Positions 1-46,435 of a stretch of 46,435 nucleotides of DNA are shown here, in pieces (positions within the stretch are counted from its first letter, which is position 1; each line of letters starts with the position of its first letter). The notes beneath the pieces are model-generated. The model searched no databases and was not told the origin of the DNA. It saw only the letters and a program-made list of their open reading frames with translations. The DNA is from Planctomycetota bacterium (lineage in GTDB: Bacteria; Planctomycetota; Phycisphaerae; SM23-33): NCBI GenBank assembly GCA_012729725.1, contig JAAYCO010000222.1, positions 1 through 46,435 on the forward strand, written 5' to 3'. The position numbers and the translations under genes were made by a program.

Positions 1-28
1 ACTTTCCTGTTACCAAGGAGTTTGCATC

Positions 29-346
29 GTGTACGCGATTATAGAAGACAGCGGCCAGCAGTTCCGCGTCAGCGAGGGCGACACCCTTCAGGTTGACGTG
101 CGCGAACTGGCCCCCGACGCCAAGCAGATCGAGTTCGACCGCGTATTGCTTATCGGCAGCGAAGGCAACGTAAAGGTTGGCACCCCCACAGTCGAGGGCG
201 CCAAGGTCGTTGCCGACATCGTTGACGCCGAGTCGAAGGGTCCCAAGCTGCACGTGTACTACTACCGGCGCCGCAAGCACTCTCGCAGCAAGGTCGGTCA
301 CCGGCAGAAGTTCATCGAAGTGCGCGTCAGCAAGATCGTCGCCTGA
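29..346 (+). CDS. rplU: 50S ribosomal protein L21
   Basis: The 105-residue product is full length for bacterial L21, a protein of the large ribosomal subunit that binds 23S rRNA. It opens with MYAIIEDSGQQFRV, and the basic C-terminal stretch YYYRRRKHSRSKVGHRQ is the family signature. The start is GTG at 29, set by AAGGAG at 15-20 with eight bases of spacing. The promoter lies outside the window. Oddly, rpmA (L27), which follows rplU in most bacteria, is absent: a terminator-like hairpin comes next and then an unrelated lipoprotein gene. Identification is certain. Confidence 0.98.
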   Translation: MYAIIEDSGQQFRVSEGDTLQVDVRELAPDAKQIEFDRVLLIGSEGNVKVGTPTVEGAKVVADIVDAESKGPKLHVYYYRRRKHSRSKVGHRQKFIEVRVSKIVA

Positions 347-370
347 TAACCCAACTCTGCAGTAATCATC

Positions 371-402
371 CGCCCCCGGCCCAACCGGGGGCGGCTTATT
401 TG
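371..402 (+). terminator. Hairpin terminator after rplU
   Basis: A perfect 9-bp GC stem (371-379 pairs with 385-393) with a five-base loop is followed by a weak T-containing stretch (cttattt). It begins 24 bases after the rplU stop codon and so would end that transcript before the lipoprotein gene. Confidence 0.7.
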
Positions 403-459
403 CGCGCAAACACTTCCCGCTTTCCCTGCTAGAATTTGTCAAAGACAAGGAGTGCAGCC

Positions 460-750
460 ATGAAGCGACTTATCATGGTTCTATGTCTGGCGGCGGTTGC
501 AGCAGCGGGGATTTCGTGCAATGGCGAAGGATACAACACAACGTACACCGTCGAAACCGGCGATCAGGACATGCGCGACGTCGCCGCCAAGGTGTACGGC
601 AATCCTGACTGCTGGAGCATAATCGCCGATGAGAATCCCGGCGTCGATCCGTTCATGCTTCAACCGGGACAGGAACTGACGGTTCCGCCGCGTAATTCGC
701 CCGAGGCCAATTGTCCCGCCCCGGGATGGATGGACATTTACGGGTACTGA
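460..750 (+). CDS. Small LysM-domain lipoprotein
   Basis: The 96-residue product begins with a hydrophobic signal peptide (MKRLIMVLCLAAVAAAG) ending at a Cys in GISC. That is a poor but plausible lipobox, so a lipid-anchored exported protein is inferred. Nearly all the rest is one LysM-like module (YTVETGDQ...VYGNPDCWSIIADENPG...LQPGQELTVPP). LysM modules bind glycan chains such as peptidoglycan, and the family is often written up as carrying a tail-protein-like version. I chose ATG 460 over an upstream TTG (436) because AAGGAG at 447-452 sits seven bases before it and the signal peptide starts there. A TAGAAT box at 430-435 could be its -10. No catalytic domain is attached, so an envelope structural or adaptor role is a guess. 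Confidence 0.8.
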   Translation: MKRLIMVLCLAAVAAAGISCNGEGYNTTYTVETGDQDMRDVAAKVYGNPDCWSIIADENPGVDPFMLQPGQELTVPPRNSPEANCPAPGWMDIYGY

Positions 751-851
751 TTCATCTTGCTGCACCTGTGGCCTTTTCGGGCCGATAAAGGTGATGAAAG
801 GCATGTCCGGACGGTATTTGTCAACATCCCGCCGGACAACGGGCAGCATAG

Positions 852-1070
852 ATGATTTTGAACGTTCCGGATGACATTGTGCTTCAGGCAGAGGCCAACG
901 CGACTGATCTTCTTACCGCAATGGCGGTTCAGTTGTACGCAGATAGCAGGATAGACCACCTTCAGGCTTGCAGGCTCAGCGGCCTTGCGCCCGTTGATCT
1001 GACGCGAGAGCTGGTCTCCAGAGGCCTCGTGGTGCAGTTGTCTGGCGATTCGTACCGACAGGCCGGCTAA
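852..1070 (+). CDS. UPF0175 family small protein
   Basis: The 72-residue product matches the UPF0175 pattern: an N-terminal strand (MILNVPDDIV), then a helix with AMAVQLYADSRI, then LQACRLSGLAPVDLTRELVSRGL, which resembles a helix-turn-helix. Proteins of this family are often found beside PIN-domain toxins and are treated as putative antitoxins or small DNA-binding regulators. No PIN gene or other toxin is adjacent here, so it is either solitary or serves a distant partner. No convincing Shine-Dalgarno precedes the ATG, so the start is less certain than the family. Confidence 0.7.
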   Translation: MILNVPDDIVLQAEANATDLLTAMAVQLYADSRIDHLQACRLSGLAPVDLTRELVSRGLVVQLSGDSYRQAG

Positions 1071-1137
1071 GCAAAGCACTGCAGGTCATTTTCCGGCGTA
1101 GGCGAGTCATACGCCTGACCGCCCGGTGCGAGTTGCT

Positions 1138-2256
1138 CTACGCCTTTGGGGCCAGCAGGCTGCGGTAGGTTCTGGAAACCTCTGCAACCATCCCGGCTGC
1201 CCCATGATTCTCTCGAAGATAAGCCAGCGCGCTCTCTGCGAGTTTCTTGGCGCTGGGCCGATCCTCCAGCAGGCCCGTAAGCTTCTCGGCAAGGTCGGAT
1301 GCATCGCCCCTTGCGAACATCAGGGATGTCTGGCCGCTGCGGATGAAGTCGGCTGCCCCTTCGGAACTGGCGAGCACCGGCACTCCCGCCGCCATCGCAA
1401 GCAGGCACTCGATGTCGAGCGTTCGCGACGGCACAGGTGATATGTATATATCAGCAGACTTGAAAATGCCCGGAAGTTCCCAAAGCGGCTGGGCATCGGA
1501 GAACGTCAGCGTCTGCCGCATTGCCAGACGCTCGGATAACCGGCGAACCTGGCGCTCGGCTCTTCCCGAGCCCAGAATGAAAAAGACGCAGTCATAGTTG
1601 CGGGATCGCAACTCGCTGAACGCCTTGACCACCGCACTGTTGGCGGCAAGATCGTCCATTTTTCCGCCCGCAACGATGGTCACGCTGTACTGGGGCTCGA
1701 TGAAGCACGTGGCCTGCCGAACCTGGTAAACGCCCGGCCTGAGCAGGTGAATCGAATCGGCGGGCAAAAAGCGATAGCGGCGAAGATCTTTAAGAATGGC
1801 GGTGGACGCGGCGAAAACCGCCTTGGGGGCTCGATGGAATCGGCGAAGGCGGCCGCCGTCGCCAAGCGAATAACTGCTGACGACATAGGGCACATCCAAC
1901 GCAGCCGCAATGCGCTGCGCCAGCTCCGCGGAACTGGCCTCAAGCGCGTGAATCAAATCGAACCGCTTATTTCGAAGCCCGGCAAGAAGATCGTCAGCGA
2001 CCCTTCGCCAACTCGTCCACCATTTGCCCATGCGGTAGGCGACAGTCGCCACCGCCGGCGTTGGAAGCTGGCGAAGATCGGCGCCGGCAGGGTGCAAGGC
2101 CGTTATCGACACCATCTCGTCCATCAAACCGATAGCCAGCGGCTGATAAACCCGTCCAAAACGCTCAAGCGTACCCCGCGACGCTATCCAAGCCACACGC
2201 AGCGGCCTGGGCGACGGCTCGGGGGTCAGCTCCTCTGTTTGGGCTTCATCAACCAT
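1138..2256 (-). CDS. GT4-like glycosyltransferase
   Basis: The 372-residue product looks like a GT-B fold glycosyltransferase of family 1/GT4, which transfers a sugar from an NDP-sugar to an acceptor. The C-terminal half is the recognisable part: strand and loop ILGSGRAERQVRRLSE, the ADIYISPVPSRTLDIECLLAMAAGVPVLAS segment with the family's E-x7-E-like acidic pattern (here D and E), and the closing helix. The N-terminal half, which would bind the acceptor, is diverged. I chose ATG 2256 over TTG 2262. There is no Shine-Dalgarno, but a TAGAAT box ends seven bases upstream. It stands alone, convergent with the UPF0175 gene, so its acceptor (lipid, polysaccharide or protein) cannot be told. Confidence 0.82.
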   Translation of the reverse strand: MVDEAQTEELTPEPSPRPLRVAWIASRGTLERFGRVYQPLAIGLMDEMVSITALHPAGADLRQLPTPAVATVAYRMGKWWTSWRRVADDLLAGLRNKRFDLIHALEASSAELAQRIAAALDVPYVVSSYSLGDGGRLRRFHRAPKAVFAASTAILKDLRRYRFLPADSIHLLRPGVYQVRQATCFIEPQYSVTIVAGGKMDDLAANSAVVKAFSELRSRNYDCVFFILGSGRAERQVRRLSERLAMRQTLTFSDAQPLWELPGIFKSADIYISPVPSRTLDIECLLAMAAGVPVLASSEGAADFIRSGQTSLMFARGDASDLAEKLTGLLEDRPSAKKLAESALAYLRENHGAAGMVAEVSRTYRSLLAPKA

Positions 2257-2263
2257 GAGCAAT

Positions 2264-2292
2264 ATTCTATGGGCAAATGCCCTCGGCAGGAA
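2264..2292 (-). promoter_or_regulatory. Possible promoter of the glycosyltransferase (near-leaderless)
   Basis: On the minus strand TAGAAT (2269 to 2264) ends seven bases before the ATG at 2256, the distance expected for a transcript that begins at or just before the start codon. The -35 position 17 bases further up (2287-2292) reads TTCCTG, which is weak. No Shine-Dalgarno lies in between. Confidence 0.35.
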
Positions 2293-2331
2293 GATGCTAA
2301 AACAATGAACGAGCGCAAACCATCTTTGCAG

Positions 2332-2534
2332 TTGACGAAACGACCCACCAGGGATATTGATTATGTTGTGGCACTGCTGGTCTTCTACGGCGGTCCCAGC
2401 CGGATCTTTGCCGCGTAACGCGGCCCTCCGGCCGGCGTGCCCAAAATATTAATATCGCGTCGGGAGGCTGCCTCGGCAAGGGGCCGAGTGTCAGCCGGCT
2501 TGCACCCGTTCGCCAAACCTCTTGGGAGATTCCC
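2332..2534 (+). promoter_or_regulatory. Structured leader region of the aminotransferase-serA operon
   Basis: The stretch between the divergent glycosyltransferase and the aminotransferase holds no convincing protein gene. A possible promoter is TTGACG (2332-2337) with TATTGA 17 bases on (2355-2360), which is weak at -10. Downstream lie a perfect 6-bp hairpin GCCGCG-taa-CGCGGC at 2410-2424 and a second 6-bp stem (2472-2477 with 2483-2488). GGGAG six bases before ATG 2535 is the ribosome binding site. I recognise no known riboswitch class here. Regulation through this leader is inference. Confidence 0.35.
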
Positions 2535-3674
2535 ATGATTAAGCAGCGTCTGTTCACGCCAGGTCCCACCGATGTTCCCGCCGACGTACTGGTCGAAATG
2601 GCAAAGCCCATCTTCCACCATCGAACCGCAAGATTCAAAGAGATGTTCACATCGGTCAACGCCGGCCTCAAGAAGCTTCTGTTGACCGACAGCGACGTTC
2701 TGACGATTGCCGGCAGCGGCACCGCCGGAATGGAAGCAGCTATTGGCTGCGCCGTGCCAAGGAATAAAAAGGTGCTCGTGGCCCAGGGCGGCAAGTTCGG
2801 AGAACGATGGGTCAAGGTGGCCAAGGTGTACGGCTGCGACGTTGACGAAGTGAAATCCGAATGGGGCACGTCCATTACCCCACAGCAGGTGAAGGAAAAA
2901 CTCGCATCAGGCCAGTACGGCGCGGTTGTTGTCGTGCATAGTGAAACCTCCACCGCCACAACATGCGATCTTCAGGGCATTGCCGCCGAGGTTGCAAAGA
3001 CCGACGCCATCCTGATTGCAGACTGCATAACCTCGGCGGGCACGCTGCCTCTGCGAACCAGGGACTGGGGCGTTGACATCGTCGTCAGCGGCAGCCAGAA
3101 GGCTTTCATGCTTCCTCCGGGCCTGGCGATAGTCGCCGTCAGCGACAAGGCGTGGAAGGTCATAGACACCATTACGCCGCCGACGCTTTATCTCAACCTC
3201 AAGGCGTACCGCAAATCGATAGCGGAAAACGACGTGCCCTACACCCCCGCCGTGACGCTGCTTCGCGGCCTTCAGGTCGCGCTGGACACCATCAACGGCA
3301 TCGGCATCGAGAAGATCTGGAGCCGCTGCGCAATTATCGCCGACGCATTCCGCAAGGCGATGCAGGCGCAGGGCCTGGTGATCTTCAGCCGCCAGCCGTC
3401 AGACAGCGTCTCCGGTGTGCTTTACCCAGAGGGCGTCGAGGACAAAAAGTTCCGCAACAAGGTGCTTCGCGACAAATGGGGCAGCTCAGTTGCCGGCGGG
3501 CAGGGCATGCTCGAAGGCAAGATGTTCCGAGTCAGCCACATGGGCTACATCGACCCGCTCGACACCATCGGGCTTGTCGCAGCCGTCGAATATGCACTGG
3601 CCGAATGCGGCGTGAAGGTCGAAATCGGCAAGGGCGTCGCGGTCGCAGCCAACATCATCAAGCAGTGGGCATGA
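2535..3674 (+). CDS. Class V aminotransferase, probable phosphoserine (or serine/alanine-glyoxylate) transaminase
   Basis: The 379-residue protein is a PLP-dependent fold-type I, class V enzyme. The start (LFTPGPTDVP) and the IFHHRTARF segment are typical of the alanine-glyoxylate/serine-pyruvate group. The PLP lysine is K189 in SGSQKAFMLPPG, and the conserved HSETSTAT lies near residue 135. It is eight bases upstream of serA and surely co-transcribed with it. SerA makes 3-phosphohydroxypyruvate and needs a transaminase as its next step, so I infer that this enzyme replaces a canonical SerC. Similar class V enzymes do this job in some archaea and thermophiles. The alternative is glyoxylate or pyruvate as amino acceptor. 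GGGAG at a normal distance fixes the ATG. Confidence 0.85.
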   Translation: MIKQRLFTPGPTDVPADVLVEMAKPIFHHRTARFKEMFTSVNAGLKKLLLTDSDVLTIAGSGTAGMEAAIGCAVPRNKKVLVAQGGKFGERWVKVAKVYGCDVDEVKSEWGTSITPQQVKEKLASGQYGAVVVVHSETSTATTCDLQGIAAEVAKTDAILIADCITSAGTLPLRTRDWGVDIVVSGSQKAFMLPPGLAIVAVSDKAWKVIDTITPPTLYLNLKAYRKSIAENDVPYTPAVTLLRGLQVALDTINGIGIEKIWSRCAIIADAFRKAMQAQGLVIFSRQPSDSVSGVLYPEGVEDKKFRNKVLRDKWGSSVAGGQGMLEGKMFRVSHMGYIDPLDTIGLVAAVEYALAECGVKVEIGKGVAVAANIIKQWA

Positions 3675-3682
3675 GGTGACAC

Positions 3683-5308
3683 ATGAGCAAAATCAAAATC
3701 CTCATCGCCGACAAGCTGTCCGTAAGCGGTATCGACTGGCTTGAGCGCCAGCAGGATGTTGAACTGACGGTCCAGCCGGGCCTCTCGCCGGCTGAGCTGG
3801 CCGACATGATCGGCCAATACGACGGCATGATCATTCGCTCAGGCGTGAAAGTCACCGCCGATGTGCTGGCTAACGTCGGCAGGTTGCGGGGCATCGCTCG
3901 CGCCGGCGTTGGCGTGGACAATGTTGACGTGCCAACCGCCACACAGAAGGGCGTGATCGTGATGAACACGCCCGGCGGAAACACTCTGTCCACAGCCGAG
4001 CTTGCCTTCTCGCTTATGCTGGCGCTGGCCAGAAAGGTCTCGCCCGCAAACGCCAGCCTCAAGAGCGGCAAGTGGGACCGCAAAAGCTTCGAAGGCACCC
4101 AGCTTGCCGGAAAGACGCTCGGCATCATCGGAATGGGCCGAATCGGCAAGGCAGTGGCGAAGCGAGCCGAGGCATTCGAAATGCGTGTGTTGGGCTTTGA
4201 CCCCTTCTTCGCCGGTCAGGCAAACGGCACTGTCGAAATCGTCTCGGACCTGCTTGAACTGTGCAAGCGAAGCGATTTCATTACTGTTCACACGCCCAAG
4301 AGCGCCGAAACCGTCAACATGCTGTCCAAGGCCCAGTTCGCGGTTATGAAGCCTACCGTCCGGCTGATCAACGCGGCCCGCGGCGGCATCATAGATGTTG
4401 AAGAACTGCTGGCGGCGCTTAACGAAAAGCGCGTCGCCGGAGCGGCGCTTGACGTGTTCCTGAAGGAGCCGCCCGATCACCCCGCCGAGAAGGCGCTGAT
4501 CGAGCATCCCAACGTCCTGGCCGTGCCGCACCTGGGCGCCAGCACTGAAGAAGCCCAGGAGCAAGTGGCAATGGAGGCTGCCCAGCAGCTTGTCGAGGCG
4601 CTTCGCGGCGGCGAGGTTCGCAATGCCGTCAACGCGCCCGGCTTCGACAAGGCGCTTCCCGCCGTGCTCCGGCCATACACCGAGTTGGCGCAGCGCATCG
4701 GCACGCTGCTGGCGTCAATCACGCCGGGCGCTATCACCAAGGCCGAGGTTGTTTATCGCGGCCTGATCGCCGACATGAACGTCTCGCCCATCACCACCTA
4801 CCTGCTGGTCGGTCTTCTGTCGCGGCACATGGACCAGCCGGTGAACGTGATCAACGCCCCTGTTCTGGCCCGCCAGAGGGGACTTGAGGTCGAGCAGATC
4901 ACTTCGGCCAAGGTGAAGGAATTCGCAAACCTGATGGAGGTGACCATCGTCACCGACAAGGGCAAACGGTCAGCCATGGGCACGATCTTCGGCACCCGCT
5001 TCCCGAGAATTCTGAGCCTTGACGGCTACAGCATCGAGCTTAAGCCCGAAGGCCACGTTGTCATCATCGTCAACGAGGACCGCCCCGGCGTTATGGGCCG
5101 ATACGGCAGCGTGTTGGGCAACAACAACATCAACATCGCGGATCTGACGTTCTCGCGCAAGCGCAAAAGCGGCCTTGCCCTTGTGGGCATAAATCTTGAC
5201 CAGGCGCCGTCCGACGAGGTTATGTCGCAGATCAAGGCTCAGGCGGGCGTGCAGGAAGCCCACTACCTCAACCTGCCCGAGCTTCCGCCGGAAGATCTGG
5301 AGCAGTAG
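3683..5308 (+). CDS. serA: D-3-phosphoglycerate dehydrogenase, long form
   Basis: The enzyme oxidises 3-phosphoglycerate to 3-phosphohydroxypyruvate with NAD, the first step of serine synthesis. At 541 residues it is the long type. The catalytic domain includes the NAD-binding GMGRIGKAV near residue 150. The R-E-H set is R233 (AARGGI), E262 (FLKEPP) and H283 (VPHLGAS). An intervening allosteric substrate-binding domain spans about 320-450, and a C-terminal ACT domain runs from about 460 (VIIVNEDRPGVMGRYGSVL). The ACT domain usually confers feedback control by serine. It follows the aminotransferase by eight bases, with a weak Shine-Dalgarno (GAGGTG), and is closed by a terminator. serB is not in the window. 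Confidence 0.96.
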   Translation: MSKIKILIADKLSVSGIDWLERQQDVELTVQPGLSPAELADMIGQYDGMIIRSGVKVTADVLANVGRLRGIARAGVGVDNVDVPTATQKGVIVMNTPGGNTLSTAELAFSLMLALARKVSPANASLKSGKWDRKSFEGTQLAGKTLGIIGMGRIGKAVAKRAEAFEMRVLGFDPFFAGQANGTVEIVSDLLELCKRSDFITVHTPKSAETVNMLSKAQFAVMKPTVRLINAARGGIIDVEELLAALNEKRVAGAALDVFLKEPPDHPAEKALIEHPNVLAVPHLGASTEEAQEQVAMEAAQQLVEALRGGEVRNAVNAPGFDKALPAVLRPYTELAQRIGTLLASITPGAITKAEVVYRGLIADMNVSPITTYLLVGLLSRHMDQPVNVINAPVLARQRGLEVEQITSAKVKEFANLMEVTIVTDKGKRSAMGTIFGTRFPRILSLDGYSIELKPEGHVVIIVNEDRPGVMGRYGSVLGNNNINIADLTFSRKRKSGLALVGINLDQAPSDEVMSQIKAQAGVQEAHYLNLPELPPEDLEQ

Positions 5309-5328
5309 CAGTTCGAGTTCGCTGAATA

Positions 5329-5362
5329 AGCCCGGGATGGTTCGCCTTCCCGGGCTGTTTTA
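5329..5362 (+). terminator. Terminator after serA
   Basis: A perfect 9-bp stem (5329-5337 with 5348-5356) with a ten-base loop is followed by TGTTTTA. It begins 20 bases after the serA stop and could also end the convergent nuclease gene on the other strand. Confidence 0.8.
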
Positions 5363-5388
5363 TGCGCCCGATGAGCCGGCCGGAGCGT

Positions 5389-6006
5389 TCAGCCCCACAT
5401 CTTGAGCACGCGGCAGATGGCCTCGTGCTCGCGTTTCATCTGGTCAAGCTGGTTGCGGGCCTTTTTGACCACCGCCGGCGGGGCCTTTGCCAGAAAGTCC
5501 TTGTCGTCCAGGCTGGAGGAAAGCTCGCCGATGTTCTGTTCGAGCGCCTGAAGGTGCTCCCGCAGCATGCTCAGCCGATCCTGGGCCGAATCGTTCTGCA
5601 GGTCGTCCATCACCTTTTCAGCGACGAAAATAGGCGTGTTGAGGCCCGAGCCAAGCGCGATTGCGTCGGAAGGGCGCGAGTCGATTTTGATGACTTCCTC
5701 GCCGCGCCGGACGTGCAGCGTGGCGATGAACGTCTGGCGTATGTCCTTGTGATCCAGCAGGCGAAGATCGTCGATTACTATCCGCTCGAGTACGCCGCCC
5801 ATCTGATCGATCACATTCGCAAGCAGGTCGTGCGTCATAGGCCGGGGTGTGGCTTCGCCGTTGAGGCGACGGTGAATAGCCAGCGCCTCGTTGATCCCAA
5901 TGACGATGGGGAACGTGCGATCCCCGCCCTTTTCCCTCAGAAAGATCAACTGGTCGCCGCCGTACTCGGTAATGAGCACTCGCGACAGCTCAACTGCGAC
6001 GTACAT
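5389..6006 (-). CDS. Bifunctional nuclease (BFN/DUF151) domain protein
   Basis: The 205-residue protein has an N-terminal BFN domain (about 1-135), recognisable by FPIVIGINEALAIHRRL, the MTHDLLANVIDQMGG helix and IDSRPSDAIALGSGLNTPIFV. The rest (about 140-205) is a charged helix, probably coiled coil (LREHLQALEQNIGEL, KKARNQLDQMKREHEAI). Plant and bacterial members have been assigned DNase and RNase activity, but bacterial function is poorly settled. AGGAG four bases before the ATG supports the start. It lies downstream of the phosphoketolase gene on the same strand, 69 bases away. Confidence 0.88.
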   Translation of the reverse strand: MYVAVELSRVLITEYGGDQLIFLREKGGDRTFPIVIGINEALAIHRRLNGEATPRPMTHDLLANVIDQMGGVLERIVIDDLRLLDHKDIRQTFIATLHVRRGEEVIKIDSRPSDAIALGSGLNTPIFVAEKVMDDLQNDSAQDRLSMLREHLQALEQNIGELSSSLDDKDFLAKAPPAVVKKARNQLDQMKREHEAICRVLKMWG

Positions 6007-6075
6007 GATGCTCCTGCTCCACTAGCCTATTTTAACCGCTTTGGGCCTGACGCGGCAATGTATTTGCCCGATTGC

Positions 6076-8472
6076 TTATCCCGGCCAGCGCCAGTGGGCA
6101 ATCTCCTTGGGGTCATATCCGTTTTGCTCGATGAATTCGGAATGATCGCGCAGGCGGCGCTCGTAGCGGCGGATAATATCTTCCGCATGGGCAGCCAGCG
6201 AGGGATCTCTTGCCGCAATCTTGGCGGCCGCCTGTTTGACAAGATGGTATCGGCTTGTGCGGTTGCGCACGTGCATGTCAAAGGGCGTAGTGGTCGTGCC
6301 CTCCTCGCGATAGCCGTTAATGTCAAAGCGTTCCAGGTTGGGCCGCTCCCAGAGAAGCTGCTTCAGCGCCGCGGTGTACCCGTGGAAGTTGTATATCACC
6401 GGCACGCCCAGCGGGAATATTCTCTGAAAATGCTCCTCAGTCATTCCAGAAGGGTATTTCTGCGGAATTCCCAGCACCAGCAGCCGGACGACGTTGACAA
6501 CTCGCACCCTCCAGTGCGGCGCTTCGCGGCGAAGGATATCGGCTGCAGCCATGGTTTCCATCGTGAGGTTGTCGCCGCTGGCGCAGAGAACCACCTGCGG
6601 ATCCTCGCCGTCGAACGTGCTGCCCCATCGCCATATCGACGCCCCTGCTATGTTGTGCTGGATCGCCTCGTCCATGTCGAGCCACTGCGGCATGGGCTGC
6701 TTTCCTGCGATGACAAGGTTGATGTGGTTGTTCTTGGCCAGGCAGTAATTGATCGTCGATACGAGCGTGTTGGAATCCGGCGGAAGATAGATGCGATACG
6801 TGTGTCCTTTCTTCGTCAGCAGCGCGTTGATGAAGCCCGGCCCCTGGTGCGAATAGCCGTTGTGATCCTGCCGCCACGCCTCGCTGGTAAGCAGGTAGTT
6901 GAGCGATGCGATGGGCCCGCGCCAGGGAATCTCCATCGAGCTCTTGAGGAACTTGGCGTACTGGGCCATCATGCTGTCGACGATTGTCACGAACGCCTCG
7001 TAGCACGGGAACAACCCGTGCCTGCCGGTCAACAGATACCCCTGAAGCCAGCCCTGGCACATGTGCTCGCTGAGCATCTCCAGCACCCTGCCGTCGGGTC
7101 CGGTGTGTTCGGCATTCTCCGGGAGCGGCCAGATGTATTGTCGCTGCGTGCTCTTGAGCGTTTCGCCAAGGCGGTTGGATTCCAGTTCGTCCGGGCAGAA
7201 GATGCGGAAGTTGCGCTCGCCGGCGTTAAGTTCAATGACGTCTCTGAGGTACTCGCCAAGCCTGGACATCGAGCTGGCCATCGGCGCCCCGCGCTGCATC
7301 ACATCGACCGCGTAGTCGTTCAGATTGGGAAGGCGCAGATCAACCTTCATCCGCCATCCGAATGCGTGGGGATTCATCGCCATGCGGCCCTGGCCTTTGG
7401 GGCAGCAATCCAGTATGTCGTCAGCGGGCCTGCCCGTTTCATCGAACAGCTCATCAGGCTGATACGAACGCAGCCAATCCTCAACCGCCTGGAGATGCCC
7501 AGGGTTGTCTTTAAGATCCTTGCCAGGCACCTGATGAGCCCTGAATGAACCCTCCACCGGCCTGTCATCCATGCGCTTTATGCCGCCCATGCCTTTGGGT
7601 GTCTTGAGAATGATCACAGGCCAGGCGGGCCTGTCCATGCCCTTGCCCTGGCGGTAGTTCGACTGGATCTGGCCGATCCGCTCCCACGCCCAATCAAGGG
7701 CCTGGCTCAACTGGTCATCCACGTCCTGCTCGTCGCTGACAATTCTCACATCCCAGCCGTAGCCCTGAAACAACAGGGTCAGTTCGTGATCCGTCATCGT
7801 GCCGAACAGCGTGGCCGAGGAAATCTTGTACCCGTTGAGATGCACAATCGGCAGCACGGCCCCGTCCGTGGCGGGATTCAGAAACTTAGTTCCGTGCCAT
7901 GCGGTTGCGGTCGGGCCGGTCTCCGCCTCGCCGTCGCCAACGATGCAGGCGACCAGCAGGTTGGGGTTGTCCAGGGCCGCGCCGAAGGAAGTCGACAGCG
8001 CGTAGCCCAGTTCGCCGCCTTCGTGGATGACGCCGGGCAGGCCCGGGTTAAGATGGCTTGGAAAACCATTCGGCCATGAGAAGGCCCGCACAAACGCCGT
8101 AATGCCCGCCTCATCAAAGGTATACTGCGGATAGACCTCGGCCAGTGAACCTTCCAGATACATGTTGGCCAAATTGGCCGCGGCCCCATGTCCCGGACCG
8201 GTCACAAGCATTATCCCGGCGCCGGTCTTTAGTATCAACTGGTTTAAATGAGTATATATCAGATTGATCCCCGGCGAAGTGCCCCAGTGGCCCAGCAGGC
8301 GGTCTTTGATATCGCCGGGCTGAAGAGACCGGCGCAGCAGCACGTTGTCTTTCAAGTAGACCTGGGCCGCCGCAAGGTAATCAACCGCCCTGCGATACCG
8401 GGTTATTGCATTGTGCCTGCCGGGGCGTTGTTGCTTTCTGGGGGCTGCTTCCACCGACTGCTGCGCTGCCAT
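6076..8472 (-). CDS. xfp: Xylulose-5-phosphate/fructose-6-phosphate phosphoketolase
   Basis: This 798-residue thiamine-diphosphate enzyme cleaves xylulose 5-phosphate (and usually fructose 6-phosphate) with phosphate, giving acetyl phosphate plus glyceraldehyde 3-phosphate or erythrose 4-phosphate. Family marks are GHWGTSPG (61-68), TGPGHG (91-96), HEGGELGYAL (150-159), the ThDP motif GDGEAETG (179-186) and the later GYSHQGPGF and WRWGSTFDGEDP. Length is normal. ATG 8472 is fixed by AAGGAG six bases upstream. The frame stays open further upstream, but that extension has no homologous content and runs into the neighbouring gene. No acetate kinase or phosphotransacetylase gene is nearby, so the fate of acetyl phosphate is decided elsewhere. 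Confidence 0.96.
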   Translation of the reverse strand: MAAQQSVEAAPRKQQRPGRHNAITRYRRAVDYLAAAQVYLKDNVLLRRSLQPGDIKDRLLGHWGTSPGINLIYTHLNQLILKTGAGIMLVTGPGHGAAANLANMYLEGSLAEVYPQYTFDEAGITAFVRAFSWPNGFPSHLNPGLPGVIHEGGELGYALSTSFGAALDNPNLLVACIVGDGEAETGPTATAWHGTKFLNPATDGAVLPIVHLNGYKISSATLFGTMTDHELTLLFQGYGWDVRIVSDEQDVDDQLSQALDWAWERIGQIQSNYRQGKGMDRPAWPVIILKTPKGMGGIKRMDDRPVEGSFRAHQVPGKDLKDNPGHLQAVEDWLRSYQPDELFDETGRPADDILDCCPKGQGRMAMNPHAFGWRMKVDLRLPNLNDYAVDVMQRGAPMASSMSRLGEYLRDVIELNAGERNFRIFCPDELESNRLGETLKSTQRQYIWPLPENAEHTGPDGRVLEMLSEHMCQGWLQGYLLTGRHGLFPCYEAFVTIVDSMMAQYAKFLKSSMEIPWRGPIASLNYLLTSEAWRQDHNGYSHQGPGFINALLTKKGHTYRIYLPPDSNTLVSTINYCLAKNNHINLVIAGKQPMPQWLDMDEAIQHNIAGASIWRWGSTFDGEDPQVVLCASGDNLTMETMAAADILRREAPHWRVRVVNVVRLLVLGIPQKYPSGMTEEHFQRIFPLGVPVIYNFHGYTAALKQLLWERPNLERFDINGYREEGTTTTPFDMHVRNRTSRYHLVKQAAAKIAARDPSLAAHAEDIIRRYERRLRDHSEFIEQNGYDPKEIAHWRWPG

Positions 8473-8543
8473 GGTGCGCTCCTTATGCAGAGGTTGGCGT
8501 TCATGGCAATTGTATGTCGTCGCCCCGCACGGCGCACGGGTCA

Positions 8544-9815
8544 CTAAGAAAGCAGAAGTGTTTTCACCACGTCGGGAACGTCGATGACTGATCGTGCAGG
8601 TTCGATCGGGGCCGACGCGGCGATAAGGCATTGATCGGCGAGGTCGGCGCTGCAAAGCCCTCTGCTGGCGCGGCACAATTCCGGGCGCGCCTCGATTGCC
8701 CCGCCCTCGCCCGGCATCAGTTCGCAGGGATCATAGCCGGTCTTGGCCGCGGTGTCTGACGAGACGGCAACCGCCGGTTGGGGCATGGACGCATCCCACC
8801 ATCGATAGCACAGCCACGAATCAGGTTTGGCCAGAACAATGCATTCGCCGGCGCGGTCATGGCCAAGCCCCTGGCCAAACAGTTCGTCGCGGCAAAGCAC
8901 TTTGTCCACGCCTTCTTCCTGCTCAATTACCGCAGCCGCATCCTGGGCGACTTTCTGATCCTGACAGTAAACATGCGCGATCTGGTGATCAACCATCGCC
9001 ACGGCGCGCGAGTTTTCCAGATCGACCGCGTTTCCGTCCTGGCGCACCTTCAACAGGCCGGCACGGCGAAGGGCGTCGTTCGGACAGGCGAACCGATTTA
9101 CGTCAACATATCCGCCGTCACTGACGAGCACGACGTTTCCGCCGTCGGCAATCACCTCGCCAGCCAGTCCCGCGGCAAGCGAGTCAACCGCCTTAATCGC
9201 CTCCGCGGCCTGCCTGGATTCGCATCCGTGTCGGATGATCTCGAAGTTTATGCCCGGCATGTACACCCACTGCAAGTCCGGCTTGACCGCCCTCCAGATG
9301 TGTTTGGCGGCGGCGGCAATCCACTCGGCGGCATGCCATGACGCGCCTGGCCCGCGAACCATATGGGGATCAAACTGCCCCACCTGTGCGGCAACGTTGC
9401 CGTAGAAGCCCCTGGGCACGTCGGCCACCAGTTGCGACATCGGACCGTACGTCGACGCGCCGATAACATAATCGGCTGCGCCCGCCAGAGGATTGGACCA
9501 GAACAGCAGCGACACCTTGGGCCGCCGGGGAAGCGATCGCGCATGCCAGAAGCGTTTCCTGTCCAGCAGCGTGTTGGACCGCTCATCAAGGCTCATGGCC
9601 TTGCACTGACGGCGGAAAATGCCGCCCGCAACCACGCCGTGCGCGCCGGGTTCAACTCCTGTAGTCATCGAGGCCTGGACGCTGGCCGACACCACCGGAA
9701 ACGTGGCCGCGATGGCGCTGGGCCGACGCGCCAGAGATTGCGACCAGAGTCCGCCGAGGCGATCAAGCAGTCGCATGCTGAGCCCGGCAACGTTAATTAT
9801 GCACACGCGAGACAT
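8544..9815 (-). CDS. Diverged alkaline phosphatase/nucleotide pyrophosphatase superfamily protein
   Basis: The 423-residue protein belongs to the alkaline phosphatase superfamily branch that starts with a strand like INVAGLS and continues with a segment such as FPVVSASVQASMTTG...PGAHGVVAGG. Later family-typical blocks are MVDHQIAHVYC, GHDRAGE, KPDSWLCYRWWD and KTGYDPCEL. Members hydrolyse phosphodiesters or phosphonates at a two-metal site. Here several expected metal or nucleophile positions look altered: NVAG for the usual first Asp-Gly, SDGG for SDHG, and GINFEI where an Asp is expected. Activity is therefore doubtful. I chose ATG 9815 over ATG 9842 because of family alignment and the TATAAT box ending nine bases upstream. 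It is divergent from the exported protein at 9841. Confidence 0.75.
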   Translation of the reverse strand: MSRVCIINVAGLSMRLLDRLGGLWSQSLARRPSAIAATFPVVSASVQASMTTGVEPGAHGVVAGGIFRRQCKAMSLDERSNTLLDRKRFWHARSLPRRPKVSLLFWSNPLAGAADYVIGASTYGPMSQLVADVPRGFYGNVAAQVGQFDPHMVRGPGASWHAAEWIAAAAKHIWRAVKPDLQWVYMPGINFEIIRHGCESRQAAEAIKAVDSLAAGLAGEVIADGGNVVLVSDGGYVDVNRFACPNDALRRAGLLKVRQDGNAVDLENSRAVAMVDHQIAHVYCQDQKVAQDAAAVIEQEEGVDKVLCRDELFGQGLGHDRAGECIVLAKPDSWLCYRWWDASMPQPAVAVSSDTAAKTGYDPCELMPGEGGAIEARPELCRASRGLCSADLADQCLIAASAPIEPARSVIDVPDVVKTLLLS

Positions 9816-9824
9816 ACAGGCTTC

Positions 9825-9832
9825 ATTATAAT
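9825..9832. promoter_or_regulatory. Palindromic -10 element serving two divergent genes
   Basis: The sequence ATTATAAT is its own reverse complement and therefore reads TATAAT on both strands (plus 9827-9832, minus 9830-9825). It lies midway between two divergent ATGs, ending eight bases before ATG 9841 and nine bases before ATG 9815. Neither gene has a Shine-Dalgarno. Transcripts starting about seven bases after each -10 would have leaders of only two or three bases. Clear -35 boxes are not visible. Confidence 0.6.
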
Positions 9833-9840
9833 GGCAAACC

Positions 9841-10554
9841 ATGTTCAATAACAGCAACCTGGTTAATGGGATTTCAACCATCTGCGTTCAACTGGCGTTG
9901 ATGCTGGCGCTGGCGTCTCCGGCGCTGGCGGATAATCTGGGCCACTGGCTCAAGCAGGCCCAGGAATCTGGCGCTCCGTCGACGAAACCCATAGACGAAA
10001 TCGCCCCAGCCGCCGAGGCCCCCCTGGCGCCTGTGGATGCCCCGGAAATCGATGCGCCCCCCGGCGTGGTTGAATTGAGCGACGGCACTCAACTGGCCGG
10101 GTTGCTTGTGACCACGGACCAGACGCCTTGGATGGTCTGGGTTGAGCAAGAGCAAGTGCTTCGCCGCATTCCCCCGCTTGCGGTCCTGAGCATCACTGCC
10201 CAGGTTGTCGAAGAAGGCGTCGAGCAATCCTGGCGGTGGAAGGCAATGGGCGTGCCCGAGCGGGTGTACACGGGTGAGGAATATCCGGTTCGGCGATTGC
10301 TCTGGCAGTTCAAGCTGGCCGACGGCAGCGAGATTGTCGGCGCGGTGAAGGGCCAGCCCATAAGCGTGCGCCAAGGCGACAAACTGGTCGGCCCGTTCGT
10401 CCTGCACGAACGAATGAAGGGTTCGATCGGCCAGGCGCTTGAGAACCTGATTTATGTGCGGAAGGTGGTTGTTTCCCGCGAGATGATGCTGGCGGTGGAG
10501 CGGAAAACGACAGAATCTGTCCGGGCTTCAATGCCGTCAACTGAACCGTCTTGA
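9841..10554 (+). CDS. Exported protein of unknown function
   Basis: The 237-residue product has a signal peptide (hydrophobic core around VQLALMLALASPALA, probable cleavage after ALA near residue 30), followed by an Ala/Pro-rich linker to about residue 72. Two similar beta-rich segments come next, each starting with a strand-turn of the type VELSDGTQLAGLL (near 77) and FKLADGSEIVGAV (near 157). These look like a repeated small barrel, an interpretation from pattern only. I do not recognise the family. The start ATG has no Shine-Dalgarno but a -10 box eight bases upstream. It lies 174 bases upstream of topA on the same strand. Confidence 0.7.
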   Translation: MFNNSNLVNGISTICVQLALMLALASPALADNLGHWLKQAQESGAPSTKPIDEIAPAAEAPLAPVDAPEIDAPPGVVELSDGTQLAGLLVTTDQTPWMVWVEQEQVLRRIPPLAVLSITAQVVEEGVEQSWRWKAMGVPERVYTGEEYPVRRLLWQFKLADGSEIVGAVKGQPISVRQGDKLVGPFVLHERMKGSIGQALENLIYVRKVVVSREMMLAVERKTTESVRASMPSTEPS

Positions 10555-10631
10555 GTGCTCTGGCGTAGGGATTCTGCGCCAAGCGGCATGACGCAGGCGA
10601 CTTGCCGTCAATCAAAAAAGCCGGTGCGGTC

Positions 10632-10660
10632 TTGACAAGAGGCTGCTTTGCAGGTCAATT
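10632..10660 (+). promoter_or_regulatory. Probable promoter of topA
   Basis: A perfect TTGACA (10632-10637) is followed after 17 bases by TCAATT (10655-10660), a weak -10. The leader would be about 60 bases, with AAGAGG five bases before the topA ATG. Promoters of topA are often supercoiling-sensitive in other bacteria; nothing in this sequence proves that here. Confidence 0.45.
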
Positions 10661-10728
10661 TCTGGTCGCGCCTATCATGGACGGCAAAGGCCGGCGGTGG
10701 TAGAAACTGAGACGGTGAAGAGGATTTA

Positions 10729-13263
10729 ATGGCCAAGGCCGCCACAAAATCTGTGAAACAACAGCCCGAAAAGCCGGACGCTGACCATGCGCCTGCCAAC
10801 GGACGCCAGTTGGTGGTGGTCGAATCTCCGGCAAAGGCCAAGACCATCAACCGCTATCTCGGCGGCGGATTCATCGTCAAAGCGTCGATGGGACACGTCC
10901 GCGATCTTCCCGCCAAGAACATGGGCGTGGACCTTGAACATGACTTCGAGCCCACCTACGAGCCCCTGCCCGGCCGCAAGAAGGTGCTGGACGAGCTGAA
11001 GAAGTACGCAAAGGAAGCTTCGCTGGTGTTTCTGGCGACCGACCTTGACCGAGAGGGAGAGGCCATCGCCTGGCATCTCGCGCAGAGCATGAAACTGCCC
11101 GCGCAGAAGGTCCGCCGAGTGGTGTTCAACGAGATTACGGCAGCGGCAATCCAAGAGGCTTTCTCGCATCCGCGTTCGATCGACATGAACAAGGTCAACG
11201 CGCAGCAGGCTCGTCGGATACTCGACCGCATCGTTGGCTACCAGTTAAGCCCGCTGCTGTGGAAGAAAGTCGCCTCGGGACTTTCCGCGGGGCGCGTGCA
11301 GTCGGTGGCGGTCCGGCTGATCGTTGACCGCGAGCGCCAGATCGAGGCCTTTGTTCCAGAGGAATACTGGAAGATCGGCGCGATATTCACCACTGCAATC
11401 GACTCGGCGGCTGCCGCCGGTAAGAAGTGGGCCGAGTTCCTCGAAACCGCCGACCCACGAGGCAATCCACCCACTGCCGCCCAGCAACAGGAATTCCTGA
11501 CGGGTCTTGAGTCGTTCCGCGCCGAGCTGGTGCGATGGAACGGCCAGAAGTTCAACTCTACGCAGGCGCAGGACGCGCTTGACGTGGTCAAGGCCCTTGG
11601 TTGCGCCTTCGAAGTGAATCGCCGCGAGGATCCGCAAGCCAAAGGCCCCGCCAAGAACCGCATAACCGTCGCGTGCAGGCTCGGCGAGGCCATGCCGCAG
11701 TTCAAGATAACCAACCTCGCTCAGCGCGAAAGCAGGTCGAAACCGTACGCCCCCTTCACCACTGCATCCCTCCAGCAGGCGGCGAGCGTACAACTAAGAT
11801 TCTCCGCCTCAAGAACGATGCGCCTCGCCCAGCAGCTTTACGAGGGCGTGGAAGTCGCCGGCGAAGGCAGCGTCGGCTTGATTACCTACATGCGTACGGA
11901 TAGCACGAATCTCGCCGCCGAGGCGGTGGCTGGGGTTCGCAAGCTCATCGGCGAGAAGTTCGGGCCGCAGTACGTCCCGGACAAGCCCAACGTGTTTGGA
12001 TCGTCGCAGAGAGCCCAGGAAGCTCACGAGGCAATTCGCCCCACTGACGCCCGCAGGGAACCTCGCAAGCTGATGGCCACCCTCGACGCCGACCAGTACA
12101 AGCTCTACGAGTTGATCTGGAACAGATTCGTCGCCTGCCAGATGCCTCCCTGCATTTGGAAGGTCACCGAAGCCGACATCACCGCGACAACGCCCCAGAA
12201 CGAGGCGGTATTCAAAGCCATGGGCAGGGCGCTGATGTTCGACGGCTTTCTGAAGGTTGCCGGGCTTCCGAGAACGGCTGAGGCCATCCTGCCCGAGCTC
12301 AAGCTCCAGCAGCCGCTGGCGCCTATCGAGGTGTCGCCCACGCAACACTTCACGCTTCCGCCGCCCAGATACACGGAGGCGTCGCTGGTGAAGGCCCTCG
12401 AGGCAGAGAGCATCGGCAGACCCAGCACGTACGCGGCGATTATTCAGACGATTCAGGATCGCCAGTACGTCCGGCTTTTTGAACGGGCTTTCAGGCCCAC
12501 TGACCTTGGCATTGTGGTCACCGACAAGCTGGTCAAACACTTCCCCGAGATATTCGACGTTCGGTTCACGGCCCATATGGAAGATGAACTGGACCGCATA
12601 GAGGATGCCTCATGCGAATGGGTGGCCGTGCTGGGCGAGTTTTACGGACCGTTCAAGAAGCTGCTTGAAAAGGCGGCCCAGGAAATGGTTCACGCAAAGG
12701 CCGAGGTCCAGCCCAGTGATTACACTTGCGAGACGTGCGGCAAGCCGATGGTGTATCGTTTCAGCAAGAACGGCCGCTATCTTGCCTGCACCGGCTATCC
12801 CGAGTGCAAGACGACCTATCCTGTTGACGAGCAGGGCAAGAGAGTCGTCAACGAGCAGGTGAATGTCGCCTGCCCCAAGTGCGGCGGACCGATGGTCGCA
12901 CGGAAAGGCCGGTTCGGCCCGTTCCTCAGCTGCGTGAAATACCCCGACTGCAACGGCGTGATAAACCTGGACCGCAAGGGCAAGATCAAGCCGCCCTCCG
13001 CGCCGGCGCTGGAAGTAGACCTGCCCTGCCCCAAGTGCGGCGGCAAGCTGCTGCTGCGAAGGTCGAAACGAGGCCCCTGGTTGTCATGCTCGAAGTATCC
13101 GAAATGCCGGGGCCGCCTCGCGTGGAGCAGCGTGGACCCGGACAAACAGAAGCAACTTGAAACGGCGCTGGAGGAACACGAAAAGGCTCATCCCCAGCCG
13201 ATTCTTCGAACGCTTGACGGCGCCGAGATACCACCCGGCTATGATCCGCTCGGAAGAGGGTGA
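10729..13263 (+). CDS. topA: DNA topoisomerase I
   Basis: This type IA topoisomerase relaxes negative supercoils by passing one strand through a transient break. The Toprim domain has VVVESPAKAKTINRYLG (29-45) and the acidic DLDREGE (105-111). The catalytic tyrosine is Y387 in GLITYMRTDSTN. QEAHEAIRPT and ESIGRPSTYA are further family motifs. The C-terminus carries three C4 zinc ribbons starting near residues 667 (CETC), 715 (CPKC) and 767 (CPKC). The reading frame stops at 13263, just before a fourth ribbon in the +1 frame (13241-13432). The start is set by AAGAGG before ATG 10729. The Lys-rich N-terminal tail before the Toprim domain is slightly longer than usual. Confidence 0.96.
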   Translation: MAKAATKSVKQQPEKPDADHAPANGRQLVVVESPAKAKTINRYLGGGFIVKASMGHVRDLPAKNMGVDLEHDFEPTYEPLPGRKKVLDELKKYAKEASLVFLATDLDREGEAIAWHLAQSMKLPAQKVRRVVFNEITAAAIQEAFSHPRSIDMNKVNAQQARRILDRIVGYQLSPLLWKKVASGLSAGRVQSVAVRLIVDRERQIEAFVPEEYWKIGAIFTTAIDSAAAAGKKWAEFLETADPRGNPPTAAQQQEFLTGLESFRAELVRWNGQKFNSTQAQDALDVVKALGCAFEVNRREDPQAKGPAKNRITVACRLGEAMPQFKITNLAQRESRSKPYAPFTTASLQQAASVQLRFSASRTMRLAQQLYEGVEVAGEGSVGLITYMRTDSTNLAAEAVAGVRKLIGEKFGPQYVPDKPNVFGSSQRAQEAHEAIRPTDARREPRKLMATLDADQYKLYELIWNRFVACQMPPCIWKVTEADITATTPQNEAVFKAMGRALMFDGFLKVAGLPRTAEAILPELKLQQPLAPIEVSPTQHFTLPPPRYTEASLVKALEAESIGRPSTYAAIIQTIQDRQYVRLFERAFRPTDLGIVVTDKLVKHFPEIFDVRFTAHMEDELDRIEDASCEWVAVLGEFYGPFKKLLEKAAQEMVHAKAEVQPSDYTCETCGKPMVYRFSKNGRYLACTGYPECKTTYPVDEQGKRVVNEQVNVACPKCGGPMVARKGRFGPFLSCVKYPDCNGVINLDRKGKIKPPSAPALEVDLPCPKCGGKLLLRRSKRGPWLSCSKYPKCRGRLAWSSVDPDKQKQLETALEEHEKAHPQPILRTLDGAEIPPGYDPLGRG

Positions 13264-13432
13264 AGCCGACGGAACCCCCAAGTCAGAACCTCGGCCCGCG
13301 GGCGTCAACTGCCCCAAGTGCGGCAAACCGATGGTGATTCGCACCGGAAAGAGGGGCGAATTCCTGGCGTGCACGGGCTTTCCTCGCTGCCGCAACGCCC
13401 TTAGCATGGACAAGCTGCCAGAATTGCAGTAA
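13241..13432 (+). CDS. Topoisomerase-type zinc ribbon in the +1 frame of topA
   Basis: Read from ATG 13241, which overlaps the end of topA by 23 bases, this gives 63 residues: an acidic/Pro-rich linker and then one complete C4 ribbon (CPKCGKPMVIRTGKRGEFLACTGFPRCRNAL) of the type found at the end of TopA proteins. The quality of the ribbon shows that it is under selection or was until recently. Three explanations are possible: a separately translated zinc-ribbon peptide coupled to topA, a +1 frameshift (programmed or recent) that would add it to TopA, or a one-base error in the sequence. No Shine-Dalgarno precedes ATG 13241, which favours the last two. The stop codon TAA lies one base before the convergent DUF1540 gene. 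Confidence 0.6.
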   Translation: MIRSEEGEADGTPKSEPRPAGVNCPKCGKPMVIRTGKRGEFLACTGFPRCRNALSMDKLPELQ

Positions 13433-13433
13433 T

Positions 13434-13718
13434 CTACATGGGCTCAAACGTCAGGCAATCCGCCTCGTCGGCCTCCGGACCAACCTGTATGCCGCTTGCC
13501 GTGCATTCGAAGCTCTGGTTATAGCGGCAATTGGCCACTTTGCATGCCCCGACCTTTGCGGTGGCGCCCATGTCGCCGCCCTTCTTTCCGACCGACATGA
13601 ACGTGTCGCACCTGGGGTGCGTTTCGTCGCCGACGGTTATCGCCAGCGCATGGCACACATTCTGCATGTTGTATGAACACTCTGTGGCGTCACAACGAGT
13701 TACCTTTGGCATGTTCAT
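13434..13718 (-). CDS. Tandem DUF1540 protein
   Basis: The 94-residue product contains two copies of the DUF1540 pattern: C-x4-C-x-YN...C-A...V-G...C-x-TF. The first runs from CDATECSYNMQNVCHA to HPRCDTF and the second from CKVANCRYNQSFECTA to ADCLTF. Four Cys per copy suggest metal binding. The biological role is unknown. I chose ATG 13718 because AAAGG lies seven bases upstream. An in-frame ATG at 13742 lies 11 bases after a TATAAT box and would add eight residues. It is downstream of a small CxxC protein and dinG on the same strand. Confidence 0.82.
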   Translation of the reverse strand: MNMPKVTRCDATECSYNMQNVCHALAITVGDETHPRCDTFMSVGKKGGDMGATAKVGACKVANCRYNQSFECTASGIQVGPEADEADCLTFEPM

Positions 13719-13753
13719 GGCGAAACCTTTCACTGTTGCCATAGCGGCATCGA

Positions 13754-13759
13754 ATTATA
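13754..13759 (-). promoter_or_regulatory. Possible -10 box of the DUF1540 gene
   Basis: The minus strand reads a perfect TATAAT here. Transcription would start near 13747, giving a leader of about 30 bases to ATG 13718 or five bases to ATG 13742. No -35 box is visible, so it may depend on another factor or be coincidental. Confidence 0.35.
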
Positions 13760-13787
13760 GGATGGCATTCGACGCCGCCGGGATTGA

Positions 13788-14003
13788 TCAGTCTTCAGGA
13801 CGGGCAAGACCGCTGGCAAGCCACATTCCGCAGCGGGGGCATCGGATTCGTGGCTCGGGGCCGCGTTCGGTATCGACGACTTGCTCCTCTATTTCCACGT
13901 CAATTTCGCCGGGAACGTCGGATGCGTCGTCCCACGCATCGGAGGCGTAGGCTTCAACTGGCCCGCATCGGGGGCAATACACAATGTACTTGTCGCCGTT
14001 CAT
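13788..14003 (-). CDS. Small protein with two CPRC knuckles
   Basis: The 71-residue product has two identical CPRC motifs, at 10-13 (IVYCPRCGPVEAYAS) and 55-58 (RIRCPRCGMWLASG). They flank an acidic central stretch (DAWDDASDVPGEIDVEIEE). The four Cys would form one zinc ribbon with a long insertion. The function is unknown and I recognise no named family. AAGGAG a few bases before ATG 14003 supports the start and argues against the longer open frame upstream. It lies 38 bases downstream of dinG and 69 bases upstream of the DUF1540 gene's first ATG, so a single transcript is likely. Confidence 0.7.
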   Translation of the reverse strand: MNGDKYIVYCPRCGPVEAYASDAWDDASDVPGEIDVEIEEQVVDTERGPEPRIRCPRCGMWLASGLARPED

Positions 14004-14041
14004 CGCGGGCTCCTTGGGGGGCGGGCGCTGCCGCCGCAAGA

Positions 14042-16078
14042 TTATAGGCCCGCGGGCGAGCAGTCCGTTGCATCCCACGGTTCGTCGTCGGCCGGCGAGG
14101 CTTCTGATTGCCGGCTGCAATATGAATCGCGGATGATCTGGATGTCCGGCAGCGATGCTATGAATTGTCTGCCATACGGCTTGGTCACAATGCGGTGGTC
14201 AAGAACCACTATGATGCCCGTGTCATTCTTGCCGCGAATGAGCCTGCCGAAACCCTGTTTGAACAGGATCACCGCTTCGGGAAGCTGATACTGATTGAAT
14301 GGATTGCCTCCGCCTTTGCGAATCGCTTCGATGCGCGCCTCGGTCAACGGCGCGTCGGGAACGGCGAACGGCAGCTTGACTATGATTACGTTTGAAAGCG
14401 CCTCGCCTGAAACGTCAACGCCCTGCCAGAAACTCATCGTGCCCAGCAGCACCGACGGGCGGGATCTGAACTCCTCTAGCATGGCGCTTCTGGATTGGCG
14501 CCGCCCCTGCACAAGCAGCGGCAGGTCATGCCGCGCGCAGTAATCCTCAAGCAGGCCCCCAGCCGCATCCATCATCGAGTAACTCGTGAAGAGTATGAAG
14601 CATCGCCCGCCGGTCATCGTCAGGTAGTGTTTCATCGCCCCGACTGCCGACGGTATGAACCTTTGCGGGTCATTCGGCTCGCCAAGCCTCGTCTCCACGT
14701 ACAGCTTCGCCTGCCGCCGGTAATCGAACGGACTGGCGACCTGCACCTCCGCGCCATCGTCCAGGCCGAGCCTGCCGCGGATGTACTCGAACCCGTGCTC
14801 GCCCCCGCGGGCGGTGGAAAGAGTGGCGCTGGTCAGGATGACCGAGCCGACCTCATCGAAAAGCAGCTCCCGCACAACCGGGGCCACATTGACAGGCGCT
14901 GACGACAGGCCGACTATCTGGACCCTGCCAGGGCCGCTCCGCCTGGTCATCCAGTAGACCTGGTCTGGATCTTCCTGTGACAGAAGGCATTCGATCTGCG
15001 ACGCCATTTCGTTTACGCGCTGTTCCCATCCGATGAACTCGAATCTGGCGTCTTCGTCCCCATTGCCCGGCCGCAGGGCCTTGAGGCACTTGCCGATCTG
15101 CTTCAATGCGGGCGAAAGCACGTCGGGCACAATCCCGCCTTTTCGGATTCGCCCGTTCGATGCAAGGGCAGGGCCTTTATAGTTGGAGAGGCTTTCGAAG
15201 AACTGGTCGGCAGCCACGCCCGCCTGCTTGACGCTTTGGACGGCATCTGAGTTCCCAAGCATCGCCAGCAGGCCGCGGTCGGTCTTGTCGTTATACAGCT
15301 CGCGCAGCAGATAGTTGACCGCCCAGGATGTTATGCTCGCCCCGAAGTGATCCCCGGCAACCGTCTCCACCGTGTGCGCCTCGTCAAGCACGACAAAATC
15401 ATAAGACCCCAGCAACTGCGCTGCGTTGCGCCGGATTGCCAGGTCCGAGAAAAACAAAGCGTGATTGACCACCAGAAGGTCGGCCTTCTGCATTCGAGCC
15501 CGTGCAGCCTGAAGATGGCACTTGGCGTGATACGGACACTTCGTGCCGCGGCAGAGTCCCTGTTCGCTTCGGACCCGTTCCCACATGCCCGCTTCAAGAT
15601 CGAAACCAATGTCTTGAAGCGACCCCGTTTTTGTTTGCATCGCCCATTCGGCAAGCATCGAGAGCTGATCCTGCGCCGCTGCCGAAAACAGTTTCGACCG
15701 CCCTTTCAGAGCCATCTCAAGCCTGCGGAAGCAAAGGTAGTTGCTTCTGCCCTTACCAAGCACTGCCGAGAACTTCACGGGCAGCGTCTTCTCAAGAAAC
15801 GGCAGATCCTTTCCGATGATCTGTTCCTGCAAGGCAATGGTGTACGTGGAGATGATGATCCGCTTTTTGTGCTCGACCGCCTGGAGCACTGCCGGAACAA
15901 GGTAGGCAAAGCTCTTTCCGACGCCCGTGCCCGCCTCGGCGAGCAGGTGCCGCCTGTCGCTGAAGGCCGAAGCAACCGCCAGGGCCATCTCCAATTGCTC
16001 ATCACGCCTCTCGTAACCGCTTAAAGAGGCGGCAATTAGCCCTCCGGGACCAAGTATCTCCTCAACGGTCAACGACAT
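14042..16078 (-). CDS. dinG: ATP-dependent DNA helicase, DinG/XPD type with FeS cluster
   Basis: The 678-residue superfamily 2 helicase unwinds DNA 5' to 3'. Members act on R-loops and damaged or structured DNA. Walker A is [10 protein letters not shown] (47-56) and the DEAH box is at 232-235. Motif VI is [13 protein letters not shown] near the C-terminus. Four cysteines, C116, C176, C181 and C187 (the last three spaced C-x4-C-x5-C), match the FeS ligands of E. coli DinG. No exonuclease domain is attached. ATG 16078 lies inside the upstream membrane-protein gene, a 17-base overlap, which suggests coupled translation. Confidence 0.93.
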
Positions 16079-16532
16079 GGATCATACGAACCTCGGAAGC
16101 GCCCTGAGTTTGCGCAACATGGTTGCCAAAGCGCCCCGCAAATTGAAGAACAAACCAGATCGTTATGATCGACGTGACGAAGGCGATAATCGTCGCCAGT
16201 ATCGTAATAAATGTCCTGCCTCGCATAATGGTCGAGCGCATCGACGATGCAATCCGCTCCTTGGCAAGGGTCAACATCGCAAGCATGATCGCCCCGACTG
16301 TCAGCCAGATGCTTATGGAATGAATGCCGCTGTAAACGTAAACCGCACTGCTGGTGGGGACATCGTTAAGCCCAGGCCCCTTAAGCATATAAACGGTTTC
16401 GCCGGTCGGGCTCTTGCCTATCTGCCCGTGGATGGCTTCGCCTCCAATGTGCAAATACACGATCGAGTAAGCCAGAAAGTTCGCCAGCCCAAGCAGAATG
16501 ATCCATATGCAGATTGTCGTTCGTCGGTCCAT
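16062..16532 (-). CDS. Membrane protein of unknown function
   Basis: The 156-residue product has three predicted membrane segments (about 8-28, 68-88 and 110-132). Between the first two lies a loop ([27 protein letters not shown]) probably exposed outside the cytoplasm. AGGAA about six bases before ATG 16532 supports the start. The last 17 bases overlap the start of dinG, so the two are probably co-transcribed. No functional link is obvious and I do not recognise the family. Confidence 0.75.
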
Positions 16533-16630
16533 GACGCTTCCTCTGCCGCTTGTCTATCAGGCAAGCCCCGTCGCGCCTGAAGCAGCTGCAAAGTGGCATT
16601 ATATTGCCTTGCGGGAGGCGGGTCGAGCCT

Positions 16631-17719
16631 TTACGACTTGCCGTCGGCGTCGCGGGCTGGAAGCTCAACAATGGGAAGGAATACCGTGAACGTTGCCCCC
16701 TTTTTAAGGGTGCTTTCGACGCTGACCCAGCCCCCGACCGCTTCCACCAGCATGCGGACCGCGCTGAGGCCCATACCCGCCCCGCCCTCAGCGCCTCGGG
16801 TGGTGAAGAAAGGTTCGAAAACCTGCTCGGTTATTGCCGGATCCATTCCTTCGCCGGTGTCGGTAACGCCCAAGGCGGCGTATTCCCTGTTCTTCTCGTC
16901 CTTAACCAGCCTGGTGCGGATCGTCAGTCTGCCGCCCGACGTCATGGCGTTCCGGGCGTTTATGCACAGGTTCATTATGATACGGTGAAGCTGGTTGGGG
17001 CTTATGGAGACGGGCAGAGCTTCCTTGGCGAAGAAGTACTCAACCTGTATGTTTTGGGGCAGCATGCGCTCCACTATCACCACCTGGCGCGGTAGTTCCT
17101 GGGAAAGATCGATTCCGGGCCGGCCGTTGACCCCTTCGGGCTGAATCATCATCCATTCAGCCACAAGACCCGCGCCGCGCAGCGCTGCCTGCTTCATCTG
17201 CTCAAGATCCTGCCGGGTTTTGGCGTCAACGTTGTTGTCCATAAGCGTCAAGTCGCACATGCCGAGTATCACGGTCAGAATGTTGTTGAAGTCATGCGCT
17301 AGGCTGTTGGCGGCCAGGACGCGGGCATCGCTGGCGCGCAACTCCGCAACCCGCTCCATCAGTTTGGACTGATGAACGCGATACCTGTGGAAGGCGATAC
17401 CCAATGCGGCATAAAGCAGGACGGGAAACAGCAACTCCACGATCAACTGGGCGGTATCGTATGGCGATGAGCGGTAATGCAATACTTCGACCCCTATCCT
17501 TACGCTGGAAATTACCGCCCAGGATACTGTCATAGCCCTGCGGTTAAGAATTGCGTACGACCACAGTAAAGGGATGAACAGAATGAGCCTGGCGACCGCC
17601 TCAAGCGTCGTCATCAATTCAAAGGCAAAGGCCATCGCCAGCACGAAAACATATGAAAGGTAGAAGCCCAACGTCGGACTGGCGCTCAGCGGTTCTACGC
17701 CCTCTGGGTCGGGTGCCAT
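16631..17719 (-). CDS. Membrane-bound sensor histidine kinase
   Basis: The 362-residue protein has an N-terminal membrane region of about four segments (residues 15-110) and no large extracytoplasmic loop. A HisKA dimerisation domain with phospho-accepting H142 in SLAHDFNNILTVI follows. The HATPase domain has an N box (NLCINARNAM), G1 (DTGEGMD), F box (FEPFFTTRG) and G2 (GAGMGLSAVRML). It autophosphorylates with ATP and passes the phosphate to a response regulator. No response regulator gene is in the window, so it is an orphan here. The signal sensed is unknown. It has no Shine-Dalgarno but a promoter seven bases upstream. Confidence 0.9.
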   Translation of the reverse strand: MAPDPEGVEPLSASPTLGFYLSYVFVLAMAFAFELMTTLEAVARLILFIPLLWSYAILNRRAMTVSWAVISSVRIGVEVLHYRSSPYDTAQLIVELLFPVLLYAALGIAFHRYRVHQSKLMERVAELRASDARVLAANSLAHDFNNILTVILGMCDLTLMDNNVDAKTRQDLEQMKQAALRGAGLVAEWMMIQPEGVNGRPGIDLSQELPRQVVIVERMLPQNIQVEYFFAKEALPVSISPNQLHRIIMNLCINARNAMTSGGRLTIRTRLVKDEKNREYAALGVTDTGEGMDPAITEQVFEPFFTTRGAEGGAGMGLSAVRMLVEAVGGWVSVESTLKKGATFTVFLPIVELPARDADGKS

Positions 17720-17726
17720 GATTCAG

Positions 17727-17754
17727 CATATGCCGTGAGCTGAATTTAGGACAA
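17727..17754 (-). promoter_or_regulatory. Promoter of the histidine kinase, leaderless type
   Basis: The minus strand reads TTGTCC (17754-17749), 16 bases, then CATATG (17732-17727), and seven bases later the ATG at 17719. The geometry places the transcription start at or next to the start codon. No Shine-Dalgarno is present between them. Confidence 0.45.
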
Positions 17755-17843
17755 CTTATCTTGCCAATGGAGATGGTGGAATTTGCCGCCTTGCCGATAT
17801 AGAGTAGAGAAGCTGTTCAACGAATCTAATAGAAAGGCTGATA

Positions 17844-19244
17844 ATGCTGTCGATACTGTGGAAGAACGCAACTTCGAATGTCGTGGGCGATGAGAACGGG
17901 CTGACTCCTTTTGACCTTGCAAACGTCGAACTGGAGGTCAGAAAGGCATACGAGGAAGTAGCGTCACAGATTGAAGCAGGCAAGCTGGGCTACGCCAAGC
18001 TCCCGCACAACATGCAGTATCTGCACCAGGTGCAAGACGCCGTCAGCAGGTTTGGGCCCTCGGCGACTGATCTTGTGGTGCTTGGCATTGGCGGCAGCGC
18101 ACTGGGCAATATAGCGATTCAGACCGCCCTCAACGGCGCCTCCTACAACCTTCTTTCGGATCGCAAGCGAGGCGGACCCAGGCTGTTCGTGCTGGATAAT
18201 GTTGATCCGTGTCTCATTGGCGACACCTTCGACGTTCTCAAGCGCAGGCTCAAGACAACCGTTGTGAACGTGATATCCAAGAGCGGCGAAACTGCCGAGA
18301 CCGCCAGCCAGTTCATGATCGTCAGAGACATGCTCCGCAAGTATCTTGGCGATGACTACGCCAAGCGCATCGTCGCCACAACCGACATGGAGCGAGGCAC
18401 ATTGAATTCCATAGCCCGCGCGGAAGGCTACGCAATGCTGCCGGTTCCCCCGGATGTTGGAGGCAGATTCAGCGTGCTTTCGCCGGTTGGTCTATTCTCG
18501 GCCTCGATGTGCGGCGTGGACATCGAGCAGATGCTTGCAGGCGCAGCCGCCATGCAGAACCGCGTGCTGAACCCGAACTTTAACGAGAACCCGGCCATGA
18601 TTCTGGCGGCTGTGAAGTACGTGGCGTACAAACTCAAGGGCAAGCCCATGCACGTGATGATGCCCTACTCCAACAGGCTTTACATGCTCGCCGACTGGTA
18701 TCGGCAGCTCTGGGCCGAGTCGCTGGGCAAACAGGTTGATCGCGCGGGCAACGAGGTCTTCGCCGGCCCGACGCCGATCAAGGCGCTGGGGACCACCGAT
18801 CAGCACAGCCAGGTGCAGCTATACCGCGAAGGACCCAACGACAAGCTGACCGTGTTCCTTGACGTGATGAAGCACCCCCGCGACCTGCGCGTGCCGGAGG
18901 CCTTCGCAGACAACCCCGGCCTTTCTTACCTTGCAAAGGCCAAGATAAGCAAGCTGCTGGCGGCGGAGAAACTGGCGACGGAATACGCCATGGCCGTTTC
19001 AAAGAGGCCCAGCGTGACCATACGCTTCGACGAAATAACCCCGTTCACCGTCGGCGAGTTCTTCTTCCTCTACGAGTTCACCACCAGCCTGATGGGCTCG
19101 ATGCTGAATGTGAACACCTACGACCAGCCTGCCGTCGAGCTTGGCAAACAGGCAACCTTCGCTCTTATGGGACGCCAAGGCTACGAAGAGCTTGCCGCGA
19201 AGATCAAACCCTTCGCCCGGCCCGACAAGCGATACATGGCCTGA
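17844..19244 (+). CDS. pgi: Glucose-6-phosphate isomerase
   Basis: The 466-residue enzyme interconverts glucose 6-phosphate and fructose 6-phosphate in glycolysis and gluconeogenesis. The phosphosugar-binding SIS motifs are clear: VLGIGGSALGNIA, VISKSGETAETA, and the pair QLWAESLGKQ and TDQHSQVQLY that supply catalytic Glu and His. The C-terminal LGKQATFALMG holds the conserved Lys. The size fits the shorter bacterial/archaeal PGI type. AAAGG six bases before ATG 17844 fits the start. It is divergent from the histidine kinase and convergent with gltD, so it stands alone. Its product feeds the same sugar-phosphate pool as the phosphoketolase. Confidence 0.96.
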   Translation: MLSILWKNATSNVVGDENGLTPFDLANVELEVRKAYEEVASQIEAGKLGYAKLPHNMQYLHQVQDAVSRFGPSATDLVVLGIGGSALGNIAIQTALNGASYNLLSDRKRGGPRLFVLDNVDPCLIGDTFDVLKRRLKTTVVNVISKSGETAETASQFMIVRDMLRKYLGDDYAKRIVATTDMERGTLNSIARAEGYAMLPVPPDVGGRFSVLSPVGLFSASMCGVDIEQMLAGAAAMQNRVLNPNFNENPAMILAAVKYVAYKLKGKPMHVMMPYSNRLYMLADWYRQLWAESLGKQVDRAGNEVFAGPTPIKALGTTDQHSQVQLYREGPNDKLTVFLDVMKHPRDLRVPEAFADNPGLSYLAKAKISKLLAAEKLATEYAMAVSKRPSVTIRFDEITPFTVGEFFFLYEFTTSLMGSMLNVNTYDQPAVELGKQATFALMGRQGYEELAAKIKPFARPDKRYMA

Positions 19245-19274
19245 CTTGCGGGCAGGGCGGCGTCCATCGCGTTC

Positions 19275-20690
19275 TCATGAGTTAAGCCATGCGTCAATCG
19301 CGGCCGCGGCGGCCCTGCCGTCCACGATGCCGTGAACAACCAGCGATGCGCCGCGACGGGCGTCGCCGGCTGCGAATATGCCAGGCTGGGACGTCATGAA
19401 ACTCGCGTCGGTCTGGATATTGCCCCTGGCATCCAGGGCAATCTCCGCCTGCTCCACAATGCCGGTGTGCTGCGGGTGCACGAAACCCATGGCGATCAGA
19501 ACAAGATCAACCTTCAGCACAAAATCGCTGCCGGGAATCTCCCGCATCGAGGGGCGACCATCCACTTGCGACCACTCGACCTCGACGCCATGAAGCTCCT
19601 GCACGCGGGTTTTGCCGACCAGCCGCCGGGTCATCACGTTCCAGCGCCGGGTGCAACCCTCTTCGTGTGACGTGCTCGTCCGCAGGATTCTAGGATAGCT
19701 CGGCCAGGGCGTCTGGGGATTGCTGTTCTGGGGCGGTTCGGGAAGAATTTCAAGCTGATAGACCTCCCTAGCCCCCTGCCGCCTGGCGGTTCCAACGCAA
19801 TCGCTGCCCGTGTCTCCACCGCCGATCACAGCAACCGAGAGCCCTTCGGCGGAGACCGCCGGCTTGCGAGTTGCCGATCCGGCGACGACGCGATTTGATG
19901 CCCCAAGGTAGTCCAAAGCCATCAGCACGTTATCAAGGCTTCTGCCGGGAACGTCCAATTCGCGCGGCTGTCCGCAGCCGATCGCCAGAAGCACGGCGTC
20001 GAAGCTCTTGCGAAGATACTTGAACGACACATCGTCCCCCACCAGCACCGACGTCTGAAACTCCACGCCCTCCGCCCGCATCTGGTCGAGGCGCCGGTCG
20101 ATGATGCTCTTGTCGAGTTTGAAGTCCGGTATGCCAAACCTCAGAAGCCCGCCGATGCTCTCGTCCTTTTCGAATATGGTCACCGCGTGTCCCGCGCGGG
20201 CCAGTTGCTGAGCCCCAGCCAGGGCTGCGGGGCCTGAGCCGACCACCGCCACGCTCTTTCCGGTTCGTCTTGCGGAGGGCTGGGGAACGATCCATCCTTC
20301 GCGCCAGGCGCGTTCGACAATCTGATACTCTATGTGCCTGATGAGCGTCGGCTGGTCGTTGATGTTCAACGTGCATGCAGCCTCGCACAGGGCGGGGCAG
20401 ATTCGCCCGGTGAATTCCGGAAAGTTGTTGGTCGAATGCAGGTTCTCGCACGCCTCTTTCCACCTGCCGCGACTCAGGAGGCTGTTGAACTCCGGAACGC
20501 GGTTGCCAAGCGGGCACCCAATGCCGTGACAGAACGGTATGCCGCAGTCCATGCATCTGGACGCCTGCCGCACGATCGATTGCTCGTCAAGCGGCAGGTC
20601 CACCTCGCGAAAGTCGCGCAGGCGCTGGTCGATGGGCCGATGCGGCACATCCTGTCTTGGCGTATCAAGGAACGTCAGTGGGCTAGACAT
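19275..20690 (-). CDS. gltD: Glutamate synthase small (beta) subunit
   Basis: This 471-residue FAD protein passes NADPH electrons to the large subunit for making glutamate from glutamine and 2-oxoglutarate. The N-terminus has Cys clusters for 4Fe-4S centres (CMDCGIPFCHGIGCPLGN and CPALCEAACTLNIND). The FAD site is VAVVGSGPAALAGAQ, the NAD(P) site is VAVIGGGDTGSDC, and the end is GIFAAGDARRGASLVVHGI. ATG 20690 overlaps the stop of gltB by eight bases and is preceded by AGGAGG at seven bases, so translation is coupled. The frame is open far upstream antisense-like within gltB, but that part is not protein-like and is excluded. Confidence 0.96.
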   Translation of the reverse strand: MSSPLTFLDTPRQDVPHRPIDQRLRDFREVDLPLDEQSIVRQASRCMDCGIPFCHGIGCPLGNRVPEFNSLLSRGRWKEACENLHSTNNFPEFTGRICPALCEAACTLNINDQPTLIRHIEYQIVERAWREGWIVPQPSARRTGKSVAVVGSGPAALAGAQQLARAGHAVTIFEKDESIGGLLRFGIPDFKLDKSIIDRRLDQMRAEGVEFQTSVLVGDDVSFKYLRKSFDAVLLAIGCGQPRELDVPGRSLDNVLMALDYLGASNRVVAGSATRKPAVSAEGLSVAVIGGGDTGSDCVGTARRQGAREVYQLEILPEPPQNSNPQTPWPSYPRILRTSTSHEEGCTRRWNVMTRRLVGKTRVQELHGVEVEWSQVDGRPSMREIPGSDFVLKVDLVLIAMGFVHPQHTGIVEQAEIALDARGNIQTDASFMTSQPGIFAAGDARRGASLVVHGIVDGRAAAAAIDAWLNS

Positions 20691-23600
20691 GATGCGCCTC
20701 CTGCCGGGGTTGCGTGGGCCGTTTGGACTCATCGGCATGCTTACGTTCAAGGGCAATGCGATATTCGGTCGGCACGATTTTGACGAATCGCCCGGTGACT
20801 GCCGGCCAATTGTCCAGCACCCGCCTGGCTTGCCTGCTGCCGGTCCAGTGGGCGTGCGCTTCCAGCAGACGGTGCAGAAGATCCTGGTCATCCTGGCGCC
20901 AGACGCTTTCCAGCTCAACCATGTCCAGGTTGCACAGCGTATCCAGAAGCTGGTGTTCATCCAGCACGTATGCAACGCCGCCGGACATGCCCGCGGCGAA
21001 GTTCCGCCCGGTTGAGCCAAGAATAACGACCGTCCCGCCGGTCATATACTCGCAGCCGTGATCGCCAACGCCCTCGACAACCGCCGTCGCCCCGCTGTTT
21101 CGCACGGCGAAACGCTCGCCGACGATCCCGTTGATGAAGGCTTCGCCGCTTGTTGCGCCGTACAGCAATGTGTTGCCCGCAATGATGTTTTCGCCCGCGT
21201 TGAACAAAGCTGTCGGCGGCGCCTGCACGACGATCCTTCCTCCGCACAGGCCTTTGCCGACATAGTCGTTGGCGTCTCCAATGAGCCGCAGGGTAACGCC
21301 GGGCGCGAGAAATGCGCCAAAGCTTTGTCCGGCAGTGCCGCGGAGCACAACCTCAAGAGTGCCGTCTGCCAGCCCGCCGGGCCCTCGCAGCTTGACTATG
21401 TGGTTACTGAGCACCGCCCCCACCGTGCGGTGAACGTTGCGGATGGGCAGTTCCACCACTGTTCTGCCGCCTGTCACCACCACGTCCCCCGCCTGTTCAA
21501 TGATCCGCCAGTCGAGATGATCGCTAAGATCCTTCTCGTGCCGCCCGGTGCAGCGGCATGACTTGCCGCTCTGCGGTTCCACCTTCTTCAGCAGCCTGCC
21601 GAAGTCCAGGCCCCTGGCCTTGTAGTGATCGACAGCAGCTCGCATTGAAAGCCGGTCACTCTTGCCGATCATGTCTTCAAATCGTCTGAAACCAAGTTCC
21701 GCCATGATCCGCCGCACTTCTTGGGCGACGAACAGCAGGAAAGATTGAAGATGCTCCGGCTTGCCGGCGAATCGCGACCTGAGCCGGGGATCCTGCGTGG
21801 CGATTCCGGCAGGGCAAGCGCCGTGATGGCATTTGCGCATCAGCACGCAACCAAGGCTGACGAGTGCCGCCGTTCCGAAACCGAATCGCTCTGCGCCAAG
21901 CAGCGCCGCCACTACAACGTCCCTTCCCGTTTTCATCTGGCCGTCGGCCTGAACGACAATCCTGTCCCGCAGGCCGTTCAGGATGAGCGTCTGCTGCGTC
22001 TCGGCAAGGCCCAGTTCCCACGGCGCGCCCGCATGCTTGATCGACGAAAGCGGACTGTTGCCCGTGCCGCCGTCATAGCCGCTGATCAGCACCTCGTCCG
22101 CGTTGCCTTTCGCCACGCCGGCCGCCACGGTTCCGACGCCGGCTTCGCTTACAAGCTTCACCGAAACCTTCACGCCGGGGCTGGCGCACTTCAAATCGTG
22201 TATCAACTGGGCGAGGTCTTCTATCGAGTAAATGTCATGGTGCGGCGGCGGGCTGATGAGCGTCACGCCCGGCATTGAATGCCTCAGGCGGGCGATATCT
22301 TCCGTCACCTTCAAACCGGCAAGCTGGCCGCCTTCGCCAGGCTTGGCGCCCTGGGCCATCTTGATCTGCAACTCTCGGGCGTTGGCAAGGTACTCGATGG
22401 TCACTCCGAAACGCCCGCTTGCAACCTGTTTGATCGCGCTGTTGAGATCATCCCGCACGCCCGGGCGATACCGCTGCGGATCCTCGCCGCCTTCCCCCGT
22501 GTTGCTGCACGCGCCAAGCCGGTTCATCGCGATGGCGACAGTCTCGTGCGCTTCCTTTGAAATCGAGCCCATTGACATCGCGCCGGTGACGAATCGCTTG
22601 ACGATTTGTTCGGCTTGCTCGACCTCTTCAATGGGCGCCGGACGAGCGTTCTTGAATTCGAACAGCCCTCGCAGCGTGCTGAGCTCCCGCGACTGATCGT
22701 TTATCAGCTTGGCGTACTGCATATACAGCCGCTCGTCGTTGGTTCGCACAGCCTGCTGAAGCAGCGATACGGTTTGAGGATTCCAGAGGTGCCTTTCGCC
22801 GTCGCGCCGCCAGGCATATTCGCCGCCGAAATCCAGCGTATTACGCGGCTGGCCCTGGACAAACGCGGAACTGTGTTTCGCGACGGCTTCCGACGCCACC
22901 GCATCGATGCCTACGCCGCCGATTCGGGAAATCGTGTTGGTGAAGTACTTGTCAACGAATGACGAGTCCAGTCCGACCGCCTCGAAAAGCTGCGCGGCGT
23001 GATAGCTTCGCAATGTCGAAATGCCCATCTTGGACATTGTCTTGAGTATGCCCTTCTTAACGGCGGCGACATACCTGCTGACATATTGATCCAGATCGAC
23101 ATCAAATGACAGGTCGCCCCGCCCTCGCAGAAGCGAGATGGCGTCCATCGCCAGGTAAGGATTGATGGCGTTGGCGCCAAAGCCGCACAGCAGGCAGAAG
23201 TGCATTACCTCGCGGGGTTCTCCGCTTTCGACGACCAGCCCCGCTTCGCCGCGAAGCCTCAGCGACAGCAGGCCGTGATGCACCGCGGAAACCGCCAGCA
23301 GGCTGGGTATCGCCGCTCTGCCTTCATCCGCGTTGCGATCTGACAGAACCAGAAGCGATGCGCCATCCGCAATGGCCTTGCGACACGAATCAAGCAGGTC
23401 GTCGAGCCCACGCTCCAGGGCCTTGCCAGGCTTGTCGGCTCGGGCGTCGAACAGGGCATCTACTATCGCAACCTTGAAATCAGCGCGATGGGCCGCCTTC
23501 AGCCGCTCCATGTTGTCATTGGTCAGGATCGGATGCGGCAGCTTCAACTGACGGCAATGTCCCGGGCCTTCTTCAAGCAGGTTTCGCTGCTTGCCCGTGT

Positions 23601-25227
23601 ATGACATAAGGCTCATCACGAGCCCTTCGCGGTATGGATCGATTGGCGGGTTGGTCACCTGGGCGAACAACTGCTTGAAGTAATCGAACAGAAGCCTGGG
23701 CCGGTCGCTCAACACGGCCAGCGGCGTGTCGGCGCCCATTGAACCCAGCGGCTCGTGGCCGTCACGCGCCATGCAGCCAATGATGACTTCCAGGTCCTCG
23801 GCGGTGTATCCGAAAGCCCTCAGTTGCCTCGTCAATTCCTCATGATGCCGCTCATGCCTGGCCGGGGCGCCAAGAAGGTTGTGCAGCTCTATGCGATTCT
23901 CTTCAAGCCAGCGTCTGTAAGGCTGGCTTCGCGCGGTCATGCTCTTGATTTCATTATCAAGAATCAGCCTGCCCGCTTCGGTATCAACCAGGAACATCTT
24001 GCCGGGCTGAAGCCGCCCCTTGTGCTTGATGTTCTCGGGATCGAACTCTATCACGCCCGCCTCTGAGCTTATGACAACCAGCCCGTCAACGGTGACGACA
24101 TACCTTGCGGGGCGCAGGCCGTTGCGGTCCAGCGTTCCGCCAACGACTTTGCCGTCGGTGAACAGCATCGCTGCCGGGCCATCCCATGGCTCCATGATGG
24201 CTGAGTGGTACTCGTAGAACGCCCGCTTGTCGGTGCTTATGTGGTAGTTAGCGCCGAAGGCCTCGGGAATAAGCATCATCATGGAATGCGACAGACTTCT
24301 GCCGGCCCGAACAAGCAGCTCAAGCGCGTTATCGAAGCATGCCGAGTCGCTGCCTCCGGGCGTCAATACAGGCAAGACATCCGTCAGGTCGTCGCCAAGA
24401 AGCTCGCTTGCCAGGCTCATCTCTCGGGCGGCCATCTGGTTGCGATTGCCGCTGAGGGTGTTTATCTCGCCGTTGTGCGCGATCATGCGGAAAGGCTGGG
24501 CCAGGGACCAACTTGGAAACGTGTTCGTGCTGTAGCGTTGATGCACGATCGCCAGGGGCGACTTGACGCGTTCGTCCATGAGATCGGGATAGTACGCGAA
24601 CAGTTGAGGCGCGAGGAACATGCCCTTGTACACGATCGTCCGGCAGGACATGGAGCAGACGTACAGGGCTTGCGGCGTCTCGGGCAGCATCTGGGCGATA
24701 AGCCTTTGCGCCCTTTTTCTGGCCATGTACAGCTTGCGTTCGAAGGCTTCGCCGCGCAGGCCGCGGGAGTTTATGAAAAGCTGCACTATGCATGGTTCGC
24801 TGCCGCGAGCGAGATCGCCAAGGCAACTGCTGTCGGTTGGAACGTCTCGCTGGCCGATCACGTCCATTTCATAGTGGGCAATCGCCTGCCGCAAGATCGC
24901 CAGCGTTTCCCCGCGAAGCTTGTCATCCCATGGACAGAAGACCATCGCGACAGCGTATTCCCCCGCGCCCGGAAGCGAGAACCCCAGTCTTGACGCCTCC
25001 GCCGCAAAGAAATCGTGAGGCGCCGTAAGCAGAATCCCGGCGCCGTCGCCGGTGGATTCATCGCTGCCGGCGGCCCCGCGATGCTGAAGATTCATCAGCA
25101 CTTCTCTGGCGCGAACGATTATCGAGTGATCGGCCTTGCCCGAAATATTTACAACCGCCCCGATACCGCACGCGTCGTGCTCGTGGCGAGGATCATACAG
25201 GCCTGTTTGCTTAGGATATTCATTCAT
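20683..25227 (-). CDS. gltB: Glutamate synthase large (alpha) subunit
   Basis: The 1514-residue enzyme combines a class II glutaminase domain with an FMN synthase domain and a C-terminal beta-helix. The nucleophile is C20 in HDACGIGAVV, so the first 19 residues are expected to be cleaved off as a propeptide. The 3Fe-4S cysteines are in CVLMRKCHHGACPAG (C-x5-C-x4-C). The FMN/2-oxoglutarate region includes NTGEGGEDPQRY and SGYDGGTGNSPLSS. ATG 25227 fits the family N-terminus; the Shine-Dalgarno AAGAAGG is rather far (12 bases). It is the first gene of the gltBD operon, behind an inverted-repeat operator. It is the main route of ammonia-derived nitrogen into glutamate together with glutamine synthetase. 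Confidence 0.97.
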   Translation of the reverse strand: MNEYPKQTGLYDPRHEHDACGIGAVVNISGKADHSIIVRAREVLMNLQHRGAAGSDESTGDGAGILLTAPHDFFAAEASRLGFSLPGAGEYAVAMVFCPWDDKLRGETLAILRQAIAHYEMDVIGQRDVPTDSSCLGDLARGSEPCIVQLFINSRGLRGEAFERKLYMARKRAQRLIAQMLPETPQALYVCSMSCRTIVYKGMFLAPQLFAYYPDLMDERVKSPLAIVHQRYSTNTFPSWSLAQPFRMIAHNGEINTLSGNRNQMAAREMSLASELLGDDLTDVLPVLTPGGSDSACFDNALELLVRAGRSLSHSMMMLIPEAFGANYHISTDKRAFYEYHSAIMEPWDGPAAMLFTDGKVVGGTLDRNGLRPARYVVTVDGLVVISSEAGVIEFDPENIKHKGRLQPGKMFLVDTEAGRLILDNEIKSMTARSQPYRRWLEENRIELHNLLGAPARHERHHEELTRQLRAFGYTAEDLEVIIGCMARDGHEPLGSMGADTPLAVLSDRPRLLFDYFKQLFAQVTNPPIDPYREGLVMSLMSYTGKQRNLLEEGPGHCRQLKLPHPILTNDNMERLKAAHRADFKVAIVDALFDARADKPGKALERGLDDLLDSCRKAIADGASLLVLSDRNADEGRAAIPSLLAVSAVHHGLLSLRLRGEAGLVVESGEPREVMHFCLLCGFGANAINPYLAMDAISLLRGRGDLSFDVDLDQYVSRYVAAVKKGILKTMSKMGISTLRSYHAAQLFEAVGLDSSFVDKYFTNTISRIGGVGIDAVASEAVAKHSSAFVQGQPRNTLDFGGEYAWRRDGERHLWNPQTVSLLQQAVRTNDERLYMQYAKLINDQSRELSTLRGLFEFKNARPAPIEEVEQAEQIVKRFVTGAMSMGSISKEAHETVAIAMNRLGACSNTGEGGEDPQRYRPGVRDDLNSAIKQVASGRFGVTIEYLANARELQIKMAQGAKPGEGGQLAGLKVTEDIARLRHSMPGVTLISPPPHHDIYSIEDLAQLIHDLKCASPGVKVSVKLVSEAGVGTVAAGVAKGNADEVLISGYDGGTGNSPLSSIKHAGAPWELGLAETQQTLILNGLRDRIVVQADGQMKTGRDVVVAALLGAERFGFGTAALVSLGCVLMRKCHHGACPAGIATQDPRLRSRFAGKPEHLQSFLLFVAQEVRRIMAELGFRRFEDMIGKSDRLSMRAAVDHYKARGLDFGRLLKKVEPQSGKSCRCTGRHEKDLSDHLDWRIIEQAGDVVVTGGRTVVELPIRNVHRTVGAVLSNHIVKLRGPGGLADGTLEVVLRGTAGQSFGAFLAPGVTLRLIGDANDYVGKGLCGGRIVVQAPPTALFNAGENIIAGNTLLYGATSGEAFINGIVGERFAVRNSGATAVVEGVGDHGCEYMTGGTVVILGSTGRNFAAGMSGGVAYVLDEHQLLDTLCNLDMVELESVWRQDDQDLLHRLLEAHAHWTGSRQARRVLDNWPAVTGRFVKIVPTEYRIALERKHADESKRPTQPRQEAHHV

Positions 25228-25282
25228 TGTGTAACACTGCCTTCTTAGTGGATTGTAAATGCGCCGGCCTTCTGCGGTGCGG

Positions 25283-25317
25283 CTAATCGTTTTATAGGAA
25301 CGATTAGTGGTTCTAAT
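25283..25317 (-). promoter_or_regulatory. Inverted-repeat operator over the gltBD promoter
   Basis: A perfect 9-bp inverted repeat, CTAATCGTT at 25283-25291 and AACGATTAG at 25299-25307, is separated by seven bases. On the minus strand a TATAAA -10-like box (25296-25291) lies inside it, 63 bases before the gltB ATG. A third half-site CTAAT follows at 25313-25317, where the -35 box should be; the -35 there is poor. The layout suggests a dimeric regulator that controls glutamate synthase. The regulator is unknown. Confidence 0.6.
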
Positions 25318-25336
25318 GGGCCGCATTTGGCTGCAC

Positions 25337-25365
25337 TTGTAAAACGCGCCTCAGCGGTTCATACT
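25337..25365 (+). promoter_or_regulatory. Promoter of tmk, leaderless type
   Basis: TTGTAA (25337-25342), 17 bases, CATACT (25360-25365), then seven bases to ATG 25373. The spacing is ideal and no Shine-Dalgarno precedes the ATG, so the mRNA probably starts at or beside the start codon. Confidence 0.5.
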
Positions 25366-25372
25366 GTGCGGG

Positions 25373-26041
25373 ATGGAAGACGCGTTTTCGCAAAAACTCC
25401 GTGGACGCTTCATAGTTCTCGACGGCCCGGACGGCTCTGGAAAGAGCACTCAGGTCAGGTTGCTGTCGGCTGCCCTTGTGGCCAAAGGCGTTCGGTGCGT
25501 TGCAGTTCGCGACCCGGGCGGCACAGCCATCGGCGACAAGATAAGGCAGATCCTGCTCGACCGCAGTCACGACGAGATGTCGGTGCAATGCGAATTGATG
25601 CTCTACATGGCCAGCAGAGCCCAGCTTGTTTCGCAGATCATCCGCCCCGCCATCAAAGATGGGCAGTGCGTGCTGAGCGACAGATACGTTTCTTCCACAA
25701 TCGCCTACCAGGGCGCGGGCGGAATACCGCCTGCCGAAGTGAAGGCAGTTGCCGACGTGGCGGTTGGAGGGCTCTGGCCGGACCTGACCATAGTGCTGGA
25801 CCTTCCGCCGGAAGTAGGATTCGAAAGAATCTCCGCCAGGTCCGGCGCCCTTGGGCCGGAGTTTGACAGGATGGAGATGAAGGCCCTTGAGTTTCATCAC
25901 AAGGTTCGCCGTCTTTTTCTTGACCAGGCGGCCCAATCTTCGGATGCATTCAGGGTCATATCCGCCGTGGGCGACGTACAACAGGTGCACCACCGCGTGA
26001 TGGATGCTTTGGAGTTGTGGAGGCCGACGGCGAACAAGTGA
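25373..26041 (+). CDS. tmk: Thymidylate kinase
   Basis: The 222-residue enzyme phosphorylates dTMP to dTDP with ATP. The P-loop is DGPDGSGKST, the nucleobase/LID-adjacent motif is SDRYVSSTIAYQG, and the central motif reads RDPGGT, where most family members have REPGGT. That is a conservative change at a conserved acidic position. The LID region around SARSGALGPEFDRME is short but typical. The gene is leaderless by its promoter and overlaps holB by at least four bases, giving the tmk-holB order seen in many bacteria. Confidence 0.95.
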   Translation: MEDAFSQKLRGRFIVLDGPDGSGKSTQVRLLSAALVAKGVRCVAVRDPGGTAIGDKIRQILLDRSHDEMSVQCELMLYMASRAQLVSQIIRPAIKDGQCVLSDRYVSSTIAYQGAGGIPPAEVKAVADVAVGGLWPDLTIVLDLPPEVGFERISARSGALGPEFDRMEMKALEFHHKVRRLFLDQAAQSSDAFRVISAVGDVQQVHHRVMDALELWRPTANK

Positions 26042-27162
26042 TTGGCTTTAAGGACATTATCGGTCAGGATGAGGCCGTTAATCGCCTGCGATCGGCGATT
26101 CGTCTCGGCCGCCTGCCGCACGCGCTGCTCTTCGGCGGCCCGGTTGGCGTCGGACGTCGCACGCTGGCCGGCGCGCTGGCGGGGGCTGTTCTGTGCCCAA
26201 ACAGCGCCTCTGACGAATCCATCGACGCCTGCGGCCGATGCGAGGATTGCCGCCTTCTGGAATCGGGCAGTCATCCCGACCTGCACATGATTTACAAGGA
26301 ACTGGCTGCCCATCATCCTGAGGCGACGGTTCGTTCCAGCGTGATGCAGGAACTTGGCGTTCCGATCATACGGCACTTTCTGATCTCCGCGGCGATGCAG
26401 TCGCCCACTCGCGGAAAGGGCAAGGTGTTCGTCGTTCAGGAGGCGGAGCTGATGAGCGACGTCGCGCAGAACGCCCTGCTCAAAACGCTTGAGGAGCCTC
26501 CGCCCGGCGTCATAATCATCCTGCTGTGCCAGCGTCCCGAGGAGCTTCTGCCGACAACGCTGAGCCGGTGTTCCATGATTCGCCTGGGCCCTCTGCCGCG
26601 AAATCTTGTAGCGCAGAGGCTTGTGCAGGCAGGCGCTGACGAGCCTCAATCGCGGTTCTGGGCCGATTTCACGATGGGGTCGCTCGGTGAGTCGCTTCGG
26701 CTGGCGGGCAAGGATCTTTACCAGACCAAGATGGAGATCGTGCATCGATTGGCCTCGATGGGCCGGGCCGGGGAAGGCGGGCTTGCGGATGATCTGGCCA
26801 AAACGATGGAAAAGCTCGCCAAGCAGGAGGTCAAGGATGTCAAAGATCGCGACGGCGGCGATCTTTCGGCAAAGCTTGCCAGCCGCAAGTCTCTGGCGGT
26901 TATGCTTCGGCTGATAGCCTGCGCTTACCAGGACGCCATGCGGCTCAAAGGGCAGCCCGAGGGCCAGGATGTTGAACTTGTCAACAGCGACCAGGCGCAG
27001 GACATAGCGGCAATTGCGGCGAAATTCACACAACGGGATCTCGCCGACATAATTGAACAGCTCTCGGAATACGAGCGGCTGCTTTGGCGAAACGTCAGCC
27101 CCAAGCTGGTGTGGGACAACGTCGTGATCACCTGCGCATCCGCAGCGCCGCTGGTTCTCTAG
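26038..27162 (+). CDS. holB: DNA polymerase III delta-prime subunit, clamp loader
   Basis: The 374-residue AAA+ protein begins with IGFKDIIGQDEAVNRL, typical of clamp-loader subunits that load the sliding clamp on DNA. The zinc module has ACGRCEDC after an earlier Cys (LCPNS). The P-loop position reads GGPVGVGRRT, with Arg in place of the catalytic Lys, so ATP hydrolysis by this subunit is unlikely, as known for delta-prime in E. coli. The sensor region has TLSRCSMIRL, the SRC arginine-finger motif. I chose GTG 26038 (GTGA overlap with the tmk stop). GTG 26017 in the same frame would add seven residues. A central Lys-rich insert lies near residues 225-275. Confidence 0.9.
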   Translation: MIGFKDIIGQDEAVNRLRSAIRLGRLPHALLFGGPVGVGRRTLAGALAGAVLCPNSASDESIDACGRCEDCRLLESGSHPDLHMIYKELAAHHPEATVRSSVMQELGVPIIRHFLISAAMQSPTRGKGKVFVVQEAELMSDVAQNALLKTLEEPPPGVIIILLCQRPEELLPTTLSRCSMIRLGPLPRNLVAQRLVQAGADEPQSRFWADFTMGSLGESLRLAGKDLYQTKMEIVHRLASMGRAGEGGLADDLAKTMEKLAKQEVKDVKDRDGGDLSAKLASRKSLAVMLRLIACAYQDAMRLKGQPEGQDVELVNSDQAQDIAAIAAKFTQRDLADIIEQLSEYERLLWRNVSPKLVWDNVVITCASAAPLVL

Positions 27163-27172
27163 GCGCGCCCTT

Positions 27173-27514
27173 TCACTTCTTGGGGGGCAGAAGCTGGATG
27201 CTCGCAAGCGCAGTGGCGATGTCTTTGTGAAACTCGAATATTTTGTCCAGCCCGGTCACCAGGAAAACGCTCCACACCTGTGAACTGGCTTCGCACAGCA
27301 CCAGGCGGCGCGAGAGCGCCATCATTTTCTTCCTGAGTCTTAGCAGCCTGGCCACGTTGGAGCTGTTAATGAATCCGACGGATGCGAAATTCAGGACTAC
27401 ATCCGTTGGCTTTGCCTCTATGTTGTCAGTCAGTGTCGCCAGATCGTCGGTAAAGGCAGGGTCATCAGACAGATCGACAACCTGAATTGAATCCGACCAT
27501 TGCTGGATTGACAT
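27173..27514 (-). CDS. STAS-domain protein (anti-sigma factor antagonist type)
   Basis: The 113-residue product is a single STAS domain. The conserved central strand and helix VVLNFASVGFINSSNVARLL carry S51/S52, where SpoIIAA/RsbV-type proteins are phosphorylated by a partner kinase. Such proteins work in partner-switching circuits that release a sigma factor or another target. No RsbW-like kinase or phosphatase gene is adjacent. AAGGAG six bases before ATG 27514 and a good promoter upstream show it is an independent unit. It ends ten bases from holB, convergent. Confidence 0.88.
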   Translation of the reverse strand: MSIQQWSDSIQVVDLSDDPAFTDDLATLTDNIEAKPTDVVLNFASVGFINSSNVARLLRLRKKMMALSRRLVLCEASSQVWSVFLVTGLDKIFEFHKDIATALASIQLLPPKK

Positions 27515-27543
27515 GGCTGGCTCCTTAATGAATGCCTGAGCAC

Positions 27544-27572
27544 AAGATAATGGCTGGGGCCCAAGCGGTCAA
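27544..27572 (-). promoter_or_regulatory. Promoter of the STAS gene
   Basis: The minus strand reads TTGACC (27572-27567), 17 bases, TATCTT (27549-27544). The leader would be about 25 bases and includes the AAGGAG ribosome binding site. Confidence 0.55.
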
Positions 27573-27590
27573 GGCCGCACAACCGCTCCG

Positions 27591-28583
27591 CTACCTGCTG
27601 CGGTAGATCATGTCATGGGGAACGCCGAGTGAAGCGACAGCGGGAGAAATGAGCTCATAGAACCGTCCCCCGTCCGTATGGTAACCCGCTGTCGGGGCAA
27701 TGCCAGGAACCTTCGCCGCCCACCATTTGTTGAGCAGCATCATCCAAAGCTCTCGCAGGTACTTCGCAAGCATGCTCGCCAGGGCCACGGGAAGATGCAG
27801 ATTCTCGGCACCGACGGAGAAGGTTACTTCGATGACTGTTTCGCCGCGTCTTATCCTGTACGCACTGAAGGTGTCGCTTTCGTCGAGTATCTTGAACTCG
27901 CAGCCGTCGAACAACCGCTCCAGCGCCGGCAGATAATGCTCTCTGCCCCCCTGCCTGTCGACGTTAATGATCATGTTCATGCCCGCAAAACGCGTGGCCA
28001 GGCGAGAAAGCAGCCGGGATGTGATATCGAGCATCGTGGTGCTCTTGTTGTTGGTTCGGCGCACAAGGCTGTTGAACTCGCCTTCGAAGACAGTCTGGGC
28101 CTCAAGCAATTCCAGCGATATGCCCGTGCGCTTCATCGTTGACGATACAGCGTTGGAGATTAAGGCAAGATCCATCGCGCCGGCATGCACCGGCAGTTCG
28201 ATGTCATCCTGGTACCACTGGTAGCTGGTTCGATGCTCTATCGCGGCTGGGCACACATGATGCAGCAGCTCAGTGAAGTTGCGTGCTTCTTTCCCTGCCG
28301 ATCGCAGGAGCGCCAGCACACCGCGTTCGAGGCGCTGCAAGCCCTTGGGATCCTTCAGGCCGCCGTAAAGCTTCTTGCTGTCGCCTATGGCAAGGGTGGC
28401 GGCCTTTTTCGAAACCTTTCTTGTGACGGTTCCAGACAGCATCTTCCACATCGAAGCGCGGGCGGCGTGCGCCGGCGCCGCAAAGGCGCTTGCGCACACA
28501 AGAAGCGGGCCAAGAACCGGGCCGAATCCGGCTTCGTCGACACCAGCAACGATAATAGGTTTGTCCGACGGCACTCGAATCAC
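27591..28583 (-). CDS. Divergent RNase HII-like protein
   Basis: The product (about 330 residues from GTG 28583) carries the RNase HII frame: VDEAGFGPVLGPL (D16, E17), GDSKKLY, NVDRQGG, and ALASMLAKYLRELW, aligning with the AASIxAKxxRD motif but with Glu for the last Asp. RNase HII cuts RNA in DNA-RNA hybrids and single ribonucleotides in DNA. Two features are unusual. The GRG motif that reads the ribonucleotide-DNA junction is GFG, and about 100 extra residues lie between DSKKL and NVDR. Length is far above the usual 200. The start is uncertain: GTG 28583 and 28574 are possible and the Shine-Dalgarno is far. It may be a distinct family. Confidence 0.7.
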   Translation of the reverse strand: MIRVPSDKPIIVAGVDEAGFGPVLGPLLVCASAFAAPAHAARASMWKMLSGTVTRKVSKKAATLAIGDSKKLYGGLKDPKGLQRLERGVLALLRSAGKEARNFTELLHHVCPAAIEHRTSYQWYQDDIELPVHAGAMDLALISNAVSSTMKRTGISLELLEAQTVFEGEFNSLVRRTNNKSTTMLDITSRLLSRLATRFAGMNMIINVDRQGGREHYLPALERLFDGCEFKILDESDTFSAYRIRRGETVIEVTFSVGAENLHLPVALASMLAKYLRELWMMLLNKWWAAKVPGIAPTAGYHTDGGRFYELISPAVASLGVPHDMIYRSR

Positions 28584-28717
28584 AGTACATGCCAGGCTCC
28601 CCCCGATCAAGCACAACAGGCGCGATTGGCAATCTCCGTCATGAAACAACAGGCATTTGCCGATATAATTCGCAATACGTTCTATTCTGCGCAGACATCG
28701 TAAGATTCGGAGACACA

Positions 28718-29791
28718 ATGCGATACGCAGTCATCATGGCCGGGGGCGCCGGAACAAGACTCTGGCCTTTGAGCAGACTGAAGCGACCTAAGCAGCTTAT
28801 TCCGCTCCTGGGCAAGAAGAGTCTATTGGAACTGGCCGTGGAACGCCTCGACGGCCTGTTTGACAAGCAGAACATCTGGATCATCACCAGCGCCCAGTAT
28901 GCTGACGAGATCAGGGCCGCTCTTGGCCAGCTTCCTGCCGCCAACATCATCGGCGAACCGGAAGGCAGAGACACGGCCAGCGCTATAGCCCTGTCGGTTG
29001 AGCTTCTTGGCGCGAAAGACCCGCAGGCGGAGATCGCCGTTTTCAGCGCCGACCACATAATCCGGCCAGTGGATTGTTTTGGCCAGGCAGTCACCGCTGC
29101 GTTCGGGGCGATCAACGAGAATCCTGATGCGCTGGTGACGTTCGGCATTCGCCCCACCTGGCCGCACACCGGACTGGGCTACATCCAGTGCGGAAAGGCC
29201 GTTGCCCAAACGGTGCGCGAGGTGCTGGGCTTCAAGGAAAAACCGGACCACCAGACCGCGCGCAGATACGTCGAAAGCGGCGAGCATTTCTGGAACAGCG
29301 GAATGTTCGTGTGGAAGTTGCAGGCCATAGCCAAGGCCCTCGACGATTATCTGCCGGACACGCGACGGAAGCTTTCGCCCGTCGGGCAGGCTGTCAAGAA
29401 TGACCAGGACATTCAACCTCTGCTTGAGAAGATATACCCCACGCTGGAGAAGATCAGCATCGACTTCGCCGTGATGGAAAAGGCGAAGAAGGTGATGATG
29501 GTCGAACTTAAGTGCGAATGGCTCGACGTGGGCTCATGGCCTTCGCTTGAAGAGGTCAGCGACCTGGACGAATCAGGAAACGTCGTCCTGGCCGAGAAGG
29601 CCATCCTGCTGGACAGCCTGCGCAACGTCGTGGTCAGCGAAGACAGCCACCTGCTTGCAGTTCTTGGCGTTGATGATTGCATCGTGGTGCATTCAAAGGA
29701 TGCGACGCTCGTGTGCAACAAGTCCGAGTCGCAGCGGCTGAAGGATCTCGTCAGCCTGATCGCCCGGCAGTACGGGCCGAACTACGTATGA
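28718..29791 (+). CDS. manC: Mannose-1-phosphate guanylyltransferase
   Basis: The 357-residue nucleotidyltransferase makes GDP-mannose from mannose 1-phosphate and GTP. The signature is IMAGGAGTRLWPLSRLKRPKQ at the N-terminus. Others are EPEGRDTASAI, FKEKPD, FWNSGMFVW and WLDVGSWPSL. It lacks the C-terminal phosphomannose isomerase domain of bifunctional proteins. GGAG seven bases before ATG 28718 supports the start. The stop overlaps ruvX by four bases (ATGA), so the two are translated together. GDP-mannose would feed glycan synthesis, such as that of the GT4-like enzyme at 1138 or others. The symbol is used for the activity, and the gene could be named otherwise. Confidence 0.92.
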   Translation: MRYAVIMAGGAGTRLWPLSRLKRPKQLIPLLGKKSLLELAVERLDGLFDKQNIWIITSAQYADEIRAALGQLPAANIIGEPEGRDTASAIALSVELLGAKDPQAEIAVFSADHIIRPVDCFGQAVTAAFGAINENPDALVTFGIRPTWPHTGLGYIQCGKAVAQTVREVLGFKEKPDHQTARRYVESGEHFWNSGMFVWKLQAIAKALDDYLPDTRRKLSPVGQAVKNDQDIQPLLEKIYPTLEKISIDFAVMEKAKKVMMVELKCEWLDVGSWPSLEEVSDLDESGNVVLAEKAILLDSLRNVVVSEDSHLLAVLGVDDCIVVHSKDATLVCNKSESQRLKDLVSLIARQYGPNYV

Positions 29792-30246
29792 CGGGACGAC
29801 AGGCGGCACGTTGGCTGGCGATAGATCCCGGCGATAAGCGCATCGGCGTTGCCGCCGGGTCGATGCCAGAGGGCCTGGCCGGGCCGGTTGATGTAGTGGA
29901 CGCCAAGCCCTTCGATAAGGCCGTCGCCAGAATCATCCAATTGGCGGCGGAATACGGCGCTCAAGGCATCGTGGTCGGCTGGCCGCTGAACATGGACGAC
30001 ACCGAAGGCCCACAGGCGCTCGACGCTCGAAAACTCGCCCAAACCATCGCTTGGGCCTGCGATCTTGATGTCCGCCTTTGGGATGAACGTTTAAGCAGTT
30101 TCACGGCGGATCAAGCCCTCAAGGGCACTCTTACCCGCCAGAAGCGCCGCGCCAGGCAGGATGCACTCGCCGCGGCGGCAATTCTTCAGGATTTCTTCGC
30201 AAGGAACGGCGCGGCGACGGCAGAGAGAATCGCCAAGCCCCGCTGA
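29788..30246 (+). CDS. ruvX: Holliday junction resolvase-like YqgF/RuvX protein
   Basis: The 152-residue RNase H-fold protein has AIDPGDKRIGVAAG, VVGWPLNMDD, LWDERLSSFTA and RQDALAAAAIL, the four conserved blocks with catalytic acidic residues. YqgF in E. coli processes the 5' end of pre-16S rRNA and is also described as a putative Holliday junction resolvase. ATG 29788 overlaps the stop of the guanylyltransferase (ATGA), which fixes the start and rejects a longer upstream frame. Confidence 0.9.
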   Translation: MTGRQAARWLAIDPGDKRIGVAAGSMPEGLAGPVDVVDAKPFDKAVARIIQLAAEYGAQGIVVGWPLNMDDTEGPQALDARKLAQTIAWACDLDVRLWDERLSSFTADQALKGTLTRQKRRARQDALAAAAILQDFFARNGAATAERIAKPR

Positions 30247-30314
30247 ATCCGTTCAGGTTTTTGGCCCAACGTCCGATAAATACCTTGTTGGCTAGCGCCG
30301 GACGGAGTCTTTCA

Positions 30315-30566
30315 GTGGACAAAAACCAAATATGCCTGTCGCGAGGCGACGTGACCTACGTGTTTCGGTATGCGCAGGGCGGCGAAAAGCTGCTCCTCCA
30401 GGAGCTTGTCGAAATGGTCGAGAGCAACCGCTTCGGCCTGACATGGAGAGACGCGGCCAGCATCAGCCAGAAGCTTGTTCAGCAATCCGTCAGCAGGCTG
30501 GCAAGCAAAAGCAACGCCATGAAGGCCAGGGACGGCCAGTGCTTCAACTCGCAATACCCGCTGTAA
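30315..30566 (+). CDS. Small protein of unknown function
   Basis: The 83-residue product from GTG 30315 is set by GGAG seven bases upstream. It reads as a short beta start (ICLSRGDVTYVFRYAQGG) followed by helices (KLLLQELVEMVESNRFGLTWRDAASISQKLVQQSVSRL). It resembles a small regulatory or nucleic-acid-binding protein, but I recognise no family. It lies between ruvX and the recombinase gene, overlapping the latter by 28 bases, so co-expression is likely. An in-frame upstream ATG at 30261 would add 18 residues but lacks a ribosome site. Confidence 0.6.
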   Translation: MDKNQICLSRGDVTYVFRYAQGGEKLLLQELVEMVESNRFGLTWRDAASISQKLVQQSVSRLASKSNAMKARDGQCFNSQYPL

Positions 30567-31513
30567 AAGCCTTTCTGGATCATCTGGAAGCGGAACGAAA
30601 TTTCTCCGCTCATACGGTCAGGTCGTATCAGGCCGACCTATGCCAGTTCTGCCGCTACCTCAGCGCCTCTCAAGGGCGCGATCCCAGCGCTGATCTGCCC
30701 GCGCCGGACGAACTGCCCGAGCCCGACGCCCTGCCATACGATTCGCTGGAGAAGATGCTGTTGGATGCGTCGCCGACGGACATCCGCGGCTACCTGGCCA
30801 TGATGACCGGCCACGGCTACAAGAAGTGCACCATCGCGCGTAGGTTGGCCACGTTGCGCAGCTTCTACAGGCACATGGTCAGGCGAGGCTCGCTGGAATC
30901 GTCGCCAGTCAGCGTGATCCGAACGCCCAGGCAGGACAAGCGCCTGCCGAAATGCCTTGGCCAGTCGCAGATCGACAATCTTCTGTCGGCGCCGGATGCA
31001 ACCACCCTGCTCGGCGCGCGAGACAGGGCCATTCTTGAAACAATCTACTCGGCGGGGCTGAGAATCAGCGAATTGGTGGCCCTGGACATAGAAGATCTCG
31101 ACGAATTCGGAGGGGTCGTCCGAATCGAGGGCAAGGGCAGGAAAGAGCGCCTCGCGCCGCTGGGATCGAAGGCACTCGAGGCCATAGAATCATATATGAA
31201 CATACGGCGTCGCGAGGTCGGGCCGTGCAGGCTTGGGCCGTTGTTCATCAACAAGCACCACAAGCGGCTGAGCGACCGCAGCATCCGCCGCCATCTGGAC
31301 AAGTACCTCGTCCAGGCGGGCATTCCCATACATGCAAGCCCGCACACCTTGCGGCACAGCTTCGCAACGCACATGCTCAACGCAGGCGCCGATCTTCGAA
31401 GCGTCCAGGAATTGCTGGGCCACGCGAGCCTCTCGACAACGCAGATTTACACGCACCTGACAACCACCAGGCTCAAGCAGGTGTACGAGAAGGCTCACCC
31501 GATGGCGAAGTAG
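30539..31513 (+). CDS. Tyrosine recombinase XerC/XerD-like
   Basis: The 324-residue integrase has an N-terminal SAM-like DNA-binding domain (AVKAFLDHLEAERNFSAHTVRSY) and a complete catalytic set: R175 (GLRISEL), K202 (GKGRKERL), H269 and R272 (SPHTLRHS), H295 (LGHASLS) and nucleophile Y304 (TQIYTHL). Xer proteins resolve chromosome dimers at dif. The housekeeping context and the absence of flanking mobile-element signs favour that over a phage integrase. A Pro/Asp-rich insert near 44-72 in the N-terminal domain is unusual. GTG 30539 is inferred from the domain start, with GGG seven bases before; the upstream frame is not homologous. Confidence 0.9.
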   Translation: MLQLAIPAVKAFLDHLEAERNFSAHTVRSYQADLCQFCRYLSASQGRDPSADLPAPDELPEPDALPYDSLEKMLLDASPTDIRGYLAMMTGHGYKKCTIARRLATLRSFYRHMVRRGSLESSPVSVIRTPRQDKRLPKCLGQSQIDNLLSAPDATTLLGARDRAILETIYSAGLRISELVALDIEDLDEFGGVVRIEGKGRKERLAPLGSKALEAIESYMNIRRREVGPCRLGPLFINKHHKRLSDRSIRRHLDKYLVQAGIPIHASPHTLRHSFATHMLNAGADLRSVQELLGHASLSTTQIYTHLTTTRLKQVYEKAHPMAK

Positions 31514-31526
31514 CGGCTGCGGTGGC

Positions 31527-32573
31527 TCACAAATCAAATATGCGAAACAGCCAGTTGGTTCTTCCCGTGTCGATGCGAACCCGCGCGGAGACGCCGGGCG
31601 TCGGGCAAAGACCTCTGAAATCGGTGATTGTCGCCTCGGCGTAAAAAACGCCGTCTCCGGTGGCCTGCGGACTGACAACAGGCAATATCCTGCTGATGAC
31701 CGCCTTGAACGGGCGGCGGATCAAGCCGGTCTGTGCGGCAAGCTCCACCTCCAGGGCCTGCCCCGGCTGGATGTACATGATCTTCCGCTCGGGCAGCTTG
31801 AGCTTGACAACCCAACTGCTGGTGTCGAAAACCTGGCCCAGGACGTGCTCGGGTTTGACAACCTCGCCAATCTCAAACCTGTGAAAGTACACCTGCCCGC
31901 TGAGCGGCGAAACAATCTTCCGGGCCAGCACAGCCTCATGATGGCGGGCGACAAGGCTCTGGGCGGCAAGTATCTCATCCCGCAGAACCTGGGCTTCCTT
32001 GGCCATTAACTCGTCCTGCGGCAGTTGCAGTTCATTCAGTTGGCTCTGCGCCAGCGAAACCTCCAGCACTGCCTGGTTTATCTCTGCTGGACTGACCGCC
32101 CCCGCGACAGCAGCCCTCATCTTCTCAAGCTTGTCCTGACCCAGCTGAAGGCGCAGCTGCACCTGCTGTATCTGCTCGGCGTTTTTCTTCTTCAGTATCT
32201 CCTGGTTGCTGAGCACGTATTCGAGCCTGCTGCGCTTGGCGTTGAGTTCCTGAAGGGACTGCTCATAGGCCAGTTGCTGGGCGGAATCGCGAAGCTGTAT
32301 CAGCGTGTCGCCCTCGTTGACCGTCGCGCCTTGATGAGCCACGCATTCCTGGATAACGCCTTCGACAGACGGGCGAATCTCCGCTTCCTGGTCGGTCATA
32401 AGATAGCCGCTGCCGTCAACCCACCTTGTCGTTGGAACAAGCACAGCCGCAACGACCAGCGCCACGAGTGCGATCATCGTGTAGAGAACGAACCGTTTGA
32501 AGGTCAGGCCGCCTCTGCGGGGGGTGCGAGGAGGTCTTCCGGTTTGGGGGCCCTTGGTGTCAGTATCAGACAT
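31527..32573 (-). CDS. HlyD-type membrane fusion protein
   Basis: The 348-residue adaptor has a cytoplasmic tail, one membrane anchor (about 28-48, VLYTMIALVALVVAAVLVP), a biotinyl-lipoyl half (GVIQECVAHQGATVNEGD...), long coiled-coil helices (about 100-215), the second lipoyl half (KIVSPLSGQVYFHRFEIGEVV) and a beta-barrel domain. In export systems such adaptors link an inner-membrane pump to an outer-membrane channel. It is the third gene of the exporter operon, 18 bases after the second ABC gene, with GGAG five bases before ATG. No TolC-like channel is adjacent. Confidence 0.9.
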   Translation of the reverse strand: MSDTDTKGPQTGRPPRTPRRGGLTFKRFVLYTMIALVALVVAAVLVPTTRWVDGSGYLMTDQEAEIRPSVEGVIQECVAHQGATVNEGDTLIQLRDSAQQLAYEQSLQELNAKRSRLEYVLSNQEILKKKNAEQIQQVQLRLQLGQDKLEKMRAAVAGAVSPAEINQAVLEVSLAQSQLNELQLPQDELMAKEAQVLRDEILAAQSLVARHHEAVLARKIVSPLSGQVYFHRFEIGEVVKPEHVLGQVFDTSSWVVKLKLPERKIMYIQPGQALEVELAAQTGLIRRPFKAVISRILPVVSPQATGDGVFYAEATITDFRGLCPTPGVSARVRIDTGRTNWLFRIFDL

Positions 32574-32591
32574 CTGTTCTCCAAATACTTT

Positions 32592-34547
32592 CTAACCCGC
32601 AACAAGCGAGGTGGATTCCGCCTGTTGCGCACAAAGATCCGCCAGAAGACCGCCGCGATCCATCAGTTCCTGGGGATTGCCCATTTCGACGATCTTGCCG
32701 CTTTTGAGCATGATAACCAGGTCGCACCGCATGGCAATCGAGACTCGCTGTGAAACCAGGATGACGGTCCTGCCCTTCAGGGCGGTCTCGAAGCCGTGCA
32801 TCAGCTTGGCCTCTGTCTCGGCGTCAAGGGCCGAGGTGCAGTCGTCCAGCACCAGCACCTTGGGGTTGTAAAGCAGCACTCTAGCCAGGTTCAGGCGCTG
32901 CTTCTGTCCGCCGGAGAGATTGAGCCCGCGCTCAGACGTCATGGTCTGGTACCGGTCGGGCAGGCGCTCGATGAACTCGTGAATCCTTGCGAACTGGGCG
33001 GAGGCGATGATGTCCCGGCGGAAGGCGCCTTCCGATCCGTAGCGAATATTGTCGTCAATCGTTCCATCGAAGATCACCGGCTCCTGCGGCACAAAACCCA
33101 CCAGCCCGCGAAGATCCGCCAGCTTGAACTCGCGAATGTCAGACCCGTTCATGCGGACGGTTCCGACGGTGGGGTCATAAATGCGGCACGCAAGCTTGGC
33201 CAGGGTTGTCTTGCCCGAACCGCTTGGACCCATTATGCAGAGGCTTTGCCCGGCGGGCAGGCTGAACGTAACATTTTGAAGCACCGGCTCCTCGCCGCCG
33301 CCGTACGTGAAGCTGACATTGCTGAAGTCTATCCGCGGCGCTTCTTCGGGCAGGTCTCGCGGGGTCAGCGGCTCAAGCAGTGCAATGGGCTCGTCCAGAA
33401 CGCCCATTACTTTTGTCGCCACAGCGCGCAGCCTGTGAACCATGCCGGCCAGTTGACTAAGGCTGGATATCGGGCTGAACATCTGGCCCGCAGCCGCATA
33501 GAACAGCAGCAGATTGCCGGTGGTCAACACGCCGTCTCGCACGCGCAACGCGCCAAGCCACAGCACGGCAACCATGCAGACGCCGCTGATGATGCCGCAA
33601 CTGACCACGAAGAACGTGCCAAGAAGCTGCGCGCCAAGCGTGTTGCGGATGATCGGCCTGACACGCCTGACAAGGTCCACAGCCTCGAATGTTTCACGAA
33701 CAAACGACTTCACTACGTAGAAGTTTCGAACCCGGTTGTTGATGTGGGCGTCCAGCAGACCCTGGCGCTCTCGCAGGTTGCGGTGCAAGGTCTTGAGTTG
33801 CGGGTGAAACAGCCTGTAGGCAGCTGCGTACGTGGGAAGTGCAATGAAGACCACCACCGAAAGACCGGGATCTATGCTCAGAAGGATGATTATTCCCACA
33901 AGCACCTGAAGGATGCTGCCCGGAACGTTTACCAGAAGATGCATGGCGCTTTGCTGCACGACCTGCACATCCGAGAACAGGTGAGTCATCAGGTAGCCCG
34001 TCGAGTGCTTGTCGTGGTAACTCATCGGCAGGGTCTGGAGCTTGTAGAACAGCCGCTGGCGAAGCAGGTATTGCAGGCGAAGGCCAACCGTAATCACCTG
34101 GTTCCAAAGAACTATGTTGAAAACGCGGTCTGCAAGGACTATGCCGAACATCAGCACGACCAGCCACGAAAGCCGGTGAAGCTTCTGCGCGTTGCTCAGG
34201 CCGGGCTTATCGTCAAGCTGGCGCGTCCACGAGTTCCTTGCCCGATCGTCTTCAAGCGAGAATCTCTGATTCTCCCAGCCCGGCTCGACGTACTGCGCCT
34301 TGTCCGACTGGTACTTGATCAAATCGATCTGCACGATTTCGTCTGCGATGTACCGGCTGGACCACGCATAGCAGAAAATGGTCATGTGAACCGCAAGCGT
34401 CAGGATGACAGCCACCAGCAACCTGGGCCAGTGAGGCAGCATGTATCGGCGGAAAAGCTCGGTCATTGCGCCGGCGCGCACCGGTCGTGATTTGACCCTG
34501 ATCGGGGGCTCATTGAGCATTGCCATGAAGTCCTTGAACCACGACAT
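32592..34547 (-). CDS. ABC exporter half-transporter with degenerate ATP site motifs
   Basis: The 651-residue protein has about six membrane segments (35-345) and a nucleotide-binding domain (from about 400). Walker A is MGPSGSGKTT and the signature is canonical LSGGQKQR. The Walker B end reads VLDDCTSALD, with Asp where the catalytic Glu belongs, and the switch segment reads VSQRVS, with Gln for the H-loop His. These two changes are known from the non-hydrolysing half of heterodimeric exporters such as TM287/288. A long polar insert (about 72-125) follows the first membrane segment and probably faces outside. It starts on the TGATG overlap with the upstream ABC gene, which would be its partner. 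Substrate unknown. Confidence 0.92.
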   Translation of the reverse strand: MSWFKDFMAMLNEPPIRVKSRPVRAGAMTELFRRYMLPHWPRLLVAVILTLAVHMTIFCYAWSSRYIADEIVQIDLIKYQSDKAQYVEPGWENQRFSLEDDRARNSWTRQLDDKPGLSNAQKLHRLSWLVVLMFGIVLADRVFNIVLWNQVITVGLRLQYLLRQRLFYKLQTLPMSYHDKHSTGYLMTHLFSDVQVVQQSAMHLLVNVPGSILQVLVGIIILLSIDPGLSVVVFIALPTYAAAYRLFHPQLKTLHRNLRERQGLLDAHINNRVRNFYVVKSFVRETFEAVDLVRRVRPIIRNTLGAQLLGTFFVVSCGIISGVCMVAVLWLGALRVRDGVLTTGNLLLFYAAAGQMFSPISSLSQLAGMVHRLRAVATKVMGVLDEPIALLEPLTPRDLPEEAPRIDFSNVSFTYGGGEEPVLQNVTFSLPAGQSLCIMGPSGSGKTTLAKLACRIYDPTVGTVRMNGSDIREFKLADLRGLVGFVPQEPVIFDGTIDDNIRYGSEGAFRRDIIASAQFARIHEFIERLPDRYQTMTSERGLNLSGGQKQRLNLARVLLYNPKVLVLDDCTSALDAETEAKLMHGFETALKGRTVILVSQRVSIAMRCDLVIMLKSGKIVEMGNPQELMDRGGLLADLCAQQAESTSLVAG

Positions 34548-36307
34548 CAGGCAGTCCTCACAATACCGGCGTGATCGGTCTGGGTTGTGTACAGGAATTT
34601 GTACCTGCCGTCCGGCCTGGCCATCAGCTCGGCGTGCGTTCCCTGTTCAAGCACCTGCCCGCCGTCCATCACGACAATAAGGTCGGAATTGACGATCGTG
34701 CTCAGGCGATGGGCAATGACAAAGCAGGTGCGGTCCGCCATGACGCGCTCCATCGCGATCTGGATAAGCTTTTCGCTGTGCGTATCCAGCGAACTTGTGG
34801 CCTCGTCAAGAATCAGGATCGTCGGGTTGGCGAGAATGGCCCTGGCTATGCACAGCCGCTGTCGCTCGCCGACGGACAACGTGACGAATTCGGCGCCCAG
34901 CCTGCTGTCAAGCCCGTGTTCGAGCCTGTCAAGCACCCCTCCAAGCTCGGCCATCCTGGCGGCCCGCTCAAGATCCTTGCGCGAGGCCTTGGGGTTGCCG
35001 TAGCCGATGTTCTCGCCGAGCGTGGCGTCGAAGATGATCGGCTCCTGAGGCACCATCGCGATGCACCGCCTGTAGGCGTGAATGTCCAGAGAGTTGATGT
35101 CCTTGCCGTCGATCAGAAGCCTGCCGTCGGTGATCTTGTGGTAGCGATAGATCAGGTTAACCAGCGTCGTCTTGCCGCAACCCGTCTGGCCCACAAGGGC
35201 AACCGTCTGCCCCGCTCGAACATGCAGGCACAGATCGCGAAGGACCGGCTTGCCTTCCTCATACTGGAAATTGACGTGGTCAAAAACCACTTCGCCCCTA
35301 ACCTTGGCCAGCCTCAGGCCGTGGACTTCGGGAATGTCTTTTTCGGCGTTCATCAGCTCGAAGATGCGATCGAGGCTCACAGACGCCTGCTGCAACTGGT
35401 TGGACAATTCCGCAAGCATCGAAGCGGGGTACAGCAGGCGAAAGCTGAACGCCGTCATCGCCGTCACCGCCCCGTATGTCAGTTCGCCTCTGATCACCAG
35501 CAGAGTGCCGACGACTATGATCAGGACGTAGTTGCCCCACGTGATGGCGCCCGAGATTACGTTATAGGTGAGGTTAGTGGTCCTGAACCTGTGAAACACG
35601 CGTTCAGCCAGGAAATTCCGCTTGATGAAATTGCGGCTCTCGAACCGTTCACGATTAAAGCTTTTCACCACAAGCGTGCCGGCAAGGCGTTCCTGGGAAT
35701 AAGCGCTGAGGCGGTCCATCTTACGGCGGTACCGGCGCTGGATCTTGCGTATCCGCGGCACCATGATTCTGTAGTTGATGAGATACAGCAGAATGCCGGC
35801 GAACATCATCAGCGTCAGCTTGACGCTCATGGTCAGCATGATGCTGACCATGATCAAGCCTGTGACAACCTGCACAAGCAGTTGGGGCGTGTTGTTGGTA
35901 AGCAGGTTCTGGATCTGGTTCACATCGCCCCTGATGCGTTCCATGATCTTGCCAGTCGTAGCTTCCTGAATGTACTGGCAGTGCAGCTTGTGGACGTGGC
36001 GGTAAAGATCGAGCCTGATGTCAAAGACAACCCGCTGTCCAAGCAGGGTTATGGTGTAGTCGCTGGCGATTCGGCAAACCGCCGATGCAAAAGGCAACGC
36101 AAGGAAGAACAGCATCAAGGGGGCAAGCAGATGATAGCTGCCAAGCGAGATCACATTGTCGATCAGGATTGCGATGACCAGCGGAGAACCCAGATCGACA
36201 AGCATTATTCCGAGCATCGCAAGGAGGGACAGGATCATCCGCTTGCGGTGCCGGCGCAGAATTTTCAGGATGTATGAAAAATGGGACATTGTGGATGCCG
36301 GAATCAT
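34547..36307 (-). CDS. ABC exporter half-transporter, catalytically intact
   Basis: The 586-residue protein has six membrane segments (about 20-310) and a nucleotide-binding domain with Walker A GQTGCGKTT, Walker B ILDEATSSLD (catalytic Glu present) and the H-loop AHRLS. Its signature is LSVGERQR instead of LSGGQ. Together with the degenerate Walker B and H-loop of the next gene, this gives one consensus and one degenerate ATP site, as in heterodimeric exporters. It is the first gene of the operon. The start may be ATG 36307 or ATG 36289 (six residues shorter); neither has a strong Shine-Dalgarno. Substrate could be a drug, lipid or peptide. Confidence 0.92.
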   Translation of the reverse strand: MIPASTMSHFSYILKILRRHRKRMILSLLAMLGIMLVDLGSPLVIAILIDNVISLGSYHLLAPLMLFFLALPFASAVCRIASDYTITLLGQRVVFDIRLDLYRHVHKLHCQYIQEATTGKIMERIRGDVNQIQNLLTNNTPQLLVQVVTGLIMVSIMLTMSVKLTLMMFAGILLYLINYRIMVPRIRKIQRRYRRKMDRLSAYSQERLAGTLVVKSFNRERFESRNFIKRNFLAERVFHRFRTTNLTYNVISGAITWGNYVLIIVVGTLLVIRGELTYGAVTAMTAFSFRLLYPASMLAELSNQLQQASVSLDRIFELMNAEKDIPEVHGLRLAKVRGEVVFDHVNFQYEEGKPVLRDLCLHVRAGQTVALVGQTGCGKTTLVNLIYRYHKITDGRLLIDGKDINSLDIHAYRRCIAMVPQEPIIFDATLGENIGYGNPKASRKDLERAARMAELGGVLDRLEHGLDSRLGAEFVTLSVGERQRLCIARAILANPTILILDEATSSLDTHSEKLIQIAMERVMADRTCFVIAHRLSTIVNSDLIVVMDGGQVLEQGTHAELMARPDGRYKFLYTTQTDHAGIVRTA

Positions 36308-36756
36308 GAACTCGTCTTTGATGTGACGGGGCCGACAAGCGCCGGCCGATGACTATGATTCGATGCCGGCTCCCCAAATCGAGGCCAACCTGCCAAAGAA
36401 AAGCCTTCGGCATGGAGCTTCAACAGCAGTCGAGCTGTAGTGCGCGAACGGCCTCTGATTCGCACTAGCGACTGCCTCGGACAAACATTGCCAGTCTCTG
36501 ATAACCAACATCCTGGCGCCTAACCATTTACGGCAAAGCGGCTTCATATACCTTACAACACGAACGAAAGCATATGGTAATTCTATCCTAACATGTTTTT
36601 TCGGCACTGGCGAGGTTTTGACTTAACAGAAGAAGAAAATGGTTTGTCAGAATCGCCCATCGCCCGAAGCGTCCCCGCACGACTCGGCGCATATCTGTCC
36701 GCACTTGAAGCTTTCCATTGTCTGGAGTAATCCCCGCGCGTTATCATCACGTAGCC
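36308..36756. other. AT-richer gap without a convincing gene
   Basis: About 450 bases separate the exporter operon from the restriction-modification genes, both divergent from here. Composition is visibly more AT-rich than the surroundings between about 36540 and 36660. The gap presumably holds the promoters for both sides. An 84-codon frame on the minus strand (36353-36607) starts with GTG after a run of A and has no recognisable content, so I do not call it. No direct repeat or tRNA end was seen to mark an insertion boundary. Confidence 0.5.
36718..36747 (+). promoter_or_regulatory. Promoter of the cytosine methyltransferase, leaderless type
   Basis: TTGTCT (36718-36723), 18 bases, TATCAT (36742-36747), then nine bases to ATG 36757. 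No Shine-Dalgarno lies before the ATG. An in-frame TTG at 36718 is the first base of the -35 box and therefore an unlikely start. Confidence 0.45.
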
Positions 36757-37962
36757 ATGGCCATCTTCCAACAACCTCAAGATCAGGGTCAGACACGGAC
36801 GGCAGGCGACGCTCTGGAATTTTTCGCGGGCATCGGACTGGTGCGCCTTGGCCTTGAGGCGGCAGACTGGCGGGTGGTTTTCGCCAACGACAACGATCCC
36901 GCCAAGAGAGAGATGTACGACGCCCATTTCGGGCAGGCCCAAAGCCATTTCGAACTGGGCGATATTCACCGCCTGTCGGACGAGGCAGTTCCCGACGCCA
37001 CGCTTGCCACCGCCTCTTTTCCATGCACCGACCTATCCCTGGCGGGAATGAGACAAGGCCTGGAGGGAAAACAGTCTTCGGCCTTCTTTGGCTTCACCAG
37101 GATTCTAAAGAACATGCGGGACCGTCGGCCTCCTCTGATCCTGCTTGAAAACGTGGTGGGCTTTTTGTCGTCCAGGGATGGCGCCGACTTCGAAACAGCC
37201 ACCAGAACGCTCAACGATCTGGGTTACATGTTGGATGTTTTCGTCCTGGACGCCAAGTGGTTCGTCCCTCAGAGCAGGCCCAGGTTGTTCATTGTGGGCT
37301 CACAAATACCGAACGAAGATGGCGCATCGACGACAGTTGAAGATCTGGTGACGACGCGTCTGCGCCCTGAGCCAGTCGTACGCTTCATAGAGGCTCATCC
37401 CGAGATGCGATGGAACATACGAAAGCTGCCATTTCCTCCGGTAGCGTCTCGGAAGTCGCTCACGGACATATTGGAGGATTTGCCTCCCGAGGCTCCGGAA
37501 TGGTGGGATGCCCAACGGGCCGAGTACCTGCTCAACCAGATGAGCGAACGGCATAAAGCGATCGCGATGAGCTGGATGAACCTCTCGTCGTGGACGTACG
37601 GAACCGTTTTCCGCAGAGTGAGAATGCAAGCCGACGGCAAGAAGAGGTCGATGGGCGAGCTGCGCTACGACGGTCTGGCCGGATGTCTCAGGACGCCAAA
37701 GGGAGGCAGCGGCAGACAGATTCTGTTCAAGGCGGGGTATGGCACATATGCAGCACGGCTGCTGACGCCCAGAGAGTGCGCGCGCCTCATGGGAGCCGAT
37801 GACTTCAGAATCACCGTTCCGCTGAACCAAGCGCTATTCGGCTTCGGCGACGCCGTGTGCGTTCCGGCCATAAAGTGGATAGCGGAGAACTATCTCAATC
37901 ATCTCGTAAATAACGCCACACTCCGCCGAGGGCATGCTCCCTGCATGGTGACTGCTTCATGA
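36757..37962 (+). CDS. DNA (cytosine-5) methyltransferase
   Basis: The 401-residue enzyme transfers a methyl group from S-adenosylmethionine to cytosine C5 in DNA. Motif I is EFFAGIGLVRLGLE, motif IV ASFPCTDLSLAG with the catalytic Cys at C90, motif VI LLENVVGF, motif VIII SRPRLFIVGS, and motif X GDAVCVPAIKWIAENY. The variable target-recognition region lies between about 200 and 310, and the recognition sequence cannot be read from it. Its stop overlaps the next gene by four bases (ATGA). The companion endonuclease and Vsr make this a type II restriction-modification unit. Confidence 0.95.
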   Translation: MAIFQQPQDQGQTRTAGDALEFFAGIGLVRLGLEAADWRVVFANDNDPAKREMYDAHFGQAQSHFELGDIHRLSDEAVPDATLATASFPCTDLSLAGMRQGLEGKQSSAFFGFTRILKNMRDRRPPLILLENVVGFLSSRDGADFETATRTLNDLGYMLDVFVLDAKWFVPQSRPRLFIVGSQIPNEDGASTTVEDLVTTRLRPEPVVRFIEAHPEMRWNIRKLPFPPVASRKSLTDILEDLPPEAPEWWDAQRAEYLLNQMSERHKAIAMSWMNLSSWTYGTVFRRVRMQADGKKRSMGELRYDGLAGCLRTPKGGSGRQILFKAGYGTYAARLLTPRECARLMGADDFRITVPLNQALFGFGDAVCVPAIKWIAENYLNHLVNNATLRRGHAPCMVTAS

Positions 37963-38930
37963 CTCCATCATCTCTGGAAGATACTGGATTTGAAAAGTGG
38001 TTCCTGGGCTTGAAGCCCCAAAAGCAGTACTGCGGTCTTCCAGCCAAAGGCACGATAGCCGCCGCGCTGGTTGTGCTGGAGCGACTGAGGGAACAGTGCG
38101 ATCTGCGGATGGCTTCACATTTGACAAAAGGGGGCGCTCAGATCGCCGGACTCACCTCTTCATCATTGGGCAAGATACTTGCCCGGTTCGGCGAGAGCAG
38201 GAAGTTTCCTAGCGAGGCTGGAAGAACAAACCGGGGCAACAATCAGCCAATAAACGATTTGCTGGAAGCGCTTGAAGCAGCGGGCTTTGGCGGTCTCGCA
38301 TGCTCGGACAGGAATTCGCTCATCAACGCAATGCAGAAGAAGCTCGTCGGCGTGATTGGCGAGTACTACAAGCTTGAGCGGCTTCGTTTTGAGTATGATC
38401 CCGCCAGCCCCGTGCGAGTCGTTATAGCCAGCATTCTGGAGATCGCCGCACGAAGAAATCAGAGTGGTCCCGTCGCCCAGCATCTGGTGGGCGCGAAACT
38501 TGCCTTGAGGTTTCCTGATTTGACCGTTGATTGCTTTCCCTACAGCGCTGCCGATGATCAATCAGGAAGGGCCGGGGACTTCAGAATAGGGAATACGGCG
38601 TTTCATGTGACTGTTGCGCCCAACTTGGGGCACGTAGCGCGCTGCGAAAAGAACATAAGCGAAGGCTTGGCCGTATTCCTGCTGGTCTGCGAATCGAAGG
38701 TAAGTGCGGCAAAGGCCCTTCTGGAAACCAGGAATCTGCAGAATATGGTTGCAGCTGAATCTGTGGAGTCTTTCGTAGGTCAGAACATCTCCGAGCTTGC
38801 CAAGTTCACATCTGACGGGCGATCGAGCATGATGGCGCAATTGCTCGAGAACTTCAATAATCGAATCAGGCTTGCTGAAACCGATCTTTCCCTGTTGATC
38901 GAGATCCCGTCCGCCCTGCGCTGGGAGTAG
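37959..38930 (+). CDS. DUF4928 protein, probable type II restriction endonuclease
   Basis: The 323-residue protein resembles the DUF4928 family regularly found between a C5-methyltransferase gene and vsr. The clearest family block is GRAGDFRIGNTAFHVTVAP near residues 205-223. It may be a variant of the PD-(D/E)XK core, with Asp in GDF and a following beta strand lacking the usual ExK. Nuclease activity is thus inferred from context, not shown. It starts on the ATGA overlap with the methyltransferase and is followed four bases later by vsr. Confidence 0.8.
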   Translation: MTPSSLEDTGFEKWFLGLKPQKQYCGLPAKGTIAAALVVLERLREQCDLRMASHLTKGGAQIAGLTSSSLGKILARFGESRKFPSEAGRTNRGNNQPINDLLEALEAAGFGGLACSDRNSLINAMQKKLVGVIGEYYKLERLRFEYDPASPVRVVIASILEIAARRNQSGPVAQHLVGAKLALRFPDLTVDCFPYSAADDQSGRAGDFRIGNTAFHVTVAPNLGHVARCEKNISEGLAVFLLVCESKVSAAKALLETRNLQNMVAAESVESFVGQNISELAKFTSDGRSSMMAQLLENFNNRIRLAETDLSLLIEIPSALRWE

Positions 38931-38934
38931 GAGT

Positions 38935-39378
38935 TTGGACAAGGTTTCTTCGACTCAGCGGAGTTGGATCATGTCAAGAGTGCGGTCCCAAAACAGCCAG
39001 GCTGAGTTGGTTGTTCGCAGACTTATCTACTCGATGGGCTTCAGATACCGGTTGCACCGGAAAGACCTGCCCGGAAAACCAGATATCGTTCTTGCCAGAT
39101 TGAAGTGCGTTGTATTTGTGAATGGGTGCTTCTGGCACCAGCACAGATGCAAGCGCGGCAACAGGAGGCCCGCCTCCAACCGGGAGTACTGGATCAAAAA
39201 GCTCCAGCGGAATGTCAGCAGAGACCGCCTGAACATCGCCAAGCTCAAGAAGCAGGGCTGGGCTGTGCTGGTGGTTTGGGAATGTCAGACAGCCCAGCGC
39301 GGCGGCGAGCGTTTGAAGAGGGTCGTGTCGAAGTTCCTGGCGAATCGGGGCCAGCGGCCGATAAAGGCCAGACCGTAG
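38935..39378 (+). CDS. vsr: Very short patch repair endonuclease
   Basis: The 147-residue enzyme nicks 5' to the T of T:G mismatches that arise by deamination of 5-methylcytosine, so it protects sites of the neighbouring methyltransferase. Family marks are SRVRSQNSQAELVVRRL near the N-terminus, GKPDIVL with catalytic D50, FVNGCFWHQHRC with zinc and catalytic residues (C65, H68, H70, C72) and NREYWIKKLQRN. The start is TTG 38935 with GGGAG or AGGAG overlapping the previous stop. The stop codon lies inside the hairpin shared with dnaK. Confidence 0.93.
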   Translation: MDKVSSTQRSWIMSRVRSQNSQAELVVRRLIYSMGFRYRLHRKDLPGKPDIVLARLKCVVFVNGCFWHQHRCKRGNRRPASNREYWIKKLQRNVSRDRLNIAKLKKQGWAVLVVWECQTAQRGGERLKRVVSKFLANRGQRPIKARP

Positions 39379-39401
39379 CTGGTCGCGCCGACCAGCTACG
39401 G
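39373..39401. terminator. Hairpin between vsr and dnaK
   Basis: A perfect 12-bp stem (39373-39384 with 39390-39401) with a five-base loop lies 15 bases downstream of the dnaK stop and includes the end of vsr. On the minus strand it is followed by TCTGGCCTTTA. It can stop both convergent transcripts, although the T-run is weak. Confidence 0.7.
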
Positions 39402-39415
39402 CCCTGCCTGTGATG

Positions 39416-41323
39416 CTATTCCTTCACTTCGTATTCGGCGTCGATAACGTCGTCGCCGCCGTTTTTCTTTTCCTGCTTGGGCTCGCCCTGGGGCGGCGCT
39501 GAAGGACCAGCGGAAGGCGCCTGCTTGTACATCTGCTCGGCGATCTTGTGCGACGCCTGTTCAAGGTTCTCCATCGAACGCTTGATCGACTGCGCATCGT
39601 CGGTCTTAAGAGCGTCCTTGAGGGCGGAAATCGCCGACTCGACGTTCGACCGGTCGCCGGCGGAGACTTTTTCGCCCTGGTCCTTGAGAAGCTTCTCCAT
39701 CTGATAGGCCATCGAGTCGCCCTGGTTCTTCAGGTCCACCAGCTCGCGGCGCTTCTTGTCTTCGTCAGCGTGGGATTCAGCGTCCTTCTTCATCCGCTCC
39801 ACTTCCGCCTTGTCCAGGCCGGTCGAACCCTTGATCTCGATTGACTGATGCACACCCGTTGCAAGATCCTTGGCCGAGACGCTCAGAATGCCGTTGGTGT
39901 CGATGCTGAAGGTCACCTCGACCTGCGGCATGCCGCGTGGCGCGGGCGGAATGCCCGTCAGGTTGAACCGCCCAAGCGTGCGGTTGTCGCGGGCAAATTC
40001 GCGCTCGCCTTGAAGCACGTGAATGGTCACTTCGGTCTGGTTGTCGGCCGCGGTGGAGAATGTTTCTTTCTTCTCCGTCGGAATCGTGGTGTTGCGCTCG
40101 ATGAGCTTGGTCATCACGCCGCCGAGGGTTTCAACGCCCAGGCTCAGCGGGGTGACATCCAGCAGCACCATCTGTTCTTCGACTTCGCCGCCGATGATGC
40201 CCGCCTGCACGGCTGCGCCAATGGCGACCGCCTCGTCGGGGTTCACCGACTTGTTGGGCTCTTTGCGGAAGATGTCCTTGACGATTTCGCGCACCTTTGG
40301 AACTCGCGTCGAGCCGCCGACAAGAATGACTTCGTTCACATCATCCGGCGTAAGTTTGGCGTCGCTGATGGCCTGCTTGCACGGATTGACAAGCCTGTTG
40401 AAAACAGGCTCGCACAGCTGCTCGAACTTGGCCCTGCTCAGCGTCATGGTCATGTGCTTGGGGCCTTCGGCAGTGGCGGTGATGAAGGGAAGGTTGATGT
40501 TGGCTTCCATGGCCGTGGACAGCTCGCACTTTGCCTTCTCGGCGGCTTCCTTCAATCGCTGCAGCGCCATGGCGTCCTTGCGAAGGTCTATACCCTCGGC
40601 GCGCTTGAACTCGTCGGCAAGGTAGTTGATCAGTATTTCGTCCAGATCGTCGCCGCCCAGATGGGTGTCGCCGTTGATGCTGAGGACTTCAAAGACGTTA
40701 TCGCCTATGTCCAGTATCGAAACGTCGAGAGTGCCGCCGCCGAAGTCGAAAACGGCGACCTTTTCGTTCTTGTTCTTGCCCAGTCCATAAGCAAGCGCTG
40801 CCGCCGTCGGCTCGGGAAGGATTCGCTCGACCTTGAACCCGGCAATCTCGCCTGCCTCTTTCGTGGCTTGGCGCTGGGAATCGTTGAAATAGGCAGGCAC
40901 GGTAATAACCGCTCGCTGGACCGTGTCGCCGAGGTAATCCTCAGCCGTCTTCTTGAGATCGCGCAGGGTCATGGCGCTGATCTCCTGGGGCGTGTACTGC
41001 TTTCCGCGCACTCGCACGGCAACGGGGTCGTTGGCCTCGCCAACCACTTCGTACGGAACCATCTTCTCTTCGCTGGCTACTTCATTGTGGCGTCGGCCCA
41101 TGAACCGCTTGATCGAAAACACGGTGTTCGTGGGGTTTGTAACCTGCTGATGCCTGGCGGGTTGACCCACCAGCCGCTCGCCCTTGTCCGTAAACGCCAC
41201 GACCGAAGGCGTAAGCCGACTGCCCTGCTGGTTAATCAGCACCTTAGGGTTGGCGCCTTCCATAATCGCCACAACGCTGTTCGTCGTGCCCAGATCTATA
41301 CCGATAATCTTGTTTGTAGCCAT
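39416..41323 (-). CDS. dnaK: Chaperone DnaK (Hsp70)
   Basis: The 635-residue chaperone has an N-terminal ATPase domain ([55 protein letters not shown]) and a substrate-binding domain (about 390-510) followed by a helical lid and a disordered tail ending in [11 protein letters not shown]. It cycles ATP with DnaJ and GrpE, whose genes are not adjacent. The ATG at 41323 has only a weak purine stretch as ribosome site. Upstream lie a TATAAT box and a short dyad. Confidence 0.98.
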
Positions 41324-41405
41324 TCTCTGTCTCGCTTTCTTGTTCCATCAGTCGCCAGGCCAACCATTCATTAATTGCAATTGGCATGCCAAGATGCAAG
41401 TTCTT

Positions 41406-41436
41406 ATTATACCACGCCTTAGCGCATGGAGGCTAA
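41406..41436 (-). promoter_or_regulatory. dnaK promoter with short dyad
   Basis: The minus strand reads TATAAT (41411 to 41406), giving a leader of about 75 bases. Where the -35 box should be lies TTAGC-N8-GCTAA (5-bp arms, 41419-41436). It resembles the outer part of the CIRCE heat-shock operator (TTAGCACTC-N9-GAGTGCTAA), but the arms are too short and the spacing differs. A heat-shock operator is only a possibility. Confidence 0.4.
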
Positions 41437-41516
41437 CCTGCTCTCATGTCATTACGGCGCATATTGGTAGTCTTAGGCATCGAATGGCAGTTGCCCCACG
41501 GCCCGGACCCGGTGCT

Positions 41517-41544
41517 TTGAGTTGCCGGCTTCGGGTGGTAGTAT
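41517..41544 (+). promoter_or_regulatory. Promoter of the coiled-coil lipoprotein, leaderless type
   Basis: TTGAGT (41517-41522), 16 bases, TAGTAT (41539-41544), then six bases to ATG 41551. No Shine-Dalgarno fits in the interval. Confidence 0.45.
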
Positions 41545-41550
41545 GGCGTT

Positions 41551-41901
41551 ATGCGACGGCACATTATAGGATTCGCAGGCTCTCGGGCGGCTTTTGTCAT
41601 GTTGTTCGCCCTGATGCTGTGCGGATGCGAAAACTACAGTTTTTGGCCTTTCAAGAAGGAAAAGCCCTCCGCTCCCGCAGCGCTCCAGCGGCATGATGAG
41701 GAGCTCTCGGCCATCAATGCGGACCGGGCGATGCTTCAGAAAGAGCGCGGGGAGCTGATTGTTCGCAATCAGCGGCTGGCTGACGAGCTTGAACAGGCAC
41801 GCGAAACTATCAGGCAGCAGAGGCTCCAACTTGAACGGCTTGAGGATCTCCAGGCCGAGAATGAGCGCCTGTTGCAGCAACGGCACAACAATCCAGAATA
41901 G
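41551..41901 (+). CDS. Coiled-coil lipoprotein of unknown function
   Basis: The 116-residue product has a signal peptide and a good lipobox (LMLCGC, Cys near residue 26), so it is probably lipid-anchored in a membrane. After a short linker (FWPFKKEKPSAP) the rest is heptad-rich helix (EELSAINADRAMLQKERGEL ... LERLEDLQAENERLLQQ), a coiled coil of about 65 residues. It could form a spacer or a multimer in the envelope. It is divergent from dnaK. Family not recognised. Confidence 0.7.
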   Translation: MRRHIIGFAGSRAAFVMLFALMLCGCENYSFWPFKKEKPSAPAALQRHDEELSAINADRAMLQKERGELIVRNQRLADELEQARETIRQQRLQLERLEDLQAENERLLQQRHNNPE

Positions 41902-41944
41902 GTTCACTCACCGGCTCAAGGCGCCAGGCCCAGCATTGACTGCA

Positions 41945-42421
41945 TCACAGACCCGCCAGGGTCAGCAGCACATACACCCCTGCCGCGATGGCAGGGGCCG
42001 CGACGGCAGCGGCAATTTCCAGAATCAGGCCCGAATGCATCCGGTCATTGCCCTTGCCCGCCGGGGCAGATGCGGAAAGCTGCTCCACCGTCTTGAGCAG
42101 CCGGTCCACTGCCACGGCGTCCTCCGGCTCGGGGGCCTGGGATTCCGTTGGCGACGTGTCCGGGTGTGGTGCTTTGTTCGCCTTTTCCAGTTCAGCAAGG
42201 CGGATTTCTTCTTCGAGGCTGGTTTGTGGTTGGGGCGTCGCTGGCTCGCCGCCAAGAGCCACGTGATACGCGGCACAGACAGGTCCCATTCTCGGCTTCC
42301 ACATCGGCTGGGACATAATGGAGGCCGTCAGCTTGGCCACCTCGTCGGCGGCAAGATCCTTGAGGATGGATTCCTCCGAGGCGTCGCCGGGGCTCTGGGG
42401 CGTTGGTTCTTCCGTGGCCAT
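41945..42421 (-). CDS. Tail-anchored protein of unknown function
   Basis: The 158-residue product begins acidic and polar, with a possible helical segment (SILKDLAADEVAKLTASIM). A Pro/Glu-rich disordered middle and a single C-terminal membrane segment (GLILEIAAAVAAPAIAAGVYVLLTLAGL) follow. No signal peptide is seen, so it is probably anchored in the cytoplasmic membrane by its tail. It has a leaderless-type promoter and lies divergent from the fusion-protein gene at 42526. Family not recognised. Confidence 0.6.
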   Translation of the reverse strand: MATEEPTPQSPGDASEESILKDLAADEVAKLTASIMSQPMWKPRMGPVCAAYHVALGGEPATPQPQTSLEEEIRLAELEKANKAPHPDTSPTESQAPEPEDAVAVDRLLKTVEQLSASAPAGKGNDRMHSGLILEIAAAVAAPAIAAGVYVLLTLAGL

Positions 42422-42427
42422 GAACTA

Positions 42428-42456
42428 AGACTACCGCCCGCGTGTCATTTCGACAA
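42428..42456 (-). promoter_or_regulatory. Promoter of the tail-anchored protein gene, leaderless type
   Basis: The minus strand reads TTGTCG (42456-42451), 17 bases, TAGTCT (42433-42428), then six bases to ATG 42421. No ribosome site is present. Confidence 0.4.
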
Positions 42457-42489
42457 TGCCAAAGGCGCTGCGTTCTCCTGGGGCGAGCA

Positions 42490-42518
42490 TTGTAGCCGAC
42501 GGCGGAGCAGGTTACAGT
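42490..42518 (+). promoter_or_regulatory. Promoter of the fusion-protein gene, leaderless type
   Basis: TTGTAG (42490-42495), 17 bases, TACAGT (42513-42518), then seven bases to ATG 42526. The geometry is identical to that of the tmk promoter. The nearest purine-rich stretch (GGAG) is too far for a ribosome site. Confidence 0.5.
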
Positions 42519-42525
42519 ATCCCTC

Positions 42526-43650
42526 ATGCGGATAGTGGTAACGGGTCAAGTCGGTCTGGACAAGAAGCCGTTTCTCCAGAAAGTTGTCGAGCTTGCGCGC
42601 GAGCAGGGTTTCGATCTTGCCTTGATGAATCTTGGCGAGATGATGTACTCCGAGGCGCCGGACGTGCCAAAGGGCAGAATTCTTGATCTGCCTCTCTCGC
42701 GCCTTCAGGGGCTGCGAAGAAGCGTTTTCAAGGACGTTCTCAGCGCGTGTGCGAAACACGCCAACGTCATAGTCAACACGCACGCGACCTTTCGCTGGCG
42801 GCACGGGCTGTTCTACGCTTTCGATCACGACCAGATGCAGGCCCTCAACGCCGACATGTACGTGGTGCTGGTGGACAACATCGATCGCGTCCATTACCGC
42901 CTGACGCGGGACGGCCATCACGACCACACGCTCAAAGACCTGATGGTGTGGCGAGAAGAAGAGGTGCTGGCCACCGAGTTGCTTTCCGGCATAGTCCGCG
43001 GCCACGGTTGCTTTTACATCATGGCCCGCGGCGGCGAGCAGGAAGACAGCGCTGCCGAGATGCTGGTAAGGATGATCTTCCGACGCTCGCTGCGCAAGGC
43101 GTACCTGAGCTTCCCGATGAGTCACGTCGGCAACGGGGCCGCATCATCGGCGGCGATGGCGCAGATAGAAGACTTCCGCCGCCAGATGAAGCGAATGTTC
43201 CTGTGCTTCGATCCCGGCGACGTGGAGGAAAAACCCCTTTGCGCCCTGGCGATTCAGGCGGCGCAGTCGGGCCTCAGATCAATCGAGTACGGTCCCGCCG
43301 GCGCAAAGGCGTTGCTCGACGTCAGCGACCTTCTGACGATCATTCCCGACATCGACGGCCAGATCTACGCGCGCGACTTCAAGCTGATCGACCAGTCGGA
43401 CATGATCATATCGCTTATTCCGAATATTGAAGAAGGCAGGCCCTGCATATCAAGCGGAGTGGAGCGCGAGCTGCAGCATGCGCACGAAGCGGCCAAGGAT
43501 GTGTTCGTGATCTGGCTTGCGAACGTTCATCCTTCACCCTTCATCACCGAGACGGCGACTGAGGTGTTCAGGTCCGTCGAGCAGGCTGTCAAGTTCTTCA
43601 TCGAGAACGGTTACGTGCCGTCCGGGCCGCCCGGCAGACTGTTCACGTAG
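42526..43650 (+). CDS. Fusion of a P-loop kinase-like and a nucleoside deoxyribosyltransferase-like domain
   Basis: The 374-residue protein has two parts. Residues 1 to about 188 resemble archaeal-type adenylate kinase: strand and loop MRIVVTGQVGLDKKPFLQKV, then VNTHATFRWRHGLFYAF (84-100) and MYVVLVDNIDRVHYRL (111-126). The P-loop is degenerate, with Asp before Lys and no Ser/Thr after. Residues about 190-365 resemble the nucleoside 2-deoxyribosyltransferase fold: KAYLSFPMSHV, QSDMIISLIP and CISSGVERELQHAHEAAKDVFVIW, with E314 at the place of the catalytic Glu. A nucleotide- or nucleoside-processing role is inferred. It is a lone gene, three bases short of the convergent htpX. Confidence 0.7.
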   Translation: MRIVVTGQVGLDKKPFLQKVVELAREQGFDLALMNLGEMMYSEAPDVPKGRILDLPLSRLQGLRRSVFKDVLSACAKHANVIVNTHATFRWRHGLFYAFDHDQMQALNADMYVVLVDNIDRVHYRLTRDGHHDHTLKDLMVWREEEVLATELLSGIVRGHGCFYIMARGGEQEDSAAEMLVRMIFRRSLRKAYLSFPMSHVGNGAASSAAMAQIEDFRRQMKRMFLCFDPGDVEEKPLCALAIQAAQSGLRSIEYGPAGAKALLDVSDLLTIIPDIDGQIYARDFKLIDQSDMIISLIPNIEEGRPCISSGVERELQHAHEAAKDVFVIWLANVHPSPFITETATEVFRSVEQAVKFFIENGYVPSGPPGRLFT

Positions 43651-43652
43651 GA

Positions 43653-44591
43653 TCATCTCGTCAGCGACATCAGCCTGTCGATGCGTTCCTTCAACGGCGG
43701 GTGCGTGCTGAGCAGATTGCGTGCGTCATGTCCCAGCCTCATGACAGGCGGCACAATGTACAGCGGCGCGGTGGCGCGGTTGGCGGATTCGAGTATCTCC
43801 CTGTCGCCCGAAAGCTTGGCAAGCGCCGATGCCAGGCCCTGCGGATTTCGCGTAAGGTCAACGCTGGCGGCGTCGGCAAGGTATTCCCTCTGTCGCGACA
43901 GCGCCATCTGGATAATTCTTGCCAGAATCGGCGCCAGAATCGCCAGCACAAGGGCGATGACGACGATGATTATCTGTCCCCCGCCGCCGCCCTTGGAGTT
44001 TCTTCGCCGCGACCGGCCGGTCATGCCGCCGAAATACATGCTCCTGACAAACACGTCCGCCAGCATCACCAGCGTGCCCACAAGCACGGCCATCAGCATC
44101 GAGTACAGAATGTCGTAGTTGCGGATGTGGCACAACTCGTGGGCCATCACGCCCTGCAGCTCGTCCCTGCTGAGTTTGTGCCGCAGGCCGGCGGTGATAG
44201 CAACCGCAGCGTGCTTGGGATTTCTGCCTGTTGCGAAGGCGTTCATCGCCGGGCTGTCGATGACGAAGACCCGCGGCATGGGCGTGCCGCCCGCAATGGC
44301 GAGTTCTTCTATCACGTTGAACAGCTCAGGATCGTCGCTCTTGGCGATCTGCCTGGCGTTGCTCATGCCCAGCAGGGCCGACGGACCACCGAAGTAACTG
44401 AACAACGTAAGCAGGAACGCCAGAGCCCCAGCCGCCACCGGCACGCCGACGCGGAACGTCCTGTCGCCCTGCCCCCACACCTCGCCGATCAACACGCCAA
44501 ACGCAACGAAGAACAACATGAAGAACGCGATAAGCAGGTAGCTGTTTCGCTTATTGCGGGCAATAAGCGTGTTGAAGGTCACCGGCTGCAC
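43653..44591 (-). CDS. htpX: Zinc metalloprotease HtpX/M48 family
   Basis: The 312-residue membrane protease has two N-terminal membrane segments (about 17-38 and 48-68), the zinc motif HELCH (H151, E152, H155) and further segments after it. A Glu downstream, in the REYLAD helix (QREYLADAASVDLT), completes zinc binding. HtpX degrades misfolded membrane proteins. GTG 44591 is preceded by GGGAG at six bases. It follows lemA by 20 bases, a common pair in bacteria. Confidence 0.92.
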   Translation of the reverse strand: MQPVTFNTLIARNKRNSYLLIAFFMLFFVAFGVLIGEVWGQGDRTFRVGVPVAAGALAFLLTLFSYFGGPSALLGMSNARQIAKSDDPELFNVIEELAIAGGTPMPRVFVIDSPAMNAFATGRNPKHAAVAITAGLRHKLSRDELQGVMAHELCHIRNYDILYSMLMAVLVGTLVMLADVFVRSMYFGGMTGRSRRRNSKGGGGGQIIIVVIALVLAILAPILARIIQMALSRQREYLADAASVDLTRNPQGLASALAKLSGDREILESANRATAPLYIVPPVMRLGHDARNLLSTHPPLKERIDRLMSLTR

Positions 44592-44611
44592 TGATGGCTC
44601 CCTTGGGGCTT

Positions 44612-45160
44612 TTAGAATTTCACCTGCGGAGGCTGGCGATGCTCAGGTTCTTCGATCTGGAAATACTCCTGCTGCCTGAAGCCGAAGGAGTTCGCAATCA
44701 TGTTGTTGGGAAACTTCTGTATCGCCGAGTTGTACTCCGCCGAGGTTGAATTGTAGTGCTGACGCGAGAAGGCGATTCGGTTCTCGGTGCTGGTAAGCTC
44801 TTCCTGAAGCTGCATGAAGTTCTGATTGGCCTTCAGGTCGGGGTAGGCTTCAGATAGTGCGAAAAGCTGCCTCAGCGCGCCGGTAAGCATGTTCTCGGCC
44901 TGTGCGCGTTCCTGCATGCCGGCTGCTGCGGCTGCGGTGTTTCGTGCGGCTATCACCGCCTCCAGAGTTTCTCGTTCATGGGCGGCGTACCCCTTGACCG
45001 TCTCCACCAGGTTGGGCACAAGGTCATACCGGCGCTTGAGCTGCACATCAATCTGGCTCCATGCAGCTTGGCAGGCAACACGCTTCGAAACCAGGGCGTT
45101 GTAGACCGAAATCAACGCTATGGCCAGCACAACCACCACGCCGAGTGCTATCCAGGGCAT
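44612..45160 (-). CDS. lemA: LemA family protein
   Basis: The 182-residue protein starts with a membrane anchor (WIALGVVVVLAIALISVYNALV) and continues with the LemA helical domain, including RRYDLVPNLVETVKGYAAHE and ENRIAFSRQHYNSTSAEYN...FPNNMIANSFGF. Its role is poorly known, and it is often co-encoded with htpX, as here. ATG 45160 is set by AAGGAG five bases upstream. The frame open further upstream is not protein-like. Confidence 0.94.
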   Translation of the reverse strand: MPWIALGVVVVLAIALISVYNALVSKRVACQAAWSQIDVQLKRRYDLVPNLVETVKGYAAHERETLEAVIAARNTAAAAAGMQERAQAENMLTGALRQLFALSEAYPDLKANQNFMQLQEELTSTENRIAFSRQHYNSTSAEYNSAIQKFPNNMIANSFGFRQQEYFQIEEPEHRQPPQVKF

Positions 45161-45239
45161 AATCGCTCCTTCTGGCCGGATGCGGCGCAAAGCTTTCCAT
45201 CCAGCTTCGCGCCGAGGGCCGGCTACCCGATATGTCAAT

Positions 45240-45268
45240 AGACTAACGCCCAACAACCGCCGGGGCAA
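45240..45268 (-). promoter_or_regulatory. Possible lemA-htpX promoter
   Basis: The minus strand reads TTGCCC (45268-45263), 17 bases, TAGTCT (45245-45240), about 80 bases before the lemA ATG. Matches are moderate. Confidence 0.3.
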
Positions 45269-45298
45269 GACCGGGGGGAAACAGTCGAACGTTTGTCC

Positions 45299-45325
45299 TT
45301 GTCATTCAGAATAATGAGATATAAT
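45299..45325 (+). promoter_or_regulatory. Promoter of mutS2
   Basis: TTGTCA (45299-45304), 15 bases, and a perfect TATAAT (45320-45325). The spacing is short but the -10 is ideal. The leader would be about 78 bases. Confidence 0.5.
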
Positions 45326-45410
45326 AGCTACATTACAAGTTGTCCCGAAGGCGGCCTTTACGGTGGTTCGCCATGACGCATGGGTGCATGATCAAGCTGA
45401 GGGCATTTCA

Positions 45411-46435
45411 TTGGACTCCTTTACTCTGAACAAGATCGAATTTGGCGCGGTGCGCCGGATACTGTCCGATTTCTGCGCAACCAGGGCGGGCAAATCGCTG
45501 GCGTTGCGAATAGGCCCGTCGCGCAGTCCGCAGATTGTGCGGCAGTGGCTCACGCAGACCACCCAGATGGGCCAGGCCATCGCACAAAGCGGCCTGATTC
45601 CCTTCGGGGGCGTTACCGATATTTCCGCAATCATGGCCAAGGCCCACGTCGGGGGCGGCGCAGCCGGGGAGGATTTCGCCATCCTTGCCTCCACGCTTGA
45701 AGGCGCGCTGAACGTGAAGAACTATCTCGCGGCCCTCGATGAATCGCTCGACCTGCTGACTGCGCAGGCCGGCGACATCGCCGACTTCCAGGGCGAGATC
45801 AAGGCCATTCGATCAATAGTAGAGCCCGACGGCAGCATCGCCGACCATGCAAGCGTCAAGCTTGCCGACATCCGACAGCGCATCGCACAGATAACTCAGC
45901 ATATCCACGATGTTATATACGGGTTTCTGCGACAGGGCGAGGTTGCCAAGCTGCTTCAGAACGTAACGGTCGCGCTTCACGACGACAGGTTCGTCCTGCC
46001 CGTGAAGTCGGAGAACCGCGGAAGGCTGCCGGGCGTGGTTCATCGATCCTCCGCCAGCGGCGCGACCGTGTTCATCGAGCCTGAGGCCTGCGTTGAACTA
46101 AATAACCGCCTTGCCGATCTGCGCGACGAGGAACGCGACGAGATCCAACGCCTGCTCAACCAGCTTGCCCTGCGAATCAGCGCTCGCTCGGCGGAAATCA
46201 GCGCGGCCATGCAGGTTCTAGCGCGCCTCGACGTGCTGTGCGCCAAGGCCCAGTACGCCAGGCAGTTCGATATGATCTGCCCCGAGATTACCGAGAACGG
46301 CCCCCTTCAGCTCATCAACGCCCGGCATCCGCTCCTCATCGACCGCCAGTGGCGACAGGAAAAGGCGGGCGTCCCTGCCGACAAGGTGCAGCAGGTTGTG
46401 CCCATAACAGTCCGCCTGGGAATGGACTTCGACCT
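45411..46435 (+). CDS. mutS2: Endonuclease MutS2, N-terminal part (cut by window end)
   Basis: The open frame runs to the last base, giving 341 residues without a stop. The N-terminus (MDSFTLNKIEFGAVRRILSD, TRAGKSLAL) is that of MutS2. It continues with the lever helices and the block RFVLPVKSENRGRLPGVVHRSSASGATVFIEPEACVELNN, which is typical for the family. INARHPLL marks the approach to the ATPase domain. MutS2 suppresses homologous recombination and can rescue collided ribosomes. I chose TTG 45411 because GAGGG lies seven bases before it and the family begins there; GTG 45363 in frame is the alternative. The ATPase and Smr domains lie outside the window. Confidence 0.9.
   Translation, partial: MDSFTLNKIEFGAVRRILSDFCATRAGKSLALRIGPSRSPQIVRQWLTQTTQMGQAIAQSGLIPFGGVTDISAIMAKAHVGGGAAGEDFAILASTLEGALNVKNYLAALDESLDLLTAQAGDIADFQGEIKAIRSIVEPDGSIADHASVKLADIRQRIAQITQHIHDVIYGFLRQGEVAKLLQNVTVALHDDRFVLPVKSENRGRLPGVVHRSSASGATVFIEPEACVELNNRLADLRDEERDEIQRLLNQLALRISARSAEISAAMQVLARLDVLCAKAQYARQFDMICPEITENGPLQLINARHPLLIDRQWRQEKAGVPADKVQQVVPITVRLGMDFD

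Follow-up and report, generated by a model that had tools for sequence, protein, structure and literature searches.

The fusion gene and its conservation in Phycisphaerae

The window, meaning the whole stretch of 46,435 nucleotides analysed here, comes from a genome of 3.2 Mb that is 96.6% complete. At 42526-43650 on the forward strand it holds an open reading frame with an ATG start that encodes a protein of 374 amino acids. This gene stands alone in the window; downstream of it the htpX-like and lemA genes point towards it. The features of this part of the window are:

36718-37962, forward strand, C5-cytosine methylase
37959-38930, forward strand, DUF4928 protein with a match to a model for type II restriction enzymes
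38935-39378, forward strand, Vsr mismatch endonuclease
41551-41901, forward strand, small coiled-coil lipoprotein-like open reading frame upstream of the fusion gene
42526-43650, forward strand, 374-amino-acid gene, predicted pseudo-adenylate kinase/dNMP N-glycosidase fusion (open reading frame; homologues across the class; AlphaFold2 model)
43653-45268, reverse strand, gene for an HtpX-like M48 peptidase and gene for LemA, both convergent with the fusion gene

The methylase, DUF4928 and Vsr genes form a compact restriction-modification set (36718-39378, forward strand) beside dnaK, about 3 kb upstream of the fusion gene.

Homologues of the 374-residue protein occur in most Phycisphaerae genomes, begin at the same methionine and show 50-72% identity from end to end. 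Because of this full-length conservation the open reading frame is a genuine gene, and a chance or shadow frame was ruled out. A profile search with 87 sequences found the gene in 262 of 298 Phycisphaerae genomes (about 88%), nearly always in a single copy, and in 210 of the 230 genomes of good quality; it is a core gene of the class. One genome (G507) carries two full-length copies, L176 on contig C9 and L177 on contig C28. That a nearly single-copy gene of such reach has neither a name nor a family model shows a genuine gap in the knowledge of the class.

When a profile of the C-terminal half was searched against 392 Planctomycetota genomes, it matched 38 genomes of the class, the window's own included, and G277. 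The G277 copy (L210, G277:C466), the sole one outside the class in this search of the phylum, is probably misbinned, since it lies on a 6.6-kb contig and its protein branches from within family f16 in the tree. In a scan of genome contigs, the best 80 of 437 confirmed relatives are all from Planctomycetota except one metagenome-assembled genome labelled Alphaproteobacteria (IP29b_bin.190; L099), a label that is probably wrong. The sequences cluster largely by genome family in the protein tree, which suggests vertical descent. A phage, plasmid or defence origin was rejected, as no homologue was found among the phages, plasmids and viral contigs searched and there was no PADLOC or PHROGs match.

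An AlphaFold2 model of the full protein was obtained with a pLDDT of 90.8 and a pTM of 0.89, and the boundary between the two domains lies at about residue 186-190. Residue counts given below refer to an alignment of 87 fusion-protein sequences. In this alignment 58 residues are invariant, 29 in each half, and the mean pairwise identity is 57.9% for the N-terminal half versus 56.9% for the C-terminal half. Since both measures match between the halves, the N-terminal half is under a constraint comparable to that on the C-terminal half.

The adenylate-kinase-like N-terminal domain

An earlier note on this DNA had likened the N-terminal half to archaeal adenylate kinase with a degenerate P-loop, and the C-terminal half to nucleoside 2-deoxyribosyltransferase with a glutamate at the catalytic place. 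Structure prediction and fold search of the halves, which it had proposed as a check, put each half in the family named and neither in an unrelated one. The N-terminal half matches NF003122 (archaeal adenylate kinase) with an E value of 6.7e-9 and 35.5 bits, short of the equivalog cut-off of 155; it also matches PDB entry 6pjw by sequence (E 4e-8) and exceeds the gathering score of AAA_17. The fold search of the full AlphaFold2 model paired this half with the archaeal adenylate kinases 6pjw (TMt 0.85) and 6ln3 (TMt 0.81). Its features are:

42526-43083, forward strand, residues 1-186, archaeal-adenylate-kinase-like domain, predicted to be kinase-dead (NF003122, AAA_17 and PDB matches; 6pjw fold; catalytic residues lost)
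42544-42567, forward strand, degenerate P-loop G7-Q-V-G10-L-D12-K13-K14 (window letters GQVGLDKKP; GxPGVGKTT or GGTT in archaeal adenylate kinase)
42643-42645, forward strand, Met40, which the alignment pairs with Met43 in M. igneus adenylate kinase (invariant, 87/87)
42775-42813, forward strand, AMP-side strand and loop N84-T-H86-A-T-F-R90-W91-R-H93-G94-L-F96 (from alignments; archaeal counterpart DTH[AS]xxKTPxGY)
42919-42927, forward strand, lid positions 132 and 134, aligned to archaeal R138 and R140 (Arg in 2/87 and 0/87)
42949-42963, forward strand, W142-R-E-E-E146, family-specific signature (invariant, 87/87)

The domain shares the fold of the archaeal enzymes (NF003122/PRK04040; 6pjw, 6ln3 and 1nks) and keeps part of their nucleotide site. 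The P-loop glycines G7 and G10 are invariant (87/87) and Lys13 is present in 85/87 sequences; on the AMP side Gly37, Met40, Thr85-His86, Arg90 (the position of the archaeal Arg/Lys) and Gly94 are retained. Met43, the M. igneus counterpart of Met40, lies near the adenine of AMP (PMC10883716). Other arginines kept are R125 in the lid, Arg128 (67/87) and the invariant Arg143. Unlike the archaeal enzymes, the domain is without the P-loop Ser/Thr, Gly12, the aspartate of the DTH motif and both catalytic lid arginines. The family consensus of the P-loop is G7-x-x-G10-x-[DEN]12-K13-x14: position 12 is Asp, Glu or Asn in 87/87 sequences and Gly in 0/87, position 14 is Ser or Thr in just 2/87, and the DTH aspartate has become an invariant asparagine (Asn84, 87/87). 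R138 and R140 of the M. igneus enzyme are the lid arginines that carry out phosphoryl transfer (PMC10883716); the alignment that pairs them with positions 132 and 134 is gap-free but weak, with a register that at such identity is somewhat uncertain, and the nearby Arg128 and Arg143 further qualify the loss of these arginines.

Because the P-loop Ser/Thr14, Gly12 and both catalytic lid arginines are lost, the N-terminal half looks catalytically dead as a kinase. Judged by its residues, it lacks the features that define adenylate kinase catalysis and ought not to carry that annotation. Neither is it the adenylate kinase of the cell, because canonical adk (PF00406) is present in 39 of 40 genomes, G000 included; a role as the cell's only adenylate kinase was thus ruled out. 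The W-R-E-E-E motif (residues 142-146) is absent from the archaeal enzymes aligned and possibly sits at the domain interface.

The C-terminal domain and its predicted active site

Fold search was needed for the C-terminal half because a PDB sequence search with its profile alone matched nothing meaningful. Modelled alone with AlphaFold2 (pLDDT 89.1), the domain returned human DNPH1 as the first-ranked Foldseek match (8rpt, E 3e-6), together with 8os9_D (TMt 0.76), the nucleoside 2'-deoxyribosyltransferase (NDT) 7o62 (TMt 0.82) and weak matches to Sir2; in the full-length model the C-terminal half matched 7o62 with a TMt of 0.78. Similarity to PF05014 is weak, with matches in 7 of 17 family members (best E 0.025) and 13.1 bits for the window protein, below the gathering score of 28.8, and the assignment therefore rests on fold and residues. 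The domain and its key residues are:

43084-43647, forward strand, residues 187-374, predicted NDT/DNPH1-superfamily N-glycosidase domain (AlphaFold2; PDB fold search; weak PF05014)
43102-43104, forward strand, Tyr193, position of DNPH1 Tyr24 and MilB Phe17 (motif)
43375-43377, forward strand, Asp284, position of DNPH1 Asp80, leaving-group acid (profile alignment)
43450-43452, forward strand, Ser309, position of DNPH1 Ser98 and MilB Ser97, 5'-phosphate binding (profile alignment)
43468-43470, forward strand, Glu315, position of DNPH1 Glu104 and MilB Glu103, catalytic nucleophile (profile alignment)
43534-43536, forward strand, Ser337, position of DNPH1 Ser128', partner-subunit phosphate contact (profile alignment)

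Each of these five residues is invariant (87/87). An hhalign profile alignment to human DNPH1 (E 0.0014) pairs D284 with D80, S309 with S98, E315 with E104 and S337 with S128; Y193 was equated with Y24 not through hhalign but through a Y-x-[CS] motif shared by the first strands. The glutamate that had been noticed at the catalytic place thus corresponds to Glu104 of DNPH1, an enzyme in which Glu104 is the nucleophile, Asp80 the leaving-group acid, Tyr24 the third member of the triad, and Ser98 and Ser128' of the partner subunit contact the phosphate (PMC10603095). S309 and G311 are the counterparts of the Ser and Gly that touch the phosphate in both MilB and DNPH1.

The position of Tyr193 governs sugar selectivity: it holds Phe in CMP glycosidases and Tyr in dNMP glycosidases, and an F17Y change switches MilB from CMP to dCMP (PMC4081090, PMC7308715). 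By analogy, Tyr193 in place of Phe predicts a 2'-deoxy substrate. Because the catalytic and phosphate-binding set is invariant and tyrosine occupies the selectivity position, we predict that the domain is a dNMP N-glycosidase.

On its model and alignments, the C-terminal half carries the features of DNPH1/Rcl (human 8os9/8rpt, rat 4fyh) that were tested, namely the fold, the Tyr/Asp/Glu set, both phosphate-binding serines and the deoxy-type tyrosine, and the reaction predicted for it, from dNMP to base and deoxyribose 5-phosphate, is that of DNPH1. Identity in structural alignments is 12-15%, and whereas DNPH1 is small and stand-alone, the Phycisphaerae domain sits behind a pseudo-adenylate kinase. 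Met198 occupies the place of Ile29 in DNPH1 and of the base-stacking Phe22 in MilB, and Ser195, two residues past Tyr193, is invariant. The water-activating Glu55 and base-contacting His56 of DNPH1 fall outside the hhalign alignment; just past the equivalent strand comes Asp229, which is invariant and a possible stand-in for Glu55, and there is no clear counterpart of His56. With NDT (PF05014; 7o62, 6evs, CtNDT) the domain shares the superfamily fold and the nucleophilic glutamate, but it has the phosphate-binding serines of the NMP hydrolases and no full-length Pfam match at the gathering score.

Neighbouring deoC genes and a proposed role in the dNMP pool

A neighbourhood survey of homologues, also suggested by the earlier note, covered 79 loci from about 20 families, a non-random sample, and brought out deoC. 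This gene lies downstream on the same strand in 18/79 loci and is the next gene in 14 of these, so that it adjoins the fusion gene in a minority of the loci sampled. The pairing occurs in families f10, f18 and f107 and, elsewhere in the tree, in f13, and in several f107 and f18 genomes the stop and start codons of the two genes overlap by 4 bp. These deoC neighbours score 197-246 bits against the equivalog TIGR00126 (cut-off 117). DeoC converts 2-deoxyribose 5-phosphate to acetaldehyde and glyceraldehyde 3-phosphate. Genome-wide, deoC is present in 35/40 genomes with the fusion gene versus 8/20 without it (Fisher p 0.0002, a value that ignores kinship). Genomes of family f12 have deoC but lack the fusion gene. 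DeoC is a frequent but not an obligatory partner, because deoC was not found in the window's own genome, at its 96.6% completeness, nor in G008, G027, G044 and G052. Downstream genes elsewhere include LOG-family (TIGR00730) nucleotide phosphoribohydrolases in five f8 loci and endonuclease V (deaminated-purine repair), which is the nearest neighbour in L058 and a few genes off in L055. The neighbourhood tables held no neighbour conserved across the whole class and no recurrent defence neighbours.

Computation shows both folds, a catalytic set that never varies, kinase residues that have been lost, nearly single-copy conservation across the class and coupling to deoC. From these results we infer, with moderate confidence, a dNMP N-glycosidase that is gated or targeted by a pseudo-adenylate kinase acting as nucleotide sensor; the reaction, its deoxy specificity, the ligand of the N-domain and the regulatory role are all part of this interpretation. 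The C-domain would hydrolyse the N-glycosidic bond of a 2'-deoxynucleoside 5'-monophosphate. Glu315 would attack C1' to give a covalent deoxyribose-phosphate intermediate, Tyr193 would position Glu315 and exclude a 2'-OH, Asp284 would protonate the departing base, and Ser309 and Ser337, the latter probably from the partner subunit, would hold the 5'-phosphate. The predicted products are the free base and 2-deoxyribose 5-phosphate, which DeoC could then cleave where deoC follows in the operon. The N-domain, apparently stripped of its phosphoryl-transfer residues, still has some of the fold that holds nucleotides; its ligand is most likely a (deoxy)nucleotide, and it may regulate or target the hydrolase through its activity, substrate supply or assembly. 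In Phycisphaerae the whole protein would have a housekeeping function, trimming or sanitising the pool of dNMPs. The hydrolase half of this mechanism draws on the fold, the residues and the context of the pathway; the governing role of the dead N-domain, drawn from the loss of catalysis together with strong conservation, is its least certain step.

Salvage or sanitation of nucleotides had been among the functions first suggested, and for the C-terminal half this suggestion stands, narrowed by fold, residues and deoC to a predicted dNMP N-glycosidase; nucleotide sensing by the kinase-dead half is plausible. The accompanying idea of an undescribed activity is probably too strong, as DNPH1/Rcl is already known to hydrolyse dNMPs; it is the architecture, with its pseudo-kinase, and the conservation as a core gene throughout the class that seem to lack an earlier description. 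No characterised full-length homologue was found, nor, in the literature searched, a published description of a pseudo-adenylate kinase/NDT-type fusion. We know of no earlier pseudo-adenylate kinase that controls a nucleotide-degrading enzyme; if our reading is right, this would be the first, and would point to an unusual policing of DNA precursors that has a parallel in human DNPH1, itself a target in research on PARP inhibitors. A bolder version, which we regard as tentative, has the dead adenylate kinase read NMP/dNMP or the adenylate energy charge in the pocket it has kept and switch the N-glycosidase, making the protein a dedicated, near-essential, class-specific governor of the deoxynucleotide pool, of a sort absent from described pathways.

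Four alternatives were weighed. The C-domain may be a phosphodeoxyribosyltransferase, which would take deoxyribose 5-phosphate off a dNMP and hand it to a different base, either in salvage or to make a modified deoxynucleotide; it might also combine transfer with hydrolysis, as phage DmtZ does. Superfamily and active site are common to transferases and an NDT-type site could transfer; DmtZ of the PurZ0 phages, an NDT-type dNMP hydrolase that some phages fuse to dUTPase, both hydrolyses dAMP and transfers to the Z base (PMC12884076), and endonuclease V occurs downstream in the two loci named above. DmtZ differs in that it lacks an adenylate-kinase domain, has Asn for the catalytic Asp and makes other contacts with the phosphate. 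The neighbour tables show no recurrent purZ-like or base-supply gene, and hydrolysis is favoured over transfer because deoC, whose product removes deoxyribose phosphate, is repeatedly coupled; we consider a transferase unlikely.

Cleavage of ribonucleotides, as by MilB or LOG, which would feed ribose 5-phosphate, is less probable still. The LOG-family genes that adjoin the fusion gene in f8 and the invariant Ser195 speak for it. MilB and BcmB, the CMP N-glycosidases, share with the domain the Ser and Gly phosphate contacts, the catalytic Asp and Glu and a Pro that comes four residues past the Tyr/Phe position. Against cleavage of ribonucleotides stand the deoC coupling and the invariance of Tyr193 where CMP glycosidases carry Phe, the residue whose change to Tyr gives the CMP-to-dCMP switch in MilB; MilB has Phe17 (ribo) and Arg23 where the Phycisphaerae protein has Tyr193 and Ser/Thr199.

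We give no more credence to a bifunctional salvage enzyme in which an N-terminal (d)NMP or other kinase of altered chemistry works beside a C-terminal NDT. HGPRT-adenylate kinase fusions exist (PMC7326950), and conservation extends to G7, G10, K13, R125, R90, the invariant Arg143 and a large part of the loop on the NMP side, but the P-loop Ser/Thr is missing from 85/87 sequences, Gly12 is always acidic or Asn, the DTH Asp is always Asn, the Arg138/Arg140 lid positions are not Arg, and canonical adk is present.

A defence or signalling role, with the N-terminal half as detector of a nucleotide that marks phage or alarm and the C-terminal half as destroyer of nucleotides or NAD, is very improbable: NDT-fold domains belong to wider NAD- and nucleotide-cleaving superfamilies, the Sir2 fold matches are weak and a restriction-modification set lies nearby in the window, but the earlier suggestion that the protein destroys a nucleotide signal has, in the defence sense, no support, given the absence of PADLOC and PHROGs matches, of phage, plasmid or viral-contig homologues and of recurrent defence neighbours, and the apparent vertical inheritance of a gene found nearly always singly in 262/298 class genomes that group by family in the tree.

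Finally, short coiled-coil lipoproteins similar to the one at 41551-41901 precede the fusion gene in the close relatives L051, L052, L053, L054 and L065, where they often come after a TlpA-like thioredoxin-domain gene.
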